Source of the DNA: Babesia bovis T2Bo
Taxonomy: Eukaryota > Apicomplexa > Aconoidasida > Piroplasmida > Babesiidae
NCBI RefSeq assembly: GCF_000165395.2
Contig: NC_010575.1
Coordinates: forward strand, 1,659,001-1,723,000
DNA: 64,000 bases
Direction: 5' to 3'
Both the position numbers and the translations under genes were made by a program. Shown here one piece after another: positions 1 to 64,000 of the stretch (position 1 is the stretch's first letter; every line of letters starts with the position of its first letter). The notes under the pieces were generated by a model. The model was not told the DNA's origin and searched no databases. It worked only from the letters and a program-made list of their open reading frames with translations.

Positions 1-2390
1 TCGCAAAGAGGATACCTATTCCAGAAAATGAGCTTGCCACTAATCTCATGCTGGAATCGCTTAAATTGGAACCGTTGTATGCCAAAAACTGGCAGTCGTG
101 GGCCAAATACAACGACAAGCGCATTGATCATGCAGCTGCTCAAATGTGCAAACCTGGTGATAACGCATTCCAGGCTGAATTGTATGAATCTGCTATCATC
201 GGTTACCTCACAGCTGTTTCCATACGGCCACATGACCATTGGTTGCTCATAGGCAGAGTGTTGACCCTGATTAATGAAATGAAACAAGCGGGTCAAACCA
301 CTTGTGTAGAGACGATCAAGAAGTATAGCGAGCGTGTACCTGCTAGCGTATGGCTTTTATGGCAGACTCAGTTGATATCGTCACTCTGCAAACACGGAGA
401 AGGTGAAATGCAACACATTCTTCAGTTGCTCATGTCTAAGTTGCCTCAGCAGGTGTTCTACGCACTGAGATCTGAGTACTTTGTTCAAAACTCAATTGGT
501 GATGTTGAGGGCGCACCTGAAGCAACGCAACCATCGACTATCAGACGCATATTGAGTAGACTAATAGCTTCTAACCCTAATGTGGGCACCATGTTGGAGT
601 CATTTGCAACTACTGTGGCACATTTGGGCAGACCTGATTTTGTCGATGAAGTTCTGTTGGCCACTGAGACAGTGTTTGAAGAGTGCCTAGACCTACCATT
701 CAACGAAAACATACCTGCTCAAATGTTCAATTGTCTTGCTATAAAGATGCCTCATCGTCCTGGAGGTAGCGATTATGGCATTTCGGAGTCTGCATTTGTA
801 GCGATGATGAAAGAATTCGAAAGGGACTTTGTAAACGGTGCATCGGGTATGAACTGCGGTGAGACTATGAACCTGTTAATGAAGTGGATGGTCAAATTGA
901 GCGAAATTTCGAAGATGTCCCACACTGACCTGTTGAAACAGCGCATGGACAACATGAAGGTTAATCAATTTTGCAAGAATTTGCAAATGATGAATATGGA
1001 ACTACAGCTACCAACGTTGCAACCGACACGTAGCCTTATTAAGCCCAAGCAGAGGCATTGCCTTGGAGAATCCCGCAATGTAGTCTCACTTATGCATTAC
1101 GTAAGCAAGCGTAAGCGCGGTCGCCAGACAGTGAAGTCAATATCACTTCTTGCTCAAAATGGCCAGGTTTATCTATACACAGTCCAACCTCTGAGCTTAA
1201 TAAGGCAAAAATCTGAGCAGCATTTAACGCAGATGTTGAAATTGTTAAACCACTATGCGCTGAAGTATAACGATACCGTGAAACGTAATGTGACTCTATC
1301 GTCCGTAAATCTGGTATCTTTGGATCCATACCTGTGCCTTTACGAGGAGGATGTACACAACGAAATAATGTCACAGGTGATGTCTCAAGCGGTGTCTTAT
1401 GAAAATCTGGTTAAAGAACGTCCTAATCGCAATGGATTCGCCTGCATGCACCCTTCCATGTATCAGCAAACTAACACTTTGTTGCTAGTACTTCATAAGA
1501 TGTTAATGGAGACTGGTGTAACACATCAGCTGGTGCAAAGGTGGCAAAAATTCAACCCTGAGTGCACTGATAATCCAGGATTTATACGAGTGTACCAGCT
1601 TTTCAAAGATAAGCAGTATCCGTGGTTTGGAACTTGGTACAAAAAAATACATCAAGATGTCTTAATGGAAGCATATAGTGAGATTTGTTCGTTGATCCCA
1701 GATGACATATTGTTTAACTATGCACTTAAGAGATTTGACGGCTACCAGGATTTCATGACCATGCGCCGCATGTTCACGAGTAGCTACTCAATCCAGGCAC
1801 TGCTTGGACTTATGTTCCTTACTCCATATGCTACACCATCTAAACTAAGCTTCAACTTCCATAACGGCCAAGTCAACCAACTTGACTTCAAACCTAACTA
1901 TTCACGTGAGATATTTGTGGAATACTCAAAGCTCAGGGTCTTCAGGTTCACGCGTAACATCAAAACCATGATAGGCCCTGTATGCCGCATGGGAATCATG
2001 CCGGCAGTAATATATGCTCTATGCGCTGCTATACACACTCATAAGGTCGATATATTGAGTGCTCTGAGTGTTATATTGGCTGATGACCAAGGATTAATGC
2101 AGTCAGCTACCAGCTCACCTCACTACAAGCCGGAACAGGCCCAAGCCAACAGCCAATGCTCAAGCAACGGATCAGTACCGTCAACCCCTGGTATGCCTCC
2201 CAATCGCGATGTCAACATACTGGAGGAGTACCTTGGCCGTGTGCTAAACTACTGCTCTTACCTCAGATCGCCTACTGACCAGGAACAGTACACGATGCCA
2301 ATAAACAACATTATCACGTGCATAATAGATGCATCCGCGGACTCGGGCACCCTTGGGAAGCTGAAAACGAGTTACCAACCGTGGTTCTAA
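1..2390 (+). CDS. Tra1/TRRAP-like PIKK-family pseudokinase, C-terminal part (5' truncated by window)
   Basis: The frame is open from base 3 to the TAA ending at 2390, so the gene begins upstream of the window; about 795 residues are visible. The segment from about 1090 reads like the start of the TRRAP kinase-like region (LLAQNGQVYLY, then repeated NVTLSSVNLVSLDP-type text). It continues through FLTPYATPSKLSF, and the end (GKLKTSYQPWF) has the aromatic finish of a FATC domain. I see no DFG or HRD catalytic motif, as expected for the Tra1/TRRAP pseudokinase and unlike TOR, ATM or PI3K. Tra1 is the activator-binding scaffold of the SAGA and NuA4 histone acetyltransferases. No intron is evident in the visible part. 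It converges on the calpain gene, with 27 bp between the stops. Family assignment is fairly confident; the N-terminal HEAT region lies outside the window. Confidence 0.8.
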   Translation, partial: AKRIPIPENELATNLMLESLKLEPLYAKNWQSWAKYNDKRIDHAAAQMCKPGDNAFQAELYESAIIGYLTAVSIRPHDHWLLIGRVLTLINEMKQAGQTTCVETIKKYSERVPASVWLLWQTQLISSLCKHGEGEMQHILQLLMSKLPQQVFYALRSEYFVQNSIGDVEGAPEATQPSTIRRILSRLIASNPNVGTMLESFATTVAHLGRPDFVDEVLLATETVFEECLDLPFNENIPAQMFNCLAIKMPHRPGGSDYGISESAFVAMMKEFERDFVNGASGMNCGETMNLLMKWMVKLSEISKMSHTDLLKQRMDNMKVNQFCKNLQMMNMELQLPTLQPTRSLIKPKQRHCLGESRNVVSLMHYVSKRKRGRQTVKSISLLAQNGQVYLYTVQPLSLIRQKSEQHLTQMLKLLNHYALKYNDTVKRNVTLSSVNLVSLDPYLCLYEEDVHNEIMSQVMSQAVSYENLVKERPNRNGFACMHPSMYQQTNTLLLVLHKMLMETGVTHQLVQRWQKFNPECTDNPGFIRVYQLFKDKQYPWFGTWYKKIHQDVLMEAYSEICSLIPDDILFNYALKRFDGYQDFMTMRRMFTSSYSIQALLGLMFLTPYATPSKLSFNFHNGQVNQLDFKPNYSREIFVEYSKLRVFRFTRNIKTMIGPVCRMGIMPAVIYALCAAIHTHKVDILSALSVILADDQGLMQSATSSPHYKPEQAQANSQCSSNGSVPSTPGMPPNRDVNILEEYLGRVLNYCSYLRSPTDQEQYTMPINNIITCIIDASADSGTLGKLKTSYQPWF

Positions 2391-2417
2391 CACTTTATTA
2401 TAACAATTTTCACTACA

Positions 2418-5126
2418 TTACATAATTGATATGGGTTTATCTGATGTAAAGGTAACCACACCTTGAGAGGCACCGCCAAGCGCAGTGAGCCTGTAAGGCA
2501 TAGTTGACGGTAATATATCTGCCAGAGTAAAGTTGACTACACGCTCAGTCTCGAAAAGGTGCCGTGCTGATGCAGAGGGCGTGCGTCCGTTTTTAGACGT
2601 GCCACCGTTCAAGTCACTGTAGAGTACCAGATCGTAGTAGCCCCTGCTCTGGGAAGGGTCCTCATGGGTTATCTCCCTGAACCTAGAACCTGGCCCACCG
2701 CACAAAGAGCATGAAGTATCGAGGCAGTATACATTATCGTTTGACTGGAAATTGCAGGGAACTTCCTTCGGGGTTGGATGTGAAACGCCTAAAGATGACG
2801 CAAATATGGCAAAAAAATCACTCATTATATCAGTCGGTACCTCGATCCTAACAGCTAATGAGGTAGGTACTTCAGTCTCAAAGTGTATAGGCTCAGTCAT
2901 ATTAACACGCTGTATGTGGAACTCTGGCGAAGGCAACACGGGGCAATGAGGATATGGTATAAGACTAATGGAACTTCGACGCTTCGAATAAACAACTATC
3001 CTGAATGATCCTCGCTCATTCGGACGAAAGGAAGAAGGTATAATAACATATTGCCCACCTTTAAGAAACCGATGTATGGAGCAGCAGTGTATCTTGTAGT
3101 CCTCCGAACTTACTACTTTCCCGCCCTTAAGAGCCCTAGGAGTGGCGATTCTACCAGGAAACAGCCTCAAATTAACCGATAGCGGACTTGAGCATTCAAG
3201 AAGAACCAGCACTTCACCAAAGTCCTCAAGCACAAGTCTATAGTGAGGATTCATGAAATAACTCCATATATTATTAGGACTACCACCAGAATTGACACCA
3301 TTCCAGTCACCACAAATCACCGTAGTATACCAATGCGGCTTCACTAAACATGGTAAAGGCATCAATTCTACTGGTCTCGAACTCAACACTTTGATCGTAA
3401 AAGGTAAGTCTCGTTCTAATTTTTCAGCGTAACATGACAACAAAACCAAAAGACCGAAGCTATCACCAGATTTATATGGAGTCACTAACTCACCAGTGAG
3501 CATGTGGTCAGCAGGCGCTTCGCTGTTAGCACTGCGCTTTACCAACAACTTTAGGAGAATACATTCACCATTGCTATAGACTCCCTGTACATCTGGCATC
3601 GGAGGGCATATTACCACGTGCTCACGGGAAAAAACATGCATAGCCAAATACTTGTGAGCTTCCTCAGAAATGTGCCTATGCTGCAGTAAGAGGATCCAAA
3701 CAGTGGCAGAATTATACTCATCAAAAGATACAGTTAAATTAAACTGCGGGTTAAAAACCGATAAGTGCATGTCATCACTTACAAGGGAGTTCAAGAAAAA
3801 AGGGTTCTGAATCCATCGTTGATGTAATGTTATACGGTTACGGAATACAGTTGGCTTCCAAGAGATGTATATGTGAGAGTACCAACGTAAAACATCATTC
3901 CACTCTATCCAAAACACTCCATTGTCCTTTTCGCTGGGTGTGTATTGTAACACTTCACAGAGTTCTTTGGTCCAAGAAGAGTCGTCACCAGGAGAAAAGC
4001 GCTGCTTCCAAGACACGTCGCCCCAAGGATTCTTTAAGTACAAGAGGCGCAACCGGGATTTATCTGGCAAAAGCACATCCTTAATATCAAGAACACTGTA
4101 AGCATGGTGGCTAACGATGCCAGACGACACCGAAATTCCCTCTACGCTATCGTGCCCCGACGGCGCAGCATCAGGTAGTGAGCTAGTTCCTAAACAAATA
4201 ACACACGCACCACTGCAAAAACCAGCATACATCACATCCCACATGCGATCCCACTTTTCTGGGTAATGCTCCAAGGATCTCCCACCGTCATCTGACAATG
4301 TGATTTGAGGCAGAGTTATAATATCAGGAATCCAACCAGTTAAGTGATATGTATCTATACCAGGGTTAGTGCCACGAATGGTGTAGCGGCCGCCGTTAAG
4401 TTTCACAAAGGCCTTCTCTAACACCGTTACCCAGCACTCATTGCGATCGACGGAATGAGCAGAAAGAAACCGACCGTCACTGCGAACAGGGACCCAATCG
4501 TCAACTAATATACATCTTGCAACGCCATTGAAGTATAGTTTTACCCCAATGGCAACCTTTGGTACAGCAGTGTCACTATCATCTGTGCCCACAGGTACAG
4601 AAAGACCAAATCTAGATGTCTCGGAACCTTCAATCGAAACAAATTTTATTATATTGGTTAACAAGGATGTGCAATGCTTCTTCCCATAATCCGCAAGTGA
4701 AGATAAAGCGGACAGAAAAGAGCAGTCAGCAACAAAACCTTGCTTTATACGGGCACTGCTAGGGACAGCCGTAAACAAACGACGCATAGGATTGTCGCCA
4801 TCAAATAAATGAATCCATCCACCCAGGCGCTTTCTTTGCTTGCTAGTTAAACCGGGTCTCCCTTTTGGATCCTCCCACAGGTTACCTGGAATAGGACCAT
4901 CATGGATAGTTACAGAATGCCAAGGAGGTGCCACCAAATCGCCTAATATTGAACTCCCCAAAACAACAGGATCTGCTAATGAAGTGAAGGTTGACGTTGA
5001 CCTTTGCAATTGCTGAAAATCCTTGGTCCCAGCTCTGGAAGTACCACTTCTCTTGGCATTACCGGAAATGCGGCCAAAACAGAAGCAACCATCAGCAGCC
5101 ATCACACATACACATCCATTATTCAA
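2418..5126 (-). CDS. Calpain-family (C2) cysteine protease
   Basis: Single-exon gene, 902 residues. The papain-like catalytic triad is intact: Cys135 in GFVADCSFLSALSS, His341 in the VSHHAYSVLDI stretch and Asn366 in LKNPWGD. The glycine-rich GGRYTIRGTNPG stretch and the tryptophan-rich KNPWGDVSW segment are typical of calpain domain II. The remaining ~500 residues look like beta-rich calpain domain III-type repeats, with no EF hands, so this resembles the calpain-7/PalB type rather than classical calpains. Calpains make limited calcium-dependent cuts; apicomplexan members have been linked to egress, cytoskeleton and cell-cycle control. The first ATG gives MNNGCVCVMAADGC; a second Met nine residues in is an alternative start. 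No signal peptide is obvious. Confidence 0.9.
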   Translation of the reverse strand: MNNGCVCVMAADGCFCFGRISGNAKRSGTSRAGTKDFQQLQRSTSTFTSLADPVVLGSSILGDLVAPPWHSVTIHDGPIPGNLWEDPKGRPGLTSKQRKRLGGWIHLFDGDNPMRRLFTAVPSSARIKQGFVADCSFLSALSSLADYGKKHCTSLLTNIIKFVSIEGSETSRFGLSVPVGTDDSDTAVPKVAIGVKLYFNGVARCILVDDWVPVRSDGRFLSAHSVDRNECWVTVLEKAFVKLNGGRYTIRGTNPGIDTYHLTGWIPDIITLPQITLSDDGGRSLEHYPEKWDRMWDVMYAGFCSGACVICLGTSSLPDAAPSGHDSVEGISVSSGIVSHHAYSVLDIKDVLLPDKSRLRLLYLKNPWGDVSWKQRFSPGDDSSWTKELCEVLQYTPSEKDNGVFWIEWNDVLRWYSHIYISWKPTVFRNRITLHQRWIQNPFFLNSLVSDDMHLSVFNPQFNLTVSFDEYNSATVWILLLQHRHISEEAHKYLAMHVFSREHVVICPPMPDVQGVYSNGECILLKLLVKRSANSEAPADHMLTGELVTPYKSGDSFGLLVLLSCYAEKLERDLPFTIKVLSSRPVELMPLPCLVKPHWYTTVICGDWNGVNSGGSPNNIWSYFMNPHYRLVLEDFGEVLVLLECSSPLSVNLRLFPGRIATPRALKGGKVVSSEDYKIHCCSIHRFLKGGQYVIIPSSFRPNERGSFRIVVYSKRRSSISLIPYPHCPVLPSPEFHIQRVNMTEPIHFETEVPTSLAVRIEVPTDIMSDFFAIFASSLGVSHPTPKEVPCNFQSNDNVYCLDTSCSLCGGPGSRFREITHEDPSQSRGYYDLVLYSDLNGGTSKNGRTPSASARHLFETERVVNFTLADILPSTMPYRLTALGGASQGVVTFTSDKPISIM

Positions 5127-5552
5127 CTAATGTTACATTATAATGAAACTAATATTAATATGCAATATTAGCAGACTTCAGCTTCAAAACATGACCTGTA
5201 CACATTGTTTCGGGTCAAACGTGTTGTTGTATCCACAAGCAAAATCCGCCAAATAGAACTGTCAAATAAAGACTAGTATTAAGAAAACAGCGTGTGGATC
5301 TAAGTTGTTTTAGACAGCATGGAAAGTGGAGCGATGGAATCATTGTACAGGGATTTACCAGACAGTTGTATAAATAAATTCCACATACACATATTCAACA
5401 CTAAATGTGTGCATCCCAGTGATTTGGTTAATTGTTGTCACATATTTTGTAACTAGGTCTTTTAACACAACGGCTTCATGGAGAAGGTACACAAGATGAC
5501 ACCATAATAACGTGTAGGCTACATTATTCAGTAGAAGGTTTTCCAATGCAAA
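5127..5552. promoter_or_regulatory. Divergent intergenic region between calpain and RuvB-like 1
   Basis: 426 bp of AT-rich, non-coding sequence between two head-to-head genes. It must hold the promoters and 5' UTRs of both. I see no conserved motif or long repeat. Confidence 0.45.
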
Positions 5553-7278
<1,726 letters not shown>

Positions 7279-7909
7279 ACTAAACACTTTTAAGTATAAA
7301 AAATCGCTAAATATGTGTCTGGTATTAGCATCTCGAGGTATGTGATCTATACCTTCATAAATGAATACGGTAAACTATGGACCAGATGGTGGTAGACTGA
7401 AATGGTTCTTTACGTTTGTTTTATCGATTAATTGAAAATATATGTAGCGGATTTTCAGCGGAAATCCATTGGCTGAAATTATCAAATATAACTTCACATC
7501 CTAGTATTCGTTTTCTGGTTATGTTGACCAAGTTGCACAACTGTCTAGCGTGACCAGTTGAAATGCATAATAAATAAGTTTGATATTGGGACCATAATAT
7601 TTTGACTCAGGAGGCTGTACGTCTATATGCGTTAACAAGCGGTTTTTTGATCCTAATCATACCACGTTACTGTGCATTGTTATATATTTGTGATACAGTA
7701 ATGACCCAGCGGTACTTCAACCTTTACCACATTGTAAGTAACACTTGTTCGTCGTTGGATTGTCATCTTTTCGCGGTACTCATACAACTAGGTACGGATT
7801 AATTAACCACCCAGTCATACACTCCACTTGGTATTATAGTCACAGTCTATTGTAGCTTCTGCATCAATCGATAGGCAAATGTATGCTATATTCACATGGG
7901 TCACTCGTA
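7279..7909. other. Non-coding boundary between core genes and ves island
   Basis: About 630 bp after RuvB-like 1 and before the stop codon of the first ves1-alpha gene. It is AT-rich with only short chance ORFs. I see no RNA gene, repeat or telomere-like sequence. It should hold the 3' UTRs of two convergent genes. Confidence 0.5.
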
Positions 7910-10900
7910 TTACCCACCACCCCAACCCTTTGCTCCAGATAAAAACACTGTCCTTAGTGTTCTGTTGTCCTTTTTCACTTCTTTCCTACCAAAATACTCC
8001 ACCAGTTCCATTCCTTTGCGTCCCGTCATCACCTTATACCACATACATTGCCACTGGTGTTCACCACCCCGTAACCAGTGTGACCTCATATGTGTCCAGT
8101 CCAATGGCCATATGGCACCAAAGGCAAGGTAGAGTACCGCCATTAGCCAGGCTAACGTAAGAACAAAGATCCAGGGGAGCCGTATGTCGTATTGGAGTTG
8201 GCCGACCTGGGAGAGGAGGTTGGTGAGGGGGTGTTCTTTAGTGTCTTTCTGTTGGTCCTTCTCAGTGCTCTCTATTACTTTCTTCAGGCTCTCTAGGAAC
8301 TCGTGACAACGCTTCTTCCCACCCTTGTTATCTATACTATAATCTCCCTTCTCCTTGTTCTCCTGCTCGAACCCCTCCAGATTGAATGGGTTACCATAAC
8401 TGAACCCATGTCTATAGAGTACTGGTAGTACCCCGGTGCATGATACGATTGATTGGCATCCACATTGGCCACTGTTTCCTGTACTCTTCTGTCCGTGTTC
8501 TCCCTTTTTGCACTTATTGGGGTCACATTGTCCTTTGCAGCCACGGCATTCAATCTGCAGGAACTCACTGGTCAGTGACTTTAGTCCCCATTGAAGTGCA
8601 TCTGATAGATATAGTACCCATGAGAGGTATGTTCCACCGAAGGTGGCACTCACGGCTGTATAAAGCTCACCGGTTAGGGGGGAGAGGTACTCGGAGTCCT
8701 TGGTCAGTGTCGAGAGGGCGGATGGAGAGGTACCATTACTGGAATATGCACTGACAGTGCCCTTATCGCCCTTAATCTCTATGAGTGCATTACCGACAGT
8801 CTCTCTGTAGTCTTTCCCGCCCATTACCGTTTGGATCCACTCTATCTGCTTTACCTCATCTCGTAACCCAGAGGCACACCAGCCGCAAACGTAGTCATCA
8901 TCTCCTTTCTTAGACGGATCGCCTGTGTGATTACACTTTATTCCTTCTCGCCCATTCTTGTTCATTCCACTTTCCTTCTCTCCTACACCACCCCTAAAGA
9001 ACCCAAAGACATCACCCAGTACCTGTGGTGTTGTAGCACTGAGTGCTGCAGTGACTCTCACTAGTGTATAAACACAAGACTGCATCATGTTCTCGTTACT
9101 AAAGAAGTAGAGGATGCCATAAAGGCGTTGGCCGGTACAGTCAGTGGTGCTGCCCTTGTAGAAGGAATTTCTAAATCCCATTGGCAGTGGGCAGCACTGG
9201 CCGGAACCACCACAGTGTCCTAGGTGGGATGCTGCAGGTGGGTACTCATCCGAGGAGGGAGTACTGCCAGCTTTACTCGCTTCCCACTTTTCTAGTAATT
9301 CCATGGTAGTGTTACAACTAAAACCTGGTAACCTATCCTCTAGGAATGCCTGGAGGGGGGAGGGAAAGCCGTCCATGTATTGTTGGTGACATGTTGGACA
9401 GGTCTTCTTCTCTCCCTGCCGGCCACACTTGTTTATGTGGTCATTACAGGGTGGGCACTTGGGAGAGTTGCAAATGTCTTTGAGCTTGTCGATGGCATCG
9501 TTTAACGCCTTTTCGTGGCCATTCATCTCTTCCTTTATCTTCTCCTTGACTCCCTCCTTCAATGTTGTCAGCACCTCTAGTACCTTATGAATAACCTCAC
9601 TTATCCTGTCCTTGGCACTACTGTAATCCTTCCTCCACTTTTGTGCTTCACTAGTTATCTGCTGTAATGACCCAGCATGACTACCATTCGCTAGTGTATC
9701 TAGTGCTCCACCACCACCATTCTTCGTCAGTGCATCTAGTTTATTCTTAGCCTCCGTTAGTTTCCCAGTCAGCCCACCATTCACCTTCACCGCCTTTTCT
9801 AGTCCCGTCCTAGCCTTCTCTAGTTCCTTCTTAGCCTTCCCTAGTGCCACCTTCACCCCCTCTATCGCTTTATTCTCAGCCTTCTTTTCCAATACCTCCT
9901 GGGCATTACCCAATTGTACCACTACCTCACCAATCTTCTCCAATAGTGTTTTCAAAGATCCTGACAGTGTTCCTGATGTTCCATAATACAACCTTTTCAA
10001 CTCGTTTTCTACCCCCACCAACCCCTTCCTCAACTTCTCCACCCTACATTTCCTATCATGTTCCATGGGGTTACACCCCAGGCACATCCAGCTAATTACC
10101 CCCTTAGACTCCACATCCTTGCCATACCTACACTCACGCCATTTACCTCCACAAGCAACCTTCACCGCACATTGCTTCCTAAGGAAATAGAGTTGATAGA
10201 ATAGAGCCCTAATGTAGTGAACCACCTGGTTGTATGCTTGTATAGACACTGTGGGATAGGTGAAGTTGCACTCAGTGTTAGCGTATAAGGAGTGGATGGC
10301 AGGAGTACTGCTGTCAGTGCTGTGTAGTCCACCCTGGATACCTATGAGGACCAATGGGCAGTACTGGGTCACTGCTTGGAAGTGGGCAAACAGGTTGTAT
10401 TCATCAACTGTAATAGGAGCCCAACGACCTGTTTGGTAGAACGAAAGCTGTTTTTTGCCGTCGACGTCTGGTGCTTTCTTCTTCAATACTTCCTTGGCAT
10501 ACTCTAGCATATACTTGTAGGCCTTACTATAGGGCAATGCACTTAGCCAGTAGAGGATCTCCCGGATGGTACGGGGAGTCCTTGGAGTACTCTCACTATT
10601 CCTTTTCTGTAACCCAGTAAAGTAGGCACAAGATAGAATATAGAGCTTAAAAATGGCACCGTTTTTATGCTGGTTAATTCCCTGTGCGGTACCGTTGTCC
10701 TTAAAGACATCAGCTTGATCAGTGTTGAATGAATCCCTATGTGCAGTATGTACAAAACCGGCATAATTCATACCGTAAGGACTTCTCGCTGTATTACCAT
10801 TAGTGTCACTGACACCATCACCAAGGCCACTAGGCTCCAGGAATCCCAAGAAAAACATATCCCTAAATCCATCCCATATGACCTGATCTAATCTATTTTT

Positions 10901-12164
10901 CGGCCCATGGTTATTCAACATTGTCTTAGGAAACCCTAGGGCCTGTAGCCATTGGGATAGGGTACCATCATCTAGACCACTACCATCCAGGATGTGATTG
11001 TTCCAGTATGGACTACCCTTGGTCCACTTTCCTGTCCAATACATATAAGTAAGTCCACTCCAAATGAGACATACTGACCCTAGGAGTATCCGGGCACAGT
11101 GGTGACGGCGTTGGGAGGGAGTCTTACTACCACCCCGTTCCACTAGATCTGTCCATGTGGAGCTTATACGATAATCTGATCCATCGTATATTGATATGAA
11201 ATTCATTTCTCCATATGCAGACTGATAACTGTCATGAAATGTAGGGCGTCCAAGCTTTTTCGTGTCGTCATTCTTGTCCTCAGTGCAACAGATACACTTG
11301 GCATCCTGACATCCACACTGCTTCCCCTTACAACAACACTTGCAGCATTTGCCTGCTAGAGCGCATTTACACTCATTTCCAGCACTACAGCCCTCTTCAT
11401 CATCAGTATCACACTGACAGCCCTGCTTCTTCGCCTCCTCATCAGTGCCACTACCCTTACACTTTGTACACCCCCTGCCCAGTTGTACCCAATCGACGCT
11501 CGGGATCACTACATATTTCATACACCCACAATCACCACACTTGTTCTCCGACTCTATATCCTTTAGATACTTGCACTCGCCATTTTGGCCATGATGTTCC
11601 TTATTACCCTTCTTGCACTCATTCTTGCCCTCCCAACACTTCTCTATCTTACTCCACCCAACGAGTGCACTGAGTACCTGTGCCAGTTGGTCTATATAGG
11701 TCCGGACCACGGAGGTACCACCTAGTCCCTGGACTAGGGAGAATAGGTCGTTGAGACGACTGTCAACGTCAGCTTTAGTGGCACCACTGTTGGAATTTTC
11801 AGCGCCATTCTTAACATCACCCTCATAGCCTATAATGTAGCTGAACTGGTATACTACTGTCTACTTACCATGGTACTCCAGTTGTACTGACTGCAGTAGG
11901 TCAGTCACTGCCGCCGCCAGGCCACATATACATTCTGTACAATAATGATTTCCATAGCACTAAGGCGCGCCACTGTAAAGGACACTGTCAGGGAGCATCA
12001 ATAGGGCGCGCATAACACAGTAGTGTCTACAGTAACGTACCTCCATCACCCAGCTTCTTACCATCCTTACCAGTTACCCTCAGGACCCAGTCAATGGCCT
12101 CCTTCAGGTTGGTGGGAGCCTCTGTTAGTGACGCCTTCGGCGTGAAAGTGCTATTCACGGCCAT
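7910..12164 (-). CDS. ves1alpha: VESA1 alpha subunit (ves1-alpha), full length with transmembrane segment
   Basis: Three exons on the minus strand: 12041-12164, 11869-11934 and 7910-11829, giving 1369 residues; both introns are phase 1. Exon 1 starts MAVNSTFTPK and carries the conserved NLKEAIDWVLRVTGKDG block. The protein then shows a cysteine/lysine-rich domain (~residues 155-245, with CCKCCCKGKQCGC), a conserved aromatic block (LIWSGLTYMYWTGKW), predicted coiled coils rich in Lys/Glu/Leu (~660-860) and a second Cys-rich region. It ends with one hydrophobic anchor (~1283-1308, beginning WIFVLTLAWLMAV) and a 61-residue tail. VESA1 is the two-subunit ligand exported by B. bovis to the red-cell surface for cytoadhesion and antigenic variation. 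The gene shares a 335 bp intergenic promoter with the ves1-beta gene. Whether this copy is expressed cannot be told from sequence. Confidence 0.92.
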
Positions 12165-12297
12165 TGTCAGTGCCTTTAGGAGTACTCAGCAGTACTCGCA
12201 GTGGTGAGGAAGTGGTCTGGCTATCGGGGTGGAATCCTATATATACTGAGCGCGCCCGTAGATTGGTGGCGCGCATACTATTCTATGGGATTCCACC
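11873..12297. repeat. 425 bp direct repeat spanning ves1-alpha 5' end and promoter (copy 1)
   Basis: Same orientation as 23451-23875 with a constant offset of 11,578. The only difference I found is 12227 (G) versus 23805 (T). It covers exon 2, intron 1, exon 1 and half of the intergenic promoter. Confidence 0.85.
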
Positions 12298-12499
12298 AGA
12301 CTAATATCGTAGTGGTGATGTAACTGTTATAGTGGAATCCCCTAGTACTCACACTGCGCGCCACCAAAATACTGTCGCGCCGAAGGCGCCCCTATCTCTT
12401 TACGGCGCGCTCCACCTCCCTAGGATTCCACCCCGATACATTGACCTTGACTACCACTGACTTTCACTGGACACTCTCTCACCAAGGGGTGGTAACATA
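12165..12499. promoter_or_regulatory. Bidirectional quasi-palindromic ves promoter, long form
   Basis: 335 bp between the divergent alpha and beta start codons. It contains nested inverted repeats: TATCGGGGTGGAATCCTA at 12222-12239 repeats in reverse complement at 12421-12438. GAGCGCGCCCGTA (12249-12261) pairs with 12401-12412 apart from one base. GGTGGCGCGC (12265-12274) pairs with 12356-12365, and GGGATTCCAC (12287-12296) with 12332-12341. Quasi-palindromic bidirectional promoters between ves1 alpha and beta genes are known for B. bovis. A GCGC(C) hairpin with a TTCG loop on the minus strand lies at 12377-12390. Confidence 0.85.
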
Positions 12500-15400
12500 A
12501 TGTCTACACAGTCCACCTGGCCTTACTCCAGCCTCACCCAGGCACCCACCAACCTGAAGGAGGCCATTGACTGGGTCCTGAGGGTTACTGGTAAGGATGG
12601 TAGGAAGAATGACAAGGCGGCGGCTTCGCCGCCCCAATTCGGCTGCATCTGTTTCCTCGCTAAGGCAGTGAAGGACCTACTGTACGACGCCAAGGACCCG
12701 GGGTCCCCTGGTCCCAGCCCTGACAGGTACTGGGACGACTTGCTCCTAGAGCAGGAGAAGACCATAGTACAGCCAGTGCTCACGGACCTGGGACTCCTTA
12801 GTGGCAGCACTAGTGCTGCTAGGGATACCTGCGCCGGTGGCACCGAGGTCGTAGGGACACTGATAGACCAGTTGGCACAGGGACTACAGAAGTGGGTTGG
12901 GTGGCAGGAAAAAGGAGATGAGTGTTGTTTGAAGGGAACAGAGGGTATAGGAAAGAAGTGTGAATGTACTGGTGGTGGTGCTGGCGGTTGTTGTACCGGT
13001 TCTAGTGGTACTTGTACCTGTGCCTCTGCGAACAATTGCTATAAATCAGCCTATTCTAGGGACTCAGCTCTATGGACTACCATAGTCAATGGTACCACGG
13101 GTAAGTACCCACTGGTAGTCTTATGGACTAATGTTGTAGTAGGTGGTGCCGGAGGATCTGGATCGGCTGGTAGTGCAGTGGGTGGTAAAGGTGGTAGTGG
13201 TGTAGCTGCTGCCACTGTAGACACCGTTAAAGCCGCCCAAGGTACGTTATAGTGACAGAACTACCAACAGTACTACAGAGGTCCACCTCCTGGCCCGTAT
13301 TTTCCTAGGGTCAGTATGTCTCATCTGGAGTGGACTCAGTCAGTTGGGGTTCCTAACGGGAAAGGGGAGTAGTAGATGGGAGAACAGTAGTTTGCACTCA
13401 TTAGAGTCTGGTGACAAGGCCGGACTTGGATCATTCATGGCGGCCATGGGCTACGACCTGGAGAGGTTGAATCAGGGGAAGGGAGGAGGTGAGTGCTGCC
13501 TAGGGTGGTCATGTGGACTTATGGTGAAGTAGGTAGTGGGAAGACGGGATCAGATGTATGGAATTTACTATCGGGAACGGATCCTAATGGTAGCAAAGGC
13601 ATACAGTGGAACGAATTCAAAAAAGATCCTTCTCAGAGTAAGTCCCACCTCCTCTGTAGTACCAATGTGACCCAGAGAGTGTAGCTGAGTACTACAGCAC
13701 TATATATGGTAGTGCCAATAAAGCAGAGAAGAATAGCGAAAAACTCTGTAAGGACTATCCCTTATTGGTACTCCACATCCTGGCCAGTGGGTACTTCCGG
13801 GCAGGCAGTGCCGGGGCGAAGGGAGTGACTACCCCGGCGAAGGCGGCCACTAGTGATCCCAGGAAACCCAGGACCATCCGTGAGATCCTATACTGGCTTA
13901 GTGCATTGCCCTATAGTCAGGGATACAGAGAGCTGGTAGAGAGGATGCAAGGGAAGATGGAAGGGCAGGAGCAGTACAAGTTAGAAAGCACAGAACCTAA
14001 TAACGGTACCACCCTCCTTAGGGACAACATTACCCACTACCTAATGGCCGCCTGTGGCTACTGCCCACTGGTACTCATCGGTATCCAGGGGACCATAGAA
14101 AGGGAAGTGGTGCAGGCAACGGCATCAGGAGGTGAGTGACATAGACAGGGCTCTATAGGGGCGCAACAGTGCCCTAGGGGTAGTCATGTGGACTAATGGT
14201 GTGGTATGTCCGGGAGGAGCTGGTGCTGCTGCTCAGAGTACTAACAAGTGCCCCAATCATAGTAAGGACCCTACTCATAAGAGATGTACCCTTGATGATA
14301 AAGACAAGGCTGCAGAGGCAGCTGCACCGGCAGCAGGTTCCGCCGGAAAAGCCCTGGAGAAAGGTGAAGTCTGCTACGGCGGGTACCACCTGGAAGTATC
14401 CCAGTTCGGTAAGTACCCTAGCAGTACCACTCCCTAACACTATGTGTAGGCCCCCTCCATGGGATGTACGCCAATGGGCTCTTTGGCTTCCAGATGGACA
14501 TTAGTACCGCCCAGTGCCTGGACCAACTGAGGATATATGTCCACCACTGCTTCTACCAGCTCTATTTCCTGAGGAAGCAATGCAGTACGGGAGTGGTGGG
14601 AGGAGCAAGTGGATCGGGAGTAGCAGTTGGTTGGAGTAGTTGTAGGTATGGTAGTGGAGTCTATTGGGGCAGCGGTTATAGCCAGAGTAACTTGTGGAGG
14701 TGTAAAACGGAAGGTGGGTCGTGTATATGAGCATTAATAGGCGCGCCACAAGTATGCTAACTGACAGTGACCGTCAGTACGGCGCGCAACCGTGCCATAT
14801 GGATTAATGGTGTAGTAGGTGCCGGAGGTGCTGGAGATGAACATACCAAACAGTGTGGATTACAGAGTGGTGCTGGTGGTAAAAAGCATTCTCCTCTTAT
14901 GTGCTTCTTATGTGACGGGTTACATGGAATGTGCTGTTTTAAAACAGTAGGAAGGGGCAACATAGATGAATATCCATCTATCGAGGATCACATGAATATG
15001 GAGAGCCCTATTCATCCAAAAGGTCATTTAGACAAGCAACATGGACACTGTCCCGTCCCAATGGGATGGAGCACTGATGGGAGGAACACTACCGGTGAGA
15101 CTCACTTCAAAGGTACGTCCCAGTACCTCTACTGTATGGCACCCCTAAAGCACTGTATATATACTAGGGGCACCCCCTGGGCGCCACAGTAACCAATAGT
15201 GACTCATGGTATGCACAGATTTGACCAAGGGTACCCATAAGACAGACAAGCTGGAGGACGGCAAAGGTGCGTGACACCCTAGTCATATGGGCGCCACAGT
15301 AGTCACATGGACTCATCCTGTAGTAGGTAGTGCTAGTCCTGGAAAGTACCCCGCCCACTGCACTGGGAATACCCTGTCACTACTCCTGGAGTACTACTGT

Positions 15401-16657
15401 GACCCCGAACAGTGCTCTAGTGGCACCCTAGTGGTACTACTGAGACTACTGGCGTGTATTACTCCCACAGTGCCACGGACTCTGGGTGACCTCTTTGGGT
15501 TCTATTACTATATAGTCTACATTGGGGGAAAGAGTGGTGGTGGACAAGAGGGAGTGCATCAGAAGTTGAAAGGATTAGAGGGGGATGTCAGACTGGGGAT
15601 GAAAGGTATCGGTAACAATGGTGATGCAGTGGTCGAGGCACTAACCACGTGGAATAACAGCGGAATCTGCAGTGGCGGCAAGGAAGGTCACCTTAAGTGC
15701 CTAACAGAGTGTGATACAGGTAGTGGTGCCAAATACCTCTCTCCCCTTAGTGGCCAGCAGTATGGCCAGTTGAGTCCAGCGATGGCCGGGACCTACCTGT
15801 CATGGTTGGTCTATTTGATAGGGGAGTTCAAGACAGGACTAGAGGGGTTGGAAGAGGCGTTTAGGGAGATTAGTTGTAAGGTTGATGGGTGTAAAAATGG
15901 TAGGTTCTAGTGCTTTAAGGGCGCGCCAATGGAGATAGGGGCGCCTTCGGCGCACGAGTGTCCGTTAGAGTGGCGCGCAACCATATCATATGGATTCATG
16001 GTGTAGTAGGTGCGGCAGGAGCTGGTGGATGTGGACCTGGATGCACCAGTGGAACCCATGGTGATCCATGTCCATCTGGTGGCACTGGTGGTGGTAATAC
16101 CGGAGTATGTAAATGTCACTCAGTCGTATCATGTACCGGGGTACTACCGGTGTTGTACAAGTATGGCTTTGGGTATGGTAATGTAACGGAGTTGCACAAA
16201 GGTGAGTTGTAGTATAGTAGTATGGATAGTGTAGAGACAGTGGAGTAGTATAGTTGATAAAAGTTCTATAAGGGCGCCTTCGGCGCAACAGTGCCCTAGG
16301 GGTAGTAATAGTGTAGTAGGTGGTACAGAGAACAAGAAGTGCGATGCATTCCTGACTACCCTCAAGGGTGTCCTGGAGGGTGATCACATCAAGCATGACG
16401 GCACCAAAGGAGGCCTCCACCACGAGATCAATAAGCTCATCTACACCACCAGGCTCCCCTGGATCTTTGTGCTGACCGTAGCCTGGCTAGTAGCGGTACT
16501 CTATCTAGCCTTTGGAGCCATATGGCCACTGGACTGGACACATATGAGGTCGCATTGTAGGGGATTGTTCAGGAAGGGAAGTCTGAGTCCATGGGAGGTA
16601 CTGATGGTGGGCAAGAAGAAGGGAAGAGGTATATTGGAGTTTTTTGGTAAGACATAG
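12500..16657 (+). CDS. ves1beta: VESA1 beta subunit (ves1-beta), twelve exons
   Basis: Exons: 12500-13100, 13143-13241, 13279-13488, 13533-13637, 13685-14131, 14217-14408, 14450-14713, 14819-15112, 15219-15266, 15327-15899, 16010-16201, 16320-16657; 1120 residues. All eleven introns are phase 1, and every internal exon length divides by three. The start shares NLKEAIDWVLRVTGKDG with ves1-alpha, followed by a short Cys-rich stretch. Later exons carry REILYWLSALPYSQ, FYQLYFLRKQC, CPVPMG and SVVSCTGVLPVLYKYG. A single anchor (~1056-1081) and a 39-residue tail match the ves1-alpha end. Many introns plus divergence from an alpha gene is the typical ves1-beta arrangement. The acceptor of intron 5 is the weakest call: the expected TAG reads TAT, and I used an AG 12 bp further on (exon starting 14217). 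If that acceptor is not used, the gene is damaged. Confidence 0.83.
14132..14216 (+). other. ves1-beta intron 5 with altered 3' splice site
   Basis: Aligned by eye to introns 1, 7 and 10 of the same gene, the 3' end should read ..GGTGTAGTAG. Here it reads GGTGTGGTATG, so the AG dinucleotide is gone. The next in-frame AG is at 14215-14216. It keeps phase 1 and gives a plausible exon, but lacks a pyrimidine run. Confidence 0.5.
15941..15953 (+). repeat. GCGCC-TTCG-GCGC hairpin in ves1-beta intron 10
   Basis: GCGCCTTCGGCGC can form a stable stem with a cUUCGg tetraloop in the transcript. The same 13-mer recurs in intron 11 and after the stop codon. Confidence 0.7.
16274..16286 (+). repeat. GCGCC-TTCG-GCGC hairpin in ves1-beta intron 11
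   Basis: Second exact copy of the 13-base TTCG hairpin. It is followed directly by CAACAGTGCCCTAGGGG, a sequence also present in intron 5. Confidence 0.7.
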
Positions 16658-16670
16658 TGGCAAAGTAGTG

Positions 16671-16683
16671 GCGCCTTCGGCGC
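16671..16683 (+). repeat. GCGCC-TTCG-GCGC hairpin 13 bp after the ves1-beta stop
   Basis: Third exact copy on the same strand, in the presumed 3' UTR. A structured element here could influence 3' end formation or stability; that is inference only. Confidence 0.65.
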
Positions 16684-16803
16684 GATAACTAGGGATAATG
16701 TGGATATGTTCATCAAAAGTTACATGGAAGTTTAGTATAAAAGTAGTAGCTGTTAGGGATGGTGATGTGGATAAGGTTACAGAGTTTTTTTGGTGGACAG
16801 TTC

Positions 16804-17045
16804 GTAGAATTACTCTAGAAATGTTAGTAAACGTTTCATAATGTATTAATAGCCGCTCTGGTAAAACTCCAGTAGAATTTCTCTAGCACTGTTAGTAAAG
16901 GTTTCGTAGTGGTTTAATTAAAATTTTAGTGCTATATTCAGTAAATGTTTAGTAATGGTTTTGATAAAAGTTTCACAAAAGTTTGGCATTACTTTTGGTG
17001 AAAGTTTCATAAAAGCTTGATGATACTTTTAATTAAAAGTTTATA
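16804..17045. repeat. Degenerate AT-rich direct repeats
   Basis: GTAGAATTACTCTAG..GTTAGTAAACGTTTCATAATG (16804-16843) recurs as GTAGAATTTCTCTAG..GTTAGTAAAGGTTTCGTAGTGG (16872-16912), a 68 bp period. Further weaker copies of a GTAAA-GTTTCATAA core continue to about 17045. Confidence 0.55.
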
Positions 17046-18405
17046 GGTGTTAAGGGTAAGAGTATATGCTGTAGTAGTACGTTTTTGTGACCACTTAATG
17101 AGTATATAGTGATTATACAGTGTTAACAGCTCGTCATTATCCCTGGTTAATCGACACTTTCACTCTACAAGTCTAGACAGTATTTGCATGGAACAAGAGT
17201 ACTACAGGTCTACACAGTACCTATATACAATGTCCCCGCACAAAGGACTGTTTAGTGGGGGCCCTATATATGTTGGAGTTACCCGGGTGGGGTTTTTGGC
17301 ATAGTGGGGTAACCCCAATGATGGGGCACTACCTAGTGACTTGAAAAGTAGGTTTGGCGCTTGATATACTCTAATCTATTCTCATCACAGTAGATAATCC
17401 AGCGATCTAGATCTAACCAATTCACCTTCAGGACTCCTGCAGTAATTCCTGTGGATGTCAATGGAGATTTTCCTAACCCATTGATTGGGGACTGTAGTTA
17501 GTTCCGGGTTATGTGGAAGTCGTTTCACTGTGGCCATGTAACGTGAATAGCACGAACGTCATGGGATGGATAACACCATATATTGTGTCTTACTGTAGGC
17601 CACAGTAGTACTGATATGACATATGACACTCAGTATCCCAATGATAATAGTGAACGCCATGTTGTGCTTGTATCAATGGTGGTGTCTTGTATGGTATCTT
17701 CACGCCGTTCCTGGTCACTGGTAGTAGTCATATGATGGGACCCTGTACTACCGGGTACTGTCTCCTGGAGAGCGGTAGTCACATTAGCAGTGACATCATA
17801 GGTCATCTGGGATAGACACAATCAGAGCATCAGTGATACAGTGCCATGTTAAAGGAAGGGATATATCTACAGATTATTGGGTGTGCCACTGTCATGTAGC
17901 TTGGACGTCTAGGACTGCTGAAGTACCTGATAGAGGTAGTGATGTATAGTGTAATGTACTGTCTAGAGGACTTCATATTGTAGTACTATCACTGGGTATT
18001 ACAGTGGGCCAGTGGTCTATAACAACGTCACTTTCACGGGACATTATGGATACCCTGGTTAGTATGCTGTGCTATACTAAGCCATTACCGGGGAACTACA
18101 AAGTAGTATATATATGATAATGACCAGTGTTAATAATGCAGCATTATAGAGAGTACATGGACGTACTGGCTGGTAGTGTTAGTGAGGCTAGTATAGGTTA
18201 AAGTAGTGTAGAATAATAGTGTATAGATGTAGCGCTGTTCTAATTTATTCTGTGGAATATGCGGTACTGTATTCACCTACAGATGTATATGTATATGTAC
18301 TTGGATATAATAGTACATATGCACCAATGTGGTCTATTTCATAAGTTTAAGTAATATGTAATTACGATAATATTGTTTTTATCTTGCTATTTCAAGATTG
18401 CTTAG

Positions 18406-18827
18406 TTATGAATAGAAAAAATATGAACGTCGACGCCTATCCCCCTGCTCGTCTTCACTCAACAAGAAGACATTCCTGACGTCTTGTTCCACTTCGGTCT
18501 CTATTGCCTCATTACAGTCATATGGCACACACAAGGAGATAACAAATGGCAACGTGACAAGAAGAATCTGTTTAAGGGCTTTGGTAACAGATACCACTCT
18601 ACATCGTACTTGGGGAGACCTGTTTCACTGTGTTTTTGAGTGTCAATTTTCGTCGGTTCGGATACGTCATGAGATTTAGTGGCAGATTTCTCATTCTTAC
18701 CGAAGAATCTACTTAAGAACGATTCCTTCTTGGGTTGCTCCGGGGCTATATCTGTTGAGGTAGCCGTAGCGGAAAACCCAAATGCCACAACTATAGAGAG
18801 CTTCCATAACATGTTAAGAGCTACCAT
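18406..18827 (-). pseudogene. smORF-like gene, frameshifted copy
   Basis: Read on the minus strand from ATG at 18827, the first ~84 residues equal the intact gene at 28801 (signal-peptide-like start MVALNMLWKLSIVVAFGFS, then the KKESFLSRFFGK stretch). After WYLLPKP the two diverge. Between shared flanks this copy has 51 bases where the other has 55, so the frame shifts and a stop follows at 18501. The old frame can be traced on to 18406 (VPYDCNEAIETEVEQDV, then an Arg-rich end). It has only one of the two C-terminal repeats present in the other copy. It may be a pseudogene, or a short secreted product that uses the new frame. It lies in the left arm of the inverted repeat. Confidence 0.6.
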
Positions 18828-20145
18828 ATTTTGTGGAGATGGGTCAAGAGTGAGATTCTCAGGTGTTACACATTTTGTTGCCGTTAATCCCCCCAGCTAT
18901 AGCACAAGTGCAATTAACTTGATGGTTGCTCTTCAGTGCAGTTCTATAAGGTGCTTGGTTGTAGATATCTATGTGATGTAATAATATTGTGACTGTGTCA
19001 CTGTCAGACAGTGATCAGGTCACTATTAATACAGGTGCTCTAGAGAAAAATACTGGCCAAATACTCCTTGAGCTAGACATTAACAACAAGAATGTAATTG
19101 TTACGATATATGACATGAGTGTCACCATCTGTACAACAACAATCACGTGATAGACAAAATGCTACCTCACCAAGTGATACAGTGTGCTTTTGACCATGAC
19201 ATACTGTGATTCCATGTGCCAGTACGGCGTCATAGATGCTTTTGTTTCGTTACTCTCCATTATGAAAACAGATTCCATAATGAGTCCGAGATGAATTATA
19301 TGTATATCTATGTTGCATAACGTTGCCAACAACGGTATAATAGGGCATTATCCTATGAGCAATGATGCCACAAAGACGACTTATGCTGTAGTGATGAGTG
19401 ATCTAGAGATGCCATAATGCATGGTAATATCATGGTGCTTAATAGAGAAGGTTGTTAACTACAGCTAGCACTCATGTTAAAAAAACAACATTCCATATTA
19501 CATTAGAGCATAGGTTACTATGTCACTGTTAGGAGTTGTATATCTAAAAAGGGAGTTGTTATGGTTACTTGGTACGTCTATGTATAGTATAGTAATCATG
19601 TCATAAGAACTGACAATGACCATGTGGTTTCTAGTAAAAATTATATATTGCCCGTCTTATAACCATTACTATTATCGCGGGAAGTCATCTATGTATAACA
19701 CTACAATGAGAGATTGAAATCATCTATCAACTAACGATAAACGAGAATCCCGTGCCATGGCTCTTAAGGAGTAATGCAGTAATAAAGAGTACAGCCTAAA
19801 CATTAACCGTATATAGCTTATATATATGTGCGTCTAGGATGCTTTATACTGTAGTACATTATTTTGTCGATGCGGTGAACCAACTACGTAACTCCATGAC
19901 AATGCTTCTTCCCACCCTTGTCATCTATACTATAATCTCCTTCATCCTTCTTCTCCTGCTGGTACCCCTCCAGATTGAATGGGTTACCGTAGCTAAAGCC
20001 ATGTCTGTACAACACCGGTAGTACCCCGGTACACGATACGATTGATTGGCATCCACACTGTCCACTTCCCTGTCCGTGTTCTCCCTTCTTGCACTTATTG
20101 GGGTCACACTGTCCCTTACAGCCCCGGCATTCAATCTGTTGGAAT
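18577..20145. repeat. Left arm of 1,569 bp inverted repeat
   Basis: Reverse complement of 27483-29051. The two arms have equal length, so no net indel. In the stretches I compared base by base the only difference was two adjacent bases near 18893/28735. Each arm spans the 3' end of a truncated ves1-alpha gene, ~1.05 kb of non-coding DNA (18828-19883 here) and the 5' half of a smORF gene. Confidence 0.85.
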
Positions 20146-23100
20146 TCACTATAGAGTGACTGTAATCCACCTTCAAGGGCATCTGATAGGTATAGTACCC
20201 ATGAGAGGTATGTTCTACCGAAGGTGGCACTTACTGCTGTATAGAGTTCACCGGTTAGGGGGGATACGTAGTGGTTACCGTCAGTGAGTGTTGAGAGGTT
20301 ACTAGTGGTGGCACCGGCACTGGAATATGGAACGGCACTACCAGTGCCCTTGTCTCCCTTAATACCTATTAGTGCTGCGCCGACTTTATCCCGATACGGC
20401 GCATCCCCTGTTTTTGGAATCCAGTCTATCTTCTTTACCTCTTCCCTTAACCCAGAGGCACACCAGCCGCAAAAGTATTTCTCCTTGTTCTCCTCATAAG
20501 ATCCACTTGGATTTCCATTGTGTTCACATGGTACGTCCTTGTCTTGTTCTCCCTTTGGTGGCTTTCCCTTTTCCTTCTCTCCTACACCTCCTCTAAAGAA
20601 CCCGAATACATCACCCAGTACCTGCGGTGTCGTGGCACTGAGTGCTGCTGTGACCCTCACTAGTGTATAGACACACGACTGCATCATGTTCTCGTTACTG
20701 AAGAAGTAGAGGATGCCATAAAGGCGTTGGCCAGTCATATCACTGATGCTGCCACTATAGAATTGACCTCTAAAACCCATGGGCAAGGGGCAGCATTGAC
20801 CTGAGCCATTACAGTGTCCTAGGTGGGATGAGGCCAGTGGGTAGTCTGGTTGTTCCTTCTCCTGGTTCACCACTGCACTACAACTAAAACCCGGCAAGCG
20901 ATCTTCGAGGAATGCCTGTAGAGGTGATGGTGTGCCGTCCATGTATTGTTGGTGGCATTTGTCACAGTAACTGGACACTGGCTTTTGGCCACACTTGCTG
21001 GAGTGTGATTCACATGGCGGGCACTTGGGAGAGGTGCAGATTGAAATGAGGTCTTTGACGGCTTTGTGAAAACCTTTTTCGTGGCCATTCAAATTTGTAT
21101 TTTCATCCACATTTGACTGTTCCTTCTCCAGAACTTCTTTCAACTCTTCCTCTAGGGCTTTCTTCATTAGATTCAATACCTCCCGTATCTTATGGATAGC
21201 ACTACTCAGCGCATTCTTACCCTGATCGAAATCATTACTATTTGCCGCCCCTAGTTTCCCGTCTAACTCCCCTAGTATTCCACCACCATTCGTTAGCTCC
21301 CCTAGTTTCACATCCAGCCCATCCATGCCATCCAGCCCTTTCTTCACCGCCTCCTCTAGTTCCTTCCCATCCAGCCCATTCTTAGCCGTCCCTAGTGCCC
21401 TCTTCACCTTCTCTATCACACCCTTATCCTTCCCTTCCAATGCCTCCTGGGCATTACCTAATTGTACCACTACTTCACCAATCTTCTCCAGTAGATTTTT
21501 GGCCGTTTCTATGTGCTCTACCCCGTTTGACGCTGATGTCCCCCTGATCACCCCCACCAACTCCCCCTTTACTTTATCCACCCTCCATTTCCTATCATGT
21601 TCCATGGGGTCACACCCCAGGCACATCCAGCTAACTACATCCCTCCCAAGCACTCCACTACCATACCTACACTCACGCCATTTACCTCCTAGGGCTACCT
21701 TCACTGCACATTGCTTCCTAAGGAAATACAACTGGTAGAATAGAGCCCTAATGTAATGTACCACCTGGTTGTATGCTTGGATGGACACAGTGGGATAGGT
21801 GAATCTACAGGCTGTGTTGGCGTATAAGGCATGGATAGGTGGTTCTTTAGTGGTGTCAGTGCCTTTAAGTCCACCCTGGATACCTATGAGGACCAATGGG
21901 CAATACTGAGTCACTGCTTGGAAGTGAGCAAACAGGTTGAATTCATGTACTGTAATGGGTGCTGTGCGGCCTGTCTGGTAGAACGAAAGCTGTTTTTTGT
22001 CCTCGAAATCTGGTGCTACCTTTTCCAATATTCCTTTCGAGTGCGTCAGTATCTTTGGATATGCCGGACTATAGGGCAATGCACTGAGCCAGTAGAGGAT
22101 CTCACGGATGGTCTTGGGAGTTTTATTTTCCGCCTTAGGCGGACCCTTCTTCTGTAATCCAGTAAAGTAAGCGCATGATAGAATGTAGAGCTTGTACAAG
22201 GCGCCACATTTGTGGATGTTTTCCTCAGTTATGCTGGTGGTGCCATTATTGAAGACAATAGCTTTACTGCAAAATGCACCCTTGTCCATGGTATGTATAT
22301 ATCCAGCATAGTTCATACCAGCTGGTTGTCTGAATGTATTAGCATGGTTGTCATGGCCATGTACAGCAAAGTTATGCCAATCACCAGTATTCGGAAATCC
22401 CAAATATAACTTACCCATAATCCCATCCCATATAATAGCATCCCATCTATTTCCAGGACCATGGTCGTTCATCATTGCCTTAGGAAACCCTAGGGCCTGA
22501 AGCCATTGTGACAGTGTACCATCATCTAGACCACTGCCATCCAGGATGTGATTGTTCCATCGGGGGCTGCTGGAATGGTACTTTCCAGTCCAATACATAT
22601 AGGTAATGCCACTCCAGATGAGACATACTGAGCCAAGTAATGTCTGGGCACATTGGTGACGTCTATCAGAGGCAGTAGTGTCATAGCTATTGTCTCCGGG
22701 AGGAATATCTATTAAATCTTTCCAATATGGTTTGACGTCTACCCTCTTGGATTGCGTGAATGACTCCCTCATAAACACCGTTCTACTAGGGTACGAAGAC
22801 ATGTAGCTATCCCTGTTACACTCATCACGGCCAACAACCCCGTCCTCGATTATACAACTACACTCCCTTTTACAGTTCCCACATCTACCATTACAACAAC
22901 ACTTGCAGCATTTACCTTCTTTAGCACATTTACACTCCTCGCCAGTACTACAGTCACTACCACCACCAGGACTACACTTACACCCATCTCTACTACCACT
23001 ACACCTTGTACACCCCCTGCCCAGGTGATGTCCATTCTTGTCATCATCCGCCACGGCCACGTCCCATTTCATACACCCACACGTGCCACACTTGTTCTCA

Positions 23101-23742
23101 TGCTTTACATCCTGTAGATACGTGCAGCCATCTTTAGTGCCATGTTGATTGTTATTGCTACTACCACCGCAGCCGTCCCAACACGTCTCTATCTTACTCC
23201 ACCCAACGAGTGCACTGAGTACCTGTGCCAACTGGTCTACATATGTCCGGACCACTGCAGTACCACCTAGTCCCTGTACCAGAGAGAATAGCTCATTGAG
23301 GCACTCTGTGACTCTCGCTTTTGGGGGGCCCTTCTTCTGTTCACTGTCAGTCTCCTTAGTATCTCCCTCATAACCTATAGGGACCCATGAGGTACTGTAT
23401 ACCGGTGGTAGTACTATACAGTACTACTAGACTACTCAGTACTTACCATAGTACTCCAGTTGTACTGACTGCAGTAGGTCAGTCACTGCCGCCGCCAGGC
23501 CACATATACATTCTGTACAATAATGATTTCCATAGCACTAAGGCGCGCCACTGTAAAGGACACTGTCAGGGAGCATCAATAGGGCGCGCATAACACAGTA
23601 GTGTCTACAGTAACGTACCTCCATCACCCAGCTTCTTACCATCCTTACCAGTTACCCTCAGGACCCAGTCAATGGCCTCCTTCAGGTTGGTGGGAGCCTC
23701 TGTTAGTGACGCCTTCGGCGTGAAAGTGCTATTCACGGCCAT
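19884..23742 (-). CDS. ves1alpha: VESA1 alpha subunit (ves1-alpha), truncated before the membrane anchor
   Basis: Exons 23619-23742, 23447-23512, 19884-23374; 1226 residues; same three-exon, phase-1 plan as the alpha gene at 7910. Exon 1, intron 1 and exon 2 are almost base-identical to that gene. The cysteine/lysine-rich domain (CCKCCCNGRCGNC), the YMYWTGKYHSSSP block, the Lys/Glu-rich coiled coil (visibly different from the other copies) and the SIVSCTGVLPVLYRHG block are all present. The reading frame ends at GGKKHCHGVT, about 130 residues short of the alpha gene at 7910, and so lacks the hydrophobic anchor and tail. The same ending occurs in the gene at 23943. It may be a non-functional donor for segmental conversion, or encode a product that is not membrane anchored. 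Confidence 0.85.
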
Positions 23743-23875
23743 TGTCAGTGCCTTTAGGAGTACTCAGCAGTACTCGCAGTGGTGAGGAAGTGGTCTGGCT
23801 ATCGTGGTGGAATCCTATATATACTGAGCGCGCCCGTAGATTGGTGGCGCGCATACTATTCTATGGGATTCCACC
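23451..23875. repeat. 425 bp direct repeat spanning ves1-alpha 5' end and promoter (copy 2)
   Basis: Partner of 11873-12297. Near identity across coding, intronic and promoter DNA implies recent gene conversion or duplication rather than selection on protein alone. Confidence 0.85.
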
Positions 23876-23942
23876 CCGATACATTGACCTTGACTACCAC
23901 TGACTCTCACTGGACACTCTCGAAACAAGGGGTGGTGACATA
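23743..23942. promoter_or_regulatory. Bidirectional ves promoter, short form
   Basis: 200 bp between two divergent ves1-alpha genes. It matches the long promoter at 12165-12499 except for an internal 135 bp loss between two copies of GGATTCCACC. The inner palindrome arms are therefore gone and only the outer pair remains, one arm with a mismatch at 23805. Confidence 0.75.
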
Positions 23943-26900
23943 ATGGCAGCAGCAGCGGCTCAGAATACCTGGAAGCCCTATGACAAGCTAACAGATCCTC
24001 CCACCAACCTGAAGGAGGCCATTGACTGGGTCGTGAGGGTAACTGGTAAGGATGGTAAGAAGCTGGGTGATGGAGGTACGTTACTGTAGACATATGGATA
24101 TAAGGGCGCCATATAAGTAATAGTGGGCGCCTTTGGCGCCCATTAGTATATTGACTCACCCCCGTACAGAATGCATATGTGGCCTGGCGGCGGCAGTGAC
24201 TGACCTACTGCAGTCAGTACAACTGGAGTACAATGGTAAGTACCCAGTACTAGAGTAGTACTGTATAGTACTACCACCGGTATACAGTACCTCATGGTGT
24301 CCTATAGGCTATCAAGGTGATGTTAAGAATGGTACTACTGACAGCGGTGCCAACAATGGCGCCACCGAACAGCAAGTCATAGACCACCTCAATGGACTTT
24401 TCTCCCTAGTCCAAGGACTAGGTGGTACTGCAGTGGTCCGGACTTATATAGACCAGCTGGCACAGGTACTCAGTGCACTCGTTGGGTGGAGTAAGATAGA
24501 GACGTGTGATAAGAGCAATGGCAAGTGTGGTGGCGATGAAAAACCACACGGCCAAGAGAGCTGCAAGTATCTCAAGGATGTAACGCGGGATGATAGGTCA
24601 TGTGACACATGTGGGTGTATGAAATGGGACGTGGCCGTGGCGGATGATGACAAGAATGGACATCACCTGGGCAGGGGGTGTACAAGGTGTAGTGGTGGTG
24701 GAAGTGATTGTACGTGTAAAGATGGTGAAGATCAGTGTGCTGTTGGCACAGAGTGTAAGTGCGCTAAAGCAGGCAAATGCTGCAAGTGTTATTGTAAGGA
24801 TGAGTGCAAGGCGAAGTGTAAGGAAGAGTGTAGATGTGATAAGCACAGCTACATTATGCGATACAGATCTACGTATACAATGGAACTGATTGATGCAAAA
24901 TACTGGACTGAGATTAAACCAATAGAAAAGCCACCTACGTGGGCGGATCTCCTGGATAGGGGTAATGGTAAGACCCCCTCCAAACGCCGTCACCAATGCG
25001 CCCGCATCCTCCTAGGGTCAGTATGTCTCATCTGGAGTGGCATTACCTATATGTATTGGACTGGAAAGTACCATTCCAGCAGCCCCCGCTGGAACAATCA
25101 CATCCTGGACGGTAGTGGTCTAGATGATGGTACCCTATCACAGTGGCTACAGGCCCTAGGGTTTCCTAAGGCAATGTTGAACAATAGTGGGCCACAGAAT
25201 AGACTTGATAAGGTCATATGGGATGGACTTAATGATAAGTTGCTTCTAGGGTTTGCAGTGCCTAGTGGCCTTAATACTAGTGGTGTTGCCAATGACCATA
25301 ATGGTAATACAGCCAGAAATCCGTTCAATATGAACTATGCCGGTTTTGTGCATACTGCACATAGGGATTCATTCAATGAACAAGCTATTGTGTTTAAAAA
25401 TGACGGCTCTAGTACTACTGACACTAATCAACACAAGATCGGTGCCATTTTCAAGCTTTATATTCTATCATGTGCATATTTTACTGGATTACAGAAAAAG
25501 AGTAGTACCCAAAGCACTGCCCCTAGGAATCCCAAGACCATCCGGGATATCCTATACTGGCTAAGTGCATTGCCCTATAGCCCGGCATACCCCAAGATAT
25601 TGATACATGGTAAGGATAGACTAAAAGAAGTGCTCAAGAAACCCGGAGAAACTGACTCTACCAATGGAGAGACACAACTCAAGTTCTATCAAACAGGTCT
25701 TAAACATCCCATTACCGTTGATGAATACAACCTATTTGCCCACTTCCAAGCAGTGACCCAGTATTGTCCACTGGTACTCATAGGTATCCAGGGTGGTCTC
25801 AAAGGCACTGACAAAACACTAGAACCTGCCATTCACGCCCTCTACGCCAACACGGAATGCAACTTCACATATCCAGGAGTACCCATCCAAGCATACAACC
25901 AGGTGGTACACTACATTAGGGCTCTATTCTACCAGTTGTATTTCCTTAGGAAGCAATGTGCCGTGAAGGTCACTTGTGGAGGCAAATGGCGTGAGTGTAG
26001 GTATGGTAAGGATGTGGTGTCCAAGGGGGTCATTAGCTGGATGTGCCTGGGGTGTAGCCCCATGGAACATGATAGGAAATGGAGGGTGGGGAAAGTGGGT
26101 GACTTACTGAAGGGGGTGAAGGAGAGTGATCCTATAGTGAAGAATCTAAAGGCACTATTGGAGAAGATTGGTGAAGTGGTGGTACAATTGGGTAATGCCC
26201 AGGAGGCATTGGAAGGGAAGAAGATAGATGGGATCAATGCGGTGAAGAAGGCATTAGAGGGGGTGAAGAAGGCACTAGAGAGTGCTAAGGGGGCACTAGA
26301 GACGGAGTTGGGGAAGAAGGGTGGGCTGGATGGGAAACTAGGGGAGGCTAAGGCGAAACTAGATGCACTGACGAATGGTGGTAGTGGTAGTGGAGGACTA
26401 CTAGGGGAGGTAGTAGGACATGGTGGACTAGAGAAGGCAGAGAAAGATGAGTATGATCCCGGTAAGAACAAAATAAGTGCCGCTATCAATGGAGTGCGCA
26501 ATGTATTGGAGGCATTGAAGAAAGAACTAGAAAATGATAATTCACATCTATACGGCAGCATACCCTATTGGATCACGCAAAAATGCCTTCAATCTATAGA
26601 TCAGATCAAAGACATATGCAACTCTCCCAAGTGCCCAGGATGCACAAAACACAGCAACAAGTGCGGCCAACCATCCAATCCCACTGTCTGTCCGGCATGT
26701 CTCCAACCCACTACCACTGGTGTCCCCTCCCCCCTCCAGGCATTCCTCGAGGATCGGTTACCAGGTTTTAGTTGTCAAGAGGTACCTGAGACCGACAAGC
26801 CAGAGTACCCACTGGCCTCATCCCACTTGGGACACTGCGGTGGCTCCGGCCAGTGCTGCCCCTTGCCAATGGGTTTTAGAGGTCAGTTCCAAAAAGGTGT

Positions 26901-27744
26901 CACCAATACTGGCCAACGCCTTTATGGCATCCTCTACTTCTTCAGTAACGAAAACATGATGCAGTCGTGTGTCTATACACTGGTGAGAGTTACTGCAGCA
27001 CTCAGTGCCACGACACCGCAGGTATTGGGTGATGTATTCGGGTTCTTCAGGGGTGGTGTAGGAAATCCAGTACAGAAGGAGGGGGAGGTCAGCAAGAACT
27101 GCGATCACCAGAATGACCCCAAAACGTCGACAGGCAATGACAAGTACTTTTGTGGCTGGTGTGCCTCTGGGTTAAGGGATGAGGTAAAGAAGATAGAGTG
27201 GATACCAAAGGGGTCGGACGCAGGAGGTCAATACATGGACAAAGTCGGTAAAGCACTAAGAGATATTAAGGGCAGTGACAGCACTGCTACTACCACTGCA
27301 TATTCCAGCACTGCTACTGCCAATACCTCCCTCTCACGACTCACTAAGAACTGCCAGTACCTCTCCCCCCTAACAGGTGAGCTTTATACCGCAGTGAGTG
27401 CCACATTCGGTGGAACATACCTCTCATGGGTACTATATCTATCAGATGCACTTCATTCAGGACTAGAGTCACTATATGAGGCATTCCAACAGATTGAATG
27501 CCGGGGCTGTAAGGGACAGTGTGACCCCAACAAGTGCAAGAAGGGAGAACACGGACAGGGAAGTGGACAGTGTGGATGCCAATCAATCGTATCGTGTACC
27601 GGGGTACTACCGGTGTTGTACAGACATGGCTTTAGCTACGGTAACCCATTCAATCTGGAGGGGTACCAGCAGGAGAAGAAGGATGAAGGAGATTATAGTA
27701 TAGATGACAAGGGTGGGAAGAAGCATTGTCATGGAGTTACGTAG
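23943..27744 (+). CDS. ves1alpha: VESA1 alpha subunit (ves1-alpha), truncated before the membrane anchor
   Basis: Exons 23943-24075, 24170-24235, 24308-27744; 1211 residues. Exon 1 starts with a run of alanines (MAAAAAQNTW), unlike the other two alpha genes, then rejoins NLKEAIDWVVRVTGKDG. It keeps the cysteine/lysine-rich domain (~residues 150-250), the YMYWTGKYHSSSP block, a coiled coil rich in GLDGKLGEAK-type repeats and the ALSATTPQVLGDVFGFFRGG block. It ends at GGKKHCHGVT like the gene at 19884, without anchor or tail, because both 3' ends lie in the inverted repeat. Intron 1 carries the palindrome GGGCGCC-TTT-GGCGCCC (24125-24141). Confidence 0.85.
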
Positions 27745-29051
27745 TTGGTTCACCGCATCGACAAAATAATGTACTACAGTATAAAGCATCCTAGACGCAC
27801 ATATATATAAGCTATATACGGTTAATGTTTAGGCTGTACTCTTTATTACTGCATTACTCCTTAAGAGCCATGGCACGGGATTCTCGTTTATCGTTAGTTG
27901 ATAGATGATTTCAATCTCTCATTGTAGTGTTATACATAGATGACTTCCCGCGATAATAGTAATGGTTATAAGACGGGCAATATATAATTTTTACTAGAAA
28001 CCACATGGTCATTGTCAGTTCTTATGACATGATTACTATACTATACATAGACGTACCAAGTAACCATAACAACTCCCTTTTTAGATATACAACTCCTAAC
28101 AGTGACATAGTAACCTATGCTCTAATGTAATATGGAATGTTGTTTTTTTAACATGAGTGCTAGCTGTAGTTAACAACCTTCTCTATTAAGCACCATGATA
28201 TTACCATGCATTATGGCATCTCTAGATCACTCATCACTACAGCATAAGTCGTCTTTGTGGCATCATTGCTCATAGGATAATGCCCTATTATACCGTTGTT
28301 GGCAACGTTATGCAACATAGATATACATATAATTCATCTCGGACTCATTATGGAATCTGTTTTCATAATGGAGAGTAACGAAACAAAAGCATCTATGACG
28401 CCGTACTGGCACATGGAATCACAGTATGTCATGGTCAAAAGCACACTGTATCACTTGGTGAGGTAGCATTTTGTCTATCACGTGATTGTTGTTGTACAGA
28501 TGGTGACACTCATGTCATATATCGTAACAATTACATTCTTGTTGTTAATGTCTAGCTCAAGGAGTATTTGGCCAGTATTTTTCTCTAGAGCACCTGTATT
28601 AATAGTGACCTGATCACTGTCTGACAGTGACACAGTCACAATATTATTACATCACATAGATATCTACAACCAAGCACCTTATAGAACTGCACTGAAGAGC
28701 AACCATCAAGTTAATTGCACTTGTGCTATAGCTATGGGGATTAACGGCAACAAAATGTGTAACACCTGAGAATCTCACTCTTGACCCATCTCCACAAAAT
28801 ATGGTAGCTCTTAACATGTTATGGAAGCTCTCTATAGTTGTGGCATTTGGGTTTTCCGCTACGGCTACCTCAACAGATATAGCCCCGGAGCAACCCAAGA
28901 AGGAATCGTTCTTAAGTAGATTCTTCGGTAAGAATGAGAAATCTGCCACTAAATCTCATGACGTATCCGAACCGACGAAAATTGACACTCAAAAACACAG
29001 TGAAACAGGTCTCCCCAAGTACGATGTAGAGTGGTATCTGTTACCAAAGCC
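27483..29051. repeat. Right arm of 1,569 bp inverted repeat
   Basis: Mirror of 18577-20145. It includes the 3' end of the ves1-alpha gene, non-coding DNA at 27745-28800 and the first ~84 codons of the smORF gene. No gene is seen in 27745-28800; ORFs there are mirrored chance frames. Confidence 0.85.
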
Positions 29052-29361
29052 TGAAAATAGAGCTGCACTACGTAGTTTTTTGCCGTGGTATTTGTCCCTT
29101 TCTGTGCCATATGACTGTAATGAGGCAATAGAGACCGAAGTTGAACAAGACATTAGGGAGTATTTCTTATGGAGTGACTTTGAATGGTATATGCTGCCCG
29201 AGCCGGGAAGCAGAACTACGCTTCTTAATTTGTTACCACCTGATTTGGCCTCTATGATCCCAGAAGACTGTAACGAACCAATAGAGTTCGCAGTAGAAAA
29301 ACAAATTTGGAAGTATTTATCATCGAGTGAGCATGAGCAGCAGGCAATGCGTCCATCTTGA
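28801..29361 (+). CDS. smORF-like secreted protein with an internal duplication
   Basis: 186 residues. It starts with a signal-peptide-like segment (LWKLSIVVAFGFSATATS). The second half is two copies of a ~50-residue unit. Unit 1 begins VEWYLLPKPENRAAL and ends EVEQDIREYFL; unit 2 begins FEWYMLPEPGSRTTL and ends AVEKQIWKYL. Each carries a [YE]DCNE[AP]IE core. Small secreted genes called smORFs are known to sit beside ves1 genes in B. bovis; position, size and leader fit, but I assign the family from context. Their function is unknown. The first 84 codons lie in the inverted repeat and are identical to the damaged copy at 18406-18827. Confidence 0.75.
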   Translation: MVALNMLWKLSIVVAFGFSATATSTDIAPEQPKKESFLSRFFGKNEKSATKSHDVSEPTKIDTQKHSETGLPKYDVEWYLLPKPENRAALRSFLPWYLSLSVPYDCNEAIETEVEQDIREYFLWSDFEWYMLPEPGSRTTLLNLLPPDLASMIPEDCNEPIEFAVEKQIWKYLSSSEHEQQAMRPS

Positions 29362-30438
29362 TATTATTGTTCCAGGTAAATTATAAATCTTGGCGCAACT
29401 TGATGAAAACGAGGTTATAATAAAGTAATAGTACTTCGGCATCGGTGGTAGACCACAGCGCCACATAATGATACATATGGACTAGTATGTCATGGCTAAT
29501 AGTGCACGGTTGGCCTTTTTTGGTAGTAGTGCCCAATGTTGTCAAGGACTGTGCACTGATGGGTTACTAATAATGCTTATTAGCAGTGCCTCTAAAGTGC
29601 CGGATCCTAACATAACACGTCTAAAATGCAACGCATTCGTCAGAGTCAATATTATATAGATATGTATCATTGTCAGTGGATTATAGGATTACTGTTGGCT
29701 GGTGGGTCCTTACGTCACTATAAAGTCAACACTAGAAAGGCATCGCTTCGTTAGGCCCCGTATTGATAGTAATGCATACCCTAGACGCCCTTTGGGGGAC
29801 ACACGTGATACTGCATAGGTAGTGATATGCCAGCATCCAATATGTTAAGACAATGTTCTCCGTTCTAAAAGGCAGATAAGATGACAGAAGACACACTATT
29901 CAACCAGAGAAATGAGCCGTGTTATATGATGTAAGTCAGACAGAAGAATACATATTACTCTATAGACAAGTGGCCGAAGTAGTACGCCAAATTGTTGCAC
30001 CTGAGCTGGATTTCAAAGATTTTTTCAACAAGTAAGTTGGTTGGATGAGAATTCAACAAGTACATAGAATCTATGAGAACATAGTGGAGTTTTTGAACTG
30101 GACATCATGACATTTTGATCGTTATTACACCACTTTAGTATACGCTGATGTTTGACAGTCCCTGTAAATCACACAAGGATATCCTGTTCTCATACACAAA
30201 CTTTTATCGGGATATCACTGTCATTATACAACAATAAGGCCTTTTCACAGTTGAATGGATACCCAATAGTGAGAGTCCTGCCTACAGTTGTGTTATAACA
30301 AATCAACAACTTAAAATTATTATTCGTTTATCAATTATCCACTATGGGTGGTCCAATGTTTAATGCTTGATGCTGATATGAACCTTGTTACTTGACCTTA
30401 ACCAGTTCTATGTCACAATGTGTTGAACCTTTGGATCC
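29362..30438. other. Non-coding right boundary of the ves island
   Basis: About 1.08 kb between the smORF gene and the first core gene on the right. There is no credible ORF, RNA gene or repeat. Short ves-like words (GTAGTAGTGCCC) continue to about 29600 and then fade. Confidence 0.5.
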
Positions 30439-31228
30439 TTACCCAGTGATTTCAGTCATTTCAGTTTGAATCTGCATGGCAAACCTTGCAAACTTGGTGT
30501 TCATACCTAATTCAGCCTGGTGTCTGGTGATGGCCCTATCTATTTGCATAGACGTGTATCCAAACTTCTTTTGTACTTTTGCCGCAATGATAGCTTGAAC
30601 CGCAATGCTTGCTGCATTACTGTTCAGATTGGGTTGCATGGTCAAGGGCTGCTGTGTGGTTTGGATATCTTGCAATTCCTTGAGCATAAACTCGTATACG
30701 TTCACGATCTCGTCTGGCACGATGTCATGTTCATCTTCTGGTGTTTCTCCAGTAGGGAGGTTTATCATTGCCATGATGTGTGAACGTACGGTCGGGTCGT
30801 TTTGGTATCTTTCTACCAGGTAATCGAGGTCGAAAAGAGTAAGTCCTCTGGCTTTCAACGGGTCATTAGGTACATCCTTGACTACACGATGATACACATC
30901 TAGCATTGTATCCTTAAAATCACTACCCATGATCTCACTAACTAAAGTTTGCAGCAACGACTTGGCCTTATCTTGATTGGCTGCGATTTTGGCTAAGAGG
31001 TCGATCACATCAGTCTTGGTCATCTTCTCAACCACTTTGCTAGCTGCTGCCATGTCAGAAGGGTCGTATTCCTTCTTGAACAAATCATTTTCATCCTCTT
31101 GGTTATCATCCTTAAGGAAGTAGTAAACCAGCCAGGCAGCAGCTGCTGCGGCACCTGTTTGATTGGTAAATCATAAAATATAGACACTTACCGGTCATTG
31201 CCAACGCCTTTGTGTAATTGTAGCCCAT
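30439..31228 (-). CDS. Membrane-anchored protein of unknown function
   Basis: Two exons, 31192-31228 and 30439-31154, with a 37 bp phase-1 intron; 250 residues. The short first exon supplies MGYNYTKALAMTG; the joined text has one N-terminal hydrophobic segment rich in Ala (to WLVYYFL, residues ~8-30), then an acidic stretch (KDDNQEDEND). The rest is helical and soluble-looking, ending in amphipathic Gln-rich helices. I read this as a signal-anchored protein with its bulk on one side of a membrane. I recognise no domain. Without the small exon the protein would lose its anchor, so annotations starting at the internal Met (31083) would be wrong. Confidence 0.7.
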
Positions 31229-31698
31229 TTCGAAATGAGTTTGTGACGTTTAAATATACACCCAGTAATAATGATTTGGCGTGTTAGACAGACGGCGATA
31301 GTCGTTTCCCAATACCTTTGGAATGCGCAATCGTCTTTTTAGATAAGCAAAACGTTCGGCAACAAATTATTAAAGAATAATCTTCCGTTTGTATTAGGCT
31401 AATCACACGATTTATTGAAGCCTTATTAACCCAGGCCACGTTAAGCAGACTACTAGGATTGTATTCAATAAATTATCTCAAAGAAGCCACCTGATTAATA
31501 ATAGCAAACACAGAAGTTTTTTGTGTGCTTAGGGTGTATTAATTTTTGTGTGTTCCTGTTGCTATTTTTCTCAGCATGGGGGAGTATCAACCTTCTGCCA
31601 TGTACGCCCAGGTATTGATATCTATTTTATCACATTTTACATCACGAGGTAGTGTTAGTGGTTACTATGTGTAGCTGTTTCATTACGTAGAATCATAG
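31229..31698. other. Intergenic region between unknown membrane protein and RtcB
   Basis: 470 bp, AT-rich. It holds the promoter of the minus-strand gene at 30439 and the 3' UTR of RtcB. A 32-codon plus-strand ORF at 31576 is not supported as a gene. Confidence 0.4.
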
Positions 31699-33478
31699 TC
31701 AGCCTTTTATGACGGCTATTGGCCTTAGCTTAACGCATTTCTTTGAGATTCCAGCTTCATGACACGTCTATTATTGTGGTAATAGTACGTTTGTAATGAC
31801 TTACTTGTACAACATCGGTGACATCCTTATAGGATTCCGGTGCTTCTTCTGAAATGAGGTTCGGTGAAGCCACTCGAATCTACTTTCTATAAAGCTGGTG
31901 GTGTGTCAACATACTGATATCCCCTTGTCATACAGCTTGTTAAGTACGTCTTTGTAATCTAGAGTACATCTGCTTTTGTTTCTGCTAAGGGCACGTCCTG
32001 TTTATTTTTGATGATTTCCATGGACAACATACCTGCTCCATGACAGGTTGAACCGAAGGTGAGGTCCATAGCCAGTTCTGTACCCGTTAAGACATACGAG
32101 CATGTGCCCATAGTGCCACCGACAAGCACCGGTTGCCCTATTAGCTGGTAATCCGCTGGCACTAATGGGTGGAGCGGCCCGAAGGCTCTTGTTGACCCTT
32201 TTCTATGTACCAGGAGGGTCTGACATTGCCCATCTACCATATGTTCCTGGGTTTCATTGTAGAAAACATATCTTTTTACTTACTTCAACCTTTGCGATGT
32301 TATGCGATACGTCATAAATGAGGTGCATATCAAGATCGTCAGGAGTTTCGCCGAACGTTTTGGAGAATGCTTGCCTCATGAGGAACGTGATAGCGCTTCT
32401 ATTGACCCATGCGTAGTTAGAGGCTGCGGCCATTGCCTTTAGATAGTTGATACCTTCCGGAGAGTTGATCTTTGCACATGACAATTGCTTGTCTAATACC
32501 TTAATGCTTGATGCACTGGGCGATGCTTCCATATGCAGTAACGCATCTGTTGCTACCTGGTGTCCCAAACCTCTACTACCAGAGTGTATCATGACGCATA
32601 TTTGATTAACTTCGTGTATGCCCATGGCCTTTGCTGCAAGTTTATCGTACACTTCTTCTACGACCTGTTAATGTTGATACGATTTCAGTTATATATAATC
32701 ACCTGTACTTCTGCATAATGGTTGCCTGCTCCTAAAGTACCCATTTGGGGTAAACCTCTTTTTTTAGCTCTTGATGACACCATAGTAGAATCAGCTTGTA
32801 TCATCCTTCCAAACTCTTCGCAATGTTCTTTATCTTCTGCCCACGAGTATCCTTGAGCCACAGTCCAATCCATTCCATATTCCAATATATCGTTAAGGGC
32901 TAATGTATATATGATGCCGAATATTTACTACTATACCTGCGTTGGTACATGGTATGATACCCTGTGATCCCACTCCTACAGGTATATGGTCAAATATTGA
33001 CTGCACTAGCTGCTCCTTCACAGGTGTCACATCATTTAAAGTCAGATTAGTTCGTAGTAATCTGACTCCGCAATTGATGTCGAATCCTACTCCCCCTGGT
33101 GATACAACCGCCTCTGGGTTATTCATATCAAACGCTGCCACATTTCCTATGGAGAATCCATAACCTACAGTTACACATGATTATAAAAATTCAATGTCTA
33201 CCTGAATGTGCATCAGGCAGAGCTATGCTTCCCTTGACTATGCCTGGCAAGGCTGCTACGTTGGCAAGTTGCTTTAATGCCGGTAGAAATGTACCTGAAT
33301 CGGCTGTATATTGTTCTAGTTCTTGAAACAATAGCTTAGATAGCTTTTCATTGGCAAATACGTAGCCTTCTACGTTCATACCGGGTACGAAGCCCTTTTT
33401 GACGCGATACATGTGTTTAGCTAATGGGTATGGTTCTATAAAGGCACATTCTGCCTCGTAAGATGTGCGTTTCGACAT
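31699..33478 (-). CDS. RTCB: RtcB-type RNA ligase (tRNA-splicing ligase, HSPC117 family)
   Basis: Eight exons on the minus strand: 33202-33478, 32937-33164, 32703-32899, 32284-32664, 32033-32246, 31915-31997, 31805-31879, 31699-31767; 507 residues, as in animals (about 505). Signature blocks are in order: [34 protein letters not shown] (metal Cys), the [13 protein letters not shown] motif, [39 protein letters not shown], and [10 protein letters not shown], which carries the histidine guanylylated in the family. The protein ends [10 protein letters not shown]. RtcB joins 2',3'-cyclic phosphate and 5'-OH RNA ends in tRNA splicing. Its ATG lies only 9 bp after the stop of the upstream succinyl-CoA ligase gene on the same strand. 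Confidence 0.95.
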
Positions 33479-33487
33479 TATAAAAAA

Positions 33488-34702
33488 TCATTTAATAAGT
33501 TCTTTCTTCATGGTGGATCCTAGTAGCGCAGGTGTCTCAGCCACCACTACTCCAGCGTCCCGTAAGGCCTTGATTTTCCCTTGAGCGGTTCCTGTATTTC
33601 CGCTTATAATGGCACCAGCATGTCCCATTCTCCTTCCTGGAGGGGCGCATGTGCCGGCTATGAGTGCTACAATGGGTTTATCGGTGGGATTTGCCTTGAT
33701 CCATTCCGCGGCATCTTCTTCGGCGTTACCACCAATCTCTCCAATAAGCATGATTCCTGCGTATGAGTAAACATTTGAAAGTTAAATGCAAAGCAGTACG
33801 CTTATTATTCCAATTATACGGGTAATTACCTTTTGTTTGTGGATCATCAACGAACTTCTTCAACACATCGATGAAGGTGAGCCCACCAAATGGATCTCCA
33901 CCAATGCCAATACAGACAGATTGTCCCAGTCCGTTGCTTGTAGTTTGCGTCACAGCTTCATACGTTAGTGTACCACTTCTACTTACAATTCCTATGCACC
34001 CCCTTTTATGAATATGTCCAGGCATGATACCAATTTTGCATTCTTCAGGTTTAATAATACCTGGACAGTTCGGTCCAATAAGTTTAGATTTGCACGCCGG
34101 ATCGCTTATAATTGACTTGACTTTGATCATTTCGTGCTGTGGAATTCCTTCAGTGATGCATATGATGAGTGGCATTTCAGCTTCCACCGCTTCAATAATG
34201 GATCCAGCTGCACTTGGCGGTGGCACAAATATCACTGTAGCATCTGCTCCAGTTTCTTTCTTTGCCTCTGCTACTGATGAGTAGACTGGGAGCGAATGTT
34301 TGCCTTCTGAGCATTGCCACATGGTACCAGCCTTCTTGGGGTTAACACCACCAACGAACTTAGTGTTGTAATAATTCATGCATCCTTCAGCGTGCAAAGA
34401 TCCCTGTATGGCATGAGCCGTGTGTATGTAATATATCAGATAAAATGAGAAGCTGTATCTATTGCATTGCAAGAGCTCAATTTAGCATGGCAAAGTTTAT
34501 CATCCTGTTATTAGTCTACATACCTGTTTCCCAGTAAGTCCTTGGCATATGATTTTTGTGTTTTTATCCACATAAACCATGGGTGTGGAAGAGAATAGCC
34601 TCATGGACTGTTGGACGCGTGCGAAGGGCTGAGGCAACATAAGTTTTATGATTAAATGCTCACCCTAAAGGTAAGAATTTTACCAACACGAGAAATTGCC
34701 AT
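33488..34702 (-). CDS. Succinyl-CoA ligase (succinyl-CoA synthetase) alpha subunit, mitochondrial
   Basis: Exons 34664-34702, 34524-34628, 33830-34403, 33488-33756; 328 residues. The first two exons give a basic, serine-rich leader ([13 protein letters not shown], then [14 protein letters not shown]) typical of a mitochondrial presequence. The mature part begins [19 protein letters not shown], the CoA-binding start of the family. It contains [25 protein letters not shown] and the phosphohistidine loop [13 protein letters not shown]. The enzyme makes GTP or ATP from succinyl-CoA in the TCA cycle together with a beta subunit not seen here. Intron 2 is ~120 bp, long for this region. The leader exons are easily missed: the open frame runs back through intron 2 and would give a false N terminus. 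Confidence 0.95.
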
Positions 34703-34849
34703 TTTAATGTGCCGCTTGGAAAATAATAAGTGATCCTATTCGGTCATCGATTGCCGCACATTAAGACTCGCAGCGACCGACGTGAATAAATTTACACAAC
34801 GTTTTTTTAAAGAGTGCGTAAAAATAAGTTTAATAAGTTAGTGTTTAAT

Positions 34850-36121
34850 TTAGGCCACATCTTTGAAGAAAGGGTGGTCCATTGCATCCTTTGGTGTGAT
34901 TCTCATGGTGTGGTCGTACACCAGCATCTTATCTATAAGATCGATGACTTCTGGCACACAAAGGTGTTTATTTTCATCCTCGATGAAACTAGACCACGGC
35001 TTGCGCGGATAATTGCCCAGTATTTTTTCGTATACTGGAGCCACCTTAAGTCCGTACTTCTTGAAGTAGGCACGTAGGTCCTCGGTTCCTAGAACCTTTG
35101 CAATCTTAACAAGCTGGTCGTAATTGTCGTGTCCATAAAAGAACGGTTCCTTTTTGAATACCATTCCTGCCAACATACATCCAATACTCCATACATCCAA
35201 GCTATAGTCGTAGTACTTCATGTCTACTAGTAGCTCAGGTCCCTTGTAATATCTACTTGCAACTCTTACGTTGTATTCCTGTTCAGGGTGGTAGAACTCG
35301 GCCAAACCCCAGTCAATTAGTTTCAATTCCCTCTTTTCATGGTCAATCATGACGTTATGCGGCTTCACATCTCTGTGCATGATACCTTGGCTGTGAGCAT
35401 AGTCCACGGCCTTGAGCAGCTGGTACATGTAGTACTTGATATCTGCGATCGTGAATGTTGGATACAAGATTTTGAAATCCGTGTTGTTGACGTATTCAAA
35501 TATAAGCGATGGAGTTCTGCTCTGAGGGTCCTTGACGATGTCTAATAGCTTAATGATGTTTGGCCCCCCGCTGAGGTTTTGTAGAATCTTGATTTCCCTC
35601 TTGATTTTTTTCTTTTTCAATGGCTTAAGAATCTTGACAACTATACGTTCGTGTGTAAGGAGATTTGTACCTTCAAAAACCTCGCTGTACTTGCCGCGTC
35701 CAAGCTTCCTCACGATCTCATAGTTGTTAGGGACATTCCACATGAGTGTAATGTTTTCATAGTCCCAATAATCAGGACCACGTTTAGTGTTAACATCTGC
35801 ATATAGCTTAGGAAGGATGATGGGCAAATTTGTGTTTGGATATGTTCCGCGTGATGTCGCGCGTTTCTCACTCTCGACATCCATATTAGTTGGACTTGGT
35901 TCGTCGTTCTCACTCTCTTCTATATAACCCTCCGGATTTACAAAAATTCGGATAGATCCCCGAAAGGCTAGAGGCTTCCTTTGTTGTCCACGGGGCGCTC
36001 CTGATTGGGCAGTGCCAACCTCGTTCGCGCTCACTGGTTTTAGTGACACACCGCTATGGAATGCCGCAAACAACAAATTTGAAGCCAAATATAGCTTCCA
36101 TACTCCACCGGTGAGTTTCAT
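34850..36121 (-). CDS. CK2A: Casein kinase 2 catalytic subunit alpha with N-terminal signal-peptide extension
   Basis: 423 residues, one exon. The kinase core from ~residue 125 is classic CK2 alpha: [11 protein letters not shown] (Gly loop), the basic KKKKIKREI cluster, [22 protein letters not shown] (DWG instead of DFG) and [11 protein letters not shown]. The [15 protein letters not shown] segment just before it is the CK2 N-terminal activating segment. About 100 extra residues precede it, beginning with a hydrophobic leader ([20 protein letters not shown]). A similar signal-peptide extension was, from memory, reported for Theileria parva CK2 alpha. Without the leader, Met79 or so would give a normal-length enzyme, so two protein forms are possible. 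Confidence 0.93.
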
Positions 36122-36247
36122 CCCAGTAAAACGTATACGAAGACGGCTTCAGACCCGACTGATTATATTAGACACTTACTGTTGTCTGCAGACACGTCCC
36201 CACACCAAGCTATTGTTTTTAAATGGTTTTACTGATATTAGGCATGT

Positions 36248-38243
36248 TTATAGCTCATCACTGTAGCCACTATCGTCTGCCTGTTCGCTGGAGCCGTACA
36301 GCTTTGCGATGATAGGGTTGCATATGGCCTCTACTTCACGTTGCTTGTCGGTGTTGTCTTGTGCGTCAGCATCTGGATGTTGCATCATCCAGGTTTCGGC
36401 TTCAGAAATGGCCTTCATAATGATGTCCTTGTCATCATCTTCGATTTTATGTGCCAATTTGTCCTTGTCTTGGACCGTTTTCTTCATAGAGTCGAGGTAG
36501 ACCTCTAGCGCCTGTTTACTCTGAACCTTTTCGAACACTTCCTTATCCTTTTCCGCATTAGCCTCGGCATCGCGGATCATACGTTCAATTTCTTCTGGTG
36601 AAAGGCGTCCCTTGTCGGGAGTAATAACGATGTTACGCTTCTTACCACTTCCCTTTTCCTCAGCAGAGACACTGAGGATACCATTAGTGTCGACATCGAA
36701 TGTAACTTCGATTTGTGGCACACCACGGGGTGCCGGAGGAATGCCAGTCAAGTCGAATTTACCCAGATGGGTGTTGTCCTTGGTCATGGTACGTTGTCCC
36801 TGGTACACCTGGATGGTGACAGTGGATTGGTTGTCTGATGAGGTGGAGAATATCTGTGATTTGTGTGCTGGTAGGAGTGAGTTCCTTTCGATGATAACTG
36901 ACATAACTCCACCAACGGTTTCAATACCCAGAGACAATGGGCACACATCTAACAGAAGCACGTCGTGTGTTGATTCACCAGATAGCACACCCCCCTGCAT
37001 GGCGGCACCGTAAGCAACGGCCTCATCAGGGTTAATTCCGTAGTCAGGTTCCTTACCGAAAAACTCTTCGATCATCTTCCTGATCTTGGGGATACGTGTT
37101 GAACCACCGATAAGCACGACCTTTTGTATTTCGGTCTTTGACATTTGTATAGTCTTTAGCACATCCTTGACGGTGTCTAGCGTCTTGACAAACAAGTCCT
37201 CATTGAGACTTTCGAACTTTGCCCTGGTGAGTGTCTCGCTGAAGTCCTTACCATCGATGAGGTTTTCTATTTCGATAGTGGTTTCTGTAGTAGATGAGAG
37301 AGTACGCTTGGCGGCCTCGACCTCCTTACGTAGCTTTTGTACGGCCTGTTTGTCCTTCATAATATCGATTCCATGCTTCTTTTTGAAGATCTTGATAAAG
37401 TGGTCCATGACTCGCCTGTCAAAGTCTTCACCACCAAGGTGGGTGTCACCGGCAGTACCGATGACTTCGAAGACACCAGAGTCAAGCATAAGGACTGATA
37501 CATCGAAAGTACCACCACCAAGATCATATACAAGGATATTAGATTCGGTGGTAGCCCTGTCTATACCATATGCAATAGCGGCAGCGGTGGGTTCGTTGAT
37601 GATGCGTACAACTTCAAGACCGGCAATGGCACCAGCATCCTTGGTTGACTGACGCTGGGCGTCGTTGAAGTATGCAGGCACAGTGATAATGGCCTTGTGT
37701 ACCTCCTTTCCCAAATAGTTTTCGGCTATTTGTTTCATCTTTTTAAGCACCATAGCACTAATTTCCTCAGGTGCATACTCTTTGGTGGTTGCACCTTTAA
37801 TTTGGATGTAAGGCCTACCACTCTTGTTGACAATGGCATACGGTAAAAGCTTCATGTCATTTTGAACCTCCTTGTCGTTGAACTTGCGTCCAATCAACCT
37901 TTTCACGTCGAAGATGGTGTTGGTGTAATTGATGGTTGCGTCACTTTTTGCAGCCTCACCTACCTTGTGTCCATCATCGGTGAATGAAACATATGAAGGA
38001 GTAATACGATTTCCCATCTCATTTGTGATGATTTCAACACGGCCATTTTTGTAGATACCAACACAGCTGTATGTGGTACCCAGGTCAATACCGATAATTG
38101 GTCCTTCAACTACAAACAAATTATTGCCTAGAAGCTTCCGACTTACCCTTTCCGGACCCTGAATCTGCGTTGGCAATGCTACCACTCAGCGCAATGGCCG
38201 AGAGGGCAGTGACCACAAAAGTGGCCAAGGATTTACCGATCAT
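36248..38243 (-). CDS. BIP: ER Hsp70 chaperone BiP/GRP78
   Basis: Two exons, 38147-38243 and 36248-38109, with a 37 bp intron; 652 residues. Exon 1 encodes the signal peptide ([20 protein letters not shown]). Exon 2 starts the ATPase domain with [16 protein letters not shown] and contains [26 protein letters not shown] and [11 protein letters not shown]. The substrate-binding domain and helical lid follow. The C terminus is SDEL, a KDEL-type ER retention signal. The intron happens to lack a stop in the exon 2 frame, so a misread start 28 codons earlier (38185) would lose the signal peptide. BiP folds secretory proteins; in this parasite that includes exported VESA1. Confidence 0.97.
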
Positions 38244-38959
38244 TTTGTTAAAATGAAGGCCAAGTTGTGCGTGTAATATTGCATCAAAATAGCGTAATAC
38301 TTGGCTGAAGGTGTGCCTGGTCGCACACGTACAGTTCACCTTTTTGTTTTGACTTGCACCCTTTACGATGGGTCTATGGTCTAATTAATGTTGTTGGCAA
38401 CCTACTGTGATTACCTCCAAACAGGATGCTATAGTTTGCTTTATTGTTTGCAAAAACAGTAGAAGTTAGTTGATTGTTTCCAAGGACGTCTCGATTCTTC
38501 ACACCTACCCTACCCCCATCAACCGTAATGTGCTGTCATTGTGTATAATTTCAACCTTCTGGCTCATTATGGATCTAATAACTTTTACATTATATATTAT
38601 GAGGGCTGTCTTAGTGAGTTGGTAGCATCATAAACGTACACCTCATTGTGATTCTGTTGTTTTGTCGTTGTCTATAGTACGTTGTTATGCTGGCGTACGG
38701 ATATGTCTATGTTTGAGTTACCTATGTTGTACATTTACACATTACGTTTTTACGGCTATTTTATGTTACTGTGTGGTTGCGATTTTAAAATTTCCTTCGT
38801 TATTGACATTTTGAAGTCTCTACTGGTTACGCTTACACATGTTATTTATTATTTCAGACATATCTCTTTTATATTAGAACAAATGAATACTTTTAACGTC
38901 ATATATACAACAACTTCAGTTTAAGTGAATGGGTTTAAATTGTTTGGTCACTTGTGTCG
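38244..38959. other. Intergenic region upstream of BiP
   Basis: 716 bp between BiP and the next minus-strand gene. It is AT-rich and TGT-rich with no supported ORF. It should hold the BiP promoter; I could not find an unambiguous ER-stress-like element. Confidence 0.45.
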
Positions 38960-39250
38960 CTACATATCCTTCTTCTGTATACATGCTTCGTAATCTTTAA
39001 AGTGTTTACTGCATTGTAGTACCTTTTCGAAGTTATCTGTTTCTAATGTAGTGGTTTCACTGGTCCTCGATGATGCTTTAATGGTATTGTAAAAGCTATT
39101 TAAACAGCTTGCCAACAACTGTTCGGAACGTTTACACTGTACATCAGATTCTGATGTTCCTTTAGGTTCAGATTTAGTATAAGCAGTTTGTTTTGTTGCT
39201 GAGAAGTCTTGTAGGAATTCTCTCGATAGAAGAATTTTATGCCCTTCCAT
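38960..39250 (-). CDS. Small twin CX9C (CHCH-like) protein
   Basis: 96 residues, single exon. Two motifs with exactly nine residues between cysteines are present: CKRSEQLLASC and CSKHFKDYEAC, separated by a ~30-residue linker. This is the pattern of coiled-coil-helix proteins oxidised by the Mia40 pathway in the mitochondrial intermembrane space, where many act as respiratory assembly factors. The 40-residue N-terminal extension has no clear presequence, as usual for Mia40 clients. I cannot name the ortholog. The linker is longer than in most twin CX9C proteins, so the assignment is by pattern. Confidence 0.6.
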   Translation of the reverse strand: MEGHKILLSREFLQDFSATKQTAYTKSEPKGTSESDVQCKRSEQLLASCLNSFYNTIKASSRTSETTTLETDNFEKVLQCSKHFKDYEACIQKKDM

Positions 39251-39427
39251 CTTGTGGTTTACGCGTATTCTTTAATTTGGGTGCATGATCCAATTCTGTC
39301 AAATCTTCACAGGGTCCTTATTTAAAAAATGGCATACACCTTTTAAATCCCATATTTTCGCATATGTATTCTTATGTTGAGTTAAATTCATTTGTTTCTG
39401 CATAATATCGCATTTTGTAGCTTTAAA

Positions 39428-40091
39428 CTATTCAATTAGAAATTGGTTGTAGACACTCCTACGACTGAGTTTCCTCAGTATGGTTTTTTGCGTATTTTCC
39501 AGTCTTTCGATTGAGTACATTAATTGATCAAGTTTAGTTTTTAGAGATTCCAAGTAAGGTTCAATCTCTGTCCGAATTGTTAGTAGTTCCGGTATTTCTA
39601 TAGAATGTTGATTGGTATCCACCGCCTGTATTACACTGCCTATTTCAGTATCATCCTTTTGTACCCCTAAATCGCAGTGCAGCTTTATGGTATTTAGATT
39701 TGATTCCAGTTTACATGCTAATTCTTGTGAGTATACCAAGTGGTTATCGTCCTTCTATTTTTAGCATAGGGTCATCTTTACTGGAAACAAACATGAAACT
39801 CGACGATTCTCTTTTTTATTGTGTCTTCTTTTGTTATTTTGTTGTTTGCTGGATATATTAAACCTTATATGGAACTACTTACTGTAAATTCTTTTATTAC
39901 GTTGGCTTTGTAGTGTGTACTGATTAGGTAATGTTACTTCGGGCTTGTCGTCATCGAGTGCTGGGACTACCAGCGTTTGTGATTCTATGTTCCGTGAATC
40001 TTTATATATGGATATTATGAATCGTTTTAAAATCTAGGTGTGTATTGAATAACTTACGGCTGTCTTTTAGGCAGGGTTCTTTGTCTTCCAT
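39428..40091 (-). CDS. Small coiled-coil protein of unknown function
   Basis: Assembled from four exons: 40058-40091, 39883-39999, 39793-39848, 39428-39754; 177 residues. The last exon has no Met and must be spliced; each junction has GT..AG and keeps frame, though the exon 2 acceptor could also be 14 bp further in. The C-terminal half has heptad-like leucines (IEPYLESLKTKLDQLMYSIERL) followed by a basic end (RKLSRRSVYNQF). I recognise no family. It could be a subunit of a larger complex. Confidence 0.5.
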
Positions 40092-40213
40092 TTTATTTAT
40101 CATTGTCTATCCTTTCGTTTCGCTTTTATAATATCTATAGATCTACTAATGCCCATTTCATTGTTAAGGATCACTTAGGAGTTGGTGGATGCATTCTCAT
40201 TTCTGCCTTCTAT

Positions 40214-40426
40214 ATGGAAAATTCCTTGTCTAAGCCCATTGCATCCTCTAGAGCCAGCGACGACTGCACATTTTGCCGTGTTACCGGTACTTTATTTTTG
40301 ACTGGTGTTGGTATATACGCATTTGATTGCGCTAGGAAGGCTAGACACAAGCCTATGGATCGTTATTTCAGTATAGTTTTTGGCACGGGTGCTTTATGCA
40401 TGGGTATGTTGTCTTATTTGTGCTGA
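40214..40426 (+). CDS. Small two-TM protein with CxxCR motif (DUF4536/DMAC1-like)
   Basis: 70 residues from ATG 40214. CTFCRVTGTLFLTGVGIYAFDCARKAR fits the CxxCR..G.G.Y...AR pattern of DUF4536 proteins. It is followed by a second hydrophobic segment (IVFGTGALCMGMLSYLC). The human member DMAC1 acts in mitochondrial complex I assembly. Piroplasms lack complex I, so the role here would have to differ. The frame is open upstream of the ATG but has no earlier Met. Confidence 0.55.
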   Translation: MENSLSKPIASSRASDDCTFCRVTGTLFLTGVGIYAFDCARKARHKPMDRYFSIVFGTGALCMGMLSYLC

Positions 40427-40501
40427 ATAAAGTTTAGCTGCTTACCGTGGGTTTGGGTATAAAAGGACTCTCTAGTACCTGATTGACACCTCTTGTTAAC
40501 T

Positions 40502-42325
40502 ATGATTAGTGTAACAACTATTTTCGTCGTTGATTTAAATCGTAAGCCTCTATCGGTTGATCCTACGGATGAGGAGTTACAGGTTAGTTTGCCATCACTT
40601 TGCACCATTGGTTTTTAGGACGCCAAGTTGTTGTATTATTATCCTGACCACTGTGAGATTGAGGAACGCCGATCGCATTTTGGGCTGATTGAGGGTTTGA
40701 TTGGTCTTATCTCCACGTTCACCACTAACAAGATAGATTTCCTAAAGACAAAGCTCTTTACAACTACTGTTAGCGAGTGGTATCCCGGCGTGTATTTAGT
40801 TGTGGTAGGTCTCTGAAACTGTTAGTTATAAACTGATATGAGCCAATTAGTGTTATGTATGCTGTGTTGACACCAACCACGTGTTAATACCCTTTTGTTG
40901 TACTACTATTTTCCCGGTATATCTACTTTCCAGTAGAAATGGACATACATGCTTTTTAATACACTTCAAATTCTTTTTATTATTTATTGTTCTGATCCAT
41001 GTATATGATTTCTTTCTTTTACGTAGTATTATAAAGGTCAGAGTAGATCCATATAGACAGTGACATGACAATTTTTAGTGTTTCAAGGACGATGAAAAAC
41101 ATTCTAGTGAGATGCTTGAGTACAGCCACTCATGGAAGCATTTGATAAACAAGATTGTTTTAGAGAATGCTAAAAGGATTTTTGAGCTGCTTTATGGCCC
41201 TCTTAATGAACACCTAGAGCTTGCCACCTCTTCGGGAAACCTAGATGACCTAAGGATTGCTTTTGACAACTTTTTGCCATCCTTCTTGACGAAATCGGTA
41301 TCAAGCTCGTTTAACATTTTAAAGGGTATGTAACCTTTGTTAGTAGGATAATGTACAGATTGGGACGCCACTAACAAAGCCCATATTAACTCTGCGTTTG
41401 CTTTGGACGCTCAGGTAATCCATTTTACTTGGGTTACCATATTTTCAGACCCTGATAACTGACATTTGTCTTGAGTTTAATGAGGTGAAGGAGTATTTGT
41501 TAATTTACAACAGGGAGATATTTCTGTCTTCGTAGGTTTTCCTTATGTTTTTTGGATAGTCTTTGCAGCCTTGACATTGATGACATGATGGTTATTTACA
41601 CCTTTTTGATAAAGCATGAGGGTAGTGTAAGTTCGAGCACATCTACTAATTTATGTTATGCAGGTGACTAAGGATGCTGAATCTCGTGTAAAAACATTGA
41701 CTCCTACAGTATCTAATGAAGTCCATGTATTAGAATCCGACACGGGTGTAGCTTTCGGGCCTCGTGTTCGTGTTAAAGGGCGGGATTACTATTTATCGGC
41801 TCTTTGTTTTGGTGGTTTGATACTGATTTTACTGCTAGATTCTCGTGATATAGTACTATCGCTAAACAACATAAAGGAGTACCTTAATGGTATACCTCAT
41901 GGCCTTAAAGCTTTGCTGCGGTCGATCTCCAATCCATCTAGTTCTTCGAAGTTACGTACGCTTAGTCTCAATAGCACAACTAAGACCATTCGAAGGTATT
42001 GTTCGGCATGCATATCTATATCTTTTGCAGTATTGGTTACGAGCCTTTGGACGACAAGAAGTTACGTGAGTTGTATATCATTCGCGGTATCCACCACTTG
42101 ATTGAATCTAATGCTGCCCACTTGAATCGCGTGGACGTGAAAACATCGGACGGTTGGATATGTTCACAAGTATCTAACGATCGGTATGTTAAGTCATTGC
42201 GACATGATACCTTTTACAGCGAGATGTATCTATCTTTATCGTCGGACCGTTTGGGTTTGACTGCGGTTACTCAAACTTTTGACGATTTTGTGAAGAGCCA
42301 TTTGGGTGGCATATACTTCATCTAG
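40502..42325 (+). CDS. CCZ1-like longin-domain protein (Mon1-Ccz1 Rab GEF subunit)
   Basis: Exons: 40502-40582, 40619-40804, ~41079-41325, 41359-41414, 41449-41531, 41569-41626, 41664-41995, 42031-42325; about 445 residues. The first longin-like part (TTIFVVDLNRKPL, LLYYYPDHCEIEERRSHFGLIEGLIGL) resembles the human CCZ1 start. SSSLDIDDMMVIYTFLIKH matches its middle, and the C terminus (LRELYIIRG, then TFDDFVKSHLGGIYFI) resembles its end. Ccz1 with Mon1 activates Rab7 on late endosomes and vacuoles. The junction of exons 2 and 3 is the weakest: the 274 bp intron is long here and may hide a small exon near 41020-41040 (VRVDPY). Confidence 0.65.
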
Positions 42326-42448
42326 CTTTAATGATAATTTAACCTTGTCCTATATATACTATAGCGTTCGTTATATAACTGGTGGTTAATCTGGTTACAC
42401 TTCATTAGAGTGTTTTTTGGGTTTTCACTACTCCAGGAGCATACATGC

Positions 42449-43720
42449 TCAGTTAGACAGCAGTGAGATATCAAAGCTTTTATTTACTATGTGCACTGGT
42501 GCAATTTGGTGTGCTACCTTTGTTTTGTAAATCACGGTTGCCATAGTTTCGGTTGTACTAAATTCGTAGTACTCTCCTTTAGCAATCTGGTTCAAATGAT
42601 TTGTTATATTTAGCACATACCTCATATATACACTTTGCATTATCTCTTGTGAATCTTTGCTTATCTTCAGGATTTGGGAACATGACTTCCAGCTGGTCTC
42701 CTACGGTGGTTGAGTAGTCGAAGTCCTCTATATAGTCGCTGATGCCACGTTCATCGTATATGAATAAACAGGATGTGTGCAAGCAACCGTTGTCTTGATA
42801 GAATACTACCTTTTGCATTTGCGGTATTTCATAGAGGTCCTTGTACAATTTGATACCTGTGGGATATACAACCATTATGTGCTCCTTACCACAACTGTTG
42901 AGCAATTGCAGTGCTGATCTTTTAGATTCTAATTCTTGGCGTTGTTCTTTACGTTCACGTTTCTTTATGTTGGCGATGAGTTCGTCACGCTCCCTAAGCT
43001 TATCTACTGAGCGCTTATATAGCTTCAGTAGTTCTGGGCTACCAGCTTCCAATGTTGCCATGAGTTCTGCAGTATCATTTTGTGCCTTAATATACTCGTA
43101 GTAAGCCAAGCAATACGACAGTGTCTTTTTATACAATTCCAATTCAAACGACGCAGCGGCTGCTCTGAAGTATCTGGGCGGTATTAGGACCTATGATATA
43201 AACCTACGCTTTAACATTACTAGGATCTTTTGCTATACTTTGGCGACAGTCGTCTATGCACTTGACACGTTCGCCTGTTTAATATAATACTTCGTGATGT
43301 AATCTACCTTTTTTTAGGTAGACCAAAGCCCTGTTTAGGTAGAGTTGTGCATTAAGTTTGGTATTCTTTGATTGGGCTTCTATTCCTTTTGTATAACTTG
43401 ATATTGCGGCATCGTAAAAGTATTGTCCTTGTTGTACGTATTCGTTACCGACTTCCTGTGGAAGTTGTTACGTAGTTCTATAGAGTCCTACTTTATACTT
43501 TTCTGCGATAGATTCTCTAGTTTCACCTTCTGCCAGTAGTTGCTGCAATGCTTGTAGATCCTCATTTCCTTCGGTATCGTCTGTTATTGTATGTAGGCTT
43601 TATTCGGGCAGTCTTACGTGGAATCTCGTCCATGAAGAGTGGGTGATCAATGTCCCCGTATTGTTCTGTGAACTTTTTGAGGAACTCAGGGTCAATAACA
43701 TAATCATCATCGTCATCCAT
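42449..43720 (-). CDS. TTC4/Cns1-like TPR co-chaperone
   Basis: Six exons: 43618-43720, 43492-43580, 43308-43455, 43208-43274, 42621-43164, 42449-42586; 362 residues. TPR helices are visible in exons 3-5 (GNEYVQQGQYFYDAAISSYTK, NAQLYLNRALVYLKK, VKCIDDCRQSIAKDP). A charged coiled coil follows, then a C-terminal domain (VFYQDNGCLHTSCLFIY, VGDQLEVMFP) with the order seen in TTC4/Cns1. These proteins bind Hsp90 and Hsp70 and are linked to translation elongation factor folding. The start ATG is 22 bp after the stop of the DnaJ-thioredoxin gene upstream on the same strand. Split over small exons, it is easily annotated as two hypothetical genes. Confidence 0.75.
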
Positions 43721-43742
43721 ATTGTTTATTTATTATTAGTGT

Positions 43743-45531
43743 TTATAGTTCATCGTGTTCCTGTGCCTCGATAACTTTGGGTATGTGTGTGAGTGTGCGC
43801 TTAAGGCTGACTGAGCCTGCAATTACATCGTTGATGAACTTTTCTACGTTTTCTACTGTTGATACATCTTCCAGTACCTAGATTCTATGACGACATTTTA
43901 TTTTAACCTACTTCAAATCTTTTACGTTTTCCTCTGTAGGCCACTAGCCTAGCACAGTTTTGGTAGAAGTGGCAATTTGTTGATATTCCAAACGTCTCCA
44001 CGTATGATGGCTGATAGTTGGTTAATATACACCCTTATATAACTCACCTGTTCTTCTGCGTAGACAAACCTGACTTTGATAGGGTCATTAGCGTACTTTT
44101 TGGCGATATTATAGAGTTCATCATGCACTGGCAATTCCTTTCCTTTTCCAAATCTGACGAAAACGAAGCAGAATTGGTTATCACGTTCGTTACAGTCACC
44201 TAATGCCATGCGTTTGACTGTTAGTTTGGTATATCCTCCTCCTGACATTTTAGTATTTTGTAGCCTTTTTGCTTCGAACTGCAACATATTTAGTCTCAGT
44301 ATTATCTCATTGTATTCTATGAATTCCATATCTATGGTAGCTCCTGCAGCTGATGTATACCCTGTTGCACTTTCTTACCGCGCATTGAAGAGACATCTTC
44401 TACGGCGATGAGCACACCTGCTTTAGGCGTTCCGTGACTTCCAAATCGTTTTGTCACCTCGGTGTTACTAGCTCTCACGAATGCAAACGATATTTTCTGA
44501 TCAAAATGCTTGGCCAATGCCTTTAATTTGATGAGGTAAGCTCCCCTTTTGATGATGGCCACTATTTTCAACATGGTTGACTCTGATTCTAGGAATTGAA
44601 TCAGTTGCTTTTTGTCTTTAATTTCGATATATTGCGATGGTAGGTGTTTGCTAACGAATGCTTCCAATTGCTCTGTATAGTTTTGTCCTTGGTATGTGAA
44701 GTGGTTCCTGGGTCCTGTAATGGCCACTATTTGCGGGACTCTATCGACACCGTATTTACTACACAAATCATTGTACATATTGCAGTTTACAGCAATGGTG
44801 CGCACAGCGCCTTTGAACTTTGTTGCAAAGTCTACAAATGGTGCTTTGGCGTTTCTGCAGTGTGGGCACGTATCCATGTAGAAGAAGCAAATGTTAATAG
44901 ATCTCATGGTATCTATGCTTTTATTGAATTCAACAGTGTCGACATCATCGACCAATGTACCGTCGAACATCCGATTACCGCCAGTGCCTCTTCCATCTCG
45001 GTGTGCTGTATATGATTATATGCATCATGTCTGTAGGTTACCTTGGTGGAACTGTGATCCTCCACCACCATGTTGTCTACGATTTCCGAAGTGAAACTGG
45101 TCGAAGAATCCATCAAAAGGGCCATCATTCATATCAAATGTGAATGTTGCTCCTCCTCCGTGATGTGCCCATCCTGTCTGATGGAAGAAATCATGCCCTT
45201 GTTGTCCTTGTGATTGTGCTCCAGCGCCATTGACTCCGGCTTCACCGTATAAATCATATTGCTTTCGTTTTTCGCTGTCTTTAAGGACTTCGTATGCTGT
45301 GTTGATATCTTTGAACTCTTCCTCCTTTCCTGGTGCCACGTCTGGGTGGAGCTTCTTAGCTTTAGAACGGTAAGCTTTGGCGATGTCTGCATCTGATGCA
45401 TTCCGTGACACCCCTAAGAGGCTATAGTAGTCCTTTGCTGCTTGGATGTACCACGAAAGCGCGCAAAGCATCGTCACTGCAAGAAGCCTGACGACACGTA
45501 GTAATCGTGTCGCGGCTCTGGCGTGTTCCAT
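43743..45531 (-). CDS. ER DnaJ-thioredoxin fusion protein with HDEL retention signal
   Basis: Exons: 45042-45531, 44379-44996, 44048-44343, 43912-44010, 43743-43877; 545 residues. An N-terminal hydrophobic leader ([14 protein letters not shown]) precedes a J domain ([19 protein letters not shown], with HPD in [10 protein letters not shown]). A Gly/His-rich segment follows, then a thioredoxin fold with the active site TCPHC. A second thioredoxin-like region without CXXC follows, and the protein ends EHDEL. The plan recalls ERdj5 and DNAJC16. With BiP 5 kb away in the window, a J-domain partner that reduces or isomerises disulfides in the ER is likely. VESA1 proteins are very cysteine-rich and are plausible clients (inference). 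The HDEL end appears only after the last two small exons are joined. Confidence 0.88.
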
Positions 45532-45675
45532 ATTAATTAATTTTATTGTACCATACTCGCAGTTAAAAAATTATGTTTAGGTATGTGTCGCGCCAGGGCG
45601 TTTGCCTGCCTGGCTCTAGTGTGTCCATCTGTGTGAGTTAGGTGAGGGTCACTGTAAAATGGATTGCGATGTGTA

Positions 45676-46790
45676 TCATTCTGGTATAAAGGTCGCATCT
45701 ACATTTGCACGTGACGGTATTTCTGCATATTTATGTATTTCATTGCGGGGTTTAACTTACCGGTTACGACATCGTTAGGTTGCGATAACGTCTTGTTCCA
45801 GATGATAAGGTCTCCGCGCATAAGTCCTCGTCTTACTATTTGGCGTATAACGAAGCCATTTTGCTTAAGGAATTGCAGGTATGCTGTATTTAGATTATTG
45901 GTGTATACTCTGATTTCTGAGTATCCGAATCCCATGGCAAAGTTTTCCAAATGGTTCAGCATTTGGCTTCCTACTTTCATGTTCCTACACTTTTTGCTCA
46001 CTACTAGTCGTACCATCTGTGCGACGTTAGGCTGGTTCCTGTATGGCATAATACCGATACACCCTAGAATTTCATTTTCTTCACAGTTGGTTGGCGTCAA
46101 TACATCCTTCAGTTTCATTGTAGCTTCTACTTGTGTTGACATTTTTTTAAGGCTTGCTGAATTCTGTCCTTCAGTAGATATGTTGGACCTTGCACTTCCT
46201 TCGCCTTCCATTAATGAATGTGAAGACTCTGTGCCGGGATCTGTCCTTGGGCTTGCTATTGATTCCCTTTCTGAGTTATTCACTTCGTTAGACGCATGGG
46301 TTGATATTGACCGTGGTGTTGATGTGCTTTCCGATTTTTGTTCTGTGCCGTTTTCGGGTTCGCCATTCTTGGAGAAGTATCCCACCCAGAAGTTGGAACC
46401 GCTGGAGGTCCGATAAGTGTCATATACAGCATCCAAATCAGGGCAGGAGTGCTTGATATGTTTTTCGATTTCGAACCTTGCTCTGACATATAGGTATATA
46501 AGGAAGCATATGCAGAAGTATAGTAGGCTCCTTAGTGGCATTAAGAACGATATAATAAGCATGATAGCAATCAGATCATGCACATGCTGCACCACCCAGT
46601 AGATAATTGCTGGAAAAGTTTGTGATCTGAAGTGATCGAATAGTAGTTTCCTGATATACTTGTCATCTTCATCATTCATCTCTCGTATACGTAGAAACGA
46701 TTGATTTATTTTCTTTAAGGACGTTGTACGGCGTATATTGCGTGGCGTTGGCGCGTCGCGCTTCCGCAGTTTGCTGAGATAATGTAACAT
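45676..46790 (-). CDS. Membrane-anchored GNAT-family N-acetyltransferase
   Basis: Exons 45761-46790 and 45722-45676 across a 38 bp intron; 358 residues. The unspliced frame instead stops at 45699 with a different last ~19 residues. A basic N terminus is followed by one or two hydrophobic segments (LIAIMLIISFLMPLRSLLYF to FLIYLYV, ~75-105) and a Ser/Thr-rich linker. The C-terminal GNAT fold contains VRLVVSKKCRNMKVGSQML, the acetyl-CoA loop region, and VYTNNLNTAYLQFLKQNGF. The order of membrane segment then GNAT resembles NAT8/camello proteins, which acetylate lysines or cysteine conjugates in the ER. The linker is long and low complexity. The substrate is unknown. Confidence 0.75.
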
Positions 46791-47388
46791 ATTGTATCTG
46801 TTTCCTCGCGCCTCAGCGGTCTAGGTTTAAATTGGTCTAATTGACCTATGTTCCCTCCAGTTTCTATACACCAGTCAATTTCCTTATTTATAACGTTAAT
46901 ATTTTACATGACGTTGGTATTCTGGGTTAGTTTACAGAGTGCCTATTTGCGGTAGCAGATAATCAAGGTTGACCTGTCCTTGGGCATCATCCAAACGCCA
47001 GCTGGACATGAGTCCGTAATTAGCTATAAACGTGTGATTTTATGTGACGCTAGAGTGTCCGTGGAGTTTTATAGTGGGTGTATGCGGGGTAGTTATTGAC
47101 GTGATTTATTGTGTGCTGTGACGTTTATGTAATGTGTGTCCAGGGAATTGAACGGCACAGGAACGAATCATTGTGAAATCCTGTGTTATCATTGTTCTGT
47201 CTTAAAATTTCACGGTATATTAACATTTTGTACTGCAGTTCAGTAATAGTTTGTATCAGTGGTATCAGCCCAACTTTCCATTAACAGATGCATACACCCG
47301 ATCATTGCAGCAACCTTCTACTAATAATAGCATTCACTTTTCGCTTTTCTTTGCCTGCTGTTCATTTACGGCCCACTTTTTTGTAAAA
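46791..47388. promoter_or_regulatory. Divergent promoter region, GNAT / phosphoglycerate mutase
   Basis: About 600 bp of non-coding sequence between head-to-head genes. It should supply both promoters. No strong motif or repeat was noticed. Confidence 0.45.
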
Positions 47389-48337
47389 ATGATGACCCTT
47401 GTCGTGATTCGCCATGGTATGTGTTAGGTGTCTGTACGCAACAATATTGCTAGGCGAGAGCGCATGGAACTTGGAAAACCGCTTTTGCGGTTGGGTTAAC
47501 CAGCCTTTGACAAAGTGTGGTGAGAATGAGGCTAGGTATGTTTATAATTTTGATGTATGCATACATTCTTTAGGGAGGGTGGTGAAGCTTTGAAGAGGGA
47601 AGGCTTGACTTTTGGTGTTCTTTTCACTTCAGTTCTTGACCGTGCCATAAAGACTGCTGACATTGTTCTTGACATTCTTGGTCAGACTGGCATTCCTACT
47701 TTCAGGAGTTGGCGCCTAAATGAGCGCCACTACGGTGCTCTTCAGGGTCTTAATAAGGTTGAGACTGTGGAGAAGTACTCTTTAGAGCAGGTTAACCTTT
47801 GGAGGCGTTCTTACGACGTTCCTCCACCACCATGTGAGACTACTAGTGAGTATTACCCTGGTAACGACCCCAAGTACGCCGATATCCCTCGTGACGAAAT
47901 CCCTAATGGAGAGAGTCTTGAGCACTGTGTTAAGCGTGTGAAGCCTTACTGGGAGAACGACATTTTGCCAATGCTCAAGAAGGGCGAGCCAGTACTGATA
48001 GTCTGTAGGTTTTAAGTTTTTATAACCGGTTGTATGAAATGCGTGTTTTTGAAGTTGTAATCTAGTGTTATCACTGGGAATAACATTATTTCAGCTCACG
48101 GAAATGCTATCCGTTCTCTTATGAAGTTGTTTGACACTACCAACGAGGACGTCACTAAGTTGAATTTGCCTAATGGTGTTCCATTGGTATACAAGTTTTC
48201 TGAGGATATGAAGGTGGTTGAGAAGAAGTTCCTTCTTTCTGAGGAGGAGCTTAAGGTAGGTACCTTTGTGCATACTGCGGCATTGTATGCAGGCTCGCAT
48301 GGAGAAGATTGCAAACCAGGTCATCAAGAACAACTGA
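47389..48337 (+). CDS. PGAM: Phosphoglycerate mutase, cofactor (2,3-BPG)-dependent
   Basis: Five exons: 47389-47416, 47454-47535, 47574-48004, 48095-48255, 48293-48337; 248 residues. It contains [13 protein letters not shown] with the phosphohistidine (His9 or His8, depending on which of two adjacent Mets is used), the [16 protein letters not shown] motif, [11 protein letters not shown], and the second catalytic histidine in [11 protein letters not shown]. It ends [10 protein letters not shown]. The enzyme interconverts 3- and 2-phosphoglycerate in glycolysis, the main ATP source of blood-stage piroplasms. Exon 1 is only 28 bp and splits the RHG motif, so automatic annotation would easily lose the active site. 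Confidence 0.96.
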
Positions 48338-48394
48338 TTTCCACATAACCATACACGAATTCTTTCCCCAAAACGTCAAATATACATTCGCTTT

Positions 48395-48767
48395 ATGTTG
48401 TTCGTTATTGTTTTAGTGTGTAGTGCTACGACATCATCTCGCGGTATCACTAGATATAAATTTGTCAGGATGGGCATCGACTTTCTGTTATTACCATGCA
48501 TGGTAATTTCTGCATGGTTATCTTTTGTATTGTTTGTTCTTGGTCGTGCTATAAACAGCCCTGATCATTTGATTGCGGTACCGCAGGAGCTCAAGCGTTC
48601 CAAAGAAATCGCATCATACGTTACGGCATCGGTAAGATAAATTACAGTGTGTTAATATTTTACAGCTGCACATGTTAACGGCGTTTGCGTGCGCGTTTTT
48701 AAAGTATCGCAAGGCGCGGGTGGAGCTTCGAGTTGTGAATAACGCTCGTCCCACTATAGCCGATTAA
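48395..48767 (+). CDS. Small membrane protein of unknown function
   Basis: Two exons, 48395-48631 and 48666-48767; 112 residues. A hydrophobic N terminus (MLFVIVLVCSATTSS) may be a signal peptide. A strong transmembrane segment follows (LLLPCMVISAWLSFVLFVLG), and the second exon adds a third hydrophobic patch (LHMLTAFACAF) and a basic tail. I do not recognise the family. Its TAA overlaps the stop of the convergent hydrolase gene. It starts 57 bp after phosphoglycerate mutase on the same strand. Confidence 0.6.
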
Positions 48768-49922
48768 CCTTTTCTATTAATTCTCCATGTTGTACATAGT
48801 TTAAAAAACACCTCAATAGTACGGACATAAGCTTCTGGGTAATCCAATTGTATGTTGTTATGTCCAGCACCTGGTACCCACCATGTGCGGAGTAGGTCCT
48901 CTGGTTGTTTAATCAGTTCGATGCCAGGACGGCTGAACACGGGTACGCTATCATCGCATGATTCTTTGCTAGATTCCATATCAAATTGCAGGGTATAGTT
49001 TCCTTCGGGCATGAGTTCAGCATGTCGTACCTCAACCACGAAAGCTAGGTCTCGTGCGTGTTCGATCGGTATGATCCCATCAGATGTACCGTGTATAACA
49101 AGTGTCGGGTACAATGCCTTGCTCTTGAGGTACTCTATATTGGCGAAAGCATCGAATCGCGGCGTCTTCTTAACGTAGCCTACCTGTAACCTTATGGCTG
49201 ATGACAGTGGAGCGTCTAGAATAAGCCCGCCTATTGGATATTTCTCGGGCATGCTGGCCAAATAAGAGGATGGTACAGATCCTAGTGAGTTACCGTATAG
49301 GATGATCAGTTCCGGCTTTACTTTCAGCCAACTTCTGACATACTTGTATACGTGTTCGATATCACTGTAGAGGCACTTTTCAGCAGGTTCACCGTCAGAC
49401 AGCCCGTATCCGCTGTAGTCGTATGCCAGTATATCTACTCTTTGATTTCTGCAAAAATTGACGTACGCGGGAAACATATAGCCGATATCAGTGCTGTTGC
49501 CATGGCTGAAGACAACAAGTTCTCGGTCATTGTTGTAGCGTCCTTCGGATTTATCATTGGATGCCTTATCTCCCGCTAGCTGTATCAATACTGCCGATAT
49601 ATGTTTGCCAATACGGCCTGGTATGAATCTATGTCGCGCCTCAATGCCATGTGTTGATAGAGCGTTGCTGACGACCCGTGTAGGCCACAGCTTGGCGTCC
49701 AATACAAAATTACCGTTATCATCGAGTGTGTATCCCGGTCTTAGTGGTGGCTTGAACGCGGCTTTACTGATGATAGCGTCCCTAAGTCGGCTACGGTAGC
49801 GTTATCGAGGCGGTAGATCCGCTGACTTACCAAACGTGAATGCAGCCGTATAGACACAAGACACCACATTTATGACATCCTGTACTACTGCTTTGTTGTA
49901 TATCTCGCCGATGTGTAGACAT
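48764..49922 (-). CDS. ABHD17-like alpha/beta hydrolase (candidate protein depalmitoylase)
   Basis: Exons 49831-49922 and 48764-49790; 372 residues. The spliced N terminus is cysteine-rich (GCHKCGVLCLYGCIHVC), as in ABHD17 proteins, where such cysteines are palmitoylated and hold the enzyme at membranes. The fold shows VVFSHGNSTDIG (oxyanion region), DYSGYGLSDGEPAE, the nucleophile ILYGNSLGSVPS (usual GQSIG), an acid residue region in VIHGTSDGIIP and the catalytic His in PGAGHNNIQL. ABHD17 enzymes remove palmitate from proteins such as Ras. An insert of ~45 residues lies before the histidine. Without exon 1 the protein would lose the likely anchor. Confidence 0.82.
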
Positions 49923-50004
49923 TCTATACCCTAAAAGTTACTGGCGCCTTTGCCACGCACACACTGTCGCACGATAAGTACTATAGTGGACTAATATTAA
50001 TACA

Positions 50005-53000
50005 CTACTCAGTCTCTGAAAGAGGCGGTGTGCCTTCATCATGCATTGATCCGAATGGAAACAGCAACGCATCGGTCAAGGCGAATGACTGGGCGTGGAC
50101 CTCCTGGGCAACTATGTCACCAGGTTCATTGCGGTTCAGCTGGCATAACCGCTTAAGCAGTTTGAACTCCTGCCGCGAATCCACTATTGCTCGCATTGCC
50201 ATGGCGAATGCCGTGTGGAATGCATCGTACAGGTTCTTCTGCAACCCCGTGAGGTAGTGGAACGCCTCTTCGAATTGGCATACTAGTGTCAGTTGGTAAC
50301 GATCCGCCATCTGTCGCGCAGTATGCTCCACGTGTGATGACATGGCGTCAGTCCAATGCTTGTCGAATTCGTTAAGGGCGTCTTCCAGGCTATATATGCC
50401 TATCAGGTCCTCTACTCGATAGAACATCACGCGACGCTGTTCCATGCAATCTTTCCACCAGGCTACCCACGCCATGTGGACGTTGCAGAAGTTGATGTCC
50501 ACGTCTGCTCCATCGAGTATTCCCTTTGCAATTTGACCTAACGCAAATACTTCGCATAAACGTTCGTATGGCACATTGCTCTTCATAAGTGTCTTGAGTA
50601 ATACAGTACCGTTGCGATGCTGCATACGGTCTCCGAAAGCTGAACACACTCCACAGCTAAGAGCTTCGATGTTAACTCTATCGCTGGTGTCGGTGCTAGG
50701 TTTGGGTAGAATATAGGCGTCTGTGGAAGTCAATAGACCAATTTCCTCGGCGATCATGCCCAGGAGTGTTTCGGTGAAGCTGCCGTCATATTTCGTCGAT
50801 GAGTACACAAGTTGGATATATCGTTTACGGAACTCCGTGGCCAACGCCTTTGCTCCATGGAATCCGAATTTATGTACTGTAAACCCAACGATGCAGCAGT
50901 TATCTTCGGCTTCACGACGGTCAGCATTGTCATTGTGGAATGGATCTTGGGAGTATTTAACGGAGCACGGGGCGAATTTTTTACAAAGCAGGTCTATAAC
51001 CTTGCGTCCGCTTTTGAACTTGGTGCATGTTTCTTTATGTAGGCATTTTACCGGTGGGCATGATATACATGCATTGCATTCGAGTATGCATGTCCAGCTA
51101 TCACTGATCTTGTGGTAGCTTACCCACTGCATCGGTACCTGTGGTATGACTTCAGACAGCTTCTTGTCGACCATTTGCATCAGGGGCTCCACTAGGTCCA
51201 TGGTACCACGTTCAGCGGAGTTGTTTACGTACATCTTTAGGGTGTAGACACACTCCTCAAGGTTGCGCACTGATATGTTGACATAATCCTTTAACTCTGG
51301 GTACTGTGCCAATAGGTTACGTAAGGTCTGCCCTCCGGTATTTTCACCAGGCATTGGCAGATCCTTGTACAACCCTGGTAAAAGATCCCTGAGCTCTGCT
51401 ACCCATAAGTTGTGTCGTATCTTATATTGTTCCTTGGAAACCGACGTAGCACGACGGTCACTTGCAATATCAAATTTACGTTCACCGGCAAGGACTATCT
51501 TTCGTTTTCGTGCGGATAAATACGAATGCTCAACTGTGGTTGGCAATCCCATGGACTTTAGATCACCCTTAAATAGCTTGCGTTCGTCAAATTCGTCTAA
51601 TCCTACGTCGGACTCATCACCCATATCAGATCCGTCGGCGCTAACTAGTCCCAGTTCCTTTAGCAGCTTTTCATACCACGCCACTGCCATCATGTAGGAC
51701 GTCAGCATCCCGCGCTTAACAATTGAAAAGCTTTTCCGGAACATATCACCCTGGTGGCATTTGCAAACAGTCCAACATGAGCTCTTGACATCCAGTTGCA
51801 GTTCCAAGGGCAGGCTTGAAACCAGTATGTTGTACTCCGCGGCCTTGGTAAAGGCCCGCCACAACCCTAGTTTGGACACGTAAAAGTGCCGCCAGTAAGC
51901 GTCACTACGATATTTCTTCTGTATATACCCAACTGCGATGAAGCCATATTCCAAATTGTAGCGCACGTTGCCCAGGGCGTCAAGGCGCTCTAAAGCGCGT
52001 GATACAAACGGTTTCACTTTATTGTCAGACAGGTCCACAGCTGACATGTCAACATGCCGCCACCAGCAATGCCTCCAACTGCGGTACGAGGGCACTGTGC
52101 GCCATGCCTCTAGTGGTTCATTTGGCAACGTAATAAAGGCAGTATCTTCTTTCCTCGGCGATATTGCGGCGAATAACTCGTCGATACCGCCTCGGAGTGA
52201 CCTAGCGCGTAGTATCTGATGCTTCAGGTCGCCATAAGAGCAATGCTCTTCATGGTCTCCTTCAACGTCACCTGTGTAGCAGTGTACGACACCGCCTGTT
52301 AGATGACGGGAATGTGCTACTGTGATTGCGGTATGAGCGATGTTCGGGTGGATGGACTGCTTCTTTTCCTCTAGGGAATTAACAAAGTCGTGCATATCTG
52401 TTATTTCTTCTTCGTCCGTGCCATCGTCATGCAACATGCTACCATCAACTACCTCGTGTCGCGAAGCATCTGTTTTAACGCCTGTGACCCTGGTATCTTC
52501 AGTTGCACTGTTTTGCGATTTTTGGGTTCTAAACAGCTTACGCTGGCAGGAACACCAACATATATGCCCGCAGCTGAGGCACACAACCGAGCGCTTGAAG
52601 CCGTCAATGGGAACAACCTCCACACCATATTCATAAGGTCGTGTAAAATTATGTATCATACCACGTTCCTCGTAGAAACTCACTATCGCTGGTATCTTCG
52701 GGGCGTTCTCGCTCTTTTTTATGTTTGCGGAGGCAGCGAAGCAGTCTCCGATAATATCGCCATCCAAATTACTGTCCGAGCGAACGGATGTAGTTGTATC
52801 AATTCCCCAGTACGACGAATGGCGCATGAAGTCCATGGCACATCTGTCGCTACAGAAGCAACTGGTTATCTCATCCAGCTGTTGGAGAACTTCCTCCACC
52901 CGTTTGCTGTTTGAGTACTTCCGGTTGGCATTTGCACTGTTATGCTTGGCGGTGTGGACCTGGTACTCCTGGGTTAACAGCTGGAGCCACATGTTATTGG

Positions 53001-53556
53001 TGATCCAGCGGTCAACGCCGCTACTCTCGAAACCATCCCACAGGTTAGATAGTAACTTCACATAATTCTCGGTAGCTGCCAAATTCAAATAAATATTAAA
53101 CTTGTGACAATAAAAACGTTGTAAACCAAAACGACGATGCTTCCAACGAGGGTAACATTGACCCAGACAAACTATAAGCTCGTCCATGAGTTCCATGCGC
53201 TGGTATACGCTATAATCTGACAACGACCTACGGCGCTTGGGCTCGCTAACAGACGGTAACCTTAAATTAAATCGTGGTTTAGGTCTCATGCGGGCATCCC
53301 ATTGGTCGCCATCTTGACGTTGCAATTTTGACAGTGAATCCCTTGTCAATGCACTTGTGACCTTTGTTTCAGTGGATAGCAACTCGTCCAGGATAGGGTG
53401 ATCGCTGGAGCGATCGAAGAACATATTGTTGCTATCATTCTTCCGCATATGACGTCGGCGCTTGGTACCGATGACGACAGGATCATAGCGATTGGGAGAT
53501 TCGGATTCAGTGACAGAATCTATTCCGTATTTTACATAGCATCCATTTACTCTCAT
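50005..53556 (-). CDS. Large protein of unknown function (1183 residues)
   Basis: One uninterrupted exon. The N-terminal 120 residues are basic and low in hydrophobics (KRRRHMRK, SEPKRRRSLSDYS) and look disordered with nuclear-localisation-like clusters. Two cysteine clusters could bind zinc: CLSCGHICWCSC (~residue 328) and CNACISCPPVKCLHKETC (~830). Many Trp/Tyr-rich helical stretches follow. No signal peptide or transmembrane segment is evident. I do not recognise a catalytic motif or family. The absence of introns over 3.5 kb contrasts with its neighbours. Confidence 0.8.
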   Translation of the reverse strand: MRVNGCYVKYGIDSVTESESPNRYDPVVIGTKRRRHMRKNDSNNMFFDRSSDHPILDELLSTETKVTSALTRDSLSKLQRQDGDQWDARMRPKPRFNLRLPSVSEPKRRRSLSDYSVYQRMELMDELIVCLGQCYPRWKHRRFGLQRFYCHKFNIYLNLAATENYVKLLSNLWDGFESSGVDRWITNNMWLQLLTQEYQVHTAKHNSANANRKYSNSKRVEEVLQQLDEITSCFCSDRCAMDFMRHSSYWGIDTTTSVRSDSNLDGDIIGDCFAASANIKKSENAPKIPAIVSFYEERGMIHNFTRPYEYGVEVVPIDGFKRSVVCLSCGHICWCSCQRKLFRTQKSQNSATEDTRVTGVKTDASRHEVVDGSMLHDDGTDEEEITDMHDFVNSLEEKKQSIHPNIAHTAITVAHSRHLTGGVVHCYTGDVEGDHEEHCSYGDLKHQILRARSLRGGIDELFAAISPRKEDTAFITLPNEPLEAWRTVPSYRSWRHCWWRHVDMSAVDLSDNKVKPFVSRALERLDALGNVRYNLEYGFIAVGYIQKKYRSDAYWRHFYVSKLGLWRAFTKAAEYNILVSSLPLELQLDVKSSCWTVCKCHQGDMFRKSFSIVKRGMLTSYMMAVAWYEKLLKELGLVSADGSDMGDESDVGLDEFDERKLFKGDLKSMGLPTTVEHSYLSARKRKIVLAGERKFDIASDRRATSVSKEQYKIRHNLWVAELRDLLPGLYKDLPMPGENTGGQTLRNLLAQYPELKDYVNISVRNLEECVYTLKMYVNNSAERGTMDLVEPLMQMVDKKLSEVIPQVPMQWVSYHKISDSWTCILECNACISCPPVKCLHKETCTKFKSGRKVIDLLCKKFAPCSVKYSQDPFHNDNADRREAEDNCCIVGFTVHKFGFHGAKALATEFRKRYIQLVYSSTKYDGSFTETLLGMIAEEIGLLTSTDAYILPKPSTDTSDRVNIEALSCGVCSAFGDRMQHRNGTVLLKTLMKSNVPYERLCEVFALGQIAKGILDGADVDINFCNVHMAWVAWWKDCMEQRRVMFYRVEDLIGIYSLEDALNEFDKHWTDAMSSHVEHTARQMADRYQLTLVCQFEEAFHYLTGLQKNLYDAFHTAFAMAMRAIVDSRQEFKLLKRLCQLNRNEPGDIVAQEVHAQSFALTDALLFPFGSMHDEGTPPLSETE

Positions 53557-53791
53557 CGTGACTTCTCTTGAAGCATGGTGTTATCTCTTCCACGTAAACA
53601 ACCACCTGCACATTAACGTTCATGATTACTTATGGTCAGTCTTCTTTGTCAAAAAGGAAACTTTATTAGCGTAGGGAAAGTTTCTCCCTGGCATACTGCT
53701 GTTAAATACCAGTATGACGAAATTAAGCGCCGCGTATAGCACCAAATATCTACGACGCGAGCTGCAGTACAACGCGCAAATTATGGCGATA

Positions 53792-54293
53792 TTAACTATT
53801 AACGACAATCTTTATTAAGTCGAATATATGTTTGGTGAGTTTGGGCTCCGGAATCATAAAGATTTCAGAACAAGATCGTGGCCGCAATCCGGACTTGCAA
53901 GTTCGCCGCCCCGATACTTTTTCCAATGCCAGACATGCAGTGGTCATGGAAGCCAACATTGTAAGGATGCCAAACAGGCGATAAGAAATTATAAGCACGG
54001 CCTGTAAATGTGCACACCGATTTTTTCAACGTCTCCGGGTATATCGTGAAACGAGTCCACTACACATGTACGTATAACAGAGCCAATTGACCCGCATCTA
54101 TAGAGCGTATAATATTGACACATAATCTGGTGTATATGACCAAAAATGTATCATCACGGCTGCCAGCTTGGATTATTGTCCTAGCTGTATATTTATGGGC
54201 TGGCACCGTTCTGAACCGTGTGATCACCTTATCGATCTTATGAATCCAGAGATGTACGCTTGACAAATGATGAAGTTTGCCAGTAGTGCGCAT
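53792..54293 (-). CDS. Possible small membrane protein
   Basis: Tentative two-exon model: 54072-54293 and 53792-54001, about 143 residues. The junction would fuse GQLALLY to AVLIISYRLFGILTMLAS, giving one long hydrophobic segment, which is why I prefer it to two separate ORFs. It is followed by a Cys/Arg-rich tail. An alternative splice could extend it to 53626. Its first ~27 bases overlap the 5' end of the plus-strand gene at 54267 if that gene uses its first ATG. No family is recognised. Confidence 0.35.
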
Positions 54294-54954
54294 CGCACTA
54301 TGTTCTTGCGCATGGTATCTTTGCAAATAAAATGTAACTTGCTAAGGCGATTCGGGGGAGTGCGTCAAGAGGAGTGTCGACTCCTGCGCTCCAAAACGGC
54401 GCGCCAGCTTATCCTTCACTGGGCATCGGACATTGTAGACCGTCTACCAGCAGACAGCGACCAACAGGCGGCCTTCGTCGCTAGGGAGTCGCAAAAAATA
54501 CCCGAAAACGTACTTAACCAAGACGATGTATCGGTATGTCACTATCCCAGGCGTATATCTTGCACAGGCTTTATTGCGCAACGATGCGGGTTTGAAGTGG
54601 CTCGTATCGCGTCTAGAGGACAGCGATGCCATGGTACCGAAACCGTACTTTCCATCTGTCCTCAGGCACAATATGATGCAGTATCCATTTAAACCTTACG
54701 ACATTAACAAATCACGGCATCTGTATGGACTTCTGAAGTTTCCCTTCTACAGCCTGACTGCAGACGTCAATAGGACCGCCTCGGAGAAGTTCACGGGGCT
54801 CCAGGACCCCGTGATGCCAAACGAATGCACTGTCCCGGGGGAGCACAATATCGCATCAGACCACATTTACCAAGATGGCGGCACACTAGCCACGTCGAAC
54901 TATATATACGCACCCAGTGAACTGGAAACTGGTCTGGGTGGCAATATGATTTAA
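54267..54954 (+). CDS. Protein of unknown function
   Basis: Exons 54267-54533 and 54568-54954 across a 34 bp intron; 217 residues. The N terminus is basic and amphipathic (MMKFASSAHRTMFLRMVSLQ, then LLRRFGG) and could be a mitochondrial presequence. The middle is charged and helical. The C-terminal half has Pro/Tyr-rich text (KPYFPSVLRHNMMQYPFKPYD). I recognise no family. A later Met (54300) would avoid overlap with the minus-strand model. Confidence 0.6.
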
Positions 54955-55059
54955 TCAGTTCCCTGAGACACTACAGTGGAATGTGACCAAAACTGTAACT
55001 AGCATTTAAAAGATTAACACGGTTCCATACAGTAGATTTGTGTAGTTACCAAGTATAGC

Positions 55060-57060
55060 TCAAAGGCTATCCTTGTCACGCTTGGTGTATCTGTCTATAG
55101 CTAGACGTGCCTTTAGGGTTTTTATGCGTACCCATAATGAGACGTTGTCCCAGGTACTGAGTAATCCTGAATTGTTGCCCTCGGGGCTGCGAGCGTTGCG
55201 ATATTGCTTGTGTTCCAGGAGTGCAACGGCCTTGTGACGAGTGTCGCCGTCAGCGCTGAAAATAGCAACCAAAGGATATAGACAATCCATGTCACCACCC
55301 TTGAACCCTTTTGAGTACAGGTCGAGGGCCACCTGGTGTTGACCATCCTGCTCTGCGATACGGCCCAGCAGCCTCAATGACTGGACACTGCCCTGTTTCA
55401 AACATTGTACCAATGCAGTCTTTGCTATACGCGAGGCGTTTTGAATTTGGCGGAGGCCCCTACCAAGCAGGTACAACTGCCCTACGTTGAATTGCCCTGC
55501 CTGGATACCTACAAACGCAGCAATGGTGTTGTGTAAAAAGCTGCTGAGGTAGTCTTTCTGGAGGTAGGAGTGGAATGAGTCGCGCAGTGTAACAATGGCA
55601 AATGACGATTCAGCCAATGATTTATAATTCAGGGCTGCCCTAGTCAAATTCGGCTTTACTCCAATACCGGATTCTAGCAAATCAGCCTCACGAAGCAGGG
55701 CGTGGGTCAAGCCATAATCAGCGGCAGCACTGTACATGGCCAGGGCCCTTAACATCAACTTGGGTGACTTGTCACCAGTAAGCGATTTAGCACGCCGGGC
55801 AAATATCTCACCCATGAAATACATAGCTTCGGGTACTTCGTGACGAGCAGCCTGGGAAAAATACTTAATGGCTAATTTCTCATCACGTGCTATGGGCTTG
55901 CCTTCCTGGGGGTTAGGAACTCCACGGTAATATATGTAGCCTAGGAATTTAGCTGCTTCGTTATCACCTTGCTTAGCTGCTAGCTTAAGGTGATCCACTG
56001 CCTTCTCTGCATTCTGACGTACACCAATACCGTTCAAGTAACATAAACCAATGTCACGTGTGGCAGCTACCACGCCCTTGTTACTAGCGTTCTTGTATAA
56101 GTTAGCAACGGCCTCTTCAGCTCCCGGGTCCTCTTCCATTAGCTTGGCCATCTCGTACATCGCGAGGCCGTCACCGCCACCAGCCTTAGATTCCCAATAC
56201 TTCAGGGACTCTTTGCGCTGCGCGGAGTCGGTATGCGAATGCTGCGACTGGGCAAGGCTGAACGACTGGATTGACTTGGGACTAATTATCATATCCTCAG
56301 TAGGTACCATGTAACTTAAATTATCACTCTGGATGCGATTCATTCGATAAGCCTTCTTGTATAATGCAATCGATGCTCTGACGTCACGTGAGCAACCTAT
56401 GCCAAAGAGCTTGCGGTAACCGAGGGCAAGAATAGCCGGAACATAACCAACGGACGCAGCGCGACGCAGCAGATTACCAGCCTTCTGAGGGTCAGGCGTC
56501 AATGGACCTTCACCCTCAATGGTGTATATGAAACTGGCATAAAACATAGACGGACCATGATCATACTCAGTAGCCTTCAAAAACAACTCCTTAGCCTTTG
56601 CAACATCGCGCTGACGCCAAAAGTAATATGAGTCAACACCTGTGGATCTTTATGAGCTATAGACTTTTACCCACCAAATAGATGTATCTTCCCAAGTTCG
56701 TACCAACATTGAACTGTGATACTGTCACGTGGACCTTCAGCAAGCTGTTGACACATAATTAGATAGACAGAGCACAATACCTCTTGAAACAGCTTCATGG
56801 CACCCTTGGGGTTATCTTCACTCGGGCTTGTGCCATATCTGTTGGACATAAGTAACGAAGGCTGATGGTACACCTACCGGATGGCCATGGCATCATTGAG
56901 CTTTCTGACGCGCTCAGCAGCTGGGAAATACGTGATTCGTCATTCAATAATAGAGCTTACCTGGCTCCCATTGCTTACATTCGACCTTCTGTAGAAAATC
57001 AGACCTTATAGACACGGTCGTAAACACGAGCGCCGCAAAGACAGCTCTGAATAGCCGCAT
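55060..57060 (-). CDS. SEL1L/Hrd3-like Sel1-repeat protein (ER-associated degradation)
   Basis: Exons: 56961-57060, 56878-56920, 56781-56838, 56675-56744, 55060-56639; 616 residues. Exon 1 gives a signal peptide (MRLFRAVFAALVFTTVSI). Sel1/TPR-like repeats then follow: AGNLLRRAASVGYVPAILALG, AVDHLKLAAKQGDNEAAKFLGYIYYRG, AIKYFSQAARHEVPEAMYFMG and ALAMYSAAADYGLTHALLREA, with AGQFNVGQLYLLGRGL near the end. Sel1-repeat proteins with signal peptides are the SEL1L/Hrd3 adaptors that bring misfolded proteins to the Hrd1 ubiquitin ligase. I see no clear C-terminal membrane anchor, so Hrd3 function is inferred. Confidence 0.8.
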
Positions 57061-57196
57061 TGCAAAGCCTCGTTACCAGCAAAAAACAAAATGTGTACAT
57101 TGAATTGTATATACATCTAATGAAATACAACATGTTCTATTGAACATTAAAAGTGTGTCCAGCAATGTTGCGGAATCAAGGTAGTGTGTGACTCAA

Positions 57197-58374
57197 TCAT
57201 GACTTACGCTCAACCATTTGCTGAAATAACTGACTTGCACGTTCGCGGTTTTTCGCATCGTCTACATTAACAGGACGTGTGGAACTATCCGTTCCATGAG
57301 GGAAAGTGGAAGTGCCTTCTGTGAGAAAAGTCATACAAAAGAAACGTAACATACCATTATTGCGGGAGTCCGATTTACGAAAAAACTTGCTAAATTGAGA
57401 ACTCTTAAGAGAGCTGCTGGACTCGTCGTCTACAAAAGTAAAGTTAGACACATCCCGAGTAGATATGTTCATCACGTCGCCGTGTTCCTTTACTGCACCG
57501 TGTTTCTTCAAATGTAAATTCTGAATCATCTGACCCAAACTAGTTAAAGCACCGCCACCAGCGGCGCCTTCGCGTGGCGAATCCCCTTTAAGACTACCCA
57601 AAGAAAATATACCATCAGTAGCTTTGGGATTCATCCAGCGGGTGCTACTGACGCCAGACCTAGCCTTCAGCCCCTGAGTTATCAACTGCTGCTGAGCCTC
57701 AGATAAACCGGGTCTAGGACCTGGATGCATATCATACCCATCCCTGTGATGGCCCTGCTCTCCAGAATAAAAGCTCTGCTTTGGAAACGGGGGAGGTGCG
57801 ATTCTATAGTTTATAAACAGAATATACGGCTACCAACCTTTGATCGTGACCGTTACCCCTACGGGGATATTGCTCTATGGGTTCGTCGCCACCAGGAATG
57901 TGAATGGGTAGTAGCTGTGGCTCAAAAGGTACCAGGTTACCATGGTGGCGACCTTCATCGTGAGAGTCACTGTATGATATAGACACATAGTTACAAAACA
58001 TACCCGTGCCTCTGGCGTGCGTCTTCTTGCTTGGGACGCCGAGGTGGACGTCGCTCCCGCTTTTGGAAGTTAAGCACGGTGCATTCCTTGTCTGCACATG
58101 CGGATAGAGCGATCAACTCATGATGAGGAAGACGATAGTAATACGCAGATGGCACACCAGGCTGAGCCTCCTCAAGGTTTTCCTCATAAGGCGTCTTGTC
58201 TATCTTGAGGTCGGTGCCAATTATATGAGGTACCAAACTAGCATATATGGGAACGTCCGAAGGTACCTGGTATTTCTCAAGACCACCGGAAATATTAGCA
58301 CGAGCATACGTTACAACATCATCCCAACTCTTGAAAGTAACCGGTTCTTCAGTTGATTCATCACCTGAAGTCAT
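57197..58374 (-). CDS. Low-complexity protein of unknown function
   Basis: Exons: 58004-58374, 57838-57969, 57355-57803, 57197-57318; 357 residues. The start is MTSGDESTEEP; the upstream in-frame GTG is unlikely. Residues 1-100 look folded (FKSWDDVVTYARANI..). A basic stretch (QKRERRPPRRPKQED) and a His/Gly/Pro/Gln-rich middle follow. The C-terminal part is Ser-rich with a short helix (NRERASQLFQQMVER). Domain style suggests an RNA- or translation-related adaptor, but I cannot name it. Confidence 0.65.
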
Positions 58375-59148
58375 GGTGTCAATTGTAAACAAATTCGCCA
58401 CAATGTCGACTCAGTAATTAGTAAATACAACGGTTACGGCCCAATGTGTAAGCAATATAGTCCTGTATAGGCCAATTTCTTGGGATATAAGCCACGAACA
58501 TGTCATGTAGGTACTTGTATGGGAGTGACTTCGGCTCCAGAAGCGCATTGAAGCTGACACACAGACGCGCGTTGTACAATTTTCAAATGGTATGATACGA
58601 ATTCCGAGTGGATATCTACTTGGACCTGATGTGGCTCTCACGCGAGGCCCACCTGTAGGGTTGGTCTACATTACCCAAAGAAAGAAATAGTAACTCCTAG
58701 GTACCAATAACAATATATATGTATATAACACGGATCATTAAGTATCCAGCGTGATTGATATTGATCTATAAGCATCCACGAATCACATCACAGACACACA
58801 TTGCTCTACACAGACAAGCACAAAATCCAATCCCAAAGATCCACGCTTTGGGTATATGATCGTTCCAACACATAGCTACATTATATTTACGCACATTTCC
58901 CTAGAGGTGTGCCCTGGGAGCATACATTGGCGTTATTTTGGTGTCATTATGTTTACAACGATGTACCTAATGTTTACAGAACCCATTGAATATATACGTA
59001 CTTACAAATAGATATATATTAACCATAGCAATTTAGGATAGGTATACATTATAGATACAGTGCTTCCTGAAGCCTATGGCAGTTCCCACTGCCTGACGCG
59101 TCGCGGGACTATGCCTATGGTCATTATAAACGAATTAACCCGTTGAAA
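58375..59148. promoter_or_regulatory. Divergent intergenic region upstream of SNU66
   Basis: About 770 bp, AT-rich with runs of TATATA near 58710-58730 and 58990-59020. No ORF or RNA gene is supported. It should contain the promoters of both flanking genes. Confidence 0.45.
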
Positions 59149-60851
59149 ATGGCGGAGCCATCAACGGATAATGTTATATCCTGCTCTATAGAGGAGACCA
59201 ATGCGTTAAGGTTGAAACTAGGTCTAAAGCCCTTGGCTGTTGGAGATACCAAGGATTCCAACGAACACATCCCCGCCAAAATCGAGCCGTCTAATCCCGG
59301 GATAGCGGACGAAGATGATGAGAATGTACAAGCACGAAAGAGATTGATAGAAGGCGAAAGTGTTGCCGATATACTGGCTAGAGGTGGCTCGTTGTCACCG
59401 CTAGGGGCCAGTGAGGAGCCAAATGAAGACGACGGAGGCTATAGTTCCCTGGACGTTAAAGCATGGTCCAAGCGCATGTCAAATCTACGTGCACGTAATA
59501 AAGTTGGTGTACTAAATTACAGCGACGATGAAGACAATGATCCAATGCCCAAGACAGTGGAGAAGTTACCAAGGGATACAGCAGTGCCTAAACTAAAAGT
59601 ACTACACAAAGTAGATGAGTTGGCCCTGGACACCGGAAAGGAAGTAGTTCTGACGTTGGCTGACGTGGGAGTGCTGGAAGCTGAAGACGCAGGCGTTGCT
59701 GAGGTTAACTTCCTGGAACAGCCGGACATCGCAGCAAGGAAACCTAGTAAGAATAAGAATCAAGGTGGTGTACCACAGGAGTACAACGCTTATGATGAAG
59801 ATAATGATATAGACGACATGACCCAAGGACAACGAGATATACTCCACAAATATGACAAAGCAGTGGAGGAGTACCAAGGAGCTACATTGGCAAATATGGC
59901 ATCGTCAAAACAAGGTTTCTATCTGAACCTAAATGAGAATGAGGAACACAAAAAAGTAATTGAAACCATGCTTACGAAACCCACGGAGGAAAGCTTTGAA
60001 TTTGGCAATTTCCAACGTAAGAAGAGTATCCTAAAGAACAGGGAGAAGCAAGTTAACTGGAACAAGGTATTTGGAACAACTAGTAGCTCAACTGGAAATA
60101 AGGAAGATATAGAAAAAGATAACGAACCCATATCGCAGATTGTCAAAAGAACGGTGATGGATATGGATGACCTGGAGGAATGCAATATGCTGTACAATAA
60201 ACTAGCTAAACATCGCAGCCGAGTTTTGGCCACCGTCAAGGATGAGCCTGTAGAACCAGTAAAAACCAGTATCATAGATACTGGTGGGTTACAAACGCAA
60301 TCTGCTGGGTTCCATATCAATGCCACCTCGGAGTTGGTAAAGGCAGTAAAGCCAATGCACAACTCGGGACCCGTGGATAAACCGACAAGTACCAAGTGGC
60401 AGAATGATGCACTGGAAAATACAGAGGCACAAGTAGATTATCCAGAGGGTAGTCTGGACTATGACGAGCCCATGACCACAGGTATAGCAGGAGCCTTGGC
60501 ATACCTCAAGGATAAAGGTGATATAATAGAAAAAAAGAAGGATCTGGAAGGTGTTGGTAACGATATAACATTGCAATATTTCGATGAATATGGAAGGAAA
60601 ATGACACCCAAAGAAGCATTCAGGCAATTGTCATGGAAGTTCCATGGAAAGGGGCCTGGACTCAATAAACGCGAACGAATTATCAAACGCATTGAAAAGG
60701 GTAAGTCAGTGCTTGTGTTACATATAGTTACTTAGAACGACAATCGAAGCAAAACCCATTAGAAGGGTTGCCAACGATGAAGGCACTGCTGACACACCAA
60801 GCAGAATCCAAGTCATCGCACCTAGTACTCAGTGGAAATAGTAACCAGTAG
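59149..60851 (+). CDS. SART1: U4/U6.U5 tri-snRNP protein SNU66/SART1
   Basis: Exons 59149-60700 and 60736-60851; 555 residues. The start is charged and begins SIEETNALRLKLGLKPL, the usual SART1 entry motif. Long acidic and lysine-rich stretches follow. The conserved end reads YFDEYGRKMTPKEAFRQLSW then FHGKGPG, with the second exon adding PLEGLPTMKALLTHQAES and LVLSG, as in SART1. SNU66 bridges U5 and U4/U6 and is needed to activate the spliceosome. Without the 34 bp intron spliced out, the protein would end in a spurious tail at 60735. The stop is 7 bp from that of the convergent TFB1 gene. Confidence 0.92.
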
Positions 60852-60858
60852 GCATAGA

Positions 60859-62746
60859 TTAACGGGGTTGTGACATGCGCTGCTGCGCTTGGTTACGGAG
60901 ACCGGCAACGTAAGCCTTCAACTTTGCATCGTATACCTCAACAGCAGTTATCTGGTTCATCAAACCCGTCTGCAGAGCTTTGGCTGCATGGGCGGAACCA
61001 ACAAAGTCCTGCTGACTCTCAATGTTCTGCTTAATCTGACGAATAGCCAACAATAACTTCAATCGCTTGTGCTCCTCGGGCAATAACGTCTTGTAGTATA
61101 TCTGAAGAATCTCCATAATGCTCAATTGGAACTGGCGCATCTTACTTATAGTCAACGTGTCGTATTCCACTGAGGCATATGGACATTGTTTTCAATAACT
61201 TACACGGCACCGTCTGAGTAATCTTCTCGGATTGGCATAACTTTGTATTCAGAATGAACATGCGTCTGTTGGTGTAGTCATCACACAATGACGTCCTCAC
61301 GTGTTTCAGTATGTCAAACTCACGCATCTCAGCCAGCCATCCCTGTGTATCAGCGACAATATCACTCGTAGAGCGCGCATTTGAAGTGGTATTTTGTTGA
61401 TCTCCTAGGTCCTGTCCTTCAATGCTGTCACCCGGCATGTTGAGTGACCTTATAATGCACAGCTCATCGTTACCAGGGTCGCCAAGCAAGCGGGATCCAA
61501 TAAGATCATGACATACGACGTCAGCAATCTTCCGCTTGCGCTCGCCCTCAGCTGAAGCGTGTAACAAGACATAGCAGTACTTACCGCGATCCTCGATAAC
61601 CTGCAAGTTTGCCAGAGATCCAGTGTCAGCGCCGCTATCCTTACATGTGTCAATGATTTTGGCACCATGCGCGTTAAACCGATCGAACAGCGTTGCCCTG
61701 TAGTCGGGCTCAAAATTCCTACCAAGGAGCTGTTTGACAGATTGCGAAATCTTCCTGCGCTTCTTTAAGTCATCTAGACGGATCAGGTCACTATGGATAT
61801 CCACCTTGCCAAGTACATTGCTAGCAGAGGGAGGCACCGTTACCACAGGTTTAATGGGAGTACCCTTAATCTCGTCATAAAGGATCTGGTTTTCAGGAAT
61901 CTTCTCACCAATCAAGTAGTAAAAGTGACGTGATTGCAATATTCGCTTCCAAAAGCTTTCCTCAGGATACTGCTTACCAAGCACGAACTGCTTGTGAAGA
62001 GCGCGAATAGTGGCATCCTCGTTCAAGAGGGCCTTGCCCAGTTCAGGAGTGTACCTATATAAACGCTGACCATTGACAAATTCATTTATAGGGGGTGTTG
62101 CGATAAAGCCATCCAAGTGCGATGGCGCCTCTGATTGACTCAGAGTTGCAAGCAAATCTATACTGTGGTGATTCCAAAAGTCCTCAGCGGATACCACCCC
62201 CTCCTCAACGCCATCAGCAGATAAAACCAATTGCTGATATAGTTGAGCTATATCTGGATTAGTTTCTAACACCTTTTTACGATTGTTTTGTATGGACTCG
62301 TTCACAGGCTCCTTGGCCACTGGAGCTTTCACAGGTGCCGAGGCATCTTCGTCCTTCTTGGACGAACCAGGACCAGCAGTAGCTTGAGAAGTGCTTTCAA
62401 CCTGTGCAGCAGCCCCTTGAGCAGAAATCAAACTGCAAAACGCTTCTAGAGTATCACGGTCATTGCCAAAATCAACAATTATCACATCCTTCTCCAATAT
62501 ACTGGAATTCGATTCATCTGGACATTTATGACATAGACACACACACAATAACGTACCTTCCGCTAATTTAAGAGGACCTTCAGTAAATCGGATCCTGACC
62601 TTAGCACTCTTCTTTGATTTCTCATATTTAAGCCATGTTGCAAAGGACCACTTAAAGGTACCCCCGGCAGCATGGAAAAAGAGAAATCCATCCTGTATGT
62701 TATAGGTACCTTGTATACCATTAATAATAGCAACATTTGATGCCAT
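60859..62746 (-). CDS. GTF2H1: TFIIH core subunit p62/TFB1
   Basis: Exons 62557-62746, 61204-62517, 60859-61169; 604 residues. The first ~115 residues form the PH-like domain start. Two BSD-type motifs follow: SAEDFWNHHSIDL and YPEESFWKRILQSRHFYYL. The third exon (MRQFQLSIMEILQIYYKTLL) gives the helical end of the family. TFB1/p62 is a scaffold of the TFIIH core in RNA polymerase II initiation and nucleotide-excision repair. Intron 1 (62518-62556, 39 bp) is in frame and stop-free, so retention would insert 13 Cys-rich residues. Confidence 0.85.
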
Positions 62747-62795
62747 ATGTCTAATGCGATGTATATTAACAAGTGTCTAGTGTGTGACTGTGTGG

Positions 62796-63933
62796 CTAGA
62801 AGCGTTCATTAAAATCAAACTTCTTCCGAGGGATGAATGAGTTGTGTAAAATGTTAGGAGCTAATCGCTCAGTGGATTCATCCGTGCTGCTGAAAATCGA
62901 ACCTTCCCGCTTGCCAGTCATGTATCCACTTTTATTCTTGGCACCAGCCTGGAATGCATAACCACAGAGTCATGGACACCTACCTTCTGCTGAAACTTCC
63001 GCCAACTATTAGCACGTTGACTAGCCTCCGATTCCACACGTTCTGCCTTTTGCTGCTTCTTCAATGTTTGAACAAGCTTCTTCTTGCGTAGCTTTTCCTT
63101 CTCACTGTCACCCTGTTTAATAATCAGGTTTTCAGGAATCTTGTAACCAGCGGGAGTTATGATCTCCTTGACCTCTTTAGCCTTAGCGTCAGCACGTAAC
63201 CGCATACGAACCCAATCACGGCGAACTTCCTCCGAGATGTTGTAATCCTTATAAGTGATGACGTAGCCAGTCTCAGTCTCCCTGTTGACAACGGCATCAT
63301 ACCACCGCCTGTAACGTATAGATTAATACAGGACTACATACCCATCATCAGCATATAGAACCTGTACCAAGGAACCGACTTTACACTCCTCACTAGATGG
63401 AGGATCTATCAACTTCAGGTCCTTGGCAGCCAGACTGCACTGCTCACCAGTACCAACCAGTTGTATGATAACCTGGTCACTAGGCAAATTGCCCATTACC
63501 TGGATGATCTCACCATACTTGCGCTTTCCGTTGTAGAGGACCACGCATATACGGCCTATGAGCACAGTTAACTTGTCTATATGCGACATACCTAAAAAGC
63601 TATCGTTGCCACCAATATCCGAAGTAGCATCAGCAGGTTGAGGTGATGCAATACCACTGGATGGGAATATGTCACCCTGCTCATTTTGTTTCTTGTATTG
63701 GATCAGATCCTGCGTAAGCTGGATGACTTCCTTAAGATCTGATTCCAAGGCCTTGAGCTCATCATCACCAGGAGTTTGTTGCAATGCCTCTTGTATCAAT
63801 TGTAACTTATTACGATAATCGGCAAGCTTAGCCTGTAACATGTTAATCGTGGATATCAACGCGAGATATAAGTCGACATGTATATACACATGACACATAC
63901 CTGCAAATCCTCATAGGATTCCTGATTTTCCAT
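62796..63933 (-). CDS. SMNDC1: Splicing factor SPF30/SMNDC1, Tudor-domain protein
   Basis: Exons: 63901-63933, 63342-63832, 62984-63308, 62796-62948; 333 residues. The N terminus (LADYRNKLQLIQEAL, then LKALESDLKEVIQLTQDLI) matches the SPF30 start. A Tudor-like fold follows from CKVGSLVQVLYADDG into RWYDAVVNRETETGYVITYKDY. An earlier, similar segment (LIGRICVVLYNGKRKYGEII) suggests a second Tudor. The end has KWRKFQQKAGAKNKSGY-type text and SIFSSTDES, as in SPF30. Human SPF30 has one Tudor and ~238 residues; the extra length here fits the second one. The factor helps tri-snRNP join the pre-spliceosome, the step in which SNU66 acts. It ends 49 bp before TFB1. Confidence 0.88.
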
Positions 63934-64000
63934 CTTTATATGGAAGTACGGGAAAATGTGTAAAGGATGAACATGGAATCCTTGAAGATCTGTGATGCAA

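Follow-up and report, generated by a model that had tools for sequence, protein, structure and literature searches.

Near-identical inverted ends of a head-to-head ves1-alpha gene pair in Babesia bovis: a probable 1.57-kb gene-conversion tract running from ves1-alpha coding sequence through intergenic DNA into a smorf gene

Arm-to-arm gene conversion takes place in the large palindromes of the mammalian Y chromosome. In Babesia bovis, segmental gene conversion of ves1 genes was reportedly described by Al-Khedery and Allred in 2006, and a divergent ves pair with a quasi-palindromic bidirectional promoter is said to have been described by Wang et al. in 2012. Divergent alpha/beta and alpha/alpha pairs around such promoters also feature in the part of Mack et al. 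(2020; PMC7485966) drawn on here, where the segmental gene conversion (SGC) tracts of wild-type ves1-alpha transcripts have a mean length of 109 +/- 39 bp and were called on merged amplicon reads averaging 326-335 bp; because of that read length, a tract of 1.57 kb could not show whole in those data. In the excerpts of Jackson et al. (2014; PMC4066756) used here, ves1 "transposition" between loci by conversion is considered frequent on the basis of incongruent strain phylogenies, and smorf genes show less evidence of recombination than ves1. The relation of DNA secondary structure to var recombination is the subject of PMC3936766, as its consulted portion presents it. In the literature searched, we found no account of an inverted repeat of Babesia ves1 genes, and within the available part of PMC9047050, on B. 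bovis ves1, the sole match to "inverted" was a figure symbol; a first description is not claimed.

Here we analyzed a window of 64,000 nucleotides of the B. bovis T2Bo genome (C3:1659001-1723000, window positions being used below wherever no contig is named) and compared it with the genome, 8,234,832 bases in eight contigs. We take C3, of 2.59 Mb, to be chromosome 3. The genes of interest are gene A, on the minus strand (19884-23742; T2Bo XP_001611900.1, 1226 aa, with introns near its 5' end), and gene B, on the plus strand (23943-27744; matching the 1211-aa T2Bo protein P0052). Their assignment to ves1-alpha in a preliminary description made from the sequence alone is borne out by the Pfam domain VESA1_N (PF12785; 667 bits in gene A and 665.6 bits in gene B) and by matches to named T2Bo ves1-alpha proteins, with all 11 peptides sampled from gene A found in P0034 and all 11 from gene B in P0052. 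The start codons at 23742 (-) and 23943 (+) enclose a 200-bp centre (23743-23942), the size given before, which is presumed to be a bidirectional promoter; the two genes thus form a divergent, head-to-head pair with a short promoter region in common. Their inverted 5' ends (23424-23706 and 23988-24258) are 83% alike and the main reading frames show 63% identity (762/1218), with the last 86 residues of the two frames being the same. Each gene is followed by a smorf gene in the same orientation, on the left a 108-codon frame (18501-18827, -; PF23503 match at C3:1677564-1677827) and on the right a frame of 186 codons (28801-29361, +). Both belong to smorf by the PF23503 domain, for which the named representatives are SmORF proteins of B. 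bovis, and by similarity to such proteins, in keeping with the smORF DNA that had been placed in the repeat.

Alignment of 17500-21500 with the reverse complement of 26000-30500 gave a left arm at 18577-20145 (-) and a right arm at 27483-29051 (+), each of exactly 1,569 bp and thus as first delimited, the right arm being the reverse complement of the left with three mismatched bases. Between them lies a spacer of 7,337 bp (20146-27482), consisting of the remainder of genes A and B and the promoter, and the whole is a large imperfect palindrome, as had been proposed, with inverted arms of very high identity (1566/1569 bases, no gaps; exact runs of 316, 1,202, and 48 bases). The preliminary description had noticed one two-base difference, which is indeed present in the intergenic part (18893-18894 / 28735-28734), but it had overlooked a single-base mismatch in coding sequence (20097 / 27531), which is silent since both ves1-alpha C-termini read alike. 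In each arm, the final 262 bp of a ves1-alpha gene, stop codon included, are followed by 1,056 bp of intergenic sequence and then by the opening 251 bp of a smorf gene, so that both edges of the tract sit within coding sequence. Of the intergenic bases, 1,054/1,056 agree between the arms, as against 78% for the cassette at C2:244712-246251, which is the only other locus covering nearly the whole arm among the matches listed. Because the identity spans these intergenic bases, selection on protein is excluded as its cause, an argument already made in the preliminary description that the full alignment upholds. No structured RNA was detected in 18000-30000 at Rfam gathering thresholds.

The near-identity stops abruptly at both edges, whereas paralogy continues beyond them. 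Inward, in paralogous ves1-alpha coding sequence, seven consecutive bins of 100 alignment columns hold 76, 62, 75, 44, 94, 81, and 71 identical positions. Outward, agreement is patchy, with 91 of the first 150 positions of the right-arm flank alike and one block of 47/50 at 29099-29148; within the limits set by self-BLAST, residual paralogy links the outer flanks (18455-18576 on the left and 29052-29177 on the right), and the alignment of the arms stops at 18455/29177, where similarity ends. The left smorf departs from the shared sequence at codon 84, which is the tract edge, and stops early (108 codons versus 186), whereas the right smorf tracks related smorf sequences past the edge. Where genes A and B align elsewhere, self-BLAST gives 76-81% identical DNA. 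The arms are therefore an abrupt-edged stretch of near-identity in otherwise diverged paralogues, and their identity is far beyond chance, judged both against these values and against the exact-run distribution of the family.

That distribution was obtained from 45 loci, namely 42 out of 61 retrieved together with three parts of the window, which are of unequal length (3.2-10 kb) and include a few smorf or beta sequences rather than ves1-alpha tails, so that they are a sample and not a full census of ves1-alpha tails. Left out were the telomere ends (L001-L008), overlapping loci (L009, L010, L017, and L045), small contigs (L048-L050), L061, and three loci fetched around or without ves1-alpha tails (L046, L047, and L051). 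Over the 990 pairs of these ves/smorf loci, the longest exact run had a median of 47 bp and a 99th percentile of 231 bp, and runs of at least 1,000 bp occurred in four pairs (1500, 1202, 1100, and 1071), the run of 1202 being that of the present arms. The 1,500-bp run is shared in direct orientation by the ves1-alpha tails at C1:846k and C1:1003k; that of 1,100 bp, also direct, joins the tails at C1:896k and C1:914k and extends some 960 bp past the stop codon; and that of 1,071 bp is inverted and joins C1:527k with C1:934k, the C1:527k tail belonging to one of the control head-to-head pairs considered below. These three tracts may be longer than stated, because their near-identity reaches the end of the locus compared (L026/L027, L024/L037, and L019/L034).

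Both members lay on the same contig in all four pairs with runs of at least 1,000 bp, against 215/990 pairs overall (label permutation p 0.0018), and in 4/5 pairs with runs of at least 500 bp, 4/7 at 300 bp or more, 5/12 at 200 bp or more, and 23/45 at 100 bp or more. The fifth pair with a run of at least 500 bp joins C4 and C5, which are probably the two contigs of which T2Bo chromosome 4 consists according to the consulted part of PMC12064010. Since the threshold was picked post hoc and some of the loci are other than ves1-alpha genes, the same-contig enrichment serves as a lead and falls short of a result. We only tentatively raise the possibility, which we hold to be rather doubtful, of a long-tract mode (1-1.6 kb or more) besides short segmental conversion, operating chiefly among ves loci that share a chromosome, in either orientation. 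If true, such a mode would carry intergenic DNA and smorf genes along, so that the tails of the antigen genes would be homogenized while the rest of the antigens stayed diverse.

Our preferred reading, with a probability of roughly 0.72, is that the arms represent one long tract of recent gene conversion, present in two copies. On this view, genes A and B would be old, diverged ves1-alpha paralogues lying head to head, each with its co-oriented smorf, and one tail (ves1-alpha end, intergenic DNA, and smorf start) would recently have overwritten the other as a single piece of about 1.57 kb. The pathway would be homology-directed repair in which one paralogous copy serves as template for another, inverted one on that chromosome, probably by conversion rather than by a double exchange, and the expected outcome would be a common VESA1a C-terminus and a common smorf promoter, with the smorf broken at the left edge. 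Because paralogy persists past both edges at lower identity, the arms are likely to have been homologous beforehand, with one stretch recently made alike, and the abrupt drop in identity with paralogy continuing outside leads us to judge, from sequence, that conversion within an inverted pair of paralogues that already existed fits better than a fresh inverted duplication. This reading also draws on the agreement of the intergenic bases, on the lack of a third near-identical copy among the matches listed, and on the exact runs of 1,000 bp or more elsewhere in the family. What counts against conversion is that the published tract mean is about 14-fold shorter than the present tract, although the reads behind that mean were too short to span one of this size.

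The preliminary description had left a choice between conversion of the two genes and an assembly collapse; conversion remains the best explanation, but collapse is not quite the right artefact, because the assembly contains both copies, each next to flanks of its own, and a simple collapse would delete one of them. The concern is rather that the true arms differ more than they appear to, the consensus of one having been built partly from reads of the other. A long repeat within a family of genes whose assembly is difficult invites such an effect, as does the occurrence of the further long exact tracts likewise in ves loci, yet the arms retain distinct flanks and three base differences, and the right outer junction is matched in protein by P0001, a record without a T2Bo contig; overall, we regard an assembly effect as unlikely. 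A recent, longer inverted duplication could also leave 1,569 bp of near-identity if its flanks had since been overwritten by short conversions from ves/smorf loci. Overwriting does occur at this locus, given that the inner flank of gene B is nearly identical to a sequence at C4:418k (248/250 at 27132-27381; exact run of 272 bp). However, the outer flank of gene B differs by about 6% from its closest listed relative (141/150), as compared with 0.2% between the arms, and so looks older than the homogenization, and the rest of the two genes, at the frame and DNA identities given above, is not near-identical, which makes a duplication of this kind quite improbable. As for crossing-over between the arms, which would have flipped the 7.3-kb interior with conversion possibly as a by-product, near-identical inverted arms would allow it, and a flip would presumably not alter the ves proteins, since the tails that change places read alike. 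On the other hand, crossover is apparently a rare outcome in B. bovis (PMC7485966, in the part consulted), and chromosome 3 is described as clearly collinear between T2Bo and Nanopore-assembled clones in the excerpted text of PMC12064010, though a 7-kb change may escape notice at that scale; we give this possibility hardly any weight.

The inverted layout and the near-identity are both real, and they could together reflect palindrome-driven concerted evolution, in which pairing of the arms or cruciforms would keep the ends alike in the style of the Y chromosome; the preliminary description had likewise supposed that the palindrome could, by forming cruciforms, promote conversion between the two genes. 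Head-to-head pairs were chosen by eye as neighbouring strong VESA1_N hits in minus/plus order less than 2 kb apart, with 94 of the 186 candidates scored, and eight alpha/alpha pairs were found, the present one included. In each of the seven control pairs, the two tails were compared with each other over 3.2-3.7 kb. None of the seven has near-identical arms: their longest tail alignments are 78-83% identical, shorter pieces attain at most 88% (429 bp) and 93% (106 bp), and their longest exact runs are 95, 101, 77, 57, 47, 47, and 55 bp. Moreover, the equally long tracts described above join the tails of genes on C1 that are not partners and lie 18-407 kb apart, and a spacer of 7,337 bp is long for cruciform extrusion. 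The palindrome is thus not needed for tracts of this kind, since sister pairs lack such arms and non-partners share equal tracts; a palindrome or cruciform as driver was set aside on these grounds, and we consider it very improbable that arm pairing maintains the identity. The palindrome is probably the setting of the event and not its cause.

Were the arms to derive from conversion, copying from the right (gene B) to the left (gene A) would be the more likely direction, and the sequence at the outer edge argues for it. A related smorf at C1:782k agrees with the right copy to a similar degree inside and outside the tract (133/150 and 141/150; Fisher p 0.15), whereas its agreement with the left copy falls from 133/150 inside to 89/150 outside (p 7e-9). 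P0001 (UniProt S6BG53), the B. bovis smorf protein of the contig-less record mentioned above, which heads a cluster of 4, is identical to the right smorf over codons 1-135, a match that spans the tract edge at codon 84. Because both sequences track the right smorf across the edge, the outer junction appears old on the right and new on the left. Deeper in the tract, the right smorf drifts from C1:782k (70/100 at 28799-28898 and <60% upstream), and P0001 differs from it at codons 136-186, which means that P0001 may represent another locus. Its source is probably the Texas-strain full-length cDNA set of PMC4148916, the main text of which, in the portion consulted, makes no mention of smorf. The inner edge gives a mixed signal on direction: 9 loci are nearer to gene B and 7 nearer to gene A among the 16 shown of 27 compared, a count in which L031 and L045 are one place entered twice, and the inner flank of gene B is itself a mosaic that includes the match to C4:418k. 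Copying from A to B, which summary identities had indicated, was dropped after base-level profiles.

Further repeats were observed around the pair. A 448-bp direct repeat, 98.7% identical, links 11850-12297 with 23428-23875 and spans the promoter and 5' end of gene A and of the next ves1-alpha gene (7910-11860, -); gene A thus has its 5' end in common with one neighbour and its 3' end in common with another. In gene B, the segment matching the ves1-alpha gene near C4:418k is a short tract that lies some 100 bp further inward than the long tract. These two observations indicate that the pair is a patchwork drawn from several partners, in which the 1.57-kb tract is the longest found. Elsewhere in the genome, the ves promoter regions at C1:671735-672452 and C1:795559-796276 had identical match scores to the centre of the window, and the equality of these scores suggests another near-identical pair about 124 kb apart. 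For the arms themselves, no third copy above 91% was present among the 41 matches listed, for which 40 of 131 candidates were scored; given that sampling, and the gap in T2Bo chromosome 4 noted in the consulted part of PMC12064010, a donor that has been lost or is unassembled is possible.

Together, a base-resolved tract of 1.57 kb and three other exact runs of more than 1 kb in the loci sampled suggest that conversion also remodels the ends of genes, the promoters of smorf genes, and the DNA between genes. The locus provides a concrete case for asking whether long tracts need Rad51 while short ones do not, and a useful negative comes with it, in that inverted pairing alone left the tails of seven other pairs unhomogenized.

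With regard to known systems, the locus resembles the mammalian Y palindromes in having inverted arms of very high identity, but differs from them in that its sister pairs in B. bovis lack this feature and non-partner genes show tracts just as long. The likeness to the divergent alpha/alpha pairs already known in this parasite lies in the head-to-head ves1-alpha genes, the 200-bp centre, and the inverted 5' ends that are 83% alike, whereas near-identical outer arms are unmentioned in the consulted part of PMC7485966. With the transposition of Jackson et al. (2014; PMC4066756, as excerpted), it has in common the replacement of ves1 sequence at fixed loci, the difference being that the present tract, edges included, is resolved at the level of single bases and takes the start of a smorf gene with it. 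The closest parallel is the SGC of B. bovis ves1 genes, in so far as its description was consulted: both appear to involve copying between ves1-alpha paralogues with homology around the tract, but the tract is 1,569 bp long here instead of the published ~109 bp, and it exits the gene, crossing the 1,056 bp of intergenic DNA into smorf. The finding therefore fits the known picture of ves1 conversion, as far as these sources present it, while extending both the length of the tracts and the territory that they cover.
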